Shown: positions 1-64,000 of the stretch, one piece after another
How positions within the stretch are numbered: the first letter of the stretch is position 1
Layout of the letters: every line of letters starts with the position of its first letter
DNA from: Flavobacteriaceae bacterium
GTDB lineage: Bacteria > Bacteroidota > Bacteroidia > Flavobacteriales > Flavobacteriaceae
Reading direction: 5' to 3'
NCBI GenBank assembly: GCA_018699935.1
Contig: JABISF010000034.1
Location: 1-64,000 of the forward strand
DNA length: 64,000 nucleotides
The notes under the pieces: generated by a model
Database searches by the model: none
What the model saw: the letters and a program-made list of their open reading frames with translations, nothing else
Told to the model about the DNA's origin: nothing
Translations under genes and position numbers: made by a program

Positions 1-24
1 AAAAAGAAGATTTATCCCGTTGTG

Positions 25-110
25 TACTGAAGGCGGGACTTGAACCCGCACGAACATTACTGCTCATTGGATTTTAAGTCCAACGTGTCTACCAATTCCA
101 CCACTTCAGC
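25..110 (-). tRNA. tRNA-Leu, anticodon TAA
   Basis: Reverse complement GCTGAAGTGGTGGAATTGGTAGACACGTTGGACTTAAAATCCAA...GTGCGGGTTCAAGTCCCGCCTTCAGTA folds as a class II tRNA; anticodon loop CTTAAAA. Confidence 0.93.
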
Positions 111-125
111 TTGGACTAAAAAAGA

Positions 126-196
126 GCGAAAGACGGGATTTGAACCCGCGACCCTCACCTTGGCAAGGTGATGCTCTACCCCTGAGCTACTTTCGC
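126..196 (-). tRNA. tRNA-Gly, anticodon GCC
   Basis: Reverse complement GCGAAAGTAGCTCAGGGGTAGAGCATCACCTTGCCAAGGTGAGGGTCGCGGGTTCAAATCCCGTCTTTCGC; complete cloverleaf. Confidence 0.94.
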
Positions 197-219
197 ATTC
201 TTATTTCAATCTCTCTGGA

Positions 220-269
220 GCGACCCTCATCCGCCTTTGGCGGATTATGCGCTACCCCTGAGCTACTTT
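220..269 (-). pseudogene. Partial tRNA-Gly copy with the anticodon arm replaced by a palindrome
   Basis: 220-229 equals tRNA-Gly 148-157 (gcgaccctca); 247-269 equals 171-193 with one mismatch; between them TCCGCCTTTGGCGGA (230-244) replaces the anticodon stem-loop. Confidence 0.85.
230..244. repeat. GC-rich palindrome TCCGCC-TTT-GGCGGA inside the tRNA-Gly partial copy
   Basis: Perfect 6-bp inverted repeat with a 3-nt loop (7 bp if flanking a/t is included). Confidence 0.9.
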
Positions 270-339
270 TACGATAGGCAGGCAAATGTAAACATAAATT
301 TATAATTTCTAAAATACATTGCCCTCGGTTTTTGAGAAA

Positions 340-2925
340 TTATTTCTGCAGTTTGCGTTTAATTTCATTCAATTGCAAAAGGGCTTCAACGGGAGTGAGC
401 GTGTCAATATCCAATTGCTGAATGGCATCACGGATGGATTCCAACAAAGGATCATCCAAATTAAAAAACTGCAACTGCAATCCGGAATTTTTCTCCCCTG
501 TTTTTAAATCTTTCCCATGAGCAGCTTCCAACTGCTTGAGCTTGTTCTTGGCCGATTGCAATACATGCTGGGGCATTCCTGCCATTTTGGCTACATGAAT
601 TCCAAAACTGTGGGCGCTACCACCAGCCACCAACTTGCGCAAAAACAACACCTGATCTTTGGATTCCTTCACCGCCACATTAAAATTTTTAATCCTTGGA
701 TAGCTCCGTGACATTTCGTTGAGCTCGTGATAATGGGTTGCAAAAAGCACTTTGGGGCGATACGGATGTTCATGCAAATATTCTGCTATGGCCCATGCGA
801 TAGAGATTCCGTCGTAGGTACTTGTTCCCCGTCCAATTTCATCCAATAACACCAAACTGTTTTCGCTGATATTATTGAGTATAGAAGCGGTTTCGTTCAT
901 TTCCACCATAAAGGTAGAGGCACCCATCGAAATATTATCACTCGCACCCACACGAGTAAAAATTTTGTCAACCACGCCCAAAGTGGCAGCGGTGGCAGGA
1001 ACATAACTCCCCATTTGAGCCAGTAAACAGATCAGTGCTGTTTGGCGTAATAAGGCTGATTTTCCGGACATATTGGGCCCCGTAATCATGATGATTTGCT
1101 GCTTTTCGCGATCCAATTCCAAATCGTTAGAAATATAGGGCGTTCCCAAGGGCAATTGTTGCTCAATCACCGGATGCCGCCCCCCTTTGATACTGAGGCT
1201 GGTGGTCGTTATAAGTTTCGGAGCACAATAGGAGTGCTTTTGAGCGAGCTGTGCAAAACAGGCCAAAACATCCAGTTGTGCCACCCCGTAGGCATTGGAC
1301 TTAAGGACTTCCAATTGGCTTTGCAGACTTCCTAGTAAATCTTGAAATAATTGCTGTTCCAATGTAGCAATCTGATCCGCCGCCGTTAATATTTTTACTT
1401 CAAACGCTTTTAGCTCTTCGGTGATATACCGCTCGGCATTGACCAGCGTTTGCTTGCGAATCCAATCTTCGGGCACCTTGTCTTTGTGGGTATTACGAAC
1501 TTCGATATAATAACCAAATACGTTGTTGAAGGCTATTTTTAGGGAGGGAATTTGAGAGCGTTCGGTCTCCCGTTCCAAAAGGGCATTCAAATGACCTTTG
1601 GTGTTTTGTTGCAGCTGGCGCAACTCGTCTAAAGTTTCAGAAAACCCCTCGGCGATGACCTTTCCTTTGCTAACCAAAACCGGTGCCTCTGGATGCAGAG
1701 TTTTTTCTAAAATTTCAATCAAAGGGGACGCCTCCTGCATTTTTCCCAAAAACATTTTTAAGGCAGTATGGCTGGACGCCTTAATAGCCACTTTCCACGG
1801 TTCCAATTCTCGCAGGGAATGCTGCAATTGTACCAAAGCTCTTGGACTGATTTTCTCCGTGGCAATTTTCGCCATAATCCGTTCCAAGTCCACCATACGG
1901 GATAGGGTTTCTCGAGTATTTTGGTGGAGGGTTGTGTCGGCTAAAAAAGCCGCGATGGCTAAATGCCGCTGTTCGATATGTTTTTTTTCTTTAAGGGGAA
2001 ATGCCAACCAACGCCGGAGCAAACGACCGCCCATAGCGGTTTTGGTTTGATCCAAAACGTCTATAAGAGCAACTCCCTCAGGATGAGTGGGTTGAAACAA
2101 TTCTAAATTGCGTACCGTAAACCGATCCATCCAAACATAGGCATCGTGTACAATGGGTTGAATTCGAGTGATGTGCTTGCATTGGTGGTGTTGTGTATCC
2201 GACAAATAGTGTAGCACCGCTCCGGCGGCGCTGCAGCCCGCAGTCATGTCCTGAACACCAAAACCAGCAAGCGTTTTGGTTTGAAATTGTTGGGTCAACT
2301 TTTCCAAAGCAGTGGAAGATTCAAAAGCCCAATCTTCCATAAAAAAACAATGATATTGCGTTCCAAACTGCTCTAAAAACTTTTTCTTTTGCGGTTTGGG
2401 CACCAATAACTCACTGGGAGCAAAACTTTGCAGCAACTGATCCATTTCCTCTGCACTGCCTTGGGCACACCAAAAATCTCCCGTGGAGATGTCCAAAAAG
2501 GAAGCCCCAATCGGGTTCCCCAACTGTATGGCTCCCAAATAGTTGTGCTTTTTCTGATCCAACACATCATCATTTAAAGACACACCGGGAGTAACCAATT
2601 CGGTCACCCCGCGTTTGACAATGGTCTTGGTGAGTTTTGGATCTTCCAACTGATCGCAAATGGCCACCCGACATCCGGCACGAACCAACTTGGGCAAATA
2701 GGTGTTGAGCGAATGGTGCGGAAAACCTGCCAAAGCCGTTTCACTTGTACTTCCTGCGCCGCGTTTGGTAAGGATAATTCCCAAAATTGAAGCGGCTTTG
2801 ACAGCGTCCGAACCAAAGGTTTCATAAAAATCTCCAACACGAAACAATAACAAAGCATCCGGATACTTTGCCTTGATCTGGTTGTATTGTTTCATTAATG
2901 GAGTTTCCTTTGCCGTTTTTGCCAA
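340..2925 (-). CDS. mutS: DNA mismatch repair protein MutS
   Basis: 861 aa; N-terminal MKQYNQIKAKYPDALLLFRVGDFYETFG; Walker A TGPNMSGKSALLRQ; LLDEIGRGTSTYDG. Confidence 0.98.
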   Translation of the reverse strand: MAKTAKETPLMKQYNQIKAKYPDALLLFRVGDFYETFGSDAVKAASILGIILTKRGAGSTSETALAGFPHHSLNTYLPKLVRAGCRVAICDQLEDPKLTKTIVKRGVTELVTPGVSLNDDVLDQKKHNYLGAIQLGNPIGASFLDISTGDFWCAQGSAEEMDQLLQSFAPSELLVPKPQKKKFLEQFGTQYHCFFMEDWAFESSTALEKLTQQFQTKTLAGFGVQDMTAGCSAAGAVLHYLSDTQHHQCKHITRIQPIVHDAYVWMDRFTVRNLELFQPTHPEGVALIDVLDQTKTAMGGRLLRRWLAFPLKEKKHIEQRHLAIAAFLADTTLHQNTRETLSRMVDLERIMAKIATEKISPRALVQLQHSLRELEPWKVAIKASSHTALKMFLGKMQEASPLIEILEKTLHPEAPVLVSKGKVIAEGFSETLDELRQLQQNTKGHLNALLERETERSQIPSLKIAFNNVFGYYIEVRNTHKDKVPEDWIRKQTLVNAERYITEELKAFEVKILTAADQIATLEQQLFQDLLGSLQSQLEVLKSNAYGVAQLDVLACFAQLAQKHSYCAPKLITTTSLSIKGGRHPVIEQQLPLGTPYISNDLELDREKQQIIMITGPNMSGKSALLRQTALICLLAQMGSYVPATAATLGVVDKIFTRVGASDNISMGASTFMVEMNETASILNNISENSLVLLDEIGRGTSTYDGISIAWAIAEYLHEHPYRPKVLFATHYHELNEMSRSYPRIKNFNVAVKESKDQVLFLRKLVAGGSAHSFGIHVAKMAGMPQHVLQSAKNKLKQLEAAHGKDLKTGEKNSGLQLQFFNLDDPLLESIRDAIQQLDIDTLTPVEALLQLNEIKRKLQK

Positions 2926-3044
2926 AATTTTCGTTTTTACGAATGTAATTATTATTTAAAAGAAAGTAGAAAGGCTTTCAAAAACAAAGATGCAAATAGC
3001 TTTAGAAAAATTAGAGTATGTACTTTTGTTTTTTGTTAAAAGTT

Positions 3045-3581
3045 ATGCGCAAACTCAAAAATCAAGAATTGGATCGGATTTCTCCGGAAGCATTTATTGC
3101 TGCAGAAAAAACACCACTGATTTTAATTTTGGACAATATTCGGAGTTTAAACAATATCGGTTCCGTCTTTCGGACGGCGGATGCTTTTTTGGTTGAAAAA
3201 ATCTACCTCTGCGGAATCACGGCGCAACCCCCACATAAAGACATTCACAAAACAGCCTTGGGTGCTACCGAAACCGTCGTTTGGGAATATGTGGCCGATA
3301 CCACAGCTTTGGTTCAAAAGCTGTTGGAGGAACAGGTGGTGGTCATTGCCATAGAACAAGTCGAAGGGGCTCAATCCTTAGAAACTTTTCAACCCCTGCC
3401 CCAACAACGCTATGCTTTTGTTTTGGGAAATGAAGTTAAAGGGGTTGCCCAATCCGTCATCAATACCGCCCAAAAAGCTATTGAAATTCCTCAATTCGGC
3501 ACCAAACATTCGCTCAACATTAGTGTTGCCGCAGGACTGGTGGTGTGGGATTTTTTTGCTAAGTATTTAAAGTTAAAATAA
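3045..3581 (+). CDS. TrmH/SpoU-family RNA methyltransferase
   Basis: LILDNIRSLNNIGSVFRTADAF, FVLGNEVKGV and IPQFGTKHSLNISVAAG SpoU motifs; start chosen at MRKLKNQELD. Confidence 0.9.
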   Translation: MRKLKNQELDRISPEAFIAAEKTPLILILDNIRSLNNIGSVFRTADAFLVEKIYLCGITAQPPHKDIHKTALGATETVVWEYVADTTALVQKLLEEQVVVIAIEQVEGAQSLETFQPLPQQRYAFVLGNEVKGVAQSVINTAQKAIEIPQFGTKHSLNISVAAGLVVWDFFAKYLKLK

Positions 3582-4683
3582 CGCGCATTAAAAGTTGATC
3601 CAAAGCCTTTGGATCCTTTTCAAAATCTGAATTAGTCGTATCACAGCGAACCACCGGAAAGTGCTGTGGTGCTGCCAAAAAAGTTTCGTACTGCTGGGCA
3701 ATTCGATCCAAATAATCGGCTTCAATATTTTTCTCTGCCGTTCGCGCTCGAAGTGCAATACGATCTAGGAGGACCGTTGTAGGAGCCTCCAAAAAAAGTA
3801 ATAAATCTGGATGTTTGTAAGTCGCTATTCCCTTTTGATAGGCTTCCATAAAGGAATCCATAGCTCCTCCTTTCAGGTTTTGCTGGGCAAACACAGCGGA
3901 TTTGTAGAGCGTATAATCTGAAACGCCTTTTCCCTCTGGCTGGGTCTTCCAAAAATCTTGTCCTTGAATGATACGATCTTTTAAGAAAAAAGTTTCTACG
4001 GCAACCGCATAAGTTTGCGCATCTTCATAAAATTTTTCGAGATAGGGGTTTTCTAGAAAAGATTCTAATAAAATCGGCACCTGATAGCGTTTTGCCAGCA
4101 ATTGAGCCAGCGTGGTTTTTCCAGCACCGATATTTCCTTCTATGGCAATGAACGGATAACGATCAAAAAGGGAGGATGTCCAATGGGAAAAAGGCAGTTG
4201 ATGAACGGTTGAGGCATCCGCACTGGAATCGCGCAACTGCTGCATGTTTTTGCCCCAGCGAGGATGCACATAGTCTGAAGCTATTTCCGCCATGGGATAT
4301 AACACAAAATTCCGTTTTTCAATCTGCGGATGGGGAAGGGTCAAAACGGTATCTTCAAAAACCAAATCGTCGTAAAACAACACATCCAAATCCATGGTCC
4401 GGGCTTCGTAGGTTTTAGAAGAGGATCGGTTTCTTCCCAAATGCTGCTCAATCTGTACCAATTTTTCAAATACTTCATGGGGCGAAGCATGACTCTCTAT
4501 CCCAACGCAGGCATTGTAAAACGGAGCACTCTCAAATCCCCAAGCGGGTGTTTCATAAAGTGATGAAAGTGCAAAATAACCCTCAAAGTTTTGAACCAAC
4601 AAGCGCAGTGCTTTTAGCATCAACGTCAAACGATCGCCTTGATTGCTCCCCAAAGAAAGATAAATCCGATGTTTTCCGGACAT
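3559..4683 (-). CDS. folK: Fusion protein: HPPK (FolK) plus deoxynucleoside kinase
   Basis: N-terminal YLSLGSNQGDR...EARTMDLDVLFYDD (HPPK); C-terminal FIAIEGNIGAGKTTLAQLLAKRY (dNK P-loop). Confidence 0.9.
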   Translation of the reverse strand: MSGKHRIYLSLGSNQGDRLTLMLKALRLLVQNFEGYFALSSLYETPAWGFESAPFYNACVGIESHASPHEVFEKLVQIEQHLGRNRSSSKTYEARTMDLDVLFYDDLVFEDTVLTLPHPQIEKRNFVLYPMAEIASDYVHPRWGKNMQQLRDSSADASTVHQLPFSHWTSSLFDRYPFIAIEGNIGAGKTTLAQLLAKRYQVPILLESFLENPYLEKFYEDAQTYAVAVETFFLKDRIIQGQDFWKTQPEGKGVSDYTLYKSAVFAQQNLKGGAMDSFMEAYQKGIATYKHPDLLLFLEAPTTVLLDRIALRARTAEKNIEADYLDRIAQQYETFLAAPQHFPVVRCDTTNSDFEKDPKALDQLLMRVILTLNT

Positions 4684-4715
4684 GTGCTTTAAATTTTGAC
4701 AAAGCTACAAAACAC

Positions 4716-4723
4716 TATATTTG
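4716..4723 (+). promoter_or_regulatory. Bacteroidota-type promoter -7 element TATATTTG, with TTTTG 17 nt upstream
   Basis: TTTTG ending at 4698, N17, TATATTTG, upstream of the 4784 CDS. Confidence 0.65.
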
Positions 4724-4783
4724 CAGAGGGTATAAAATCAAAAGGATGCTTTTGTCTTTTGTGATTTCAAACCATCGTTTACT

Positions 4784-5485
4784 ATGGATGCACAACAACG
4801 AGCTCTGGCTCAAAAAATATATCTTTATCTCGCTGCCCTCTTCATCACCTCCTTGGTGGTCTCGAACTTAATTTTTCAAAAGTTTTTCTATTGGTATCCT
4901 TTGGGGTGGGAATTGTTTGGTAGCCCTTTGTTTGAATTATCTGTTGGGATACTCCCCTATCCAATCACGTTTTTAATTACGGATTTAATCTCGGAAATTT
5001 ATGGGAAAAAGAAGGCCAATACGGTGGTGATTGCCGGGATTTTTGCCTCGTTTTTTTCTATGGGTATTTTGTGGCTTTCCAATGTGGTGCCTGCCTTACC
5101 CAACTCCCCCATTGACAACGCTACCTTTTCGAAAGTTTTTTCGCTCTCTCCCATTGCAGTATTGGCTTCTATGTTGGCTTATTTAAGTGCACAATTTATC
5201 GATATCAAAATATATCATTTTTGGAAAAACCTCACCCAAGGAAGATTGCTGTGGTTGCGGAATAATTTTTCCACCTTTAGCTCGCAATTCATCGACACCT
5301 TTTTGGTGATTAGTTTGTTGAGCCTTTTTGGAGTATTGAAATGGGAATATTTTTGGGGATTAGTCTTGTCTGGATTTGTATTCAAAGTGCTTATTGCCGC
5401 CTTGGACACCCCTATCCTCTATCTTTTGGTCTCTATTTTTAGAAAAAAATTCCAATTAAAAATTAACGAAGAAATTGACTTTTAA
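4784..5485 (+). CDS. Queuosine precursor transporter (YhhQ/PF02592 family)
   Basis: Multi-TM protein; SVGILPYPITFLITDLISEIYGKKKA is a family signature. Confidence 0.88.
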   Translation: MDAQQRALAQKIYLYLAALFITSLVVSNLIFQKFFYWYPLGWELFGSPLFELSVGILPYPITFLITDLISEIYGKKKANTVVIAGIFASFFSMGILWLSNVVPALPNSPIDNATFSKVFSLSPIAVLASMLAYLSAQFIDIKIYHFWKNLTQGRLLWLRNNFSTFSSQFIDTFLVISLLSLFGVLKWEYFWGLVLSGFVFKVLIAALDTPILYLLVSIFRKKFQLKINEEIDF

Positions 5486-5489
5486 CCCT

Positions 5490-6221
5490 ATGGAAAATAA
5501 CGTTGAACCCGTTCGCCTAAACAAATATTTAAGTGAAATTGGACATTGCTCCCGTCGTGCAGCAGACAAACTTATTGAAAGTGGGAGGGTGTATGTGAAC
5601 GGTGAAAAAGTTGTGATGGGGCAAAAAGTTGCGCCCTCCGACCGTATCGAAATTGATGGAATCCCGATTGAGAGCACCAATGAAAAAAACGTTTATCTAG
5701 CGTTTCATAAGCCCGTTGGTATTGTTTGTACCACCGATACGCATGTCGAAAAAGACAATATCATCGACTTCATCAACTATCCCACTCGAATTTTTCCCAT
5801 TGGTCGATTGGATAAACCCAGCGAGGGTTTAATTCTGATGACCAACGATGGAGACATTGTCAATAAAATTTTAAGAGCCCGAAACGAACACGAAAAAGAA
5901 TATCAGGTTACGGTCAACAAGCCTGTTACTGCTGAATTCATTCAACAAATGTCCGAAGGGATTCCCGTTTTGGACACTGTCACGCGAAAATGCTATGTGG
6001 AACAAACCCATAAAAAAGAATTTAAAATCATCCTGACTCAGGGGTTGAATCGACAAATCCGACGTATGTGCGAATATTTGGACTATCGGGTGGTAAAATT
6101 GAAGCGGGTGCGCATCATGAACATCAAACTCGATGTAAAAGTGGGACAATACCGAGACCTCACCAAAGCAGAATTGAAAGAGTTACAACGCCGGTTGGCT
6201 TCCTCCGGCAAACATTTTTAA
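5490..6221 (+). CDS. rluF: 23S rRNA pseudouridine synthase, RluF/RsuA-like
   Basis: S4 domain RLNKYLSEIGHCSRRAADKLIESGRV; catalytic PIGRLDKPSEGLILMTNDG; GLNRQIRRMCEYL. Confidence 0.9.
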   Translation: MENNVEPVRLNKYLSEIGHCSRRAADKLIESGRVYVNGEKVVMGQKVAPSDRIEIDGIPIESTNEKNVYLAFHKPVGIVCTTDTHVEKDNIIDFINYPTRIFPIGRLDKPSEGLILMTNDGDIVNKILRARNEHEKEYQVTVNKPVTAEFIQQMSEGIPVLDTVTRKCYVEQTHKKEFKIILTQGLNRQIRRMCEYLDYRVVKLKRVRIMNIKLDVKVGQYRDLTKAELKELQRRLASSGKHF

Positions 6222-6229
6222 AACACGCG

Positions 6230-7024
6230 CTAAATCTGCTCCAAAGCTACGACCATACCCTCGTTGGAACGAACATTGAACACAGTCTGGTCTTCAAAAA
6301 TCAGGTATTGACCTTTGATACCCACCAATTTTCCTTGATATTCAGGATTTTTTTCCAAGTTTAAACTGACTACTTTTTCGGGATATTGCAAAACGGGAAA
6401 GTGAAGTTGCGTAATGCTTTGTTCTTGGTGCACAATATAGGGTTTCAATTCTTTGGGTAAATGATCGATGGCTTTATTCCGTGCGGCTTCCCATGCAATA
6501 GGTTCATTTTCATTTTGCAGCATTTTCCGCCAGTTGGTTTTGTCCGAAAAATGGTCTTTTAGTGCCACCTCTCCCACTCCGGCCAAATAGCGATTGGGGA
6601 CTTCCAAAAGTGACATGGCTTGGTCGGCACCTTGATCAATCCAACGGGTGGGCAATTGTTTTTTTCGTGTCACGCCCACTTTTAAATGACTACTCAATGC
6701 CAAATAAACAATGTGCGGTTGCAACTGCATTTCTTTTTCGTAATCCAAATCTCGATCAGCTTCTCCCAAATGGGCTTTACTCAATTCCGGGCGCATAATC
6801 CAGTCGCCAGCAGCAGGTGTTTCATAAAAACAAGATTGACAAAAACCTTGTCTGAAAATAGGTTTTTCCAATTGACAATTCAAACAACAACTTCCTAAAT
6901 AACTCATTTTCAATTCTTTTCCCAACAATTGATTCATATGAATAAAGCCGTCCTCCATCGATAGAAAATAGGAAATGGGTTGTCCGTTTTCGGTTATCAT
7001 TTTTTTTAATGTTCCGCGATACAT
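6230..7024 (-). CDS. DUF2797 family protein
   Basis: CCLNC...CQSC and HIVYLALSSHLKVGVTRKKQLPTRWIDQGADQA. Confidence 0.75.
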   Translation of the reverse strand: MYRGTLKKMITENGQPISYFLSMEDGFIHMNQLLGKELKMSYLGSCCLNCQLEKPIFRQGFCQSCFYETPAAGDWIMRPELSKAHLGEADRDLDYEKEMQLQPHIVYLALSSHLKVGVTRKKQLPTRWIDQGADQAMSLLEVPNRYLAGVGEVALKDHFSDKTNWRKMLQNENEPIAWEAARNKAIDHLPKELKPYIVHQEQSITQLHFPVLQYPEKVVSLNLEKNPEYQGKLVGIKGQYLIFEDQTVFNVRSNEGMVVALEQI

Positions 7025-7064
7025 ACTTAGGAATTAGAATTAGTATTTTTACCACCCAAAGATA

Positions 7065-8591
7065 ATGATTCTTATGCCGATACCGCTTTTCAATTCTGTG
7101 GCTTCTTGGTTTCTGAAAAAGAGAATCCATCAAATGGAACTGTTCATGAAGTACCCCAATGAAGTCCAAAAAGAATTATTACACCAGCTGTTGGACAAAG
7201 CCCAAAAAACAAACCTTGGGCGTTTGTATGACTTTAAAAGTATTTCCAATTACGAAACTTTTAAAGCACAAGTACCCTTGGTAGCGTATGAAGACATTGA
7301 ACCTCAAATAGAGCGTTGTAGAAAAGGGGAGCAAAATATTTTTTGGCCGACACCCATCAAGTGGTTTGCCAAATCGAGTGGCACGACCAATGCCAAAAGT
7401 AAATTTATTCCAGTGAGTACGGAAGCTCTAGAAAATTGCCATTACAAGGCTGGCAAAGACATGCTTTCATTGTATTTCAACAATAACGAGGATTCCCAAA
7501 TGTTAGCTGGAAAATGTTTGCGCTTGGGAGGAAGCAAAGAATTATATCAAGAAAACAACAGTTATTTTGGCGACCTTTCCGCCATCATCATCGACAATCT
7601 TCCTTTTTGGGCAGAACTCAGTAGTACTCCCAGTCAAAAAGTTTCCCTCATGGGCGAATGGGAAGCCAAAATGAAAGCCATAGTGGAAGAAACCCTCCCT
7701 CAAAAAGTAACCAATCTGGCAGGGGTGCCGTCTTGGATGCTGGTACTCTTGGAAAAAGTTTTGGAACATACACAAAAGGACAATATTTTGGAAGTGTGGC
7801 CGGAAGTAGAAGTTTATTTTCACGGCGGGGTTAATTTTAAACCCTATTTGAGCCAATACGAAAAACTGTTTCCCAAACCCGGTTTTCAATTTTATCAAAT
7901 TTACAATGCCTCCGAAGGCTTTTTTGGAATACAAGATCGCAATGGAGCCCAAGACATGTTGTTGATGTTGGACTACGGTATTTTTTACGAATTTATTCCC
8001 TATGATCCGCAAAACGAATGGGATGAAGAAAATATCATTCCTCTGGCAGAGGTAAAATTAAATGTGAATTATGCCATGGTGATCACCACCAACGCAGGAC
8101 TGTGGCGGTATAAAATTGGGGATACCATTCGTTTTACCAATTTAGCACCTTATCGTATCCAAGTGACCGGAAGAACCAAGCATTTTATCAATGTTTTTGG
8201 GGAAGAACTGATCATCGACAATGCTGAAAAAGCACTTGCCAAAGTCGCCCATCAAACCTTGAGTATCGTCATCGACTTTACTGCGGCTCCCATATTTATG
8301 GAAAAAGGGAAAAAAGGAGCGCACGAATGGATTATTGAGTTTAAAAAAGCCCCTTCGGATTTTGCTGAATTTTGTCGTTTGTTGGATCTCGCCCTTCAAG
8401 AACAAAACTCCGACTACGAAGCCAAACGATATAAAAATTTGACTCTTGAAGCTCCAGTGATTCATCAGGCAAAAAAAGGGTTGTTTTACGACTGGTTGGC
8501 AACTAAAAACAAATTGGGCGGACAGCACAAAGTTCCCCGTCTGTCCAATCATCGAAAATTGTTGGAAGAATTATTGCTCAGAAATGTTTAG
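7065..8591 (+). CDS. GH3 auxin-responsive promoter family acyl-adenylating enzyme
   Basis: [30 protein letters not shown] and [13 protein letters not shown] motifs. Confidence 0.85.
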
Positions 8592-9814
8592 GATACCACT
8601 TTTAACTTCGGAATCTCAATCACAGACAATTTTTGCTCTACATAAGCTTTGCTGACCTTTAAGCTTTCCTCGCCCGAATGGGGCAATTCAAACATGGCAT
8701 CGTTGAGAACCGCCTCGCACAAAGAGCGTAAGCCCCGAGCACCCAGCTTGTATTCGAGTGCTTTGTCCACGATATAATCCAAAGCCCCAGAAGTGAATTG
8801 CAAGGCAATACCATCCATTTCGAACAAACGCTCGTATTGTTTGATGAGTGCGTTTTTGGGTTGGGTTAATATCTCTCTCAAAGTTTCTCGATCCAAAGGA
8901 TTCATATGGGTCAAAACAGGAAGGCGCCCGATGATCTCAGGGATCAATCCATAAGAACGGACATCTCTTGGAGTGATGTATTGGAGTAAATTTTCTTTGC
9001 TCACATTGCGCAATTCAGAAGCTGTTTTAAAACCAATAGCTTGCAAATTAAGTCTTTTGTTGATGTGATTGTTGATCCCGTCAAAAGCACCTCCGGCTAT
9101 AAAAAGTATGTTGGAGGTGTCCACCTCGATAAATTTTTGATCGGGGTGTTTTCTTCCTCCTTTGGGCGGAACATTTACAACCGTTCCCTCCAAAAGTTTC
9201 AACAAGGCCTGTTGAACCCCCTCTCCGGACACATCGCGAGTGATGGAAGGGTTGTCACTTTTACGAGCAATTTTATCTATTTCGTCAATAAATATAATCC
9301 CCTGTTGCGCGCGATCCACATCGTAGTCAGCGGCTTGCAACAAACGGGTCAATATGCTTTCCACATCTTCACCCACATAACCGGCTTCGGTCAAAACAGT
9401 CGCATCAACAATAGACAACGGAACATTGAGTAGCCGTGCAATCGTTTGTGCCAAAAGCGTTTTTCCAGTTCCTGTAGGACCCACCAAAAGCACATTGCTT
9501 TTTTGTATTTCAACCGTATTATCTGACTGTGCCTGAATCAATCGCTTATAATGATTGTAGACCGCTACAGAAAGTACTTTTTTGGCCATGTCTTGACCGA
9601 TGACATAGGTATCCAAAAACGCCTTGATTTCTTTGGGCGGTTTGAGCTCTACATCATATTTGGTGGTTTCCGTTTCTCCGGACTCTTCTTGAACAATGCC
9701 ATGTGCCTGAATAATACATCGATCACAAATATGTGCATCTAAACCCGCAATCAACAATTGTGTTTGCGGTTTGGAACGTCCACAAAAGGAACAATTTAAT
9801 TCAGACTTGCTCAT
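8588..9814 (-). CDS. clpX: ATP-dependent Clp protease ATP-binding subunit ClpX
   Basis: Zinc finger CSFCGRSK...[33 protein letters not shown]. Confidence 0.98.
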
Positions 9815-9826
9815 GGAAATTGGGTT

Positions 9827-10492
9827 TTATTTGGCGTCTTTTTGTAAAACCTCATCCACCATCCCGTAGGCTTTGGCTTCTTCAGCTTTCATCCAATAGT
9901 CGCGGTCACTATCGTCGTGTACTTTTTCCATCGATTGGCCAGAATGGTTGGAAATGATTTGATACAACTCGGTTTTGAGTTTCCCAATTTCTCGGGCGGT
10001 AATTTCAATATCCGAAGCCTGTCCTTGTGCACCTCCCAGCGGTTGGTGAATCATCACTCGGGCGTGGGGCAATGCGGCGCGCTTTCCTTTCTGACCAGCG
10101 CACAATAACACGGCTCCCATCGAAGCTGCAATTCCCGTACAGATGGTTGCCACATCAGGAGTGACAAATTGCATGGTGTCGTAGATGCCCAAACCGGCAT
10201 AGACACTTCCTCCGGGGGAATTGATATACATTTGAATGTCACGAGTGGCATCTGCGCTCTGTAAAAACAAAAGCTGCGCTTGGATGACATTGGCGACCGT
10301 ATCGTCAATTTGGGTTCCCAAAAACATGATACGATCCATCATCAATCGAGAAAACACATCCATCTGTGCCACATTCAACTGACGCTCTTCAATGATGTAA
10401 GGCGTCATGCTACTCACGATTTTATCGTAATACATCGCATTGATACCGTGGTGCTGGGTGGCGTATTTTTTAAATTCTTTTCCGTAATCCAT
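9827..10492 (-). CDS. clpP: ATP-dependent Clp protease proteolytic subunit
   Basis: GIAASMGAVLLCAG (Ser), RVMIHQPLGG (His); adjacent to clpX. Confidence 0.98.
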   Translation of the reverse strand: MDYGKEFKKYATQHHGINAMYYDKIVSSMTPYIIEERQLNVAQMDVFSRLMMDRIMFLGTQIDDTVANVIQAQLLFLQSADATRDIQMYINSPGGSVYAGLGIYDTMQFVTPDVATICTGIAASMGAVLLCAGQKGKRAALPHARVMIHQPLGGAQGQASDIEITAREIGKLKTELYQIISNHSGQSMEKVHDDSDRDYWMKAEEAKAYGMVDEVLQKDAK

Positions 10493-10522
10493 GTTTAATT
10501 TTTTTTAAAAATAGGGAATTTA

Positions 10523-11851
10523 TCAAGCTTTGCCATAGGCTTCTTTTACAAAGGTGTCAAAACTTACTTTTTTTACTTTAAGCGGTGCTTCTGCCTTGAA
10601 AAAATTTAACATTTTAGAGGTCATCAATTGATCGGATATTCTTCGGGATTCCTCTGGATTTTGAAGAATGTTTCCAACGATCCCATCCAATTGCTCCTGT
10701 TCGGGTTGCTGCCCGTATTGCATCATTTGGTTACGCACCAAATCGGCCGTAAAATCTTTTAATTCCTCAAAATTGAGTTCCAACTTATTGTCTTCAATAA
10801 TTTTCCCTTCGATCAGTTGGTAACGAATTCCTTTTTCGGAGCGGTCGTATTCTGCTATAGCCTCTTCCGCACTCAAGGTTTCTTTTCCTGAAGTCTGCAT
10901 CCACTTTTTAAGGAAATCGGCAGGAAGATCGAATTTGGTTTTTTCTACCAAACATTCAGTCACATCGTTGAGCAATTTTTGGTCAGATTGAGAAACAAAT
11001 TGTTGCTCCATTCCTTCTTTAACCTTGAGACGTAATTCTTTTTCGGAAGTCACGGTTCCAGCCTCGTATAATTTGTCAAACAACTCTTGATTGAGTTCTG
11101 CCAATACACGTTGATTGACTTCTTTCAAGCTAACTTCCAAAGTACCTTTTAAATCTGCCAACGCAGCGTCCTCCAATTTCAAAATTTTCTTCACCGTAGC
11201 ATCATCTTGAAACAAACCCTTTATATCTAGTGTGAGGGTATCGCTGGTGGTGGCTGCTTTCAGCGCAGTAATTGCTTTTTTAGCCTTAATATCTGCCAAG
11301 GTAAAGTTGGCGATGGTGTCTATTTCTAAATCAGTATTGACAAATTGAGCGGTAATTTCAAAATCCTTATTGGGGTGCGCTTGGGAAACCAATTTTCCAT
11401 ATTGTTTTCGGATATACGTAAGCTGCTCGTCAATCATTTTATCGCTGGCTTCAATCTGATGTTGGATTACCTTTTTGAGTACGTCCATACGCACCTCAAA
11501 TTGAGGGGCAATTCCCAGTTCAAAATCAAACTGCATTTGGTCTGCTTTCCAATCAAATGCTTCATTGGGAGCTTTGGGCAAGGGATTTCCTAACAAATCA
11601 ATTTTTTCTTCGCGCAAATAGGTCTCCAGTTGTTCACGGAGGATTTTGTTGACTTCATCAGCAGTAACTGCCGTTTCGTACTGTTTTTTGATCATTCCCA
11701 TCGGCACGTGTCCTTTGCGAAATCCCGGTATGTTGGCGTTTTTTCGATAGTCGTTTAAAACACGTGCTACTTTATCGCCAAAATCTTTTCGATCTAGTGA
11801 AATGTTAATAACGGCATTCAGGGCATCAATATCTGTTCTGGTAATGTTCAT
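10523..11851 (-). CDS. tig: Trigger factor
   Basis: NIPGFRKGHVPMGMIKKQYE; gene order tig-clpP-clpX; start at MNITRTDIDALNAVI. Confidence 0.93.
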   Translation of the reverse strand: MNITRTDIDALNAVINISLDRKDFGDKVARVLNDYRKNANIPGFRKGHVPMGMIKKQYETAVTADEVNKILREQLETYLREEKIDLLGNPLPKAPNEAFDWKADQMQFDFELGIAPQFEVRMDVLKKVIQHQIEASDKMIDEQLTYIRKQYGKLVSQAHPNKDFEITAQFVNTDLEIDTIANFTLADIKAKKAITALKAATTSDTLTLDIKGLFQDDATVKKILKLEDAALADLKGTLEVSLKEVNQRVLAELNQELFDKLYEAGTVTSEKELRLKVKEGMEQQFVSQSDQKLLNDVTECLVEKTKFDLPADFLKKWMQTSGKETLSAEEAIAEYDRSEKGIRYQLIEGKIIEDNKLELNFEELKDFTADLVRNQMMQYGQQPEQEQLDGIVGNILQNPEESRRISDQLMTSKMLNFFKAEAPLKVKKVSFDTFVKEAYGKA

Positions 11852-12095
11852 TAGTATTGGAAATTTAGGGCGCAAAAGTACAATATTTTATACGCTTCAA
11901 CAAGTATAATCAGCAAATCAAAAGCTAGGGTGCTGAATTATTTTAATTTTTTATATCCCCCACAAAATGTAAGAAAACCATTTCCAGTCCAATTCTAGCT
12001 TACGCTATAATGGAGTTTTGATTCTTCATTTAAGGTAAACTTCCATAAAATCGTGATAAAAACAAAAAATTGAAAAAAGGATGTTAAAATAATTT

Positions 12096-12103
12096 TATAT
12101 TTG
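12096..12103 (+). promoter_or_regulatory. Promoter -7 element TATATTTG upstream of rpsP
   Basis: TTG at 12070-12072, N23, TATATTTG. Confidence 0.6.
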
Positions 12104-12123
12104 CAGCCCGGAATTAATAATCC

Positions 12124-12140
12124 GTGGATCGGGAATCCAC
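12124..12140 (+). promoter_or_regulatory. Leader hairpin GTGGAT-CGGGA-ATCCAC in the rpsP 5' UTR
   Basis: Perfect 6-bp stem, 5-nt loop, 15 nt before the rpsP ATG and 21 nt after the -7 element. Confidence 0.5.
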
Positions 12141-12155
12141 ACAAATTAATATGTT

Positions 12156-12836
12156 ATGCCAGTAAAAATAAGACTTCAAAGACACGGTAAAAAAGGAAAA
12201 CCTTTTTATTGGGTTGTTGCCGCAGATGCACGCGCCAAAAGAGATGGGCGTTTTTTAGAAAAATTAGGAACGTACAATCCCAACACCAATCCTGCCACTG
12301 TGGACATTAAAGTGGACGAAACGGTAAAATGGCTAGAAAACGGTGCACAACCAACAGATACGGCCAAAACACTGCTTTCTTACAAAGGAATTTTGTTGAA
12401 ACACCACTTGAATGGTGGAGTCAGAAAAGGCGCATTGACGGAAGAACAAGCAGCGAAAAAATTCGAAGCTTGGTTGGAAGAAAAAAATGCCAAAATTCAA
12501 TCGAAAAAAGATTCGTTGAAGGATGAGGATGCCACTGCTAGAGCTCATCGTCTTGCTGCTGAAAAAGAAGTGAACAGCAAACGAGAAGAAGCTGCCGCTG
12601 CTGCCGTAGCCGAAATTGCTGCTGCCGAAGCTGCTGCACAAGCCGAAGCGGAAGCTGTTACCGAGGAAGCTGCTGTTGAAGAAACTGCTGCTGTTGAAGA
12701 AACTCCTGCTGTTGAAGAAACTCCTGCTGTTGAAGAAACTCCTGCTGTTGAAGAAGTTGTTGCGGAAGCAACGGCTGCTCCTGCTGAGGAAGAAAGCGCA
12801 ACAGAGGCTAAAGAAGACGACGCTAAAGAAGCATAG
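12156..12836 (+). CDS. rpsP: 30S ribosomal protein S16 with long Ala/Glu-rich C-terminal extension
   Basis: MPVKIRLQRHGKKGKPFYWVVAADARAKRDGRFLEKLGTYNP; 226 aa with repeated VEETPA units. Confidence 0.95.
   Translation: MPVKIRLQRHGKKGKPFYWVVAADARAKRDGRFLEKLGTYNPNTNPATVDIKVDETVKWLENGAQPTDTAKTLLSYKGILLKHHLNGGVRKGALTEEQAAKKFEAWLEEKNAKIQSKKDSLKDEDATARAHRLAAEKEVNSKREEAAAAAVAEIAAAEAAAQAEAEAVTEEAAVEETAAVEETPAVEETPAVEETPAVEEVVAEATAAPAEEESATEAKEDDAKEA
12675..12764 (+). repeat. 18-bp tandem repeat (GTTGAAGAAACTCCTGCT), about 5 units in the rpsP 3' part
   Basis: Units at 12675, 12693, 12711, 12729, and a degenerate unit at 12747. Confidence 0.92.
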
Positions 12837-12845
12837 TCTTTTATC

Positions 12846-13367
12846 ATGCTAAAAGAAGCCTGTTTTTACCTCGGTACCATCGTTGGGAAATACAGCTTTA
12901 AAGGAGAAGTCCTCGTCAAAGTGGACAGCGACACTCCCGAATTATACACCACATTGGAATCCGTCTTTGTAGAGCAATCTACAGGACTGGTTCCTTTTTT
13001 TATTGAAAAATGTCAGCTTCACAAATCTGCGCTATTGCGTATTGCTTTTGAAGATGTTAGCTCTGAAGCCATCGCCAATACGCTCCTTAAAAAGGATTTG
13101 TATTTACCCTTGGAGTTACTGCCTAAATTATCCGGCAATCGGTTTTATTATCACGAAGTCATCGGTTTTTCCGTCTATGACGGCGAAGCGCTTTTGGGAA
13201 GTATCAGCAGTGTCCAAGATCAAGGAAGTCAAGATTTGTTTGAAATTGATCAAGCGGGAAAAACCATACTGGTTCCGGTACATGATGATTTCATCAAAAA
13301 ACTCGACCGCAATTCAAAAAGTATTCACCTCAACCTACCTGAGGGTTTTTTAGATTTGTTTGAATAA
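12846..13367 (+). CDS. rimM: Ribosome maturation factor RimM
   Basis: YLGTIVGKYSFKGEVLVKVDSD; FYYHEVIGFSVYD; ILVPVHDDFI; follows rpsP. Confidence 0.92.
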   Translation: MLKEACFYLGTIVGKYSFKGEVLVKVDSDTPELYTTLESVFVEQSTGLVPFFIEKCQLHKSALLRIAFEDVSSEAIANTLLKKDLYLPLELLPKLSGNRFYYHEVIGFSVYDGEALLGSISSVQDQGSQDLFEIDQAGKTILVPVHDDFIKKLDRNSKSIHLNLPEGFLDLFE

Positions 13368-13376
13368 ACGTTATTC

Positions 13377-15767
13377 TTAGAAGTAGAGTACAAATCCAAA
13401 AGAAGGTAAAGGAACACTGTTTTCCTCCTCTGCACTAACTTGAACTAAATTTTGCGGAGTTATAATCACTCCTTCGGAATCACGCGCCAATCCATAACTG
13501 GGAGGGCTGGGATTGGGTTGTGCCAAAAAGTTTTGTATTTCAAAATAAAAATTAAAAGAGGTTTTCTTAAAATTCCATTTTTTATCAATGCGAAGATCAG
13601 CGATGCTAAAAGGGGTCAAGGTCAAATCGCCCAAACGGTCATAATCTAAAATAATTTCTGGATAGGCCGCCAACGAAGCCACCGTATCCACAGGAACATA
13701 AGGCGTGCTTCCGGCATAACGCCAACGCGTACTCAACTCCCAATTTTTAGGCAATTTATAACCTCCTGTAAAAGACATGAGCTGTCGACTGTCCCAAACC
13801 GAAGGGCGGGTTTTTCCATCCAGTCCGCTAAATTCACTTTTAAAATAGGTGTAGGCAAAAATCCCGTAGAAGCGTTTGCTCAACTTTTGTTGAAACAAAA
13901 CTTCCACCCCTCGACTGCTTCCTGCTCCGGTAGAAACAATCGCTTCATTTCCAAAAACCTCAAATCCACCGCCCTTGTTGGCCAAAGAAACTCCATCGAT
14001 AAGGGAAATGGGATAGCGATCGTACTGCTTGATAAAACCCTCCACAGTAAATCGGGAAGTGGGAGATAAATTGTACTCCAATCCACTCACAAAATGATCA
14101 CTTTGGGTGTATGCTGCGTCTTGATTTACAAATTCACCACGCTGGTTTTGGAAGCCCAGTGTAGTGTAGGTTGGGATTTTATAATAACGCCCCAAAGAGG
14201 CATTCAGTTTCCATTTTTTATCCGTTGTCAAAGCATAAGAAAACGATAGTCGGGGAGAAATATTGTTTGCCAAATTAGCGCCTTTGGAAAAACTATCCGC
14301 ATCGGTACGGAGGCCAAACGAAAAATTCAACCGCTCGTTTAAAAAATCCCGAGTTCCTTTCAAATGAAATCCGTATTTTAAAAAGGAAAGTGTGGTATCA
14401 TAGGCAATATTGTAATAAGGAATGACAGTGGCATTGCTGTAGTTGGATTGTTGCAAATTAAAGCCCACCGACCATTTCCAAAAATCAGTGAAATGGGTGG
14501 TTTGATAACGCAGCTTGGTTTCCCATTCGTAGGCATCATTTTGAAAACTCAACCCTTCTTTTTGAACATTGTCGTCGAAGCGGGACACAACGTTCTGCAA
14601 ACGATTGGAACTTAAGGCTGTGGTCATATAGCCTTTTCCGCTTTTGTAATTTCTTTTCCAAGAAAGCCCCACGGCCGTACTGCGTTGGTCGATGATGGGC
14701 ACCTGATCCAAAGTGGCTTGTTGCTCGGCATCAAAACTGTCGGGGGCCTTGACCGAAAAATCGTCAATGGCACCGATCCCCAAAAAAGTAAGGCTGTTGT
14801 AGGCATCTATTTCATGTTTGATTTTCCATTGATAGTCCCAATAATCGGGGCGTATGGGCAAACCAATCAACTCAAAAAGAAATTGTAAATAACTCCGCCG
14901 CGCCGAAAAAAGAAAAGTGGTTTTTGCGGGTTTACTTTTATCTTTTCGAAACATAGGCCCTTCCAAAGTAATCCCAGCTTCGGAGGCGCCCAAACGGAAA
15001 TTTCCACCAAAGGAGTTGGCATCGCCCTCCCGTTGTTCAAAAGACAACACTCCAGACAGCGCGTTGTCATATTCGGCACCAAAGGCAGAGCTGGCCAAGG
15101 TGACCTCTCTGACAAAAGAAACGTTGACCATCCCCACCGGACCTCCGGCACTGCCCTGGGTACTAAAATGGTTGATGTTGGGAATTTCAATACCGTCCAA
15201 ATAATAAACCGTTTCATTGGGAGCTCCCCCGCGTATGATGATGTCGTTTCGGAAGCCGCCAATGGAAGGAGAAATTCCCGGTAAGCTTTGCACCACCTTC
15301 GTAATGTCGTTGTTTCCCCCCGGATAGGTTTCAATTTCTACCGCCGAAAAAGTTTGGGTGGACAAGGGAGTTTCTTTGGTGGTGCGGAATGGACTTTGAC
15401 GGACTACAACTTCGTCCAAAAGATCGGAAGCTTCTGCCAGTTCAAAATACAAAGGAGCGTTTCCCACCGATTTGACAATGACATTAAAAAGCGTTTGGGT
15501 TTCAAAACCTAAATAACTCACCGAAATATTATAGGACAAGGGAGGTATATTTTCAATGGTAAAATATCCTTCCAAATCGGTCACTACGCCCAAAGTTGTA
15601 CCGTCTATCACGACCGTGGCACCCTCCAAGGGAAACTGACTTTGCGCATCCATTACCCTTCCGCTGATCGCTCCTGTATTTTGCGCCCAAAGCACAGAAA
15701 AGCTCAGAAAAGTGAAAAGAAAAAACAGTTTTTTGTAAACCCCTTGCCGCCCTTGTAGTAAATTCAT
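13377..15767 (-). CDS. TonB-dependent receptor with CarboxypepD_reg-like N-terminus
   Basis: ISGRVMDAQSQFPLEGATVVIDGTTLGVVTDLEGYF; plug FRNDIIIRGGAPNETVYYLDGIEIPNINHF; beta-barrel repeats. Confidence 0.9.
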   Translation of the reverse strand: MNLLQGRQGVYKKLFFLFTFLSFSVLWAQNTGAISGRVMDAQSQFPLEGATVVIDGTTLGVVTDLEGYFTIENIPPLSYNISVSYLGFETQTLFNVIVKSVGNAPLYFELAEASDLLDEVVVRQSPFRTTKETPLSTQTFSAVEIETYPGGNNDITKVVQSLPGISPSIGGFRNDIIIRGGAPNETVYYLDGIEIPNINHFSTQGSAGGPVGMVNVSFVREVTLASSAFGAEYDNALSGVLSFEQREGDANSFGGNFRLGASEAGITLEGPMFRKDKSKPAKTTFLFSARRSYLQFLFELIGLPIRPDYWDYQWKIKHEIDAYNSLTFLGIGAIDDFSVKAPDSFDAEQQATLDQVPIIDQRSTAVGLSWKRNYKSGKGYMTTALSSNRLQNVVSRFDDNVQKEGLSFQNDAYEWETKLRYQTTHFTDFWKWSVGFNLQQSNYSNATVIPYYNIAYDTTLSFLKYGFHLKGTRDFLNERLNFSFGLRTDADSFSKGANLANNISPRLSFSYALTTDKKWKLNASLGRYYKIPTYTTLGFQNQRGEFVNQDAAYTQSDHFVSGLEYNLSPTSRFTVEGFIKQYDRYPISLIDGVSLANKGGGFEVFGNEAIVSTGAGSSRGVEVLFQQKLSKRFYGIFAYTYFKSEFSGLDGKTRPSVWDSRQLMSFTGGYKLPKNWELSTRWRYAGSTPYVPVDTVASLAAYPEIILDYDRLGDLTLTPFSIADLRIDKKWNFKKTSFNFYFEIQNFLAQPNPSPPSYGLARDSEGVIITPQNLVQVSAEEENSVPLPSFGFVLYF

Positions 15768-15870
15768 TTTAATAAATTATTTGTACAAAAATAAGATATT
15801 TAAAAATCGGATAAAACATTTTGTTTAATTTTTTTGTTTATTAGTTAAACATTTTTATTAATTTTGAAAC

Positions 15871-16299
15871 ATGATAGAACAACGAAGAGATTTTTTAAGA
15901 AAAGCCTGTGCACCTGTAGTGATGACCGTTTTGGGGATACCCATGATCGAGGCTTGTAGTACAGAAGAGGTCGAAGACAGTGCCATGGGAGCTACCCCAT
16001 TGACCCCATCCGAACCCTTAATACTAAACATTAGCGAAGGGGATTTGTCCGCGTTGAAAACCGTAGGCGGGTGGATCAACTACACCGCCAAAGACCTTTT
16101 GATGGTTCGTATTGACCAAGCAACGATTCGAGTGTTTAACAATCGTTGTCCGCATCAAGGGGCAAGAGACCAATGGACTTTTGATGGAAGTTCATTTACG
16201 TGTACCAATCACAACAATTCTTATGAAAACAGCTGCTCCGGCCAGCTCCAATGCTACAATGCTTCTTTGGATGGTGATGTACTGACCATCACTCCTTAA
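15871..16299 (+). CDS. Rieske (2Fe-2S) domain protein with Tat/lipobox-like N-terminus
   Basis: RRDFLRKACAP N-terminus; NRCPHQGARD and CTNHNNSY Rieske boxes. Confidence 0.85.
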   Translation: MIEQRRDFLRKACAPVVMTVLGIPMIEACSTEEVEDSAMGATPLTPSEPLILNISEGDLSALKTVGGWINYTAKDLLMVRIDQATIRVFNNRCPHQGARDQWTFDGSSFTCTNHNNSYENSCSGQLQCYNASLDGDVLTITP

Positions 16300-16883
16300 G
16301 GTTGTTTCTTTTTCGCAGACTTGCGTTCTAATTTGCGCTGTTCCTTTTCCTGCTGCGTTTTTAACGACTCTCTTTGTTCGAGTTCCTTGGTCTCTTGATT
16401 CAATTGATACTGTTCGCGAAGCTCCAATACTTCTTCCCCCGTCAATTTTTCTTGATCGGACGCTTGCAGCGAAACATCATCCACCTTAAAATTGGCATAA
16501 CGGGTTTGTTTTCGCATAATCTCCCGTGCCGCCTTTAAATTATAATACAGCCCCGGATCGATCATTTTGTTGGCAACATAGTGTTCTTTCTTTGCTTTAT
16601 CCCAACGGACAAAAATAAATCCTCCTGTGACCGAATCCAGCGTAACACGATAGACTCGGGCATTGTTCGCCAAGGTTTGATAAATCACTATCTTTTCTGG
16701 GACATAACCCGCATTGTACAACAATTCTGACACAAAAGCCTGTTGCCCTTCCAAAGAAGGATCTTTGGCAATGTCCTCATAATACACTTCATCGGTATTA
16801 TTTTCTTGACCCATGAGTGGAAGGTTCGGTAGTACCAAGATCAGAAATAGGAGTCTAAACTTCAACAGGGGTTGGTTGTTCAT
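16296..16883 (-). CDS. Secreted conserved hypothetical protein (charged C-terminus)
   Basis: Signal peptide MNNQPLLKFRLLFLILVLPNLPLMGQ; Lys/Glu-rich tail; start moved to residue 36 of the ORF. Confidence 0.7.
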   Translation of the reverse strand: MNNQPLLKFRLLFLILVLPNLPLMGQENNTDEVYYEDIAKDPSLEGQQAFVSELLYNAGYVPEKIVIYQTLANNARVYRVTLDSVTGGFIFVRWDKAKKEHYVANKMIDPGLYYNLKAAREIMRKQTRYANFKVDDVSLQASDQEKLTGEEVLELREQYQLNQETKELEQRESLKTQQEKEQRKLERKSAKKKQP

Positions 16884-17532
16884 TGCTTTTTGAAAAAAAG
16901 TAAATGACCATAACATCTCCCAAAATGTATAAAATCTCTGATTCAAGATTGTAAAACGAGTCATCAAAATAAAAATATTTATAAGCACTAAACAAATTGG
17001 AAAGTAAGAAACAAATCGCTCCTAAAAAAATGGGAAGCCGATCTTTTTTGGGATGGTTGATAAAAAAAACAAAAGAAATAGTACAAAAAAATAGTATCAC
17101 TATTGCGTGTATTATTTCAATAAAAACTTCGAATACAAGTAATGAATAAATATCTTGGAAAATAACAAAACAATAGGAACCAAAAAGAATAAATCCCAAA
17201 AAGTATGACGGTAAAAGATGTGTTTTGATTTTCTTAAAAATTAAATAGGTATAGACAAAAAAGGATAGGGAAGGAATTAAAATTCCTAAATAGAAAAACA
17301 CATTATTGTAAGCTTCAAATTGGGTGAGAACCCCATAGCTCGACAACAATAAAGCTAACAAAATTAAGGGTTTAAATTTACTTACTCTAGAGCCATAAAA
17401 ATAAACCAACACCAAATCAACCAATGGTCTAGAAACAACCCTAATAATTGGGATGTTTATTTCAATAAAAACTAAATCGCAAACAGCAATTACAAGGAGT
17501 AAGCCAAGAGAAAGGTTTTTGTGAAATGTCAT
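16855..17532 (-). CDS. Multi-TM membrane protein, possibly YhhN/TMEM86-like
   Basis: Hydrophobic throughout; shares layout and a KDR-x3-F-x-G segment with its neighbour at 17559. Confidence 0.55.
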   Translation of the reverse strand: MTFHKNLSLGLLLVIAVCDLVFIEINIPIIRVVSRPLVDLVLVYFYGSRVSKFKPLILLALLLSSYGVLTQFEAYNNVFFYLGILIPSLSFFVYTYLIFKKIKTHLLPSYFLGFILFGSYCFVIFQDIYSLLVFEVFIEIIHAIVILFFCTISFVFFINHPKKDRLPIFLGAICFLLSNLFSAYKYFYFDDSFYNLESEILYILGDVMVIYFFSKSNEQPTPVEV

Positions 17533-17558
17533 GAACCTTATTCTTCATAGTTTCCGAT

Positions 17559-18212
17559 TTAAAATCTAATAAAATTATAGAGGATAAATAATAGACCGAT
17601 ACTGTATGTAAGTATTATTGGGAAGGTGATTTTGTCGGCATGAAAATAGTATTTGTTATAGGTCAGCATGACATCACGAATGGAAAAAACCAAGACACCA
17701 AAAAACAGGAAAAACCGATCCCAATTTGGACTTTGAAAAAAAAACATAATGGAAAGACACCCGAGATAACTGATCGTCAAACCATAGATCACCGCATAAA
17801 GCTTCATATCTTCCAAGTGAGGAAAAATATTCATTAAGAAAATAAGGAGATAGGAACCATACAAAACAGCTCCCATAAGAAACTCTCGAAGGGAAAAGTC
17901 CTTATGTTGTTCCTTGAAAGCAGCAATAAAAAAAACTTGCATGACCAAATAACTGGATACACTGAGCTTTCTGAACAGTAGTTTGGCATCAAATATTAAT
18001 AGAATATCTCCCAGCCATGCAAAAAATAATGCCAATACTACGTACTTATTGACTTCAGATACCGACGAGCAATACCACAAAAGGGCAGCAGGAATAATGA
18101 AAGAACGGGATACTATTGCGATGGAATTGGGGCAGAACGCATTTACTAAAGTTACGCCCAAAGCAACTAAAAAAAATAAGGCTAAATAACTATACTTAGG
18201 AAGACAAAACAT
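17559..18212 (-). CDS. Multi-TM membrane protein, YhhN (lysoplasmalogenase)-like
   Basis: VVLALFFAWLGDILLIF resembles the YhhN signature; paralogue-like to 16855..17532. Confidence 0.6.
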   Translation of the reverse strand: MFCLPKYSYLALFFLVALGVTLVNAFCPNSIAIVSRSFIIPAALLWYCSSVSEVNKYVVLALFFAWLGDILLIFDAKLLFRKLSVSSYLVMQVFFIAAFKEQHKDFSLREFLMGAVLYGSYLLIFLMNIFPHLEDMKLYAVIYGLTISYLGCLSIMFFFQSPNWDRFFLFFGVLVFSIRDVMLTYNKYYFHADKITFPIILTYSIGLLFILYNFIRF

Positions 18213-18235
18213 AGGGCAAGACGTTTCAAAATGAA

Positions 18236-20683
18236 CTAGTAATTAAAGATTAACTGTAAATGAAAATTGCGTCCTTTTTCGAAGGAATAATACCGCAGAC
18301 GGTTCAGATAATCAATGTAGGCAGTGTTGAAAATATTGTTTCCCATCATTCGCACGATGAAATTTTTCGAGTGTAATTTACCTAAAAAAATACTAATATC
18401 CATAGAAAAAAGTTGATAGCCCTTGGGGGGGGTACTTAAATCAATCTGTTGGGTTTGTATTTGCCCGTTCACAAGGAGCGGAAAATCAAAACGATCGTCG
18501 GGAAAACGATGCTGTTGGGCAACCCACAAATGGGACAAACGCCATTCCCATTTTTGGTTGGGAGTCACTGCCACCAATTGCGTTTTGGAGTTGAAGGGAG
18601 GAATACTAATTAAAGGGGTTTGGGAGTTTAAATCTTGTGCATGGATATAAGCGGTATCGTTGGTCAACCGAAAATGTTTATTGAATTGCCATTCGATGGA
18701 AGTATCTCCTCCAAAAATTCGGGTATCCGTAGCTTCGTACTTCCAAACCGGAAAAGCACCCCGCACGGTTTGTATCAGTCCTTGAGGAGCAATGAAAATA
18801 AAGTCGGTCGTATAGGCAAAATAGGGCGCAATATTCCAACGAAATGTGTTTTTATCCCGACCGACATCAAAAATCAACTTGTGCGAAATCTCTTTATTCA
18901 ATCGTAAATTCCCGTATTCAACGGTTGCCAACGAATGATGCAAACCATCACTAAAAAGCTCTGAGGCGTTGGGTGCGCGTTGGGTATGGACGTATGAAAA
19001 TCGATTCGAAATTTCTTTCTCTTTTGAGATCAATAGGAGGCCCGCATGGGCCGCAGTGGTTAGAAAACGCTTTTCGATATTCGCCAACAACTGACTGGAC
19101 AAATCAAGCACCACCGATTGGGCATAGTCTTGGTCGTAGCCTTGATCCAACCAATCGGAGCGATTGTAATATTTTTGAGCATCCCAAAGTTGGACGTCCA
19201 AACGAATTCCAGCATTCACCGCAAGTTGATTGTTGGGCTTGTAGGTACTCACAAAATAGGAGCCCGCCTGATATTTTAGATAATCGGGGATGAGTCGTTT
19301 TACACCGGTGGCAGGATCGGAAAAATTGTCTTGCAACACTGCATTCAATCCCGCTTCAAAACTCCAATTCATTCCCTCTTTCCAAGCGATGCTAGCATTC
19401 CAGCTATGGGTTTTAAGCATCATATCAATGGCGGGTAAATCACTCAAGCCGGAACGCCGAATGTCAAATTCCTGCCGATTGTTGGTTTGGAAACTGTAAT
19501 CCAAATTGATTTTGGTAGTGGTAGTAAGACGAAAATAGCCCGACGCATATAGGTTTTGGTGAAATCCTTCTTGCTTGGGTGCTCCAATAGCATATGAAAA
19601 TGGAGCCGTTCGAAGCGGCACGGGAGCCTCCAAGGCATTGAGCAAATCCTCCAAATTTCCAATGTGGGAAGCTCTGAGAATTCCTTGGGTGTTTTGATAG
19701 CGAGAAAAGCCTATTTCCCAACCGCTGTTAAAACGATGTAAGCCCAATCGCATTGAAAGATTGGCGGCTTTTAAACCTGTATTTAATAGTTCGTAATCCG
19801 GAGCATGGAAATCGCCAAACTGCTGATAACTCCCCTGAAATTTCATAAAAAAACCACTGACATAGGCTCGAGTCAATTGGGTGGCAACATTGCCTCCACG
19901 ACCATTGGTCGCTGCATTCATCAACGAACGACCGTAGAGGGTGTCTTTGACAGGAATACTAAAAGGACTCAACAAAATGGTACCACCGGCGGTGTCACCC
20001 CCGTACTTTAGTGCCGCCGCTCCTTTGATCAGTTGTATACTTTCAAAAGCATTGATGTCCAAGGAGGGCGCATGATCGGCACCCCATTCTTGATCCTGCA
20101 AGCGAATGCCATTGTTGACGATCCCCACCCGACTGCCAAACATTCCGTGAATGATGGGCTTGGCAATGGCATTCCCCGTTTTTAGGGTGGAAACGCCAGA
20201 AATACGCTCCAAGGCGGTGGCCAAACTTTCGCCGCTGCTCCGCTCCATATCCGCTCCTTCAATTTGGAATTGCTGGACACTTTCAGAGAGCTCTTTTTTC
20301 CGATGATCCACTACCACAATTTCATCCAAACTATTGATGTGATGCTCCAAATCGATGTTGAAATAAAAATGGGAATTTAGAGCAATGGATTTGGTTTGAG
20401 TTTCGCAAGCCACATGGGAGATTTGAAGTGTGATTTTTCCCGCACATAAATTTCTAATAAAATAATTTCCGTCTTCATCGGATTGCGCAAACTTCCCCTC
20501 TTGATTGGTCATAACCAAAGCGTCCACGATGGGCGTTCCATCGTGAAGATCGGTGATTTTTCCACTCAATGTAAATCCACACTGTTGCCCCGAGAGGCTT
20601 TGGGCTATGAAAAAGAACATCAGCGTTCCTCCCCTTACAAACATTGTTTTGATTTTGTTGATGCAGAAAAACATTGGGATCAA
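18236..20683 (-). CDS. TonB-dependent receptor
   Basis: FTLSGKITDLHDGTPIVDALVMTNQEGKF; plug ISGVSTLKTGNAIAKPIIHGMFGSRVGIVNNGIRLQDQEWGADHAPSLDIN; C-terminal ...FEKGRNFHLQLIFNY. Confidence 0.92.
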   Translation of the reverse strand: MIPMFFCINKIKTMFVRGGTLMFFFIAQSLSGQQCGFTLSGKITDLHDGTPIVDALVMTNQEGKFAQSDEDGNYFIRNLCAGKITLQISHVACETQTKSIALNSHFYFNIDLEHHINSLDEIVVVDHRKKELSESVQQFQIEGADMERSSGESLATALERISGVSTLKTGNAIAKPIIHGMFGSRVGIVNNGIRLQDQEWGADHAPSLDINAFESIQLIKGAAALKYGGDTAGGTILLSPFSIPVKDTLYGRSLMNAATNGRGGNVATQLTRAYVSGFFMKFQGSYQQFGDFHAPDYELLNTGLKAANLSMRLGLHRFNSGWEIGFSRYQNTQGILRASHIGNLEDLLNALEAPVPLRTAPFSYAIGAPKQEGFHQNLYASGYFRLTTTTKINLDYSFQTNNRQEFDIRRSGLSDLPAIDMMLKTHSWNASIAWKEGMNWSFEAGLNAVLQDNFSDPATGVKRLIPDYLKYQAGSYFVSTYKPNNQLAVNAGIRLDVQLWDAQKYYNRSDWLDQGYDQDYAQSVVLDLSSQLLANIEKRFLTTAAHAGLLLISKEKEISNRFSYVHTQRAPNASELFSDGLHHSLATVEYGNLRLNKEISHKLIFDVGRDKNTFRWNIAPYFAYTTDFIFIAPQGLIQTVRGAFPVWKYEATDTRIFGGDTSIEWQFNKHFRLTNDTAYIHAQDLNSQTPLISIPPFNSKTQLVAVTPNQKWEWRLSHLWVAQQHRFPDDRFDFPLLVNGQIQTQQIDLSTPPKGYQLFSMDISIFLGKLHSKNFIVRMMGNNIFNTAYIDYLNRLRYYSFEKGRNFHLQLIFNY

Positions 20684-20694
20684 AAAGCTAGAAA

Positions 20695-21267
20695 TTAAAG
20701 CCTTATTTGAAAAGGAAAATCGGCGGACACATCGGTTTCACCCCCAAAATCAGTTCGGCTTTGACCGGATTTGGAGGTGGGCAAATGAATCAGATAGATC
20801 CGAACCTGTCCACTGCTTGCTTCCGTCCCCGTACTCCATATACTGGTCAAATACAAGGGATTATTCTCACTATCCACCGTGTCAGAACTTGAGGTTGAAA
20901 GACTGATTGCATTCCCTGTAAATTCATAAAAAACTTGATGATCGTCAGCTTCGGCTACAATATCCGCAGTAATCGTTTGGGGGTTGGTAGGATCACTTTC
21001 ATTTAAAAAATTGACGGAAACGGTATATTTTGTATTGGCCTTTAAGACAATGGGATCCACGCTGGCTTGATTGGAAACTGCTGGATTTAAAAACCAACGT
21101 ACGGATTGCGATGCACCGGTTTCATCTATCAAGTTCAAAACCACAGTGGTAATGACTTCTTCTTCATTGACAAGTTCGGGCATTTCTTTTTCGCAAGAAA
21201 TTTGAAAAATTAGGATCGAAAACACTATAAAAATTGGCTTTCGAATTAAAAGTAAAATTGATTTCAT
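20695..21267 (-). CDS. Hypothetical lipoprotein in the TonB receptor operon
   Basis: Lipobox-like IFQISCEKE; 12 bp upstream of the receptor. Confidence 0.7.
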   Translation of the reverse strand: MKSILLLIRKPIFIVFSILIFQISCEKEMPELVNEEEVITTVVLNLIDETGASQSVRWFLNPAVSNQASVDPIVLKANTKYTVSVNFLNESDPTNPQTITADIVAEADDHQVFYEFTGNAISLSTSSSDTVDSENNPLYLTSIWSTGTEASSGQVRIYLIHLPTSKSGQSRTDFGGETDVSADFPFQIRL

Positions 21268-21340
21268 TATTAGGTTTAATTTAATGGAACAAAAAAAGGC
21301 AGCAACGCCATGTCACCATAAGCCTTTTCTAAACAAAAAT

Positions 21341-21676
21341 TTAAACCCAAACGGGAGGAGCGCGAGATGATTTTGTTTTATCAATGGGCGACAACCAAAG
21401 CGTGGAAACGAGTGCCAACAATTGAAACGTATCCAAAACCATAGACTTCGTCTCAACGTTGGTAAAATGTTCCAAAGCAGGCTGGAAACAATAATCCAAA
21501 AGATCATTGTGCGCCTTTTTTTGGTGAAGATGCGTGCTGGTCAAATGACATTTGACCACATCTGCATGTTCTTGGTAGGCATGCACCAATTTCAATCCGT
21601 AGGGCAACAGCAAAATGATGGTAAACACCATTGCTTGTAGCCACTGCCTCAAAATTGAAAAACGGTTTCGATGCAT
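21341..21676 (-). CDS. Small membrane-anchored hypothetical protein with His/Cys-containing ectodomain
   Basis: One N-terminal hydrophobic segment then HAYQEHADVVKCHLTSTHLHQKKAHNDLLDYC; upstream of lipoprotein and receptor. Confidence 0.6.
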   Translation of the reverse strand: MHRNRFSILRQWLQAMVFTIILLLPYGLKLVHAYQEHADVVKCHLTSTHLHQKKAHNDLLDYCFQPALEHFTNVETKSMVLDTFQLLALVSTLWLSPIDKTKSSRAPPVWV

Positions 21677-21680
21677 TATT

Positions 21681-22415
21681 TTAGAGTAACTCTTTGATTT
21701 TTATGTTTTTAAAAGAGATAATTCCCGGGTGATCTTGCAAACAAATTGCGCCGGTTGGATATTTCCCAAAGCCTTCCCAGCCTTTGAATTTACTGTTCTC
21801 TACATCCGTTTCCCATTTTGGACCATGCAATTCAAATCGGTTGATCTCTACTCCATTTTGCACCACCACTGCCTCGTTGTCGTTGTGGTTGATGGTGATG
21901 TGAAAAGTGTTCCACTCCCCTGCCGGTTTGGTCACATCAACGGTGGGAGCATAAATATCGTAAAGGGAGCCGGCGGAATGTTTGATTTCATCGGGGTTTC
22001 CTTTGTCTACCATGGGGTCAAGGACTTGGATTTCAGGCCCTGTTTGGAAGGGATAACTGTAGTTACTGTCTTCCTGAACACCCCACATAAATCCACTATT
22101 GGCACCGGGAGAAACCCTCCAATCAAATTGAATTTCAAAATTGGTGTATTGTTTATCGGACAACAAACTTTTATCACCATTGCCTTCTACCTTTTCTGAG
22201 TCAAAAGTAAAGACATCTCCTTCTACGGTCCACCCTTTCTTAGTGCCATCGTTTTGAAAAATATGCCAGCCTTCAAAAGTTCCGGGGACAATCAAATTTT
22301 CCCAATCGTTGGATACTTCCTCGGAAGGAGCTGTTGTTGTGCTGTTTTTTTTAGGGGTATTTTGGCAACTCCAAAAGGTTGCGGATAGCATCAAAGAAAA
22401 AAATAAAGTTCGCAT
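21681..22415 (-). CDS. DUF1080 (3-keto-disaccharide hydrolase-like) lipoprotein
   Basis: SFWSCQ lipobox; FEIQFDWRVSPGANSGFMWGVQED...GPEIQVLDP...HITINHNDNEAVVVQNG. Confidence 0.88.
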   Translation of the reverse strand: MRTLFFSLMLSATFWSCQNTPKKNSTTTAPSEEVSNDWENLIVPGTFEGWHIFQNDGTKKGWTVEGDVFTFDSEKVEGNGDKSLLSDKQYTNFEIQFDWRVSPGANSGFMWGVQEDSNYSYPFQTGPEIQVLDPMVDKGNPDEIKHSAGSLYDIYAPTVDVTKPAGEWNTFHITINHNDNEAVVVQNGVEINRFELHGPKWETDVENSKFKGWEGFGKYPTGAICLQDHPGIISFKNIKIKELL

Positions 22416-22488
22416 AGCTGTAGATTTTATCCAAAATTAAGAAACTAAGTCATATAAGCCTTCGCAATTGTAAAAATAAACAAAAATT

Positions 22489-23145
22489 CTACACCCGCAT
22501 TTCTGGGACTTCCTCGGGAATTATGAGCTTTCCGGCCGTAGCAGCTTTTATTTGAGCAACACTCACCCCGGGCGCACGTTCACACAACAAAAAGCCTTCG
22601 GGCTGAATTTCTAGTACGGCCAATTCTGTCACAATTTTTTTTACACAAGCCACTCCCGTAAGGGGAAGCGAACACTTGGGAAGCAATTTTGAATCGCCTT
22701 GGCGATTGGTATGCATCATGGCCACGATAATATTTTCGGCAGAAGCCACCAAGTCCATCGCCCCGCCCATGCCTTTGACCATTTTACCCGGAATTTTCCA
22801 GTTGGCAATATCTCCTTTTTCAGAAACTTCCATGGCTCCCAATATGGTCAAATCCACATGTTTGCCTCGGATCATTCCAAAACTCATGGCGGAATCAAAA
22901 AAACTGGCTCCCGGCAAACTGGTGATGGTTTGCTTTCCAGCGTTGATCAAATCAGCATCTTCTTGTCCAGCAACGGGAAATGGTCCCATGCCCAATATTC
23001 CGTTTTCACTTTGAAACTCAACGGCTATATTTTCTGGGATATAATTGGCGACTAGAGTGGGAATACCAATACCCAAATTCACATAAAATCCATCTTGAAT
23101 TTCCTGAGCAATGCGTTGTGCAATTCCGTTTTTATCCAATGCCAT
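22489..23145 (-). CDS. scoB: 3-oxoacid CoA-transferase subunit B
   Basis: VNLGIGIPTLVANYIP...FQSENGILGMGPFP; GGAMDLVASAENIIVAMMH. Confidence 0.93.
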   Translation of the reverse strand: MALDKNGIAQRIAQEIQDGFYVNLGIGIPTLVANYIPENIAVEFQSENGILGMGPFPVAGQEDADLINAGKQTITSLPGASFFDSAMSFGMIRGKHVDLTILGAMEVSEKGDIANWKIPGKMVKGMGGAMDLVASAENIIVAMMHTNRQGDSKLLPKCSLPLTGVACVKKIVTELAVLEIQPEGFLLCERAPGVSVAQIKAATAGKLIIPEEVPEMRV

Positions 23146-23150
23146 AATTC

Positions 23151-23846
23151 CTAATTTTGAACCGTGCGTTGTTCAATTCGTTTTTCAAAATTCACTCCTT
23201 GAAAGATTCGATCGACCAATATACCCGGAATGTGAATTTGATTGGGATCCAGTGCCCCGGCGGGAAGTAATTCTTCAACTTCTACTACTGTAATTTTAGC
23301 AGCACCGCACATCAGCGGATTAAAATTTCGGGCAGTCCCTTTAAAAATAAGATTGCCTGCCACATCTCCTTTCCAAGCTTTCACAAAAGCAAAATCTGCC
23401 TGAAAAGCGGTTTCCATCACATGGGGTTTTCCATTAAAAATTCGGGTTTCTTTTCCTTCCGCCACTTCTGTTCCATATCCGGCAGGAGTAAAAAAAGCAG
23501 GAATCCCAGCTTGTGCTGCGCGGCATTTTTCGGCCAAAGTCCCTTGAGGAGTCAACTCCACTTCTAATTCTCCGGAGAGCATTTGCCGTTCAAACTCTGC
23601 ATTTTCACCAACATAGGAGGAAATCATTTTTTTTACTTGTTTTTGCTGTAATAATAATCCCAAACCAAAGTCGTCAACCCCCGCATTGTTGGAAATACAA
23701 CAAAGGTTTTTAGGATTCAACCGAACCAATTCCTGTATTGCATTTTCGGGTATTCCGCATAAACCAAAGCCTCCAAACATGAGTGTCATCCCATCAGAAA
23801 CGTCCGCCACCGCTGCTGTTACCGTTGCTACCGTTTTGTCGATCAT
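23151..23846 (-). CDS. scoA: 3-oxoacid CoA-transferase subunit A
   Basis: [52 protein letters not shown]. Confidence 0.93.
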
Positions 23847-23855
23847 GATTGATTT

Positions 23856-24803
23856 TTACAAGCGTGCTTTAAGTTTTTCGATCAATTGAGGGACTACCTC
23901 AAAGGCATCACCCACCACACCATAGTCCGCTGCCTTAAAGAAAGGAGCCTCCGGATCGATATTGATAACGACTTTTACTTTGGAAGCACTAACGCCCGCC
24001 AAATGTTGTATGGCTCCCGAAACGCCGATGGCGATATACAAATTGGAAGCCACCGGTTTTCCGGTTTGTCCAACATGCTCGCTGTGGGGTCGCCATCCCA
24101 TGTCCGAAACCGGTTTAGAACAAGCGGTAGCCGCTCCCAACACCTCGGCTAAGTCTTCAATCAAATGCCAATGCTCCGGTCCTTTCAGACCTCTTCCTCC
24201 AGAAACTACGATGTCTGCATCTGCAATGGTTACTTTATTCGTCGCTTGATCGACCCCCGTAACTGCGAGTGTACTATTCCCAGCTTGATAGGTAAATTCT
24301 TTGATCTCAGAAGTTGAAATTTTTTCATGCAATCCAAAGGCATTGGAGTTGAGGCAAAGCACACTACAGGGTGCTGCGCTGGTGGTCAGATTAAACGCTT
24401 TATTGGTAAAACAGGAACGTTTTACTTTTATGGGTTCGTAACTCGAAGGAAGTGCCACTACATTGGAAAAAAAGGCCGCAGAAGTTTTCACTGCGAGTAT
24501 GGGACCCAAATAGCGTCCGTTGGCTGTGGCACTCAACGCGACTAGGGTTGCGTTTTCTTGCTGTACGATCGCTGCAAGTGTGGTCGCAAAACCCTCCACT
24601 TCAAAATTGGGATGGGGGGTACTAACGGAGTAAATCAAATCTACGCCATAGGTATTTAAGGAGGATGCGTCTTCTTGATTGAACACTACGGCAACAAGTT
24701 TTTGCCCGGTTGCATCGGCCATCGCACGACCATAGGAGGCAATTTCGAAACCTGCTTTTTTTATCGTTCCCTGCTGGGATTCTACATAAATTACAATTGA
24801 CAT
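23856..24803 (-). CDS. etfA: Electron transfer flavoprotein alpha subunit
   Basis: IVVSGGRGLKGPEHWHLIEDLAEVLGAATACSKPVSDMGW...QTGKPVASNLYIAIGVSGAIQHLAG. Confidence 0.95.
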   Translation of the reverse strand: MSIVIYVESQQGTIKKAGFEIASYGRAMADATGQKLVAVVFNQEDASSLNTYGVDLIYSVSTPHPNFEVEGFATTLAAIVQQENATLVALSATANGRYLGPILAVKTSAAFFSNVVALPSSYEPIKVKRSCFTNKAFNLTTSAAPCSVLCLNSNAFGLHEKISTSEIKEFTYQAGNSTLAVTGVDQATNKVTIADADIVVSGGRGLKGPEHWHLIEDLAEVLGAATACSKPVSDMGWRPHSEHVGQTGKPVASNLYIAIGVSGAIQHLAGVSASKVKVVINIDPEAPFFKAADYGVVGDAFEVVPQLIEKLKARL

Positions 24804-24814
24804 ATTTTTTTGAT

Positions 24815-25561
24815 TTACAGCACTTTGGCTTCGTTTTGTAATAACTCTATGAGGGTGTCTAAATCCCCAGCATCGACGAGCTTCACTGCTCCCTTGGGTG
24901 CCGGTTTTTCAAATTGTTCGATGGAAGTTTGCGCTGTGGCTTGGACGCCCTCCACAACCTCCAATGGTTTTTGACGGGCTTGCATGATCCCACGCATATT
25001 GGGAATGATCAATTCGCTTTCTTCGACCAACCCTTTTTGGGCTCCAAGAATAATTGGTAAATCTGAACGAAGGGATTCTTTTCCTCCATCAATTTCACGC
25101 TGTACTTGCGCAGCCTTTCCTTCAATATCCAGGTGAATACAATTGGCCACATAGGGGATTCCCAAAAGTGTAGCGAGCATTCCTCCCACCATACCTCCGT
25201 TGTAATCTATAGATTCTCTTCCCGTAAAAATTACATCATAGGAGGTGGCTTGACAATGTGCTGCCAACTCTTTGGCAACCGCAAATCCATCGGTGGGTTC
25301 GGCATTGATCCGAACGGCTTTGTCTGCACCAATGGCAAGACACTTTCTCAAGATGGGTTCACAACTTGCATCGCCCACCGTTACTACTGTCACCGTGGCG
25401 GCATTTTTTTGTTGAAGCCAAATGGCTCGAGTGAGTCCAAATTCATCGTTGGGATTGATGATGAATTGTACACCGTTGGTGTCAAAGGCCGTATTATCGT
25501 TTTGAAAATTAATTTTTGAAGTCGTGTCGGGCACATTACTTATACAGACGAGTATATTCAT
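24815..25561 (-). CDS. etfB: Electron transfer flavoprotein beta subunit
   Basis: MNILVCISNVPDTTSKI...INPNDEFGLTRAIWL; VIFTGRESIDYNGGMVGGMLA. Confidence 0.95.
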   Translation of the reverse strand: MNILVCISNVPDTTSKINFQNDNTAFDTNGVQFIINPNDEFGLTRAIWLQQKNAATVTVVTVGDASCEPILRKCLAIGADKAVRINAEPTDGFAVAKELAAHCQATSYDVIFTGRESIDYNGGMVGGMLATLLGIPYVANCIHLDIEGKAAQVQREIDGGKESLRSDLPIILGAQKGLVEESELIIPNMRGIMQARQKPLEVVEGVQATAQTSIEQFEKPAPKGAVKLVDAGDLDTLIELLQNEAKVL

Positions 25562-25585
25562 AAATCTAATTTTTTACTAATCTAA

Positions 25586-25616
25586 GAATAAAAATGACAC
25601 GGTGTCATTTTTATTC
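25586..25616. promoter_or_regulatory. Perfect 15-bp inverted repeat, 1-nt spacer (GAATAAAAATGACAC-G-GTGTCATTTTTATTC)
   Basis: Direct reading; ends 25 bp upstream of the etfB start; operator-like core ATGACACGGTGTCAT. Confidence 0.85.
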
Positions 25617-25652
25617 GATATCCGCTGTATTCCCCATGCAAAAACGTTTAAA

Positions 25653-26687
25653 TTATTGATCAGAAGCCGGTTTTACACAACGAAATCCAGTGTGTTGTAA
25701 GCCAGTGTCGGGAGATGATTTCATCCGAGAGGCTACACGATAGCCGGCGCAATAACTGTCGTTACACAAAAAAGAACCTCCACGCATCACTTTTTGAGCG
25801 GTATAGGGCAAATAGGGATCGTAGCTTTTTTCGGGCCCCATAGGGTTGTTAATCTTTTGATCGCCGATGGATTTATAATAGTTGAAATCGTACCAATCGG
25901 TGCACCATTCCCATACATTCCCTGCCATATCGTAAAGACCATACGGATTGGGTGCAAAAGCAGCAACGGGTGCCGTGTAGAAAAATTGATCTCGAACTTT
26001 GTTTTCATAGGGAAAAGCACCTTCCCAAATATTGGCTTTGGGTGTTCCTTCGTCCAAAGCCTCCTCTCCCCAGGGGTATTTACTGCCCGATTTTCCACCT
26101 CGAGCAGCCCATTCCCACTCCGCTTCGGAGGGCAGTCTTTTTCCTGCCCATTCGGCATAGGCGTTAGCGTCAAACCATGAAATATGAACTACGGGATGAT
26201 TTTCCTTTCCCTCCAAGGAACTTTCCGGACCCTCAGGATGTCTCCAATTGGCTTTGGATTTCCACTCCCACCAGGCACCATAATCATTTAAATTGACCGG
26301 TCCTTGGGTAGGAATAAAAACCAAAGAAGCGGCTTGCAGTAAAGAATCGTGCGGTTTTGGGGTATTTGGGGGAAGTGATTTTTTTATTTCCTCCCAATTG
26401 GGTGCTGTTTCGGCTGTGGTTGTATAGCCTGTTGCCGCAACAAAAGCGGCAAATTGCGCATTGGTCACTTCCGTTTTGTCCATCCAAAAGGCATCTACCG
26501 AGACCTGATGCACAGGAGATTCGTCTTCTCTAGCCTGCGCACCATCGCTTCCCATATAAAAGGTACCTGCAGGTATGTATACCATACCTTCTTTTTCTAT
26601 TACTTCAATGGAGCTTTGGGACGTCTGTTGACATCCCAAAAAGACACCCATAAAAAGTAGGAACACGAAGGCATTAAATAATTTCAT
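25653..26687 (-). CDS. Formylglycine-generating enzyme (SUMF1/FGE) family lipoprotein
   Basis: YIPAGTFYMGSDG...DESPVHQVSVDAFWMDKTEVTNAQF; KRLPSEAEWEWAARGG; MRGGSFLCNDSYCAGYRVASR keeps both catalytic Cys; GFRCV. Confidence 0.9.
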   Translation of the reverse strand: MKLFNAFVFLLFMGVFLGCQQTSQSSIEVIEKEGMVYIPAGTFYMGSDGAQAREDESPVHQVSVDAFWMDKTEVTNAQFAAFVAATGYTTTAETAPNWEEIKKSLPPNTPKPHDSLLQAASLVFIPTQGPVNLNDYGAWWEWKSKANWRHPEGPESSLEGKENHPVVHISWFDANAYAEWAGKRLPSEAEWEWAARGGKSGSKYPWGEEALDEGTPKANIWEGAFPYENKVRDQFFYTAPVAAFAPNPYGLYDMAGNVWEWCTDWYDFNYYKSIGDQKINNPMGPEKSYDPYLPYTAQKVMRGGSFLCNDSYCAGYRVASRMKSSPDTGLQHTGFRCVKPASDQ

Positions 26688-28303
26688 CAACCCGTAAAAT
26701 AAGAAAGGACACTAATTACGATCAAGACTAAAATTGCAGAAGCAATAATGTCTCCTTTGCTATAGCTGTTTCGTACCGCTTCTTTTTGCTCTAATGTCAA
26801 GGTTCCAAAGGTCAATCCAGCAACATTGGCCAAAGAAGGTCGCTCTTGGAACAAGGTTACGGCGATACAAACGCTCACAGAAAAAAGGAACATAAAAATA
26901 CACATATGCGAAAAGTTGATGGTCGCAAAGGTGTACATAAATCCTGTCAAATCTTCCTTCATTAATTCCGCTGAAATTCTTGCAACCGCCACAAAAACCC
27001 CCGAAAAAAGGGTGGCTAGGGCAGCGTCAGAGGTCACTCTTTTCCATAAAATTCCCAATAAAAATACAGCGGTGATGGGCGGAGCGATATAGGATTGTAC
27101 GCTTTGCAAATACTGATAGAGGACTCCCCCACCGATACGCTCCATGATGGGAATCCAAATAATTCCCAAAATCACCATAATCGCAGTGGCCAATTTTCCC
27201 ACATTAAGGAGACGTTTTTCAGAAGTGGCAGGTTTTAATTTTTTGTAAATATCAATGGTAAAAATAGTGGAACAGGAATTGAACACCGAGGCCAAAGAGC
27301 TCATCAATGCTGCCATCAAACCTCCGGCAACCAGTCCTTTAACCCCAACGGGTAGCAAGGTTTTTACCAATAAAGGAAAGGCTTCATCACTGCGATCCAA
27401 TTGAATGATCCCTTTTTGATGCAGGGCAAAAGCAATGACACCGGGAATTAAGAAGATAAAAATGGGGAGTATTTTTAAGTAAGCCCCAAAGATTGCTCCC
27501 CGTCTTCCAATCTTGATATTATTCGCCGCCAAGGTGCGTTGTACTATATATTGATCAGTACACCAATACCAGATTCCAACTACTGTTCCCCCGAAGAGTA
27601 AGCCCGTCCAAGGCAGATCGGGATCGGACATGGGCCGCCACATATTAAAATGGGAACTTCCTGCCGTAGCTTTTAGCTCTTCCCAACCGCCCACGGCATC
27701 CAAGCCGAGATACGTAATTATTAAAGAACCAAAGATCAGGATGACTGTTTGGAGTGTTTCGGTATAAATTACGGCCTTCATTCCTCCGATCACCGTGTAA
27801 ATTCCAGTGAAAATCACGATGCCGATGGCACCATACCAAAAGGGTATGCCTAAAAGTTCAGACACTACGATCCCACCGGCATAGATGGTTACCGAAACTT
27901 TGGTGATTACATAGCCCAAAAGCGAAAAAACAGATAAAAACCAACGCGAACGACTGTCGAATCGTTTTTCCAAAAACTCGGGCATCGTAAACACATTACT
28001 CCTAAAATAGAAGGGTAAAAACAACCATCCTAATAGCAAGACAATCCATGCGTGCAATTCGTAATGCGCCATGGGCATACCGGATTCCGCACCTGTTCCA
28101 GCCAGTCCTACAACGTGTTCCGAACCAATATTGGATGCAAAAATGGAGGCTCCAATTACAAACCAACCAACATTACGACCTGCAAGAAAATAATCCTCGG
28201 TGTTTTTATTTTTTTGCAAAACGACCCAAACAGAGATCCCAATGAGGGCGAAAAAATAAATACTTAAAACAACCCAATCTCCAGTTTCTAAGAGCGAATT
28301 CAT
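26687..28303 (-). CDS. Sodium/solute symporter (SSS family), probably sugar
   Basis: 12+ [34 protein letters not shown]; in xyl operon, ATGA overlap with xylA. Confidence 0.9.
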
Positions 28304-29625
28304 ATGAATTGATTGATAAGGTTTTCAAACAATTCTTGCTTGCCGCTGATGCGCTTCGGATTGCTGTGATTCATCCCAATACTCGCAAGCGCTTCCAAAG
28401 TCAACTCGCCGGTTTCAAAACGTTTTCCTTCACCACTGTCAAAAGAGGCATAGCGTTCTTTTCGCAAGGCATTGTATTTGGACTCGGTAAGGATTTTTTC
28501 AGCCACCAACAAGCCTCTTGCAAAGGTGTCCGCCCCTCCAATATGCGCGTGAAAAATATCGTCGATATCGGTTGAATTTCTTCTGATTTTTGCATCAAAA
28601 TTAACCCCTCCTCCTTGCAAACCTCCGGCTTGAAGAAACACCAACATGGCTTCGGTAACTTCGTATAAATTGACAGGAAACTGATCTGTATCCCATCCGT
28701 TTTGATTGTCTCCACGATTGGCGTCAATACTTCCCAACATACCGGCATGAGCGGCCACTGCCAATTCGTGTTCGAACGAGTGTTGCGCCAAAGTAGCATG
28801 ATTGACTTCAATATTTAATTTAAAATCTTGATCCAGTCCGTATTGGCGAAGAAAACCAATGGCGGTAGCAGCATCAAAATCGTATTGATGTTTCATGGGT
28901 TCCATGGGTTTGGGCTCAATAAAGAAAGTTCCTTTAAAACCTTGAGCACGGGCATAGTCTCGTGCCATAATCAGCATTTGCGCCAAGTGTTCTACCTCAC
29001 GTCCCATATCGGTGTTCAGTAGGGACATATAACCTTCGCGTCCACCCCAGAAAACATAGTTCTCTCCATCCAATGCTAGAGTGGTGTCTAAGGCAATTTT
29101 GATTTGCGCCCCTGCCCGCGCGACGACATTAAAATCGGGGTTGGTAGCAGCACCGTTCATATAGGCGGGATTGGAAAAACAGTTGGCAGTTCCCCACAAT
29201 AGTTTTACTCCGGAAGCTTTTTTCTTTTCGGCTATATAAGCCGCTATGGTTTGCATACGCCTTTCGTGTTCGGCCAAAGTTGGAGCTTCGTCCACTACAT
29301 CCACATCGTGAAAGCAGAAATAGTCAAATCCCAATTTGGTGATCAACTCAAAGGCTGCATCGGCTTTGTCTTTGGCGCGTTGCATAGGATCGCTGGCCTG
29401 ATCCCAAGCAAATGTTTGCGTGCCCGGACCAAAAGGATCTCCTCCTTGCCCGCAGAAGCTGTGCCAATAGGCGATCGCAAACTTAAAATGTTCCTTCATG
29501 CTTTTCCCCATCACCTGCTGATCGGGATTGTAATATTTGAATGCCAAGGGGTTGTCTGATGTTTTCCCTTCAAACTTGATTTCGCCAATACCTTTGTAGT
29601 ATTCTTTTTCTCCTGTTAGTATCAT
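28300..29625 (-). CDS. xylA: Xylose isomerase
   Basis: [71 protein letters not shown]; start at [10 protein letters not shown]. Confidence 0.97.
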
Positions 29626-29626
29626 T

Positions 29627-31117
29627 TTAATTATTTGGTTTGTTAAGTATATAATGTAATTCTTTTTTCCATTTGGAATAGGCTGCTTTGTAAGCGGTAT
29701 TATCTGCTTCCGGCTCAAAAAGTCCAACGCGGTCTTGATCTGAAACACTTTTGCTGTAGGCATCAAATGCATTGGGTTGGATTCCGGCTGCCCGTGCTGC
29801 TCCCACGGCACCTGTGGTATTATAAATTTCTATGGGGTGACCAATAAGGCTGCAAAGCGTTTTTGAAAATATTTCTGAGCGAAATAAATTGTCATTCCCC
29901 GCACGTATGACGCGAATATCCAATTGATCCTCTTGCAAGATTTCCATTCCATAAGCGAAGGAAAAGGCAATGCCCTCCAAGGCAGATCGAAGTAAATGCC
30001 CTGCTCCGTGAAGATTTAGATTTAAATTAGAAAACTGTGCGCCGGGGGTTTTGTTCTCCAGCATACGCTCGGCCCCATTGCCAAAAGACAAGTTCACCAA
30101 TCCTTGACTACCAATGGGAACGGCTGCTGCCAGTCGATTCATTTCATTATAATCACTGATTCCCGTGATTTTCCGCAACCAACTGTATTGAATTCCTGCC
30201 CCATTTACACATAATAATTTCCCGATGGTTGGGGCTTGTGCAGTATAATTTACATGGGCAAAACTATTGATCCGGCTGTATTCTTTTGCAGCAATACTGT
30301 CGGTGATGGCAAACAACACCCCAGAGGTACCTCCCGTTGCTGCCACCTCTCCGGGATGTAAAATATTGAGCGAAAGCGCATTGTTGGGTTGATCTCCAGC
30401 GCGATAGCGAATAGGAATGTTTTCCGGTAAGCCTGTGGCAGCTGCTCCGGCTTTATGCACGCTCCCTTGGTCAGAAAAATTTTCAACTATGGTAGGGGTC
30501 AGTGCTGTTGAAATTCCATAATACTCCAATAACCAATCGGCAACCTTGTTTTCCTTATAATCCCAAAGTATTCCTTCCGAAAGTCCGTTTTTGGTGGTGG
30601 CAATAGTACCGCTCAACTTAAAGGCGATATAATCCCCAGGCAGCATATAGTAGGCTGCTTTGGCGTAAAGTTCGGGTTCGTTTTCTTTGACCCATTTGAG
30701 TTTGGAAGCCGTAAAATTTCCAGGAGCATTCAATAAATGCTTGCCGTATTTTTCTTCGCCCAAATCAGCAGCAGCTTGAGCACCAATGCCAACGGCACGA
30801 CTATCGCACCAAATGATGGAATCGCGCAGCACTTTTTTATCGGCGTCCAAAAGCACCAAGCCGTGCATTTGATAAGAAATCCCAATAGCTGCAATTCTTT
30901 TAGCATCTATCTGATTTTCGTGGATGATCCGCCGGGTGGCAGTACACAAATGCGTCCACCACATTTCTGGGTCTTGCTCTGCCCAATCGGCTTGAACCGC
31001 CTGTATGGGCATTTCTGTGGCAGGTTCACTCACCACCGCTATTTTCTTTTGCGTTTTGGCATCCACCAAGGCAACTTTTACCGAGGAACTTCCAATGTCA
31101 TATCCAATATTATACAC
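29627..31117 (-). CDS. xylB: Xylulokinase (FGGY family)
   Basis: [44 protein letters not shown]; adjacent to xylA. Confidence 0.94.
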
Positions 31118-31186
31118 CGTTCTGTTTAAGTTTATAAATATAAAAAATTGCGTCCTTTATTCACATATAATATTCCAATGGACGCT

Positions 31187-32344
31187 TTAATGTTTTGTTT
31201 TGACCAAAAATTTATGAAAATCCGAAGTGTTTTCACACCCAATTTGTTCCATGATTTGTTTGAGTTCTGTCTTGATCAGCCCCATGGTGTGATCGCCTCC
31301 TTTATTTCCCAATGCACCGACACCGTACATAAACGAACGTCCCATAAAAGTGAATTCAGCACCTTGCGCCATACTTCTGGCAATGTCCGGACCGGAACGA
31401 ATCCCACTGTCCATCATCAAGGTAATTTTGTCTGAAAATTTTTCTTTTAAATCGCGTAATGCATGTATGGTGGATTGTCCGGCATCCAATTGACGTCCAC
31501 CGTGATTGGACACTATAATTCCATCAATTCCCAAGGCGATGGCTTTTTCCATATCGGCCTCACTCGCCACCCCTTTCAATACAATTTTTCCTTTCCAAAG
31601 GTCCCGTATGGGCTTGATTTTTTCTTCGTTCAAACGTCCATCAAAAGTTTCATCCATGAATTTGCCCAATTGTTTCAAGTCCAAACCTTTGGGCATATAA
31701 GGTTTTAATGATTCAAATTCGGGTTGCCCATTGAGGAGCGTTTTTGCTGCCCATTCGGGACGTTTAAATATTTGAATAAAATTGTTGATCGACATTTTTG
31801 GAGGCATCGCCAAACCGTTGCGGATGTCGCGAGGACGAAAACCAAAGGTGGGTACATCACTCAACAATACCAAAACGGGATAGGCTGCAGCAGCGGCACG
31901 TTTTAACAAATCGTCACGCACTTCGGTTTTTGCTGGATGATACAACTGAAACCAAGCTTTACCCTCGGTAATTTCCCCTATGGTTTCGATGCTACCGGTG
32001 GTGACCGTACTCAAAATAAAAGGCAGGTTGTGTTCGTGCGCCGCTCGAGCCAAAATTTCTGGAGCTTTGGGCCACATCAGTCCTTGGAGTCCTACCGGTG
32101 CCACCCCAAAAGGGGCGTCATAAGTATGTCCAAAAAGCGTGGTTTTTAAATCTACGGTAATATTGGACTTTAAATATTGTGGAATGAACTCGAGTTCCCG
32201 AATCTCTTTGGTGTTTTTTTCTAAATTGACATCTTCATTGCATCCTCCGTCCAAATACTCAAAGGCAAATTTGGGCATTTTACGTGCCGCTTTAGCACGC
32301 AAATCCGCTACCGAAGGGTATTTAGAAAGAAAGGAATATGACAT
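31187..32344 (-). CDS. FMN-dependent alpha-hydroxy-acid dehydrogenase (LldD-like)
   Basis: FEYLDGGCNEDVNLEKNT; IVLKGVASEADMEKAIALGIDGIIVSNHGGRQLD. Confidence 0.92.
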   Translation of the reverse strand: MSYSFLSKYPSVADLRAKAARKMPKFAFEYLDGGCNEDVNLEKNTKEIRELEFIPQYLKSNITVDLKTTLFGHTYDAPFGVAPVGLQGLMWPKAPEILARAAHEHNLPFILSTVTTGSIETIGEITEGKAWFQLYHPAKTEVRDDLLKRAAAAAYPVLVLLSDVPTFGFRPRDIRNGLAMPPKMSINNFIQIFKRPEWAAKTLLNGQPEFESLKPYMPKGLDLKQLGKFMDETFDGRLNEEKIKPIRDLWKGKIVLKGVASEADMEKAIALGIDGIIVSNHGGRQLDAGQSTIHALRDLKEKFSDKITLMMDSGIRSGPDIARSMAQGAEFTFMGRSFMYGVGALGNKGGDHTMGLIKTELKQIMEQIGCENTSDFHKFLVKTKH

Positions 32345-32535
32345 GAATTGGAATATTTATTTGGTGTTGTAGTTTTAAAACCTAAAAATATAAAAAAAGT
32401 GGCCTACCCCCCTTGGTTTTTTATTCAAATTCGACCAAATCTGGATAAAAATTGATCGAAAATCGAATTTTGATTTTATGCGATAAAATAAATCATTACT
32501 TTCATTACTCATTAACGACTAATAAATATTAAACA

Positions 32536-33585
32536 ATGAAAAATAATGCGTCTCACTTTTCGAGAAGAAATTTTATAGCTTCCACAGCAACAGTTGCTGC
32601 TGGACTTAGCTTAGGGGGTTCAAAAGTTTGGGGAGCTCCCGCTTACATTCCCCATTTATTGGAACCCAATTCCAAGATCAACGGAGTACAATTGGGCACC
32701 ATTACCTACTCCTTTCGATCCTTAAAAGATCAAAGCGCAGAAGCCACGCTGCAATATGTATTGGACTGTGGTATCAGTGCTGTTGAATTGATGGGTGATC
32801 CCGCAGAGACCTTTGCCGGAAAACCTGAAAACCCTGTAGATCGAAGAAAATATTACGGTTTAATGCGCGCCGAAAGAGATGGAAAACTCACCGCCGATCA
32901 AGAAAAAGAATTCAATGAACTGAAAGCCCAAGGGGAAGATTATGAAAAACAATTGGAGCGCTGGGACAAGCAGGCGAGCTTGAGTAAAATGGAAACACTG
33001 CGCAAAATGTACAATGCCGCTGGAGTTTCCATTTATGCCTACAAACCCGATCGTTTTTTAAGAAAAGGCAATTCTGATGAAAACATCAACTTTGCCATGC
33101 AAGCCGGAAAAATATTGGGGGCTTCTCATGTTACTATAGAACTTCCTCGCGAAGCCGATTACACCCTAAAATTGGGGAAAATGGCGGAGCAAAACGGTAT
33201 TTTAGTGGCTTATCACGGGCACGAACAACAACACCCTGAGTGGTGGGATGTCGCCTTGGAAAAGTCGCCCAACAATGCGATGAACATGGATTTGGGACAT
33301 TTTGTAGCTGCCGGAAACTTAGAACCCCTGCAAACCATTCAGCAAAAGCATCAATGGATCAAAAGTATGCACGTAAAGGATCGTAGAAATCCCGCCAACG
33401 GAAAGAGTAATTTGCCTTTTGGTCAAGGGGATACTCCCATCGTAGAGGCTTTACAATTGATGCGCAACCAAAAATATACGTTTCCAGCCACCATCGAATA
33501 CGAATACGAAACCCCCGAAGGTTCGGATGTGATTTCGGAAATCAAAAAATGTGTTGCCTATTGCAAAAATGCATTAGAATCATAA
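32536..33585 (+). CDS. Sugar phosphate isomerase/epimerase (AP-endonuclease 2 fold), exported
   Basis: FSRRNFIASTATVAAGLSL Tat-like signal; GISAVELMGD; VAYHGHEQQHPEW; MDLGHFVAAG; KSMHVKDR. Confidence 0.87.
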   Translation: MKNNASHFSRRNFIASTATVAAGLSLGGSKVWGAPAYIPHLLEPNSKINGVQLGTITYSFRSLKDQSAEATLQYVLDCGISAVELMGDPAETFAGKPENPVDRRKYYGLMRAERDGKLTADQEKEFNELKAQGEDYEKQLERWDKQASLSKMETLRKMYNAAGVSIYAYKPDRFLRKGNSDENINFAMQAGKILGASHVTIELPREADYTLKLGKMAEQNGILVAYHGHEQQHPEWWDVALEKSPNNAMNMDLGHFVAAGNLEPLQTIQQKHQWIKSMHVKDRRNPANGKSNLPFGQGDTPIVEALQLMRNQKYTFPATIEYEYETPEGSDVISEIKKCVAYCKNALES

Positions 33586-33619
33586 CCCCAATGGTCGACA
33601 GGATTGAAATCTTAGCTTT

Positions 33620-36013
33620 TTATTTAAGCTGCATCCAACTGAAATCGCTGTGAATTTTCAGCGATTTGGTGGAAGGATTCCAATCCAGGTCGGTCAGTTT
33701 TGATTTTTTCCCGTCCAGGTTAATACTTTTAGGCTCAAAAGGAAGTCCCACAAATTTCATTGTATACGTATGATGTTTGCTGGTGTATTTTCCTTCCATA
33801 TGTTGTTGAAGGTGTAACTCCTTTTCATTTCCAATCAATTTGATGGAGCGCAACAAATATTTTCCTTTGGTATAGTCATACCCATCGTTGCTATCCTCAA
33901 AAATCATGGATTTTTCAGTACCTTCTTTGAAATACACATCGAGTTTCAAATCGTCTATTTGCTTCTCCCCCACATATTGTTGAATCGGATATTTTGGAAT
34001 GATCGATCCCGCTTTGATAAACAACGGCATCTGATCGATGGGAGCATCCACCCATAATTCACGTCCGCCAGCCATTTGAGCATCGCTCCACATATTATAC
34101 CAATCTCCTTTGGGTAAATAGATTCTACGTCCATTAACATTGGGTTCCTGTATGGGACACACCAAGATTTGGTTTCCAAAAACAAATTCATCGGAACGGT
34201 AGTGTGTTTGCGGATCTTCTTGATCAAAATAAACCAACGGCTTGATCAATGGGGTTCCATTTTTAAAATAATCATAAAACATGGAATAGATATACGGCAG
34301 TAATTGGTAGCGTAATTCTACAAATTTTCGGGTGATGTCCAGCACTTCCGGACCAAAGGCCCAAGGCTCTTGGTCGCCGTGATGTCCCGAAGAATGAACG
34401 CGACAAAAGGGATGGAATACACCCAGTTGAATCCAACGGGTGAAGAGTTCACCAGAGGGTTGCTCGGCAAACCCGCCAATATCGGTTCCGGCAAAGCCCA
34501 TTCCACTGATGGAAAGGCGTTGAATTTGCACATTGGCCAACCACAGATGTTCCCAAGAAGCCACATTGTCGCCCGTCCAAGAGGAAGTATAGCGTTGTCC
34601 TCCCGAATAATTGGCACGGGTGATGACAAAAGGGCGTTTGGGATAGGCGTGTTTTTTTACACCTTCATAGGTGGCGCGCGTCATTTGCATTCCATAAATA
34701 TTGTGCGCTTTTCGATGGCTACAACGGTTGCCATCATAATCATGCCGTACATCGTTGGGAAAGGTTTTGTTGGGCACCTCCATCACAGCGGGTTCGTTCA
34801 TGTCGTTCCAAACTCCGTGTACACCAATGTCGTGCATCAATTCTTGAAACAAGTCGGCCCACCAAGCGCGCACTTCTGGATTGGTAAAGTCCGGGAAATA
34901 ACATTCGCCGGGCCAAACCTTTCCTTTCATATAGGAACCATCGGCGCGTTTGCAAAAATAATCTTTCTCCAAAGCCTCTTTAAAAACCTCATACTCATTG
35001 TCCACTTTGATTCCCGGATCAATAATTACTATGGTTTTAAAACCGTCTTTTTTCAGTTCATCCACCATTCTTTTGGGGTCAGGAAAATAGTCTTTGTTCC
35101 AAGTAAAACATCGAAAACCTTCCATATAATCGATGTCCAAATAGATGGCATCGCAAGGAAAATTGAGGGTTCTAAATTTGGAGGTAATCTCTTTTACTTT
35201 GGCTTCTGGATAATAACTCCACTTGCACTGGTGATAACCCAACGCCCAAAGGGGTGGTAGTTCGGGTTTTCCCGTAAGATCGGTATAGGTTGTAACCACA
35301 TCTGCCATTTTTGGTCCGTAGATGAAATAATAATTCATTTCGCCTCCGTCTGCCCAAAAGCTGGAAACGTTTCTTCTTTCATGACAGAAATCAAAATGAG
35401 TTTTGAAGGTATTGTCAAAAAAGACTCCATAAGCAGATTGCTTGTTTAGGGCTATATAAAAAGGAACCGTTTTATAGACCTCATCCAAATCTTTACCGTA
35501 AGCATATTGATCGGTATTCCAATTGGAAACTCTTTTTCCTTTGAGGTTAAAACTTGTAGGCTTGTCACCCAAACCGTAAAAACATTCTCCTTCGGGGGAA
35601 TGCTTACTCATTTTTACATAGTTTCCGCCGTGTTCGAAAGTCTCTTCCCAATGAAACCCAAGTTCATCCTCAAGAATCAGACTGCCATCGAGTTCATAGA
35701 TGCCCACGCGCAAATCTTTTTTGGAAACTTTGCACTGTACCTTACTGGTAGTGATGATCACTACATCTTCCTGATCTTCAAGATTTAATTCATTGTAGCC
35801 ATGAGGGTGATCGTCGATGGCATAGGAAAAATCTTTTTCAAAATACCCCTCGGGGGCATAACGAAACCGCAGTATGCTGTCACGAATGACTTCGATCATG
35901 AGCTTTACCCCATTTTCAGCAGTGAATTCAATTATATTGGATGATTTTTTAAAGTTTTTTAAGGCCGTTGGAAATAGATTTCCTTTATACTCTAATTCGG
36001 TATTTGTAATCAT
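33620..36013 (-). CDS. Glycoside hydrolase family 31 (alpha-glucosidase-like)
   Basis: PPLWALGYHQCKWSYYPE; GVWNDMNEPAV (nucleophile); GAGTDIGGFAEQPS-type segment; FHPFCRVHSSGHHGDQEPW. Confidence 0.94.
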   Translation of the reverse strand: MITNTELEYKGNLFPTALKNFKKSSNIIEFTAENGVKLMIEVIRDSILRFRYAPEGYFEKDFSYAIDDHPHGYNELNLEDQEDVVIITTSKVQCKVSKKDLRVGIYELDGSLILEDELGFHWEETFEHGGNYVKMSKHSPEGECFYGLGDKPTSFNLKGKRVSNWNTDQYAYGKDLDEVYKTVPFYIALNKQSAYGVFFDNTFKTHFDFCHERRNVSSFWADGGEMNYYFIYGPKMADVVTTYTDLTGKPELPPLWALGYHQCKWSYYPEAKVKEITSKFRTLNFPCDAIYLDIDYMEGFRCFTWNKDYFPDPKRMVDELKKDGFKTIVIIDPGIKVDNEYEVFKEALEKDYFCKRADGSYMKGKVWPGECYFPDFTNPEVRAWWADLFQELMHDIGVHGVWNDMNEPAVMEVPNKTFPNDVRHDYDGNRCSHRKAHNIYGMQMTRATYEGVKKHAYPKRPFVITRANYSGGQRYTSSWTGDNVASWEHLWLANVQIQRLSISGMGFAGTDIGGFAEQPSGELFTRWIQLGVFHPFCRVHSSGHHGDQEPWAFGPEVLDITRKFVELRYQLLPYIYSMFYDYFKNGTPLIKPLVYFDQEDPQTHYRSDEFVFGNQILVCPIQEPNVNGRRIYLPKGDWYNMWSDAQMAGGRELWVDAPIDQMPLFIKAGSIIPKYPIQQYVGEKQIDDLKLDVYFKEGTEKSMIFEDSNDGYDYTKGKYLLRSIKLIGNEKELHLQQHMEGKYTSKHHTYTMKFVGLPFEPKSINLDGKKSKLTDLDWNPSTKSLKIHSDFSWMQLK

Positions 36014-36028
36014 GTACTTATGGTCGTA

Positions 36029-37945
36029 TTAAAAAATTAGTTTGTAAACGTGAATTCCCAAAGGGGGAATCTCTAATGAAACAGAGGCTTTTTGATTATG
36101 CGCCGGGCTGTTTTGAATCTCTATAATTTCGGCATAGTTGATTTTTGATCCTCCGTATTTTTCGGCATCAGAATTAAAAATCAATTGGAGCTGTTTTCCT
36201 TTGGGTACGCCCAAAGTATAGTCTTCCATATGCCGTGGAGTTCCATTCATCACCACGATCAATTGTTCTTTTTTGTTTTTCCCTTTTCGGATATAACTTA
36301 AAACCGCATTTTGATGGTCTTGAAAGTCTATCCATTCAAAACCTGCCGCCGTAAATTGTAATTCATAAAGGGCTTTTTCACTTTTGTATAGTTGGTTTAA
36401 ATCTTGAATCAGCTTTTGAATTCCTTTGTGATAATCGTACTGCAACAAATGCCAATTCAAACTGGATTGAAAATTCCACTCTTCGCTTTGTCCAAATTCA
36501 CCTCCCATAAAGAGTAATTTGGTTCCGGGATGTGTAAACATATAGGCATACATCAAACGCAAATTGGCAAAACGCTGCCATTCATCTCCGGGCATTCTTC
36601 CCAACAATGACTGCTTTCCATAGACCACTTCATCGTGACTGAGTGGCAACATAAAGTTTTCGGAAAAGGCATACGTCATGCTGAAAGTGATGTCGTTTTG
36701 GTGGTAGGAACGGTAGATGGGGTCTTTTTTAAAATACTCCAACGTATCATGCATCCATCCCATCATCCATTTCATCCCAAATCCTAAGCCGCCAATATCG
36801 GTGGGTTTTGAAACCATAGGAAAAGAAGTCGATTCTTCGGCTATGGTTTGTATTCCGTCAAAAGTGGAATAGAGATAATAATTCAATTCTTTGAGAAAAG
36901 AAATGGCTGCCAAATTCTCTCTTCCCCCAAACTCATTAGGCTCCCATTCTCCGTCTTCGCGAGAATAATCGAGATATAAAATAGAAGCCACGGCATCTAC
37001 CCGCAACCCATCGATATGATACTGATCGCACCAAAATGCGGCATTGCTGATTAAAAAGGAGCGTACTTCTGCACGTTCATAATTAAAAATCAAACTTTTC
37101 CAATCGGGATGATATCCTTTTTTGATATCGGGATGTTCATAAACACAGGACCCATCAAAATTTCCCAAACCGTGTGCGTCCGCTGGAAAATGCGAAGGCA
37201 CCCAATCCAAAATGACGGCAATATCAGCCTGGTGAAATGCGTCCACCAAAGCGGCAAAAGCCTCGGGATTTCCAAAGCGACTGCTGGGTGCAAAATAGCC
37301 CGTGATTTGATAACCCCAGGAGGGATCGTAGGGAAATTCCATAATCGGCATCAATTCCACATGCGTAAAACCCATTTCAGCTACATAACGCACCAATTGA
37401 TCCGCCAATTCTTCATAACTTAAAAAACGATTTTCTTCTACATTGCGTTTCCACGAAGACAAATGCACTTCGTACACCGAATTGGGTTGATCCAAACGGT
37501 TTACTTTGGCTCTTTTTTTCAACCATTTTTGATCCTTCCAACGGTAGTTGGGTTGGTGAACAATGGAGGCAGTATTGGGAGGATTTTCGCAATACATAGC
37601 AAAAGGGTCCGCTTTTTCAATACGACGGTCGTCGATATTCGATTGGATGCTGTATTTGTATTTGGTTCCGGATTTTACTTTTGGAATAAAACCTTCCCAG
37701 ATGCCACTTTCGTCCCATCGCACTTGAAGCGGATGTTCTCCTTCAATCCAATAATTGAAATCTCCCACCACAGAAACCGCTTTGGCAGCAGGTGCCCAAA
37801 CGGCAAAATAAATTCCTTCTTCCCCTTCTACTTTCATCGGATGCGCTCCGAATTTTTCATAGAGTTTATAGTGCTTTCCGGACTTGAACAAAGCAATGTC
37901 AAAATCGGTAAATCGCGAAAAGGTTTTTACAGCCTGTTTCATCAT
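36029..37945 (-). CDS. glgB: 1,4-alpha-glucan branching enzyme
   Basis: YEVHLSSWKRN...HVELMPIMEFPYDPSWGYQ; DGLRVDAVASILYLDYSR; IAEESTSFP; LPLSHDEVVYGKQSLLGRMPGDEWQRFAN. Confidence 0.97.
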   Translation of the reverse strand: MMKQAVKTFSRFTDFDIALFKSGKHYKLYEKFGAHPMKVEGEEGIYFAVWAPAAKAVSVVGDFNYWIEGEHPLQVRWDESGIWEGFIPKVKSGTKYKYSIQSNIDDRRIEKADPFAMYCENPPNTASIVHQPNYRWKDQKWLKKRAKVNRLDQPNSVYEVHLSSWKRNVEENRFLSYEELADQLVRYVAEMGFTHVELMPIMEFPYDPSWGYQITGYFAPSSRFGNPEAFAALVDAFHQADIAVILDWVPSHFPADAHGLGNFDGSCVYEHPDIKKGYHPDWKSLIFNYERAEVRSFLISNAAFWCDQYHIDGLRVDAVASILYLDYSREDGEWEPNEFGGRENLAAISFLKELNYYLYSTFDGIQTIAEESTSFPMVSKPTDIGGLGFGMKWMMGWMHDTLEYFKKDPIYRSYHQNDITFSMTYAFSENFMLPLSHDEVVYGKQSLLGRMPGDEWQRFANLRLMYAYMFTHPGTKLLFMGGEFGQSEEWNFQSSLNWHLLQYDYHKGIQKLIQDLNQLYKSEKALYELQFTAAGFEWIDFQDHQNAVLSYIRKGKNKKEQLIVVMNGTPRHMEDYTLGVPKGKQLQLIFNSDAEKYGGSKINYAEIIEIQNSPAHNQKASVSLEIPPLGIHVYKLIF

Positions 37946-37996
37946 TTTTTTTTGTTTTGTTTCAAGTTGTTTTCATGTTCTTGTCCACAACTTTTT

Positions 37997-39613
37997 TTAT
38001 TGGTGGTTCAATATACGGAGAATCCCCTTTAGGGGAATCATCGCCCACTGGGGTCGGGAATTCATTTCATAACCTAATTCATAGACTGCCTTTTCAAGAA
38101 GAAAATATTTTAGAAGAAATAAAATTTCTGACTGATACCCAATATTTAAATTTTTTGATTCCACTTTATTGATATAGGTTTCTAAAAAAACCCCGATCAA
38201 ATAGCGATAAAGGCGTTCCCCCAATTCAAAACGGGTTTTTTCGTCTGCCTTAAACTGTTCTTTTTTGGTCAATAGCACCGAATAGATGGCATAGTGAAAA
38301 GAACGGAACATGCCCGCTACATCTTTGAGTGGGGTTTGTTTCACTTTTCGGTCGCGAATGGTACTTTCGGGTTCGCCTTCAAAATCCAGGATGTAAAAAT
38401 CGCCATCGGTGACCAAAACTTGCCCCAAATGATAGTCTCCGTGCACCCGAATCCGCTCGCTTTTTAATGCCGTCCAATCAAAATCCACAAAACGCTTTCG
38501 GACAATTTTTTTGGAGTCCAAAAAAGTTCGCGCCATGGACAGTGTTGCCTCGTCCAGTTTGTGTAAATTATTTTCAATGGTATTGAGGCGATTTTGAAAT
38601 TGATAGAGCATCCGGTTTTTTAACCAAACACTGTAATCGCCATTGTAATGCGTCGGCGTAAAGGCGGTGTCTTGTGAATCGCTGCCCAAACAAATGTGCA
38701 TTTCGGCGGTTCGCAGGGCCAGTTTCTCTACTTTCAGAAAAAGGTTTAAACCCACCCAATCGATGATTTCTGCAGGAATTTGTTGAATCTTTATCCGTTC
38801 ATACAGCGGGGTGTCTGGAAGATTTTGGAGTTTTAATTTTTTTTGATCAAAGGTTTTGAACAATTGCTCAATTTCTTTCAAAAAATAAACCCACGCATCC
38901 CCTTGATTGGGAATCAATTCTTGCATCAAGCCCAAGGTGATGACTTCTTTTTCTTCGTCTAAAATATTGATACTGCCCACATAGGCAGGAGTGTTTTTAA
39001 ACTGTTGCTTTTCCGTCAAAAAACGGTTGATTTCATAATCTGGGTTGCTGTTGAGATAGATGCGTCGGAAAAATTTTAATACATATTTTTCATTAAAGAC
39101 AATGGAGGTATTGCTTTGCTCCGCTCCCAAAAATCGTGATGTATCGTATTTGATCATTCCCGCCAGCTCCGACTTGTGAAAAATAATATTGGGCAGAGCG
39201 GTGCGATTTTTTTCGACGATGTGCTCAAACAATAATTTTCTAAAATCTTCAATATGGAGCGCATCCACCAAATAGCCAACTTGTTTGTTGAATTTTGCCG
39301 GGGCAATTAAGGTATTGGTTTCTATCTCTTCATGATGAATAAAACCAATTGGAATAAAATAATTCTGAAAAAAAGCTTCCTTAAAATTGACTTCAATCAG
39401 AACGCCATAAAAATGATTCCTTTTGGAATTGAGTTTAATATGGCGAATAATTTCGATGTATTTCAGCGTACTGGCTTTGCCAGCATACCAACGTTTTTTT
39501 AAAATATAACGCTCTAAAATCTCGGAAGCAAAGGTTTTGACAAAGTCTTCATTTTCAAATGCTTTTGTCCAGTCCACTGAAAATTCGTACATGTCTGCCG
39601 GGGGTGCTTCCAA
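37997..39613 (-). CDS. Maltokinase-like phosphotransferase (Mak/Pep2 type)
   Basis: RIRVHGDYHLGQVLVTDGDFYILDFEGEPESTIRDRKVKQTPLKDVAGMFRSF is the Mak signature; lies between glgB and glgE. Confidence 0.88.
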   Translation of the reverse strand: MEAPPADMYEFSVDWTKAFENEDFVKTFASEILERYILKKRWYAGKASTLKYIEIIRHIKLNSKRNHFYGVLIEVNFKEAFFQNYFIPIGFIHHEEIETNTLIAPAKFNKQVGYLVDALHIEDFRKLLFEHIVEKNRTALPNIIFHKSELAGMIKYDTSRFLGAEQSNTSIVFNEKYVLKFFRRIYLNSNPDYEINRFLTEKQQFKNTPAYVGSINILDEEKEVITLGLMQELIPNQGDAWVYFLKEIEQLFKTFDQKKLKLQNLPDTPLYERIKIQQIPAEIIDWVGLNLFLKVEKLALRTAEMHICLGSDSQDTAFTPTHYNGDYSVWLKNRMLYQFQNRLNTIENNLHKLDEATLSMARTFLDSKKIVRKRFVDFDWTALKSERIRVHGDYHLGQVLVTDGDFYILDFEGEPESTIRDRKVKQTPLKDVAGMFRSFHYAIYSVLLTKKEQFKADEKTRFELGERLYRYLIGVFLETYINKVESKNLNIGYQSEILFLLKYFLLEKAVYELGYEMNSRPQWAMIPLKGILRILNHQ

Positions 39614-39618
39614 GGGAT

Positions 39619-41559
39619 TTAAATTTTTATTTTAAACAAATGAAACGGCAAGGCCGGATGCAGTTCAACAAAATTATGGGTACCTCGCCAATGATAACTA
39701 TTCCCCGTGATTTGATCTTCTACCGTATATTCCACATCTGTGGGAAGTCCCAATGCCTCCAAAGGAATATATAATTGATCATTTTGAGTGTAGTAAGGAT
39801 CTAAATTTACCGCCATCAAACTGAGGCAGGTCTGTGCATCATCATATTTGAGATAGGCCAAAATATTTTCGTTGGCATTTTGACAAAAACGAATATTATT
39901 GGTTTGTTGCAGCGAAGGCAATTGTTTTCTTGCCTCATTAATTTTACCAATAATACGCATCAATTTATTTTCTGCTTCCCAATCCCAATCCCGAATTTGA
40001 TATTTTTCGGAGTCCAGATATTCTTCTTTGCCGGGAATGGCATCGGAAGTCATAAATTCGTAAATAGGTCCATAAATTCCGGTATTAGAACTCAAGGTGG
40101 CCGCTAAAAAATAGCGACTCATATGCAATGCCTCATTGGCTCCTTGCAAATGAAAAGGATTGATGTCCGGCGTGTTGGGCCAAAAATTGGGCCGGAAAAA
40201 CTCTTTGAGTTGGGTCTTACTCAATTCTTCCACATAGCCTTGCAATTCTTCTTTTCGATTGCGCCAAGTAAAATAGGAATAGGACTGTGTAAATCCTTGT
40301 TTTGCGAGTTGATACATGATGGCGGGTCGGGAAAAAGCCTCTGACAAGAACAAGACTTCGGGATGTTTGGCGCGCACCTCGGCCATGAGCCAACCCCAAA
40401 AATGAAAAGGTTTGGTGTGCGGATTGTCCACTCTGTACACTTTGATTCCGGCCGTTTCTATCCAATACAACGTAATTTCCAACAACGCGTCCCACAGCGG
40501 ATTCCAAGCTTCCGTATCAAAATAAATGGGAAGGATGTCTTGGTATTTTTTGGGAGGATTTTCGGCGTATTGAATACTTCCGTCCGGACGCCATTTGAAC
40601 CATTCCGGATGTTCTTTTACCAAAGGATGATCGGGTGCCATTTGAAACGCCAAATCCATCGCAATTTCAATTCCGTAGTGTTGGGCTTCTTGAACCAAAG
40701 CTGTGAATTGCTCCAAATTTCCCAATGCGGGATGGAGGGAACGGTGTCCACCTAGCTTCGAACCAATACCCCAAGGAGATCCCACATCATCGGATTGGGC
40801 TTCCGTAGCATTGTTTTTTCCTTTGCGATTGATCTCGCCTATGGGATGAATGGGAGGGAAATAGAGCGTATCAAAACCCATGTTCGCCACCCGAGGCAAT
40901 AATTTTTTACAGTCTTCAAAAGTCCCATGGACGCCCGATTCCGATGCCGATGAGCGAGGAAAAAACTCATACCAAGTACTGAAAAGTGCTTTTTTGCGCT
41001 CTACAAGAATTCCTTGGACAAGACTTTTGGTGACTAATTTTTTTAGGGGATACGTTTTAAAAAAAGCTTCCATAGAGGGATCAAAAAGTGTTTTTGATGC
41101 TGCCCCTTGGGTTGCTCGGTCTTGAAGTTCTGCAGCAATTTTTTCCCAAGCCGCCTTCTTTTTTACTTTGTGAGCCGCTAGACATTGTTCAATGTACAAA
41201 GCCCCCTCTAAAAGTTCGGAATAAACCTCTTGTTGGGCTTCCAATTTTTTTTGTGTGCCGTAAAGCCACGTAAGGGGTTCGTCCACCCATGCTTCTAAAT
41301 GAAAATGATAGTTGCCCAATTCGGTCACCTTAAAATCGGCTTGCCAACGATCGTTGGGCAAGGATTCCATGGAAACGACCTCTTTTTGTTGGGAACTGTT
41401 GTGGGTAAAAATCAATTCGGCACTCAAGTGATCATGGCCGTCAGAGAAGATGTCTGCTTCCACATGAACACTTTGCCCTTGAACCCTTTTTAATTGAAAA
41501 ATACCCCCGTCAATAACGGGGGTAAGATGTTCAATAATAACTCTATTTTGATTTCGCAT
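39619..41559 (-). CDS. glgE: Alpha-1,4-glucan:maltose-1-phosphate maltosyltransferase GlgE
   Basis: FPPIHPIGEINRKGKNN; AENPPKKYQDILPIYFD; KVYRVDNPHTKPFHFW; FLSEAFSRPAIMYQLAKQGFTQSYSYFTWRN. Confidence 0.94.
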   Translation of the reverse strand: MRNQNRVIIEHLTPVIDGGIFQLKRVQGQSVHVEADIFSDGHDHLSAELIFTHNSSQQKEVVSMESLPNDRWQADFKVTELGNYHFHLEAWVDEPLTWLYGTQKKLEAQQEVYSELLEGALYIEQCLAAHKVKKKAAWEKIAAELQDRATQGAASKTLFDPSMEAFFKTYPLKKLVTKSLVQGILVERKKALFSTWYEFFPRSSASESGVHGTFEDCKKLLPRVANMGFDTLYFPPIHPIGEINRKGKNNATEAQSDDVGSPWGIGSKLGGHRSLHPALGNLEQFTALVQEAQHYGIEIAMDLAFQMAPDHPLVKEHPEWFKWRPDGSIQYAENPPKKYQDILPIYFDTEAWNPLWDALLEITLYWIETAGIKVYRVDNPHTKPFHFWGWLMAEVRAKHPEVLFLSEAFSRPAIMYQLAKQGFTQSYSYFTWRNRKEELQGYVEELSKTQLKEFFRPNFWPNTPDINPFHLQGANEALHMSRYFLAATLSSNTGIYGPIYEFMTSDAIPGKEEYLDSEKYQIRDWDWEAENKLMRIIGKINEARKQLPSLQQTNNIRFCQNANENILAYLKYDDAQTCLSLMAVNLDPYYTQNDQLYIPLEALGLPTDVEYTVEDQITGNSYHWRGTHNFVELHPALPFHLFKIKI

Positions 41560-41621
41560 ATCGGTATACTTCTCTAGGTATGAATACCTCTAAAGTACCA
41601 AAAAAAGTGATGGTGTAAAAA

Positions 41622-41918
41622 TTAAAGTTCCAATACACCATTAGAGTCACCAGCAAAATCATTCCACTGATAAGCATCTGCTTGCTCATCATTGCGATAT
41701 TCGCCGTCAACTTTGTAACGAAATTCAAAAGACTGATTTGCAGGAATATCAAAAGTTCCTTTGAAGATTCCGTTTTTTTGCTTTTTAAGGGCAAAAGCGG
41801 TTGCTCCCCAATCGTTAAAATCCCCTACGACTTCAGCAGTTTTTGCTTCGGTTTCTGAAAGCGCAAAAGTTACTTTACAAACAGGTTTTGACTTTAAAAA
41901 TTTTTTGGTAATAGCCAT
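41622..41918 (-). CDS. Stand-alone CBM48 / isoamylase early-set (glycogen-binding) domain protein
   Basis: 98 aa; VVGDFNDWGATAFALKKQKNGIFKGTFDIPANQSFEFRYKVDGEYRND. Confidence 0.87.
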   Translation of the reverse strand: MAITKKFLKSKPVCKVTFALSETEAKTAEVVGDFNDWGATAFALKKQKNGIFKGTFDIPANQSFEFRYKVDGEYRNDEQADAYQWNDFAGDSNGVLEL

Positions 41919-42097
41919 AAAATTAAGTTTTTAAATTTTTTGCAATGATACTGCAAAATTGAAAATCGGCAATATGCTTTACAGAAAAGAGAGGGGTAAC
42001 TTTATGGTTTTAGCAAAAGCATAAAAACGAGGCTCTAAAATTCACATTTGTAAATTTTAAGGCTTAAATATTGTGAAAAACGCAATAAAAATTGATT

Positions 42098-43270
42098 TTA
42101 AACAGATTTTTTACGAGATAATGCAATAAAGAAAAAGAGCACAGCAAACGAAAGCACCAAAAACGCCAGGGGCAAACTCCCCAAACCTTCTTCCTGTGCA
42201 ATAAATCCTAAAGAAGCCGGAAGAACTGCCCCGCCAATCATGGCAGCAGCAATCAAAAAACCAATGATGTTGGGTGCATGTTGCGCACCAAAGTAGGTTT
42301 GCACCAAACTAATTAAGGAAGGAAAAACGGGAGCCAAGAAAAAACCCATGCAAAAGATGCCGAAAATACTCAGTGTATTGGATACATCTAAAAACAATAA
42401 GAGTGCGCCAACAACCACCCCGATTAAAACCGCTAACAACAAAGGAATGGGAGTTATTTTCTTCAATACAAAACCAAAAAAAATCCGCCCTGCTGTAAGA
42501 CTCGCCCAATAGACCGTTACCCAAAAACCAGCGGTTGCCTCCAATACATTACGCGCTGTAATCAAAACACTGTAACTCCATTGCCCTACACTGACTTCCA
42601 ATCCCGTATAACAGAAAAAAATGAGCATGATCAGCCACACCCATGGAATTTTGATACTGTCCATCAAAGTGATTGATTCCGACTGCTCTTTTTCTGCTTC
42701 ATCTTGCAGCACCCAAAGTTTTTGTGTACCTATAAAAACAAGGGCAATCAAAAATTGAATACTCCCTACCAAAACATAACCCCAATACCAGTCTTTTCCA
42801 TAGACCAACAGCAAGGAAAATAAAAAGGGTCCTGAAGTGGCTCCTACTCCATAAAACGCATGCAACCAATTGACTACCGATGCTGAAAATTTTGCAGAGG
42901 CATAAATATTGATGGAGGTGTCAATTGCACCTCCTCCAGCACCCAGAAAAAAGGATGCGATGATGATTCCATACCAATGTTCTAAAACCACAAAGCCAAA
43001 AATGCTGAAAGCGGTCAAAAAACAACTCAACAACAACAAAGTTCCCAAAGAAATCTTTTTGAGAATGTAACTGTTTGCACTACTGGTCAATAAATACCCC
43101 CCCAAAAAACTCAATAACAATACCCCCAATTGATCCAGTCCTACGCTTACTTTTTCACTGATGTACGGCCAAGCCACACCGAGCAAGCCATCGGGCAAAC
43201 CCAAACTGACAAATGCCAAAAAAGAAGTGAGAATTAAAATCTTTTTTTTATTCATAGGATTATTCTTCAA
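42098..43270 (-). CDS. MFS transporter (fucose/glucose permease-like)
   Basis: 12 TM; LGLPDGLLGVAWPYI; FFLGAGGGAIDTSINIYAS. Confidence 0.85.
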   Translation of the reverse strand: MKNNPMNKKKILILTSFLAFVSLGLPDGLLGVAWPYISEKVSVGLDQLGVLLLSFLGGYLLTSSANSYILKKISLGTLLLLSCFLTAFSIFGFVVLEHWYGIIIASFFLGAGGGAIDTSINIYASAKFSASVVNWLHAFYGVGATSGPFLFSLLLVYGKDWYWGYVLVGSIQFLIALVFIGTQKLWVLQDEAEKEQSESITLMDSIKIPWVWLIMLIFFCYTGLEVSVGQWSYSVLITARNVLEATAGFWVTVYWASLTAGRIFFGFVLKKITPIPLLLAVLIGVVVGALLLFLDVSNTLSIFGIFCMGFFLAPVFPSLISLVQTYFGAQHAPNIIGFLIAAAMIGGAVLPASLGFIAQEEGLGSLPLAFLVLSFAVLFFFIALSRKKSV

Positions 43271-44081
43271 TTGGAGAAATCGGTTTGATGTAGGTCGTCA
43301 ACAATCCCAGCTTTTGGAATTCAGCAACAGCGGCTTTGGCTACTCGATGTGCTCCATAGGAAGACAAATGGGTATTGTCAATTTTCCCTTCCGGATAATA
43401 CGGATGTTCGCCCTTTTCAAAATGCAAGTGCAGTTTTTTGGAGCCCTCCACTCCAGCCTCCAACTCCAACTGTTCTGTGTGCAATTGCAAATCCACCAAA
43501 GCCACGGTCTGATCGGCGGCAAGCATACGAACAACGATTGGATATAGGCCGTGGGTGTCCACCAAAACTCCGTCTTCGTTAAAATTGCGCCGAACGATAG
43601 CGGTGGCTAAAATAGGTGTAGCTCTTTTACTCCTTGTTTCTTTAACATAGCGCAACAGATTGTTTCTATAGCTGGTTGCAGGATTGGTAAAGCGCGTGGA
43701 ATCTTTTATTTTAGCATCATTGTGTCCAAATTGGATCAGCACAAAATCTCCTTTTTTCAGTTGATTTAGAATTACTTCCCATCGTCCTTCTTCAAAAAAA
43801 CTTTTGGAACTCCTTCCATTCACCGCATGGTTTTCTATACGAAGTGGAGGATTGAAATAGGTGGGTAAAACTTGTCCCCAACCGTGTTCTGGATTCACTT
43901 CCGGATCTTTTTTGTCCGCCAGCGTGGAATCTCCAATCAAATAGAGCGTCGGTTGTGCATAAGCATTCCAAAACATAAAAAAAACAAGACTAAAAAGCAC
44001 CCCTTTTACACTCTTGGGAACCGCAAAGGAGAAAATTAAAAAAAGGGTGTTTTTTGTAAAAAAAAGTATTTTTTCACTCAT
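43260..44081 (-). CDS. SGNH/GDSL hydrolase (rhamnogalacturonan acetylesterase-like, CE12)
   Basis: PTLYLIGDSTLADKK; ENHAVNGRSSKSF; VLIQFGHNDAKIKDSTRF; NTHLSSYGAHRVA. Confidence 0.88.
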   Translation of the reverse strand: MSEKILFFTKNTLFLIFSFAVPKSVKGVLFSLVFFMFWNAYAQPTLYLIGDSTLADKKDPEVNPEHGWGQVLPTYFNPPLRIENHAVNGRSSKSFFEEGRWEVILNQLKKGDFVLIQFGHNDAKIKDSTRFTNPATSYRNNLLRYVKETRSKRATPILATAIVRRNFNEDGVLVDTHGLYPIVVRMLAADQTVALVDLQLHTEQLELEAGVEGSKKLHLHFEKGEHPYYPEGKIDNTHLSSYGAHRVAKAAVAEFQKLGLLTTYIKPISPIEE

Positions 44082-44145
44082 TTTTTAATCCTTTTGGATG
44101 TTTTTTGGTGTTTTTTATGTGTTTTTTGGCTTTTTTTTATTTTTG
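44081..44145. other. Helically phased T-tracts (predicted intrinsically curved DNA)
   Basis: T-tracts of 4-8 nt begin at about 44081, 44092, 44101, 44111, 44122, 44131, 44141. Confidence 0.7.
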
Positions 44146-45417
44146 ATTTTCCTGCAAAACAGAACTGAAAAAAGCCTCCATCCGTTGTGCGTAATAAACG
44201 CCATAGGCATAGAAGGTTGCTTTGGTTCTAGCATCGGGTTTCCAATCAAAAAAAGCATGCCCAGCACCACCCACTTGAACGTACTCTACCCGATGACCGG
44301 CAGCCTCCAATGCTTTGGTGTAGTCGGCTACGCCCTTGTCAACAATGAGTTGATCCAAGGTGCCTCGTGTTAAAAACTGAGGAATCGAGCGATCCTTTGC
44401 CAATGGGATTTTATTGATGGGCGCTACATGCCATCCATAGTCACCTTCGGAAGGAACAAATCTTCCCAAAAGGGTGGTGTCAAAAACGCCATAAGACGGA
44501 GCAGCCCCTTTGATGGCTTGTAAAAGACCGTTTCGTGCCTCATCGATCGTTTTGTTTTTTGGCATATAGGTGGGCTGTAATTCGAAAACTCCCGGTTGGG
44601 CACCAAATCCTTCAGCACCGATAAACTCAATCATATTAGCGACTGAGGAAGAAAGGTGCCCTCCGGCACTGTCGCCGGTTACAAAAATTTGATTCCCGTC
44701 GCCACCGTAGGTCGCTGCATGTTCTTGAATGTGTAAAATACCTCCGTAGACGTCTTCAATCAAATGATGCATCTGATTTTCTGTCGTATCGCCATCCAAT
44801 TTGTTGAGCCATCGGTAGTCCAAACTCGCCACTACAAATTTGCCTGAACTAGTAAGTTCTCTCGCCAGACCTCGCATAATATCTTCTGTATTGGAAGACC
44901 AACCGCCACCATGAATGATGATGATGAGGGGTAAGTTTTTTGCCTGCTTGGGAGAAAATACATCGTATTTGAGGGGCTTCACGCCAGGTTGCGCATAGAC
45001 AATATTCTGAGTCACATCGATATGATCCACTTCTTGGGTGGCTATAAAAGAAGCACCCAATTGAATTTCTTTTTCTACCACAAAGCTGTATTCGTCTTCC
45101 ATAGATTCGCTATACATAGTGCCCCAAGCTCCGGGATATGAATAGTATAAAGCGTCCAAAGTTGCTCCTTGTTGGGGAATGGCTCGGAGGGTGAGTTGAG
45201 TTCCGACCGCCACGCTCCCATCTTCGGGAAGCTTTGGAGTTACTGTGATTTTACCAACAGATGCTTCGTCCACAGCAACCTTTACAAATTCAGTTTGGGC
45301 GTTGGATTGGGCAGGTGTTGTCATGGTTATTAATAATAGTGTCAAAAAGAGGAGTGAATTTTTCATTCGTTTTAAGAAATAAAGTTTTGTTTCAATTAAA
45401 AAACCAAAATAGAACAA
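44137..45417 (-). CDS. Alpha/beta-hydrolase (carboxylesterase/acetylesterase-like), secreted
   Basis: LPLIIIIHGGGWSSNTED; FVTGDSAGGHLSSSVAN; VEYVQVGGAGHAFFDW. Confidence 0.87.
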   Translation of the reverse strand: MFYFGFLIETKLYFLKRMKNSLLFLTLLLITMTTPAQSNAQTEFVKVAVDEASVGKITVTPKLPEDGSVAVGTQLTLRAIPQQGATLDALYYSYPGAWGTMYSESMEDEYSFVVEKEIQLGASFIATQEVDHIDVTQNIVYAQPGVKPLKYDVFSPKQAKNLPLIIIIHGGGWSSNTEDIMRGLARELTSSGKFVVASLDYRWLNKLDGDTTENQMHHLIEDVYGGILHIQEHAATYGGDGNQIFVTGDSAGGHLSSSVANMIEFIGAEGFGAQPGVFELQPTYMPKNKTIDEARNGLLQAIKGAAPSYGVFDTTLLGRFVPSEGDYGWHVAPINKIPLAKDRSIPQFLTRGTLDQLIVDKGVADYTKALEAAGHRVEYVQVGGAGHAFFDWKPDARTKATFYAYGVYYAQRMEAFFSSVLQENQK

Positions 45418-45493
45418 AATCTAAAAATGGCGAACGTCAATTTGATTTTTTTGAAATAAAAAAAAGAAACGAATGCTCGACTATTGGAGGATT

Positions 45494-48400
45494 CTAGGGA
45501 AGTGCTTGATATTCAAAAAACTGTAGTGCCTCGTTGTTGTTGGCTACCAAAATTCGTTTTCCTTTTTGATCCGAAAGCAGTTGTATTTTTTTAGCATCAA
45601 AGGGGGTGAAAAAACCACTTTTTAAGGGTGTTTGAGCCTCAAAATCTCCGTTCCCTCTACCTTTTAAAAAAAGTCCAATTCCAGCATCATTTCGTGGAGT
45701 TTCTATTTCTGATCCATAAAAGTTTCCTACTACCAAAAGGTCTAAAATACCATCTTGATCAAAATCTTGAGAAACCATATCGTTGATGGACGAAAACTGT
45801 GCTTCTGCCGGAAGGGGTTTTGCTGTATAGCCCTTTTCATTATCGTTGATCAAAATCAAACTTTGAAAAGTGATTACCGCTAAATGTGTAGCTTGTTCAA
45901 AGCTATTCGAACCATAAATTTCATTGAAGTTTTTTACAGCGAATTCGCTGTAACTCCCTATTTTGTTTTTTAATGATGGGATTTGATTACTTGAACAAGA
46001 AAAACCTCGAAGCGGATATTGAATCCCATAATTGTAATAGGTGATTACAATATCTTTTTTACCGTTATCATTAAAATCATGGTAAAAAAGTTCAAGCGGT
46101 GCTTCATCCGACGCTTTGTATTTATAATTCATTCCCATATTTCCCAAAATTAAATCTTGATCGCCATCGGCATCAATATCGGCCTGCTCAATACAAAACC
46201 ACCACCCTTTTAAATGATGGGCATTTGTGTGTTGAGTGTCCAGAGAAAACACGCCATTTTTATTTTCAATAAAAGTTATCGGCATCCACTCCCCAACGAG
46301 AATTAAATCTAAAAATTGATCATTGTTAAAATCTGTCCAAACAGCATCTGTAACCATCCCTATATTATCCAACAAATCTCTACTTGACTGATGCACTTCA
46401 AATTTTCCATGGGTATTCTCAAGAATATAGCTGGATGGAGCGGTAGGATAATCCCATGGTGTGATTCTATTTCCAACAAACAAATCGAGATCTCCATCTC
46501 GATCAAAATCGGCTGCCTTAACAGTTCCGCCGCTTTCAAACAAGGCCGGCAATAATTCTTTTTTATACTCAAAATCACCCTTTCCATTGTTAATGTACAA
46601 ACGATCATGATAAGGACTTTGTCGATTTGCGAATTCATTGCCCCCGCTCATCACATAAAGATCTTGATCACCGTCATTATCTGCATCAAAAAAAAGTGCT
46701 TCTGTGTCTTCTAAAATTCGATGTTTTAACCATAAATCATCATTTGAATTTTTAAAACTCCCGTCTTGACCCTGTATCATTAATTGTGCTTTTTGCCCAG
46801 TTGCACCGCCCATAAAAAAATCCTCTAAACCATCTCCATTCACATCTGCTACGGCTAAAGCGGGTCCCAATTGCGAAAGTTTATGTGGCAATAGCACTTG
46901 TTTTTCAAAGTCATCAAAATTGTTTTCACGATGTTTCACTGAGGAAATTCCTGCGGTGTGGATGGAATTAAAAACGGGGGGATTAATAGTTAGTTTTACT
47001 GCCCTTGGACGCGCTGATTCATAGACAATAAGATTCTTTTTATTGACTTCAATTTGGGAATATACTTTAGCTTCATTGTAAGGCCAGTGAACAATAACAC
47101 TATCAACCTTGCTTTTTCTTTCCAACCCAAAGTGCAAAAAAGGCTCGCTTGCAGAATAGATTCCTCTGATGCTCGTAGTTTCCAAGACTTGACATTCCCC
47201 TTGACTGAACAATTCAACACGGGCTCCTAACAAGTTGGGATAATCGGGGTGTTTTAATTCAATCCTAACAAAATTGTGATCCGTATGATCCACCGTTTTG
47301 TTTTCATATAAAAAGGCTTCTTGATTTACATTGTTTACCACAATTTCAAGGTCGCCATCATTGTCCAAGTCACCATAGGCTGCACCATTTGAAAAAGAGG
47401 GTTGTCCCAGATTCCAATCTATAGTAACATTTTCAAAAGTATAAGCCCCCCTATTTTGATACATATAGTTTTTCAAAGGTTGACTGGGTAAAATTTTCAG
47501 GACTTCCTCCAAAGGAAGGATCTCCCAAATATCGATATCTCCTTTGTTGGGGTTATTTTTAATGTATTCGTTTGAAAAATTGTATACAAAATTGCTGAGT
47601 TTTTTGTCTGCATCAGTATTTCGAATGTCACGGTACAAACCATTGGTTACATAAACGTCTTTTCGTCCATCGTTATTGAAATCTGCTATCAAATTGGCCC
47701 AACTCCAATCAGTCGCTGCCATTCCTGTATATTGAGCAATATCACTAAAACTACCGTTTCCATTATTGCGCTGAAACGTATTAAACATATACTGATAATG
47801 CCCCCCCGCTGCTACCACTTTCCAAAATCGCTCTACATCCATGGCACTCATATTGGCTTTTAAACGAAAGTTATCCTCGGCAACCATATCCAATACCATA
47901 ATGTCTAAAAAACCATCGTTATCTATATCGGCACTATCCACTCCCATACTATAGAAAGACGTGTGTTTTAACTGCTTTTCCGTCTGATAACTGAAGGTTC
48001 CGTCCTTGTTATTTATATAGAGAAAATCAGGCGCATGAAAGTCGTTGGCTACGTATAAATCCGTCCAACCGTCGTTATTGAAATCACTCGCTACCACACT
48101 ATTGGGAAAGCCGGCACGAAAAACTCCTGCTTCCGATGTTGTTTCGATAAATTTTTTATTTTCAACATTCCTGAAAAGTTTGCAAGTGTACTCGGGTTGC
48201 AACAATTCCGTTCCAAAATAGGGGGAAAATGTTCCCGGGTTGGGAGGTTGGTTTAAAAGAAATAGATCGACAAAACCATCCTTATCATAATCAAAAAAAA
48301 CGGCTTGACGCGTTCTTTCAGCGTCGTCAACACCCCATTTTTCAGCCTCCTCTTTAAAGGTCAAATCACCTTGATTGATGTATAATTTATTTCTTCTTTT

Positions 48401-48805
48401 TTCGGGCTGGTTATCGTAGAGTTCTTTGCTGATGTATAGATCTTGCCAACCATCACCATTGACGTCTGCAATGGCAACTCCAGAAGACCAAGTATCATCA
48501 TTGATAATTCCTGCTTCTTTGGTGATTTTTTTAAACTTTAAATTTCCAAGATTCAGATAGAGTTCATCTCCTACTAAATTACCAGTAAAATAAAGATCCA
48601 GTAGACCGTCATTATTGAAGTCGGCCACACCTACTCCCGCTCCACCATAAAAATTTGCATACCGCAAAATATTATTTTCTCGCGTATCATTAATCGTATT
48701 GATAAAATCTATCCCTGATGCCGTTGAAGGAACTGGTTCGAAAACAGCTTGTGAATAGCCAAAAAAAACACTTGCAATAAGCAGACTCCCTATATAGGTT
48801 TTCAT
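45494..48805 (-). CDS. FG-GAP/VCBS repeat protein with ASPIC/UnbV domain
   Basis: Repeated D-x-N-x-DG-x-x-D-L-Y units such as GVADFNNDGLLDLYFTGN; HPDYPNLLGARVELFSQGECQVLETTSIRGIYSASEPFLHFGL (ASPIC). Confidence 0.92.
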   Translation of the reverse strand: MKTYIGSLLIASVFFGYSQAVFEPVPSTASGIDFINTINDTRENNILRYANFYGGAGVGVADFNNDGLLDLYFTGNLVGDELYLNLGNLKFKKITKEAGIINDDTWSSGVAIADVNGDGWQDLYISKELYDNQPEKRRNKLYINQGDLTFKEEAEKWGVDDAERTRQAVFFDYDKDGFVDLFLLNQPPNPGTFSPYFGTELLQPEYTCKLFRNVENKKFIETTSEAGVFRAGFPNSVVASDFNNDGWTDLYVANDFHAPDFLYINNKDGTFSYQTEKQLKHTSFYSMGVDSADIDNDGFLDIMVLDMVAEDNFRLKANMSAMDVERFWKVVAAGGHYQYMFNTFQRNNGNGSFSDIAQYTGMAATDWSWANLIADFNNDGRKDVYVTNGLYRDIRNTDADKKLSNFVYNFSNEYIKNNPNKGDIDIWEILPLEEVLKILPSQPLKNYMYQNRGAYTFENVTIDWNLGQPSFSNGAAYGDLDNDGDLEIVVNNVNQEAFLYENKTVDHTDHNFVRIELKHPDYPNLLGARVELFSQGECQVLETTSIRGIYSASEPFLHFGLERKSKVDSVIVHWPYNEAKVYSQIEVNKKNLIVYESARPRAVKLTINPPVFNSIHTAGISSVKHRENNFDDFEKQVLLPHKLSQLGPALAVADVNGDGLEDFFMGGATGQKAQLMIQGQDGSFKNSNDDLWLKHRILEDTEALFFDADNDGDQDLYVMSGGNEFANRQSPYHDRLYINNGKGDFEYKKELLPALFESGGTVKAADFDRDGDLDLFVGNRITPWDYPTAPSSYILENTHGKFEVHQSSRDLLDNIGMVTDAVWTDFNNDQFLDLILVGEWMPITFIENKNGVFSLDTQHTNAHHLKGWWFCIEQADIDADGDQDLILGNMGMNYKYKASDEAPLELFYHDFNDNGKKDIVITYYNYGIQYPLRGFSCSSNQIPSLKNKIGSYSEFAVKNFNEIYGSNSFEQATHLAVITFQSLILINDNEKGYTAKPLPAEAQFSSINDMVSQDFDQDGILDLLVVGNFYGSEIETPRNDAGIGLFLKGRGNGDFEAQTPLKSGFFTPFDAKKIQLLSDQKGKRILVANNNEALQFFEYQALP

Positions 48806-48826
48806 AAAGAGTTTTAAAAAGTTTTA

Positions 48827-48862
48827 ATCAATGAAAGAGGATAAAAATCCTCTTTCATTGAT
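48827..48862. terminator. Strong hairpin: 16-bp perfect stem, 4-nt loop, between susD-like and FG-GAP genes
   Basis: atcaatgaaagaggat-aaaa-atcctctttcattgat. Confidence 0.8.
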
Positions 48863-48883
48863 ATTATAAATTAATCTCCAAAA

Positions 48884-50386
48884 TTATTTATCCCACCAAA
48901 CTCTGGTCGTAAATTCATTTGGTCCTTGCCGTGCGATGGCTTCGGCAAAACTTTCTGGATTCGTGCTGGATTCACTATTAGGATAAATCATACGTCTGGG
49001 GATCGTTCCTTGGGTAACGTTTCCATTGTAAACGCCTTCTCCTCCAAAAGGTTCAAGTTCGGGATAACCAGTTCGTCTCCAATTGGCAAAAGCTTCATAC
49101 TCGTTTAAGAATGTAGCCGCCCAATACTGTTCATGTATCATTTGCATTGCCTTGTCTTCCTGATAGGGTTTTGCGCTCAAATAGGCCGCAACTTCTTCGT
49201 CTGAAATGGCCGCAGCATTGGGATAGAGCATTGACAACATTTGCATGGCTGCTTTTACTCCCTCTTCATAATGTTCTTTGGCATTTCCAGTAATCCAACC
49301 TCTAACTGCAGCTTCCGCTTTTAAAAACGCTACCTCAGCAAAGGTTTGGAATACCATTGGTGTATCCTCCCCGGTTATTACTTTGCGATTGGGTTCGGCA
49401 TAATCATCGGAAACCGTTCCGTATTTTTCTTCCAAGGCACCCGTTGTCAATCCACTGGGCAGACCTATCAAATCTTCTGGATTTGTACTCCCGTCACTTC
49501 TTCGGGCACCGAGAATGGGGAGTCTGGGATCATCCTTCAGAAAATTGACAAAAGTTTTCGCCAATCGAGGATTTCCATCTGCCGTAAACACTTCACCGTG
49601 TCCATTTTTATTGACTCCTTCCGGACCTGCCGTGTGCTGAATAAAACAGATGTCATCATTGGAAGTCATGGTTCCTGCATTGATTGCCTTGGTTGCCCAA
49701 GATTGCGCTGCTGCTGGATCAACTTTGGTTAGTCGCATTGCCAATCGCAACATCATAGAATTTGCAAATTTTTTCCATTTGCCCACATCGCCTTGAAAGA
49801 TCAAGTCGGAATTCCCCAGGGTGTCTGCTCCCAATTGTCCAGTGGCAGCTTCCAATTCCGCCAACATATCCGCGTAAATATCTTTTTGCGCATCATATTT
49901 GGGTTTAAGAATATTCTCAATAAAGCCTTTTCCTGCCTCTGAGTAGGGAATATCTCCATAAAGATCTGTCAATCTGTGATAAATAAACACTCGCCAAATG
50001 CGTGCAACACCCATGGCAGTGCCCGTATTACCTTCTTCATTGAGTTGGTACAAGATGTCCTCAATTTCTTTTACTTGTTCTGGATAGGCTCTATCGAACA
50101 AAGAAGTAGCATAATCGTTGTTTCTCGTATAGAAATTTCCTGTCCAATAGGTGGCCGTAGAAGAAATATGCTGAACAATGGTAGAGGAATAAATTAAACT
50201 AGCTCTCCAATTTTCATAACGCCCTCCGGAAGTTCTTAAAAAGACTGAGGCAAATTTATTGTTTACATCTAATTGCGATGCTTTTGTTGGGTTGACATTC
50301 AACTCTTCAAAACCTTTGTCAAACTCACAGCTGGTCAAAAGCAGGCAAACGATACTGATTGTAGAAATTATTTTTTTCATCATCAT
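48884..50386 (-). CDS. SusD/RagB family outer-membrane lipoprotein
   Basis: Lipobox LLLTSCEFDKGFEELNVNPTKAS; YWAATFLNEYEAFANWRRTGYP. Confidence 0.92.
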   Translation of the reverse strand: MMMKKIISTISIVCLLLTSCEFDKGFEELNVNPTKASQLDVNNKFASVFLRTSGGRYENWRASLIYSSTIVQHISSTATYWTGNFYTRNNDYATSLFDRAYPEQVKEIEDILYQLNEEGNTGTAMGVARIWRVFIYHRLTDLYGDIPYSEAGKGFIENILKPKYDAQKDIYADMLAELEAATGQLGADTLGNSDLIFQGDVGKWKKFANSMMLRLAMRLTKVDPAAAQSWATKAINAGTMTSNDDICFIQHTAGPEGVNKNGHGEVFTADGNPRLAKTFVNFLKDDPRLPILGARRSDGSTNPEDLIGLPSGLTTGALEEKYGTVSDDYAEPNRKVITGEDTPMVFQTFAEVAFLKAEAAVRGWITGNAKEHYEEGVKAAMQMLSMLYPNAAAISDEEVAAYLSAKPYQEDKAMQMIHEQYWAATFLNEYEAFANWRRTGYPELEPFGGEGVYNGNVTQGTIPRRMIYPNSESSTNPESFAEAIARQGPNEFTTRVWWDK

Positions 50387-53300
50387 TAAAATTTAAGATT
50401 TACATTTAACCCAACACTTCTTGGTACCGGAAGCCCAAACCATTCCAGTCCTTGGGAATTATTTACGTTGTATCCTGATTCAGGATCCACATTTTCTACA
50501 CTGTTGTGGAGGAAAAATAAATTCCTTCCAATGAGCGAAAGCGAAGCATTTTGAATAAAACTACCATATAAGAGTTCACTCGGAAATTGATATCCAATGC
50601 TGAATTGTCTTATTCTTAGATAATTGGAATCATAAATGGCCTCTTCTGCAATACCATAGGTTTGTCTCCAGTAGTCTTCAATTCGATCTGGAGCAATGGT
50701 CGTGTTAAAAGGAGTTCCATTGGCATCCACCCCTGAAACCGTAAATCCGTTTTCTCTCCCATCGGCATCTATGGTGGCTTTGTGGGCTCCAAAGTATTTT
50801 GCCAAAGCATTTGTTCCCGAATAAATCTGCCCTCCACTTTTGCCTTCAATAAGGAAACTCAGATTGTAGTTTTTGTAACGAAAACTGTTTGTAAAACCAA
50901 TCGAGATGGGTGACACACCAAATCCTAAAATTTTTCGATCTCCAACTTGCGGAATTGGAGTTCCATCCGGATCAATATCATGAATGATTCTTCCTTGAGC
51001 ATCACGATTGTAGGACGTTCCGTAAAGTGCACCATATTGTTCTCCAACGATATGGGTGACATTTAAGTTTCGCGAACGCGGTTCATCTAAAGTAATGTTT
51101 GTTCCTGCATCGTTCGTTGAAACAATTTTAGAGGTATTGTTGGAGTAGTTGAATGTAAAATCCCAAGAAAAATCATTGTGTTCTAGGGGGCGCACATTTA
51201 ATAACAACTCAATTCCTTTATTGGATATAACTCCCAAATTTTCCAAAGCACTAGAATAGCCCGAAGTACGAGAAGCGCTTACGCCTACAATATCACCATT
51301 GGTTTCATTGCTGTAATAGGTGAAATCTATGGATGCTCTATTGTTTAAAACTCTTAAGTCAAAACCTACTTCCGTTTCATTTTTTTCAAAGGGAGTAATG
51401 TTTGGATTGGGTATGGAACCATTTGAAATATTTCCTAAGGAAGCTCCTTGATGTCCTTGACCGTAAATACCATAAGAAAGATTCAAGGCATAGGGATCAT
51501 TTGCTCCTCCGGCTACTTGAGAATAACCTCCTCTTAACTTTAAGAAACTTATCGCTTCCGGCATGATGATTAAATCAGACAGCACCAAACTCAAACTGGC
51601 AGAGGTGTATAGATCATTGTTGGGCGCTGTCTTGTTGGGCAAGGATAAGGTTGAAAACCAATCGTTTCGCGCCGTAAAGGTCAAGAATAACGCATTTTTG
51701 TATCCCAACTCTGCGGATCCGTACGCAGAATTAATTTTTCGTTCACTAAATCCATAGCCTGAGCTTTGATTTTCAGTGTTTTTAACGGTATACAAAAAAG
51801 GAACAATAAAATTACCTCCATTCGCGGATACTGATTCTGAATTCTGATAATTCTTTCCTACACCGGCAAATGCGGTTAAAGATATATTTTCAATTAGGGT
51901 TAAATTATCTGTTCCCAAAAACAAGTCCCCATCACTTTGAATATTGGTGAGTTTATACTCCGACATACTTCCCAAAGGTTGATAAGCTGTTCCATAGGGG
52001 GTACCCGAAGTTCTGTCGTAGTCAAATCGATCGGTACCTAAACGCCCTGTCAAATAGAGGTAATCCGTTATATCCCAACGGATTTGAGCAGATCCAATAA
52101 ATCGTTCTTTTACTGAATTATCAAAAAACTGATAGGCCGCAAACCAAGGGTTTTGGGAGAAGGTATTGTCGCTTGTTCTGAATTCCGTACCGTCCTCATT
52201 GGTTCCCAATCCACCTGCACCCAACATATCATTTACGTCTATGGATGGGGCAAAAAGGCGAATTCCAAAATTGGCATTTCCTGGTGAATCCGAAAGTCTT
52301 GGAGCGCCAACGGAATCATCATTGATATATTTAAGATTTACGGTTGCTGTAAAATCTCCAAATTCCTGATTTGCATTCAATCCCAATGTATTTCTCTCCA
52401 AAGTCGAATTAGGAATAATATCCGAATTCTGAAGATTGGTGAAAGAAAGCCTCATATTTGATCGATCTGTCGCATTAGAAAGAGCTATGGTATTGATAAA
52501 AGTTCGCCCGGTTTCATAAAACTTATTGAGGTTGTTTCCTTTATAGGTATAGGGTCTTGCCACACCATCCCATTGTTCAACACTTGAACCATTAAGAGGG
52601 ATTCCCCAATTGGCGTAGGTGTCAATATTATCCGAATTGGTAGAATAATCTCTACCCTGTCCATAACGCGTTTGTGGGTCGTAGGGGTCATTTTTTATAT
52701 CATCAAACTGAATGGAACTACTTAATTCAACACCCAATCCCTCTGAACCGATTCCAGATTTCGTGGTAATTAAAATTACACCGTTGGAAGCTCTAGAACC
52801 ATAGAGTGCTGCTGCTGCACCTCCTTTTAAAACCGAAACAGACTGAACTTCATCTGGGTTTAAGGCAGAAATACCATCTCCCGCATCGGCGCCCCCCCAA
52901 AGTCCTGCAGAACCCAAATTGGAATTATTGATGGTTATACCATCAACAACATATAGGGGTTGGTTGTTCCCACTTAAGGAACTATTTCCACGAATGATAA
53001 CTCGGGTTGATCCTTTAGCTCCAGTTGCATTACCAGAAATTTGAACCCCAGCAATTTTCCCCTGAAGTGCATTGATCGCATTCGTCGATTTTACCGTGTT
53101 GATTTCATCTCCCTCCACCTGAGTCACAGAGTAACCAACAGCTTTTGTATTTCTTTTTATACCCAAAGCCGTTACCACGACTTCCTCCAACTTGTTATCC
53201 GGTAAAAGTTGTACATTAATTTGCGAAGCCGCTCCAACTTGGATTATTTGGCTCGAATAGCCCACAAAACTGAATTCTAAGGATTGACCCTGAGAAACTT

Positions 53301-53487
53301 CAATGCTATAATTGCCATCAAAGTCAGAAGAAACCCCTTGATTGGTTCCTTGAACTAAAACGGTAGCACCGGGTAGTGGAATACCATTTTCATCTGTAAC
53401 ATTTCCCGTAACTATCTGTGCCTGTACGACATAAATAAACAAACTCAGAAAGAAAAAGAAAATAATTTTTTTATTTTGCAGATTCAT
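50386..53487 (-). CDS. SusC/RagA family TonB-linked outer membrane protein
   Basis: [80 protein letters not shown]. Confidence 0.96.
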   Translation of the reverse strand: [1033 protein letters not shown]

Positions 53488-53907
53488 AAAGGATAAGATT
53501 TTAAGGTTAATAATTTTTAAAATAAATTAATCTTAGTTGTTTTGTTCGCTCTTAGCCCTTGATATTTTTTTTTAAAAACAATTAAAAATTTAAAATTCTT
53601 AAAAAAGAACCAAAAATTTTTAACTATATAAATTTTGTGTTTTATACTTGAATTCGTTCCCCAAAAAACGCATAACATTGAAATATAAAGAGAGGTTTTT
53701 TACTTTGCATGAGTATTGACTCCTGAAAGAAAAAAAGAATTAAAGCTGGAGCTTTAAAAATTCAAGATCATTAAATCGTTTGAAAAAAAGGATTTCTTTG
53801 ATGAAATTGTAGATACGTCTTTGAAGCGATTCTAAAAAATAGAATAGTTCTAAAATGAAATCCCATAAAATTTTGTGCTTTTTTAAAGAAAATTCTGAAT
53901 TAAACAT

Positions 53908-53936
53908 AAAAAGCCGACCTATAAAAAGTCGGCTTT
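53908..53936 (-). terminator. Rho-independent terminator after tRNA-Leu(CAA)
   Basis: aagccgac (53911-53918) pairs with gtcggctt (53928-53935), T-run on the minus strand. Confidence 0.75.
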
Positions 53937-54272
53937 GAAGTACCTTGGGTGGGAATCGAACCCACACTCCCGAAAGAACTGGATTTTGAATCCAGCGCGT
54001 CTACCAATTCCGCCACCAAGGCATTGTTTATATTTTTTGCGAATTTCGCGTAATTTTTCTTTTCCTACTCCTGATTTCCAATATTTTTCTCTCTCCCTTG
54101 CTTCAATTCTAGTTTCTATTATTTCAGAATATAATAACTCAAAAGGAGCGTATGGTTTTGTTATTCTTTCCCTACCGCTATTATGTCGTTTAATTCTTCT
54201 TGTTAAATTAGAAGTCAAACCCACATAAATATAATTTCTTTTTAAACTTGAAAGAGCATATACCCAAAACAT
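53919..54272 (-). CDS. GIY-YIG nuclease domain protein whose frame runs through tRNA-Leu into its terminator
   Basis: FWVYALSS...YIYVGLTSNLTRRIKRHNSGRE...TKPYAPFELLYSEIIETRIEAREREKYWKSG is GIY-YIG; tail CLGGGIGRRAGFKIQFFRECGFDSHPRYFKADFL is translated tRNA plus terminator. Confidence 0.85.
   Translation of the reverse strand: MFWVYALSSLKRNYIYVGLTSNLTRRIKRHNSGRERITKPYAPFELLYSEIIETRIEAREREKYWKSGVGKEKLREIRKKYKQCLGGGIGRRAGFKIQFFRECGFDSHPRYFKADFL
53941..54023 (-). tRNA. tRNA-Leu, anticodon CAA
   Basis: Reverse complement TGCCTTGGTGGCGGAATTGGTAGACGCGCTGGATTCAAAATCCAGTTCTTTCGGGAGTGTGGGTTCGATTCCCACCCAAGGTA. Confidence 0.95.
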
Positions 54273-54287
54273 TTCAAAATATCAATT

Positions 54288-54337
54288 AGCGCGCCTGCCT
54301 GTCGGCAGACAGGTCTACCAATTCCGCCACCAAGGCA
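54288..54337 (-). pseudogene. 5' partial copy of tRNA-Leu(CAA) interrupted by a 20-bp palindrome
   Basis: agcgcg (54288-54293) and tctaccaattccgccaccaaggca (54314-54337) are identical to the intact tRNA, with cctgcctgtcggcagacagg inserted between them. Confidence 0.92.
54294..54313. repeat. 20-bp imperfect palindrome CCTGCCTG-TCGG-CAGACAGG
   Basis: 8-bp arms with one G/T-type mismatch, 4-nt loop. Confidence 0.92.
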
Positions 54338-54520
54338 AAGATTAGATGGTTGTGCAAATGCCCAACCCGCTAAAACGAGCCCAAAAGTAATGATTTTTTT
54401 GGCATACTTTAAATTCAAAAAAATAAATTTTAGGTTTGCCACAAAAATTGACAAAAAACGAAATGCCCTTCCACGGTTTAAAAAAAAATTCATAAATTCC
54501 TGAATACTCATTAAAATCCC

Positions 54521-55732
54521 ATGAAAGTAATTTTTTATACTAGAGAATACCCTCCTTATGTTTACGGTGGTGCCGGTGTGCATGTTGAATATCTCGCACA
54601 AGAATTGTCCCAATTAATGGAAGTTGACGTTCGCAGTTTTGGCGATCAAAAAGAACAACATCCCCAACTCAGTGTTCAAGGCTATCCCTATGAAAATCCC
54701 ATTTTTGATGCTTCGGACAAAAAATTAAAAGGCGTCTTCCAAACCCTCAGCACCTGTATTCAGATGAATGGACAAGCGGTGGATGCAGATGTGGTGCACT
54801 GCCATACTTGGTATGCACAATTTGCCGGTATTGTTTCAAAACTTTGTTATGGCACTCCACTGGTCATCACCACCCACTCCCTCGAACCACTCCGACCTTG
54901 GAAAAGGGAACAATTGGGCAGAGGCTATGAAGCCTCCTCCTGGATTGAAAAAACAGCCATAGAAATGGCCGATGCCGTCATCGCCGTTTCCAAAGAAACC
55001 AAAGAAGATGTATTAAAATATTTTGAGGTCGATAAAGAAAAAGTAAAAGTGATTTACAACGGGATTCGGCTTGAAGAATACACTCCAACAGCTCAAACCA
55101 CTGCGTTGGAAAAATATGGAGTGGACAGCAGTAAACCCTATGTACTTTTTGTAGGGCGAATAACCCGCCAAAAAGGAATCATTTATTTGGTCAACGCCAT
55201 CCAACACATACATCCGGACACCCAGATAGTGCTTTGTGCCGGAGCCCCCGATACGCCCGAAATTGAAAAAGAAATGGAAGCTGCCGTAGCTGCCATAAAA
55301 AACACTCGCAGCAATTTGATTTGGATTGCCGAAATGTTGGACAAACCTTCCATCATACAGTTTTATTCGCATGCCGCTGTATTTTGCTGCCCCTCCATCT
55401 ACGAGCCTTTTGGTATTATCAACATCGAGGCGATGGCTTGCGAAACCGCCGTTGTCGCCAGTGCCGTTGGAGGAATCAAAGAAGTGGTTGTTCATGAAGA
55501 AACCGGAATTTTAGTACCTGTTGAACAGCATCAAGTGGCTCCTTTTGCACCCGTTGATCCGGAACAATTTTCCAAGGATTTGGCAGCTGGCATCAATCGC
55601 CTAATCGCCGATCCGGCACTTTGTAAAAAAATGGCGGAAAATGGAAGGCGCAGAGTAGAAGAACATTTTGATTGGAAAATCATTGCTCAAGAAGTGAAAA
55701 GCTTATACGAATCCCTAAAAACAAACTCATGA
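54521..55732 (+). CDS. glgM: GT4 glycosyltransferase, actinobacterial-type GlgA/GlgM (candidate maltose-1-phosphate synthase)
   Basis: TREYPPYVYGGAGVHVEYLAQEL; THSLEPLRPWKREQLGRGYEASSWIEKTAIEMADAVIAVS; VGRITRQKGI; CPSIYEPFGIINIEAMACETAVVAS; resembles mycobacterial GlgM rather than GT5 GlgA. Confidence 0.8.
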   Translation: MKVIFYTREYPPYVYGGAGVHVEYLAQELSQLMEVDVRSFGDQKEQHPQLSVQGYPYENPIFDASDKKLKGVFQTLSTCIQMNGQAVDADVVHCHTWYAQFAGIVSKLCYGTPLVITTHSLEPLRPWKREQLGRGYEASSWIEKTAIEMADAVIAVSKETKEDVLKYFEVDKEKVKVIYNGIRLEEYTPTAQTTALEKYGVDSSKPYVLFVGRITRQKGIIYLVNAIQHIHPDTQIVLCAGAPDTPEIEKEMEAAVAAIKNTRSNLIWIAEMLDKPSIIQFYSHAAVFCCPSIYEPFGIINIEAMACETAVVASAVGGIKEVVVHEETGILVPVEQHQVAPFAPVDPEQFSKDLAAGINRLIADPALCKKMAENGRRRVEEHFDWKIIAQEVKSLYESLKTNS

Positions 55733-56991
55733 TAAATAATAAAGTACTTTCCATTATCCTTGGTGGTGGTCAAGGCAGCAGACTCTATCCCCTCACCGAA
55801 TCTCGATCCAAACCTGCGGTGCCTATCGCCGGAAAATATCGTTTGGTGGATATTCCCATTTCGAACTGTATCAATTCCGACATCAAGCGAATGTTTGTAC
55901 TGACGCAGTTTAATTCTGCTTCCCTGAACAGACACATCAAAAACACTTTCCATTTTAGTTTTTTTAGTGCGGCTTTTGTAGACGTATTGGCAGCAGAGCA
56001 AACTCCCGAAAACAAAACCTGGTTTCAAGGAACGGCAGATGCCGTCCGACAAAGTATGCATCATTTTCTTTCGCACGATTTTGAATACGCCCTCATCCTT
56101 TCTGGGGATCAGCTCTACCAAATGGATTTTAACGATATGGTGGAAGCACATATCGCTCAAAAGGCCGAAATCACTATCGCCACTTTGCCCGTTGGTGAAA
56201 AGGAAGCGCCTAGCTTTGGGATTTTAAAAACCGATGAAAACAATATCATTACTTCCTTTGTTGAAAAACCAGCTGCCGCTGAACTGCCCGAGTGGGTTAC
56301 TCCCACCAGTCCAGAAATGCAAGCTCAAAAAAGAAATCACCTTGCTTCCATGGGAATCTACATCTTTAACAAAGATTTATTGGTGGAATTGATGAACGAC
56401 CCCACAACCAACGATTTCGGGAAGGAAATTATTCCGCAATCCATTCACACCCACAAAGTGCTGAGCTATCCTTTTGAAGGGTATTGGACAGATATTGGAA
56501 ATATAGATTCCTTTTTTGAAGCCAATATTGGCCTCACCGCCAAGCTTCCCGACTTTGACTTGTATTCCAAAAAAAGTGTCTATACCCGTGCACGAATACT
56601 ACCCACCTCTAAATTCTCCTCCACCCAGTTGGAACAGTCAATCGTTGCCGACGGTTGCATCATCAGTGCTGCAAAAATTGAACGTTCTGTGATCGGAATA
56701 CGCTCAAGAATTAGAAGTGAAACCACCATCATCAACACCTATATGATGGGGATTGATCGTTATGAATCTCTGGAAGAAATTCAAAATGAATCCGTGATTC
56801 CGGCAGGTATTGGAGAACGTTGTTTCATCAAAAACGTAATTATTGACAAAAACTGTCGTATTGGAAATGATGTACACATTCACGGATCAAAGGATTTAAA
56901 AGATATCGAAACGGATTTATATGTCATCAAAGACGGCATCGTGGTAATTAAGAAAAATGCAATAATACCGCACGGGTTTAGCCTAAAATAG
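55729..56991 (+). CDS. glgC: Glucose-1-phosphate adenylyltransferase
   Basis: LSIILGGGQGSRLYPLTESRSKPAVPIAGKYRLVDIPISNCINSDI; ATG at 55729 overlaps the upstream stop (ATGA). Confidence 0.96.
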   Translation: MINNKVLSIILGGGQGSRLYPLTESRSKPAVPIAGKYRLVDIPISNCINSDIKRMFVLTQFNSASLNRHIKNTFHFSFFSAAFVDVLAAEQTPENKTWFQGTADAVRQSMHHFLSHDFEYALILSGDQLYQMDFNDMVEAHIAQKAEITIATLPVGEKEAPSFGILKTDENNIITSFVEKPAAAELPEWVTPTSPEMQAQKRNHLASMGIYIFNKDLLVELMNDPTTNDFGKEIIPQSIHTHKVLSYPFEGYWTDIGNIDSFFEANIGLTAKLPDFDLYSKKSVYTRARILPTSKFSSTQLEQSIVADGCIISAAKIERSVIGIRSRIRSETTIINTYMMGIDRYESLEEIQNESVIPAGIGERCFIKNVIIDKNCRIGNDVHIHGSKDLKDIETDLYVIKDGIVVIKKNAIIPHGFSLK

Positions 56992-57088
56992 GCTTCGATA
57001 ATCTGTCGTTTACGGCTCTGTTTTGAATCTGTTTTGGTGGGGTTTTCTGTCCCCTTTGAGATGCCACAACTTTATGATAAAGAAGCTA

Positions 57089-57118
57089 TTGTCTAAAAGA
57101 AAATAATTTCTAAATTTG
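57089..57118 (+). promoter_or_regulatory. Bacteroidota-type promoter TTG-N19-TAAATTTG upstream of prs
   Basis: TTG 57089-57091; TAAATTTG 57111-57118. Confidence 0.65.
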
Positions 57119-57139
57119 CAGACCTTTATAGGCAAGCAT

Positions 57140-58072
57140 TTGGAAACTCCCGTTAAAATATTTTCCTGTACACAAAGCCATGATTTGGCGGAGGCTATTG
57201 CCAAAGAATACGGCACGCCCCTGGGCAAAATCAACTTTTCGCGCTACAGCGATGGCGAATTTCAACCCTCCTTTGAAGAAACGGTTCGAGGAGCTCGCTT
57301 GTTTATTATTGGTTCTACCCACCCATCATCGGAAAATTTGATGGAAATGTTGTTGATGTTAGATGCTGCCAAGCGTGCTTCTGCCCGACATATTACCGCC
57401 GTACTTCCCTATTTTGGATGGGCACGACAAGATCGCAAAGACAAACCCCGTGTTCCGATTGGTGCCAAACTCATTGCAAAATTATTGGAGGCTGCCGGAG
57501 CAACGCGCATTATTACGATGGATTTGCATGCCGATCAAATTCAAGGGTTTTTTGAAAAACCGGTAGATCATTTGTTTGCTTCCACCATATTTTTGCCATA
57601 CGTAAAAGAACTAAACCTATCGGACCTCACTATTGCTTCTCCTGATATGGGAGGTTCCAAAAGAGCCTATGCCTATTCAAAATTTTTGGAAAGCGATGTT
57701 GTCATTTGTTACAAGCAACGGGCAAAAGCCAATGTCATCTCGCACATGGAGTTGATTGGGGATGTGAAAGGAAAAAATGTCATCCTTGTTGATGACATGG
57801 TGGACACCGCCGGAACCTTGACCAAAGCCGCCGATATTATGATTGAACGGGGTGCCCTTTCGGTACGTGCCATTTGTACACATGCCCTTCTTTCTGGCGA
57901 TGCTTATGAAAAAATTGAAAAATCCAAATTGGAATCGCTCATCGTAACGGACTCCATTCCTCCACGAAGAGCGCACCCCAAAGTAAAAGTCTTGAGTTGT
58001 GCCCCACTCTTTGCGCAAGTGATGAATAAAGTACACTTCAACAAATCGATCAGTTCGAAATTTATTATGTAA
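57140..58072 (+). CDS. prs: Ribose-phosphate pyrophosphokinase, probable TTG start
   Basis: VKIFSCTQSHDLAEAIAKEYG...YSDGEFQPSFEE; MDLHADQIQGFFEKPVDHLFAS; NVILVDDMVDTAGTLTKAA. Confidence 0.93.
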   Translation: METPVKIFSCTQSHDLAEAIAKEYGTPLGKINFSRYSDGEFQPSFEETVRGARLFIIGSTHPSSENLMEMLLMLDAAKRASARHITAVLPYFGWARQDRKDKPRVPIGAKLIAKLLEAAGATRIITMDLHADQIQGFFEKPVDHLFASTIFLPYVKELNLSDLTIASPDMGGSKRAYAYSKFLESDVVICYKQRAKANVISHMELIGDVKGKNVILVDDMVDTAGTLTKAADIMIERGALSVRAICTHALLSGDAYEKIEKSKLESLIVTDSIPPRRAHPKVKVLSCAPLFAQVMNKVHFNKSISSKFIM

Positions 58073-58091
58073 TCAATTTAAATAAACTATA

Positions 58092-58742
58092 ATGAAATCT
58101 ATCACAATTAATGGTTCTAAAAGAGAAAGCGTAGGCAAGGTTGCTACCAAAGCCTTACGCAATGCTGGAAGAGTTCCTTGTGTGTTGTACGGTGGAGGGG
58201 AACCCCTACACTTTTCGGCGCCGGAACTTGGTTTCAGCAAACTCGTTTACACCCCCAATGCACACACGGTCGTCATCAAACTGGAAGATGGTTCCAAAAT
58301 CAACGCCATTCTTCAAGACATCCAATTTCACCCCGTGAGTGATAAAATTTTACACGTTGATTTTTATCAATTATTTGATAATAAAGAAATCTCAATGGAT
58401 ATTCCTGTGCGTCTTCAAGGAGCTGCTCCAGGAGTATTGAACAGTGGTGGGGTGTTGCGTTTAAACAAACGTAAACTTAGAGTGCGTGCACTGCCCGGCG
58501 ACCTTCCCGATGTGATTATTGCCGATATTTCAAAATTAAGACTCGGAAACAAACTTTACACCTCGGAACTTCCTGCGGAAAAATATTCCATCTTGCACCC
58601 CGACAATACAGTGGTTTGTCAAGTGAGAACTTCAAGAACCTCGGTCGCTGACACAGGGGACGATGAAGACTCAGATGACTCCAGTACAGCCGCTGAAGGA
58701 AAGGCTCCAGCAGCAGCAGCGGAAGCCAACGCGGAAAACTAG
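58092..58742 (+). CDS. rplY: 50S ribosomal protein L25/general stress protein Ctc
   Basis: [39 protein letters not shown]5 C-terminal domain; acidic/Ala-rich tail. Confidence 0.94.
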
Positions 58743-58766
58743 ACTTCTCGTTTTAATAATTTCTAA

Positions 58767-58799
58767 AGCATATCGTTTTTTAGCGGTATGCTTTTTTTA
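58767..58799 (+). terminator. Rho-independent terminator after rplY
   Basis: agcatatcg / cggtatgct stem (one wobble) followed by TTTTTTT. Confidence 0.75.
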
Positions 58800-58856
58800 T
58801 TTTTACAAATGTTTTTCTTCCAACGCTTTTTTAAAAAAAACAAACCTCCCTTGGCA

Positions 58857-59423
58857 ATGAAAAAATTTTTAATTGTAGGTCTTGGCAATATCGGTGTTGA
58901 ATATGAAAACACGCGGCACAATATTGGTTTCCAGGTTATTCACGCCATGGCAGCATTGTTTGATTTGCCGCTCGAATCCCAAAAACTCGCTTTTCGCGCT
59001 TTGTTAAAACACAAGGGAAGACAATTTGTGCTTATTCAACCCACCACATATATGAATCTCAGTGGGAAAGCGGTGCGCTATTGGGCGCTAAAAGAAAACA
59101 TCCCTTTGGAAAATATACTCATCATCACCGACGAACTCCATCTTCCTTTTGGAACTTTGCGATTGAAGCAAAAAGGGAGTGACGGGGGGCACAACGGACT
59201 GAAAGACATACAGGCACAACTGAATACACCCAATTATTGCCGCCTGAGATTTGGAATTGGTCAAGAAGAAAAACAGGGAGACCAGGTGCGTTTTGTTTTG
59301 GATGAATGGAATGAAGAAGAAAAGGCACAATTGAAAGAACGCATTCAAAAATGTTGCGAAATCATTCTTTCTTTTGGATTGCAAGGCGTCCAACCCACCA
59401 TGAATGCTTTTAACGGCAAATAG
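58857..59423 (+). CDS. pth: Peptidyl-tRNA hydrolase
   Basis: FLIVGLGNIGVEYENTRHNIGFQVI; TYMNLSGKAV; DELHLPFGTLRLKQKGSDGGHNGLKDI. Confidence 0.96.
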   Translation: MKKFLIVGLGNIGVEYENTRHNIGFQVIHAMAALFDLPLESQKLAFRALLKHKGRQFVLIQPTTYMNLSGKAVRYWALKENIPLENILIITDELHLPFGTLRLKQKGSDGGHNGLKDIQAQLNTPNYCRLRFGIGQEEKQGDQVRFVLDEWNEEEKAQLKERIQKCCEIILSFGLQGVQPTMNAFNGK

Positions 59424-59427
59424 TTCC

Positions 59428-60102
59428 TTATTTCGTCGTGAAAACAGCTACTCCCGAACTGGATTTATTTCCTACCTCGTCAACGGTAATCACTTCCCAA
59501 TAGTAGGTGGTGTCAGGATTTAAATTTACTATGACACTACTGTTTACGACCCCTGATTGTTGGAGACTTAAAGAAGTTTCAGAAGTTCCCAAATAAACCT
59601 CATAACTTGAGATGTCATTATCCAAATCACTTCCCGACCAAATAAATTCATAATTTCCGGAGGCTGGTAGGGTGACACTCGCTTCATTTTCGGGCTGCAG
59701 CAATTCTGCCGGGAAAGGAAGGTGGGTCGCTGCTACTTCGCCCTCTAAAAAAAATTGCCAAACCTCGCTTTTGGTCGTTTCCTCGGTCAAAGCTGAGGAA
59801 GAAATAATATACCACGCATAATATGAATTCGCCTCCAAAATTAAATACTGATTGGTAAAAGTGGTTGATTTACGAGATAAAGCCCCTGTGGCTGAATTTT
59901 GCACAACCAATTCGTATTGATCTGTATGGAGTGATTCCAACCATTCAAATTCAACCTGCCGCTGGTTTTCATCAATTCGATCGGCCGTTGTACAGGCATT
60001 CAAATTTGCAGGAGCCACCAATTGAACCGCCTCTGGAACCGGAATCGGATCCGGCTTGCAGCCGAGAAGTACGAATAGTATTAAAATCAGTGTGCTTCTC
60101 AT
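59428..60102 (-). CDS. Fibronectin type III-like lipoprotein
   Basis: Lipobox VLLGCKPD; C-terminal DTTYYWEVITVDEVGNKSSSGVAVFTT FN3-type repeat; ATGA overlap with the upstream protease gene. Confidence 0.78.
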   Translation of the reverse strand: MRSTLILILFVLLGCKPDPIPVPEAVQLVAPANLNACTTADRIDENQRQVEFEWLESLHTDQYELVVQNSATGALSRKSTTFTNQYLILEANSYYAWYIISSSALTEETTKSEVWQFFLEGEVAATHLPFPAELLQPENEASVTLPASGNYEFIWSGSDLDNDISSYEVYLGTSETSLSLQQSGVVNSSVIVNLNPDTTYYWEVITVDEVGNKSSSGVAVFTTK

Positions 60103-63100
60103 CGTTTTAATAATTTAAAACTTTCTACATGGGTTCCATAATCCAATTTTACGATATATACCCCTGCGGTATACGCCGACATAGAAAGGGGCAACGCTTG
60201 CGCAGCAGTAGGAATTTGGGTAGTCTCCCATAACAATCCACCGCTGCTGTTGTACATACGAATACTGAGTGGGTGTTGTTGCGGTAAAACAATATGTGCC
60301 ACCTCCGAAACAGGATTGGGATAATATTTGGCCGTATCTTCTAAATTTATCCATTCTTCATAGGTACCCTGACAGCTTTCTCCGGTTGAAACACTAAACT
60401 TATTCAGTCCTTTCTTCAAGAAAAATTGAGCATTGCTTGTTGTTCCCGGAAGCGTAAATTGGGTATCATTTATTTGAACATAGTACACGGCACCCCCCGC
60501 AAATTCCAACTGCAATTGTTGGGTTTGGGCGAGTACGCTTGCATTAACCCAAAGCCTTTCGGGAGCAGCGATTTCGGTTTCAAAGCACCTTTCATAGCCG
60601 GGAACATCGCGTGTTGTGACACAAAGACGATAACTCCCCGCTGCCAAATTACTGATTGTTCTTCCTGTTGTAGTAAAATCATAATTGCGACTGTATCCAT
60701 TGTCCGCAGTGATTAGAACACTGTAATTGTAGGCTGCAGTTGCCGTCAATTGAATCTCCCCATTGCTTTTGTCCGGGCAGCTGATTTCCTTTCGGCTGAT
60801 ACTGATGTTCTCGGGGGCATATAAATCGCACAAATCTCCAATACCGTTGTTGTTGCTGTCGAGTTGATCGGGATTGGTGATATACGGACAATTGTCCACC
60901 AAATCTATTAAAGTATCATCATCAGAATTGGGTAAGACAGCTCCCAACAAACAAAATTCTAATCTAAAATCGATCAATCTACCAACATCCTCTTGGAATT
61001 GATCTAGGATTTTGAGCGACCAAACCCCTGCTGCAGAAGTCCCATAAAGTTCGGAAAGATCATCAATAGGGGTATATGTTCCCGTAAAGGGTGGAGTACC
61101 GTTGAGCACACTGGTTTGAGCTTCTGCATCAAAAATAGTTTGAGAGAAATCATCTTCTTCTCCCCCCAATTGATCGACGAGTAAAAAAGTTCTTTCATCC
61201 GGGGCTACAAGATAAAGGGTCAAATCTTCTAAATAGGTATGATCGATGGACAACAGCACATTCACATCCTTAATCACAGCATCGTAATTCACCATTATAG
61301 AAGCAGTTGTAACACCAATAGAAACTTCGTTCGCATCTTTAATGGGTAAGGGCAACTCTTCCTGCTCGAAAGTAACGCATTCCACAACAATTGTCTTAAA
61401 ACTTCGGGTTTCAGAAAAGCTGCTTTCGCTGCAGGCATTTTTACTTTTTACCCTCCAATAATACTCTGTCCCGCTCAATAAATCATCCACCTGATAGGAG
61501 GCCTCGGTTAGGTTGTACTCTCGGTCAATTTGTGAAAAATCTGCGATTTTAGAAAATTGCAAAATATAAGCATTGGCATTGCTATCGGTTTCCCAAGAAA
61601 AATTATTGCTTAAGTCAACCTCTTGAGCGCCGTCCGCCAAACTGTTCAAGGTTGGAGCTTCAAATTCCAGATTACGGATTTGGGCATCCACCGCAAAGGG
61701 ATAGCTTTGGCTGCCTGAGCGTGCTTGAATATTAAAAACGAGTTCGCCGGGATCCTTTCCTTTTAGCCCGGAAAAAGTTACTGTACCGGAAGCATCTGTT
61801 GCGGCATATGTGTTTTTGGAAAAAACAGCAGTTACGCCAGTAGGAAGGTCTGACACGGCTAAGCTAATGTTGGAATTAAATCCTGTAGCACGATCGATAG
61901 TAAAATTGTAAACTAACCGATTTTCATTACAAGCTTCCAATTCGAAAGCCTCAAAAAACAATGCAAAAGAACGGCTACTGATTGTAAAAGGTGTTGCGTT
62001 GACCGCATAATATATTGAATTGGTGGGTTCAATTTTTATTCGTGCCGAACTCGTGTCGATACCATTAGGAACAACAATTTCTTCCAAACCATCGTTGGCC
62101 GTGGCCGTCGCCAAAGAGATGGTGAAATTTTGTCCCCCATCTAAGGAAAGCAATATGTCGACCGATGTTGTGCCAATCGTACCTCTGTCCGTATTGGCAA
62201 CATCCCAGCCGATGACTTGTCGAGACCCACCTTCCCAAAGCGTTGTGGCACTATCTTGGGTATTGATTTTAAAAGGACCTGCATTGGCCACCACAACCAA
62301 TTGCGTAGCATCTTGTGCAATTTGATATTCATCTCCTACCCTTTGTCTTAGCGTGACGCCCCATTTGAGGCTTCTTCCAATTTCGGAAACGGTTTCCCAG
62401 GTGGAAGTAATATCAGGATTGGTTTGGGTTAATTCGCCGGCTAATACTTGATCGATGTTGGGAATGCTTCGCCACGTATTTTCGGTGGGAGGAAGTGATC
62501 GAGCTAATGCACCACGGGTGTTGGAGGCTCCAAAATTACTGGACGTAATAATTCCCGCATCCAATTGCTCCCAGGTGTAATTTAGTGCGTCTGCATTTTC
62601 AACGGAAGTCGTCGCCTGGAGCATATAGGCTGTTCCCTTTGGGATTTTATAGTCTTGTCCTGCGTCTACATTGGGCGTGCTACTTTCAAAAGTCACGCTG
62701 GTTCCACAATTTACTCCATCCAATACGGATGCAATATTTTGAATGCTTTGATAGTGAAAATAAGCATCGCCATGCAACTGAACATTATCTTCTCCTACCA
62801 GTCCGGCATAACTCATAATGGTGGTGCCACTTCCCGGTTCCACATTGAATCCAGTAGCTTCAGACTCAAAAGAATAGGTATGATAGGCTCCAAATTGATG
62901 GCCTAATTCATGCCCCAAATAATCCAAATCGAAATAGTCGTTTTTATATTCGCCTCCAAATTCATCCACAAAAGGGTGGGTGGTGTATCCACTGCCTTTA
63001 AGCCCATCCACACAAACACAGCCAATACAGCCCGCATCGCCGTCCGCCTCGCCATAATCGACCAAATGTCCCACATCATAGCCTTCATCTCCTATTTTTT

Positions 63101-63950
63101 CGTCTAAAATTTGCTGCAGTTGTTTTGCGTAATTTCCTCCTGTAAATGGATCTGTATCGGCGTCTTCATAAAACAAATCCAAATCGGAAACAATTTCCAA
63201 TTGAACATTGACATCGCGACCAAAAATTTCATTCACCCGGTTGATGGAACTCACCAATGCAGCAAAAGCATCTTCTTGATTGGTCCCGTTGGAATCGTCG
63301 TCGTCTCCCCAAAAATTGGTGTATTCTTCAGTGGCTGCAAGGGCTATTCTAAAAGTGCGCATAGCCGAACTCACCGCCGTCTTTTGGGTGGCTCCCACCC
63401 CATTTTTTACCGAAAAAGCATTGGAGCTGGTTTTACACTGAAAGCTATTCGCGTCCGAGGATTTTTGAGTGTAGGCATAATGCAACCCTTTTTGTTTGGT
63501 GGAAGGTTGTAAAAAGAAATCTTCTTGGTGGGGAAGTTGTAACCAAAAATTTGTCCCTTGGGGGGTGATGCTCACCCTCACACGAAGTTCGGGGCGCTGC
63601 ATACTTTTTCCTACAAATGTTCGGAGCTGAGGATACTTTTTTTGCAATTCCGGACTCAAAACAGAAATCGAATGAAGTTGAAACGATTCTTCCTCGCCCC
63701 GCTCATTGGGAAACTTCATCACCAGAGCTTCTGAAAAAGAAGAGGGATTGGACTTAGACAACGATTGAGGAACCAAAAGTTGTTTGTAAAACACTCCCTT
63801 TTCGCCATCGTTCTTCATTTGTATCTTGTGATCCCTTGGAGCTACTTTTTGCCAAAACTCTTGACCAAAACCCAAGCTCGCACAAAGTAGCACCATCAAA
63901 AAAAAGGCACTGTACTTCGAAACTGTAAAATCTTTTAAAATCGCTGCCAC
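60099..63950 (-). CDS. Secreted reprolysin-like zinc metalloprotease with P-domain, FN3/TSP3 segments and T9SS C-terminal sorting domain
   Basis: GHELGHQFGAYHTYS (HExxHxxGxxH); DLTLYLVAPDERTFLLVDQLGG P-domain; DLVDNCPYITNPDQLDSNNNGIGDLCD; YYPNPVSEVAHI...GVYIVKLDYGTHVESFKLLKR. Confidence 0.93.
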   Translation of the reverse strand: MAAILKDFTVSKYSAFFLMVLLCASLGFGQEFWQKVAPRDHKIQMKNDGEKGVFYKQLLVPQSLSKSNPSSFSEALVMKFPNERGEEESFQLHSISVLSPELQKKYPQLRTFVGKSMQRPELRVRVSITPQGTNFWLQLPHQEDFFLQPSTKQKGLHYAYTQKSSDANSFQCKTSSNAFSVKNGVGATQKTAVSSAMRTFRIALAATEEYTNFWGDDDDSNGTNQEDAFAALVSSINRVNEIFGRDVNVQLEIVSDLDLFYEDADTDPFTGGNYAKQLQQILDEKIGDEGYDVGHLVDYGEADGDAGCIGCVCVDGLKGSGYTTHPFVDEFGGEYKNDYFDLDYLGHELGHQFGAYHTYSFESEATGFNVEPGSGTTIMSYAGLVGEDNVQLHGDAYFHYQSIQNIASVLDGVNCGTSVTFESSTPNVDAGQDYKIPKGTAYMLQATTSVENADALNYTWEQLDAGIITSSNFGASNTRGALARSLPPTENTWRSIPNIDQVLAGELTQTNPDITSTWETVSEIGRSLKWGVTLRQRVGDEYQIAQDATQLVVVANAGPFKINTQDSATTLWEGGSRQVIGWDVANTDRGTIGTTSVDILLSLDGGQNFTISLATATANDGLEEIVVPNGIDTSSARIKIEPTNSIYYAVNATPFTISSRSFALFFEAFELEACNENRLVYNFTIDRATGFNSNISLAVSDLPTGVTAVFSKNTYAATDASGTVTFSGLKGKDPGELVFNIQARSGSQSYPFAVDAQIRNLEFEAPTLNSLADGAQEVDLSNNFSWETDSNANAYILQFSKIADFSQIDREYNLTEASYQVDDLLSGTEYYWRVKSKNACSESSFSETRSFKTIVVECVTFEQEELPLPIKDANEVSIGVTTASIMVNYDAVIKDVNVLLSIDHTYLEDLTLYLVAPDERTFLLVDQLGGEEDDFSQTIFDAEAQTSVLNGTPPFTGTYTPIDDLSELYGTSAAGVWSLKILDQFQEDVGRLIDFRLEFCLLGAVLPNSDDDTLIDLVDNCPYITNPDQLDSNNNGIGDLCDLYAPENISISRKEISCPDKSNGEIQLTATAAYNYSVLITADNGYSRNYDFTTTGRTISNLAAGSYRLCVTTRDVPGYERCFETEIAAPERLWVNASVLAQTQQLQLEFAGGAVYYVQINDTQFTLPGTTSNAQFFLKKGLNKFSVSTGESCQGTYEEWINLEDTAKYYPNPVSEVAHIVLPQQHPLSIRMYNSSGGLLWETTQIPTAAQALPLSMSAYTAGVYIVKLDYGTHVESFKLLKR

Positions 63951-64000
63951 TCGAATCCTTCCGTTTTCGTCTAAAAATAAGTAAACAAATTCGTGTTTGC

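Follow-up and report, generated by a model that had tools for sequence, protein, structure and literature searches.

A very small GIY-YIG nuclease gene paired with a broken tRNA copy recurs at tRNA genes of many bacteria and appears to be an undescribed kind of mobile element

A unit of about 400 bases, consisting of one very small GIY-YIG ORF and a broken copy of the tRNA gene beside it, was found to recur at tRNA genes across many bacteria. The first example was recognized at 53940-54336 (minus strand) of a 64,000-nucleotide stretch of Flavobacteriaceae bacterium contig JABISF010000034.1 (assembly GCA_018699935.1), referred to here as the window. In the window, the ORF lies between an intact tRNA-Leu(CAA) and a 5' piece of that tRNA (nt 1-29) split by a 20-bp palindrome. 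Among 90 relatives taken from hits in an even draw of Bacteroidia genomes, 75 lie within 300 bp of a tRNA on the same strand, and 54 of those 75 carry a fragment of that same tRNA on the far side of the ORF. Together with plentiful empty sites in related genomes, these results suggest a free-standing, single-domain GIY-YIG homing element of tRNA genes that keeps one tRNA intact, although cutting, repair route and hairpin role are inferred.

Features of the window at and around the GIY-YIG ORF
Position	Strand	Feature	Basis
53908..53936	-	hairpin plus T-run after the tRNA, probable terminator	read from sequence
53919..54272	-	GIY-YIG ORF, 117 aa in the open frame; homologous part about 54024-54272 (83 aa)	residues 1-71 match Pfam PF01541, E 1.6e-17; AlphaFold2 mean pLDDT 94.4
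53940..54022	-	intact tRNA-Leu(CAA)	ARAGORN; Rfam RF00005, E 1.4e-12; 83 of 83 nt identical to the tRNA at five relatives' empty loci
54288..54293	-	tRNA copy resumes (CGCGCT, tRNA nt 24-29)	sequence
54294..54313	-	20-bp palindrome CCTGTCTGCCGACAGGCAGG inserted at the D-loop/D-stem boundary of the partial tRNA copy	same 20-mer at the same tRNA position in 13 distinct contexts
54314..54336	-	partial tRNA-Leu copy GCCTTGGTGGCGGAATTGGTAGA, nt 1-23	blastn 100%; sequence
54521..55732	+	glgA-like gene, divergent from the tRNA; with the glgC-like gene at 55672-56991 it separates the tRNA from prs	product names from our reading of the translations
57116..58072	+	prs-like gene; in 27 of 29 relatives' loci its orthologue lies next to an empty tRNA-Leu(CAA)	product name from our reading of the translation

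Both segments of the partial copy are identical to the intact tRNA, and a T precedes nt 1 in both copies. Homology supports only about the first 80 residues of the ORF: the frame (53919-54023) has no stop before the tRNA and runs through it into the terminator. Automatic annotation would give a protein with a tRNA-encoded tail. The palindrome occurs once in the window with up to 3 mismatches (0 of 100 shuffles had one) and once in the 2.17-Mb genome with up to 2. This genome is a fragmented assembly (85 contigs, 88% complete) with two other GIY-YIG matches, neither of which has a tRNA in its 3.2-kb stretch. Searches of the ORF product against NCBIfam and PHROGs gave nothing.

To determine if the arrangement was a chance occurrence, we searched named genome contigs with the window protein, which gave 80 loci. 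In 69 of 80 a tRNA lies within 600 bp, and by eye 9 of the other 11 also show tRNA pieces. Within 300 bp of the ORF there are 85 tRNAs, none on the opposite strand (64 kb), whereas farther than 1 kb there is one tRNA in 545 kb. By record title the hosts are mainly Bacteroidota, with Balneola, Ignavibacteriae, several Patescibacteria, WOR-3 and Stahlbacteria, although binning errors in such MAGs are possible. The recurrence of the same arrangement in scores of genomes shows that it is not due to chance.

For a less biased view, a profile of 27 members was run on 247 evenly drawn Bacteroidia-level genomes (same class), of which 96 have a match at E <= 1e-12. We fetched 90 of the listed hits, picked by us as 30 best-per-genome hits, 20 chosen arrays and weaker hits, and 40 weaker hits; two places occur twice in this set and one locus is the window itself. 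The 75 loci with a same-strand tRNA within 300 bp (median distance 46, 0 on the opposite strand) represent 22 anticodons, Met most often. Of the other 15, 6 still flank tRNA fragments and 9 show no tRNA or fragment at all. The far-side fragments matching the tRNA next door in 54 of 75 loci compare with 1 of 75 for the reverse complement, 7 of 75 for a distant region and 0.7% for tRNAs of other isotypes.

Two mirror forms of the unit exist. With the intact tRNA downstream of the ORF, as in the window, most fragments start at or near nt 1; with the intact tRNA upstream, most run to the 3' end. There were 54 upstream-type and 21 downstream-type loci. The fragments usually carry an added hairpin: 32 of 54 and 43 of 55 in the two sets, against 17 of 268 and 10 of 251 control windows. 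These 109 fragments pool the fetched set with the 80 named loci, and the hairpin test misses imperfect or long-looped hairpins, several of which are visible among its misses. In the Leu clade the insert is nearly always of the type CCTGYCTNCCGRCAGGCAGG at the D-loop end, or CCTGTCTACCGACAGGTAGA between T-stem and T-loop, while in the Met clade TCCGNN...NNCGGA-type palindromes follow the anticodon loop. A single conserved hairpin sequence was therefore rejected; a hairpin in the broken copy is conserved more widely than any one sequence. Units also repeat in tandem: ten at 457-bp spacing after one intact tRNA-Met, three each after tRNA-Leu(TAA) and tRNA-Met, and eight at a further locus.

To assess whether unoccupied versions of these sites exist, we compared orthologous loci in related genomes. 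In a group whose reference locus has the record title Polaribacter, 58 genomes were searched and 47 loci could be classified at the prs/tRNA-Leu(CAA) site: 42 were empty and 5 filled, with at least 5 changes on a prs tree. For that tree 5 loci without prs and 3 repeat fetches were dropped, and 2 rows lacking a tRNA were not classified. The filled-empty difference is about 300-400 bp between promoter region and tRNA, and one filled copy is degenerate. At L205/L227, a 44-nt 5' piece of the native tRNA-Leu is followed by a different tRNA-Leu (GCCTCGG acceptor) and no GIY-YIG ORF, perhaps a relic of another insertion type at the same tRNA. In a group around a locus with the record title Algoriphagus ornithinivorans, 59 genomes were searched and 30 loci fetched, 28 with the tRNA-Leu(TAA): 9 were filled and 19 empty. 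For the window, 29 loci from 29 relatives (28 same genus, 1 same order) hold the same tRNA without the ORF, and in 27 of 29 prs is its divergent neighbour. The window retains prs 3 kb away with the glgA- and glgC-like genes between, an insertion or rearrangement in this lineage, and the site looks orthologous but rearranged.

These results support the sequence-only reading, which proposed that a small element had invaded the tRNA and carried or regenerated an intact copy: other genomes show the pairing, the partial copy matches the adjacent tRNA, and empty sites are common. They add the mirror-image layout and show that the palindrome is not specific to this tRNA, other clades using other hairpins and other tRNA loops. 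That the duplication is recent, one of two alternatives offered in that reading, is not shown, because the site is rearranged and no close relative carries the element.

The protein was next examined for features of homing endonucleases. PF01541 was found in 27 of 27 aligned members, with invariant Y5, Y16, V17, G18, R26, T38, R55, R59 and G70 and nearly invariant E62. In the AlphaFold2 model all 83 residues of the window protein form one confidently predicted compact domain, and no separate DNA-binding domain is visible; only PF01541 was found, plus T5orf172 in 8 of 27 members. The nearest solved structures by sequence and fold are UPF0213, whose entries are described as hypothetical proteins, and Slx1, followed by I-TevI. 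The ORFs are under purifying selection: 10 of 12 close pairs give dN/dS of 0.05-0.26, one pair is saturated and one nearly identical pair gives 1.23. ORF relationships follow tRNA isotype, with 26 changes on the tree against a shuffled minimum of 65 (139 labelled rows), although few deep forks are well supported.

We consider it more likely than not, with moderate confidence, that the unit of about 300-460 bp is an intron-less homing-type element of tRNA genes, comprising a GIY-YIG nuclease ORF with no second domain and a partial copy of the target tRNA disabled by one or more inserted hairpins. One intact tRNA is left, so the insertion is tolerated. We infer that the nuclease nicks or cuts an unoccupied tRNA gene and that the break is repaired from an occupied copy, with the two tRNA copies as homology arms, which copies the unit in; repeated cutting or unequal crossing-over would yield arrays. 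The hairpin probably keeps the broken copy from folding as a tRNA and cuts the direct repeat into pieces too short for efficient precise loss, or masks it from the nuclease. In the window the ORF is probably expressed from the tRNA's own promoter upstream of the fragment, since almost nothing separates the conserved part of the ORF from the tRNA.

Some observations weigh against this model. The protein lacks a visible DNA-binding domain, and the intact tRNA should still be cuttable, so self-cutting needs an explanation. In the Algoriphagus group the fragment's variable arm and the second terminator match each species' own tRNA, which suggests in-place duplication or homogenization rather than import of a block. 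Transfer between hosts was assessed by synonymous distance (ORF against prs, 28 loci, 378 pairs), but the mean proportions of synonymous difference were 0.73 and 0.78, indicating saturation, and gave no verdict. Import of the whole tRNA with the element has at most one suggestive case: one locus has an acceptor stem (GCTCGAG) unlike its prs-tree neighbours, but empty sites with that stem exist elsewhere in the group. A simple target-site duplication was rejected, as terminator copies match in 26 of 51 upstream-type loci but leaders match in only 7 of 33 downstream-type loci (the fetched and named sets combined).

The nearest described system is SegB of phages T4/T6, a free-standing GIY-YIG homing endonuclease (PMC13096335, PMC2988022). 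SegB likewise lies beside tRNAs of many isotypes, has occupied and empty alleles, cuts within tRNA genes and drives recombination-dependent tandem amplification of the nuclease-tRNA segment, which makes the cutting step and the arrays plausible here. Its published motif RAWTSGAAC looks like the complement of the tRNA T-loop, although this is our inference. SegB homologues were surveyed in phages, whereas the present genes are chromosomal, the protein is 80-odd residues of catalytic domain alone, and each unit carries a hairpin-broken partial copy of the same tRNA on the opposite side. A phage origin was considered and rejected: one scan of viral contigs gave 4 relatives, one of them (1289-1596 of its contig) 3 nt upstream of a tRNA-Arg(ACG). 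Seg/Mob intronless homing genes in general (PMC2988022) share mobility without intron or intein and a proposed repair-driven copying, but lie between phage genes and cut at a distance, while here the insertion sits in or against a duplicated piece of the target itself. Group I introns in bacterial tRNA genes (PMC3984707) also combine tRNA targets with homing endonucleases; however, no group I match up to E 1 was found in 53600-54560, and the tRNA is present whole beside the ORF. No paper describing such chromosomal units was found by title or abstract start in the open-access literature searched, which does not cover most subscription papers and preprints. Given the missing DNA-binding domain, that the element works like a free-standing GIY-YIG homing endonuclease is better supported than that it is one.

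If this interpretation is right, one of the smallest types of selfish nuclease element lies beside essential tRNA genes in roughly two fifths of the sampled Bacteroidia genomes, and in other phyla by record title. It would provide a bacterial counterpart to phage SegB and raise the question of how a nuclease without a DNA-binding domain can be tied to one tRNA isotype. More tentatively, and in our view less likely than not, the units may represent a categorically new class of minimal bacterial mobile element, in which a catalytic-domain-only nuclease attacks essential tRNA genes, keeps one intact tRNA in place as the rescue and carries a hairpin-silenced tRNA part as homology arm. This would be in effect a natural cleave-and-rescue drive that has radiated over most tRNA families and several phyla.

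Of the alternatives, tandem tRNA duplication with a captured, host-domesticated nuclease gene survives best, although we consider it unlikely. In this case ordinary duplication made two tRNA copies around the ORF, one decayed, and the unit is inherited vertically and lost often, with arrays growing by unequal crossing-over and no role for the nuclease. The tracking of the local tRNA by fragment and terminator copies, the duplicated terminator in 26 of 51 upstream-type loci and the purifying selection are in its favour, as is the prs/tRNA-Leu(CAA) site shared by 27 of the named loci, as old inheritance would give. However, it does not explain why one small nuclease family sits at 22 different anticodons, always on the same strand and mostly with a hairpin-bearing fragment on the far side, nor the isolated filled tips among empty ones (5 changes for 5 filled rows).

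A hairpin-moving system in the manner of REP elements and RAYT transposases (PMC3733652), in which the GIY-YIG protein mobilizes the palindromes and broken tRNA copies are merely a preferred landing site, is less likely still. Within the 80 named loci the Leu-type palindrome occurs 60 times within 600 bp of the ORF (108 kb) and 2 times elsewhere (603 kb), but it is not restricted to the element: genomes carry 0-135 forward copies, with 0 in the reversed control, and in four of them CCTGYCTNCCGRCAGGYAGR is a dispersed repeat with tens to over a hundred copies. Genomes with the palindrome are enriched for the ORF (29 of 42 against 67 of 205, Fisher p 1.9e-5, not corrected for kinship), and the nearest folds act on branched DNA, judging by the titles of the Slx1 entries. 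In contrast, the window genome has the palindrome once, 13 of 42 palindrome-bearing genomes lack the ORF, 67 of 96 ORF-bearing genomes lack that palindrome (138 have neither), and other clades carry unrelated hairpins. The only domain found in the window protein is GIY-YIG, not an HUH tyrosine (Y1) transposase, and the palindromes sit inside broken tRNA copies.

A host-beneficial device, with array and spare tRNA pieces serving dosage of the tRNA or defence against attack on it, is suggested by the tandem arrays and by SegB-driven tRNA amplification in phage T6 (PMC13096335). This appears improbable, as the units amplify broken copies rather than intact tRNAs, presence is patchy with decay, and only a weak PADLOC match was found (UzuA, E 0.006, 23 residues). 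A relic of an integrase-type island is very unlikely: tRNA genes do appear to be classic island sites and one genome has a tRNA piece next to prs with the full tRNA about 9 kb away, but the filled-empty difference of about 300-400 bp holds only fragment and ORF, with no integrase gene or remnant in the filled sites compared here, fragments are 5' or 3' parts with inserted hairpins, and the same ORF family recurs at every site.

Five GIY-YIG relatives without a tRNA sit between other short sequence pairs, for example CCCCGTAGGATTTTTG before and AAATCCAACGGGGC after the ORF in one of them, perhaps representing a second element type with another target.

Follow-up and report, generated by a model that had tools for sequence, protein, structure and literature searches.

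A hairpin-interrupted tRNA-Leu copy in a Flavobacteriaceae genome as the mark of a small, apparently mobile tRNA-linked GIY-YIG nuclease element

The 64,000-nucleotide stretch of Flavobacteriaceae DNA analyzed here (the window) contains two copies of a tRNA-Leu gene, one broken and one intact, on either side of a small nuclease gene (Table 1). Read along the minus strand, nucleotides 1–23 of the dead tRNA copy are followed by a hairpin sequence, nucleotides 24–29 of the tRNA, a 15-nt spacer, the GIY-YIG gene and the intact tRNA-Leu. The junction (GCCTTGGTGGCGGAATTGGTAGA / CCTGTCTGCCGACAGGCAGG / CGCGCT) splits the tRNA-Leu(CAA) exactly after nt 23, with no tRNA base missing and no target duplication except a one-base ambiguity (C), and the clean insertion into tRNA-Leu that an earlier note on this DNA had described was thereby borne out. 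That note had called the insert a 20-bp palindrome, which was right as to its length and its capacity to form a hairpin but not as to its symmetry. Only 8 of the 10 pairs of the 20-mer are Watson–Crick in DNA, so that it is an imperfect palindrome; in RNA of the tRNA/nuclease sense strand it would form an 8-bp stem with one G–U pair. The sequence, CCTGCCTGTCGGCAGACAGG, was the sole match in the window at up to three mismatches, and 100 shuffles gave none. The "partial tRNA" of the note is present as a fragment (nt 1–29), but this description understated the locus, in which fragment, nuclease gene and intact tRNA together make up one unit, with a net insertion of 314 bp relative to an empty tRNA-Leu gene (54000–54313, by arithmetic). 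No stop codon lies between the nuclease ORF and the tRNA, and the reading frame crosses the tRNA. The rebuilt tRNA was the sole tRNA-Leu(CAA) detected in this 88%-complete genome.

Table 1. Features of the tRNA-Leu(CAA) locus in the window, in minus-strand order.
Feature	Position	Strand	Basis
TACTTTTG, promoter box of the TAnnTTTG type, 5' of the dead tRNA copy	54382..54389	-	Consensus match only, putative promoter
Dead tRNA-Leu(CAA) copy, nt 1–23	54314..54336	-	Identical to intact copy nt 1–23
20-bp imperfect palindrome after tRNA nt 23, D-loop / 3' D-stem edge	54294..54313	-	
Dead tRNA-Leu copy, nt 24–29 (CGCGCT)	54288..54293	-	Sequence
GIY-YIG nuclease domain, start codon 54272	54033..54272	-	PF01541, E 1.6e-17; catalytic residues conserved
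Whole nuclease ORF, frame through intact tRNA, stop at 53919	53919..54272	-	
Rebuilt intact tRNA-Leu(CAA)	53940..54022	-	ARAGORN

All 29 congener loci have an intact, uninterrupted tRNA-Leu(CAA) with no nuclease there, i.e., element-free alleles of the gene exist in congeners. The empty site was read from the tRNA itself, and the synteny of the glycogen synthase-like gene that adjoins the element (window 54521–55732) was unusable in the 29 congeners. This flank may be a recent gain, because the gene had no match at E 1e-100 in any of them. The window belongs to a draft MAG, but the same layout is found in the named isolates Galbibacter orientalis, Algibacter luteus and Altibacter lentus, ruling out an assembly artefact.

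The architecture recurs across Bacteroidota. The nuclease was identified in 55 of 200 family-level genomes and in 96 of 297 genomes of the phylum (66 of 141 genera), and one genome collection held at least 545 related stretches; the tRNA-Leu clade served for the DNA-pattern search, because the diversity of a broad GIY-YIG alignment was too great for it. A tRNA gene lay within 350 bp of the nuclease gene, always on the same strand, at 53 of 68, 25 of 26 and 72 of 80 loci in three sets that overlap slightly. Of the 72 tRNA-linked loci in the named set, 71 had a tRNA fragment; 67 of these 71 fragments were interrupted, 63 by a hairpin of at least 5 bp. The wider family set had 44 fragments, 35 of them interrupted. 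Hairpins of at least 5 bp were formed by 84 of 108 inserts, compared with 9% of random segments. The element is located inside the tRNA gene, with a full tRNA on one side and, on the other, a piece with one or more hairpin interruptions that has kept its connection with the native promoter (or terminator) side. Two layouts occur: the rebuilt tRNA is downstream and the dead piece is 5', or the gene is preceded by the rebuilt tRNA and followed by the hairpin-bearing 3' piece, as in 34 of 78 tRNA-linked relatives. Among the relatives a TAnnTTTG box was present within 45 nt upstream of 16 of 33 dead copies versus 2 of 44 rebuilt tRNAs, and because the box precedes dead copies we take these to represent the gene's original 5' end. 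The nuclease stop codon falls within or past the tRNA in 26 of 44 down-type loci, often at nt 8–10 or 21–23, and tandem arrays are common, with up to 8 units. Together, these data confirm in relatives the tie between palindrome and nuclease that had been suggested for the window, and indicate that the palindrome is a standard mark of a small, apparently mobile, tRNA-linked GIY-YIG element.

Several relatives have features of their own. One array (L117:980–3752, genome G177) has eight GIY-YIG units in tandem, and a tRNA-Met 3' piece interrupted by a hairpin follows each of them. At three other loci (L014:1440–1720, L048:620–880 and L074), tandem units of ~110 bp after tRNA-Thr or tRNA-Gly contain a palindrome and a tRNA 3' piece but no nuclease gene, and these are possibly non-autonomous. 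A contig binned as Candidatus Kerfeldbacteria (L277:1100–1478) also has the architecture of the element, one palindrome being nested within another, reflecting either transfer beyond Bacteroidota or misbinning. A hairpin-bearing pseudo-tRNA (L146:671–765) was called tRNA-Lys(TTT) by ARAGORN, and such pseudo-tRNAs may be misannotated as genes.

The nuclease has the GIY-YIG fold and catalytic residues (PF01541) of a homing endonuclease, with Y5, Y16, G18, R26 and E62 conserved at 99–100% across 73 nuclease proteins. Counting against a homing role, it is a single domain of ~80 aa in which no separate DNA-binding part was seen. In the tree of the 73 nucleases the tRNA label required 27 changes versus 52.9 when shuffled, with none of 200 shuffles as low; each clade keeps to particular tRNA genes, and a group of 22 nucleases from many families occurs exclusively at tRNA-Leu genes. 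At tRNA-Leu(CAA) in other genera (L010 and L051) the same nuclease is present at the same insertion site, and the acceptor stem of each dead copy matches that of its own genome. An identical type of unit also occurs at tRNAs other than tRNA-Leu(CAA). The tRNA-Leu pieces at three loci (L085, L218 and L225) are of another allele than the host's own, which suggests transfer between lineages, although the host tRNA could instead have been replaced. The genome of the window also has a second small GIY-YIG gene (L006:6658–6960; G000:C54:58657–58959), which is not at a tRNA and is flanked by copies of an inverted repeat (TGAAACAAGTTCAGGGTGAC / GTCATGCTGAACTTGTTTCAGCATC).

The hairpins vary in sequence (CCTGCC..., CCCGCCCG..., TCCCGA..., TCCGCC...) and their positions recur, chiefly after nt 22/23, the site after nt 23 being shared by 42 tRNA-Leu inserts altogether, those of L010 and L051 included. 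Positions recur across clades, and a single tRNA site may be occupied by different palindrome families. Based on ARAGORN cloverleafs, 95 of 126 hairpin inserts were at tRNA helix edges, where 33.1 were expected. Such raw counts overstate the support because loci within a clade share ancestry, and fairer measures are tree-based tests and collapsed counts; when collapsed to distinct tRNA-position pairs, 30 of 48 were at helix edges, with 12.7 expected (binomial P 2e-7). Within tRNA pieces the inserts fall where the structure-directed insertion postulated in the earlier note would place them. This did not extend beyond tRNA pieces, as 54 palindrome contexts outside tRNA had no hairpin-edge enrichment (3 of 54, similar to neighboring positions), and hairpin-edge insertion was rejected as a general rule.

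We propose that the element is a SegB-like homing nuclease element specialized on tRNA genes, in which the dead copy has its target disrupted by the hairpin, and consider this reading as a whole to be probably correct. We have high confidence in the architecture and tRNA specificity of the element; the role assigned to the hairpin in the dead copy, namely the disruption of nuclease target and repeat homology, is put forward tentatively. Its mobility, and homing as the means, are what we infer from the pattern of the sequences. On a chromosome that lacks the element, the nuclease would cut the corresponding, uninterrupted tRNA gene, into which the element would then be copied by repair, a form of intronless homing that the host would survive because the tRNA is rebuilt. 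In the weakest step of the model, the copy still attached to the native flank may have both its nuclease target and its repeat homology disrupted by the hairpin, such that this dead copy would neither be re-cut nor recombine the element away. The marking of a nuclease site by the palindrome, one of the roles offered in the earlier note, comes near to this. Since the rebuilt tRNA retains an uninterrupted target, self-cutting must be avoided otherwise. Uninterrupted stretches of 37–51 nt remain in some dead pieces, and a strict role of the hairpins as a recombination barrier is weakened by them.

A function of the hairpin in RNA, either in controlling translation of the nuclease or in blocking the folding or processing of the dead tRNA piece, is an unlikely alternative to a broken homing target. 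It has a precedent, as the portions of the literature consulted describe phage GIY-YIG endonucleases, including segB, as being under mRNA hairpin regulation (PMC2988022), and the inserts, lying at helix edges, break whichever tRNA arm is present. However, the hairpin in the window ends 21 nt upstream of the nuclease start codon, the folding of the leader does not surpass that of shuffled sequences (z −1.5, −0.2 and −0.2), which led us to reject any special RNA stability of the leader, and the 34 of 78 relatives with the hairpin piece 3' of the gene speak against the translation control that the earlier note had envisaged.

The remaining alternatives concern palindromes in the genome at large. 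The palindrome pattern occurred in 48 of 200 family-level genomes and a reversed control in none. Some genomes carry 10–24 dispersed copies, for which no target preference was found. The pattern search placed 18 of 72 distinct contexts in tRNA pieces and 54 of 72 elsewhere. When the palindrome was excised in silico, tRNA sequence spanned the junction in 23 of 77 contexts, 5 of these 23 coming from nuclease-selected loci, versus 3 of 762 control positions. The nuclease was present in 32 of the 48 genomes with the palindrome versus 23 of the 152 others (odds ratio 11, with host phylogeny uncontrolled), and the association persisted within genome-size strata and for dispersed copies alone (odds ratio 9, with shared ancestry uncontrolled). 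Just one palindrome copy was seen with a direct repeat (TCAATCAAA) on either side (L038:570–640), possibly a chance tandem repeat.

Based on this co-occurrence across genomes (odds ratio 11), the nuclease may also move scattered palindromes. A broader scheme built on that possibility, with phylum-wide minimal elements that are specialized by tRNA type in Bacteroidota and resemble REP/RAYT systems with another enzyme, appears to us improbable. We give still less weight to the idea that the GIY-YIG nuclease itself mobilizes the palindromes as its non-autonomous partners. The richness in nuclease of palindrome genomes (ancestry uncontrolled) and the nuclease-free short tandem units at tRNA-Thr and tRNA-Gly are compatible with it, but association is not mechanism, shared ancestry being uncontrolled, and the dispersed copies lack a detectable target preference. 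The earlier note had favored a REP/MITE-like palindrome, moved by a Y1 HUH enzyme, and its chance entry into a dead tRNA piece would account for the duplication-free, clean insertion and for the dispersed copies, which reach 10–24 in some genomes and lie outside tRNA in most contexts. Against this, the copy count and the TnpA-REP search that the note proposed gave one exact and one one-mismatch copy of the 20-mer, nearly unique in this genome, and no PF01797 match in the 88%-complete MAG. In relatives the palindrome accompanies the nuclease element, tightly linked to it and to fixed tRNA positions, and differing families share one tRNA site, which makes an independent palindrome very unlikely. 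The last explanation, that common Bacteroidota palindromes insert anywhere and persist as passive relics in dead tRNA pieces because no selection acts there, fits the wide distribution of palindrome families and the expected loss of insertions in working tRNAs, but was already disfavored and is very unlikely, given that dead pieces of just ~30–50 nt are interrupted in 67 of 71 and 35 of 44 cases, that the positions recur across clades, and that in two genomes (G103 and G039) the sole exact copy is the one in the tRNA piece.

The findings point to a class of very small mobile elements in essential tRNA genes that is abundant, with at least 545 related stretches, and apparently undescribed. They provide a testable origin for pseudo-tRNAs laden with hairpins, as well as for small GIY-YIG ORFs with translated-tRNA C-termini. 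No published account of the palindrome or of tRNA-linked GIY-YIG elements in Bacteroidota was found in the mostly open-access literature covered, and the novelty is provisional because that literature omits most subscription papers.

Among known systems, a group I intron with a GIY-YIG ORF was rejected; an Rfam gathering scan of the locus returned tRNA only, a complete tRNA is downstream, and the sequence ahead of the start codon includes just 21 nt outside the hairpin and ORF. Integrase islands likewise insert into tRNA genes and leave the gene complete, but the present element is ~314 bp with one nuclease ORF and a hairpin at the dead junction, and the identification was rejected because that ORF alone, and no integrase gene, lies between the tRNA copies. 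REP/RAYT systems also associate a short palindrome with a nuclease-type gene, their palindromes having a GTAG or CGTC tag (PMC3733652). Here the partner is a GIY-YIG nuclease, no Y1 transposase was found in this genome, and neither tag was found at the palindrome, which is bordered in the window by agcgcg and tctacc; with Y1 HUH, many copies and tag all lacking in the 88%-complete genome, this assignment was also rejected. The Rickettsia palindromic and mitochondrial double-hairpin elements are mobile hairpins with no flanking duplication, and, as far as the sections consulted of the source describe them (PMC2800124), resemble the hairpin alone, without a linked nuclease gene or rebuilt tRNA. 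The closest solved relatives of the nuclease are the UPF0213-type single-domain GIY-YIG proteins of PDB 1YWL and 1ZG2 (E 4e-6 and 6.5e-6), annotated merely as hypothetical proteins. The closest known system is SegB of T-even phages, whose free-standing GIY-YIG gene is located at tRNA genes and, according to the sections of the reports drawn on here, drives tandem tRNA amplification and is co-located with tRNAs with no isotype preference (PMC13096335, PMC2988022). Both have a small free-standing GIY-YIG gene beside a tRNA, tandem tRNA/nuclease amplification and tRNA-nuclease sequence overlap at the gene end. Unlike SegB, the elements described here are chromosomal in Bacteroidota, with only four loci in viral contigs and no tblastn match of the window nuclease at 1e-5 in phage or plasmid records. 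They also lie inside one tRNA gene that is rebuilt while a hairpin-broken dead copy is left, such a copy not being described for SegB in those same sections, and their nuclease clades keep to a tRNA type. The phage SegB-tRNA link would thereby be extended to bacterial chromosomes, with each nuclease clade keeping to a tRNA gene.
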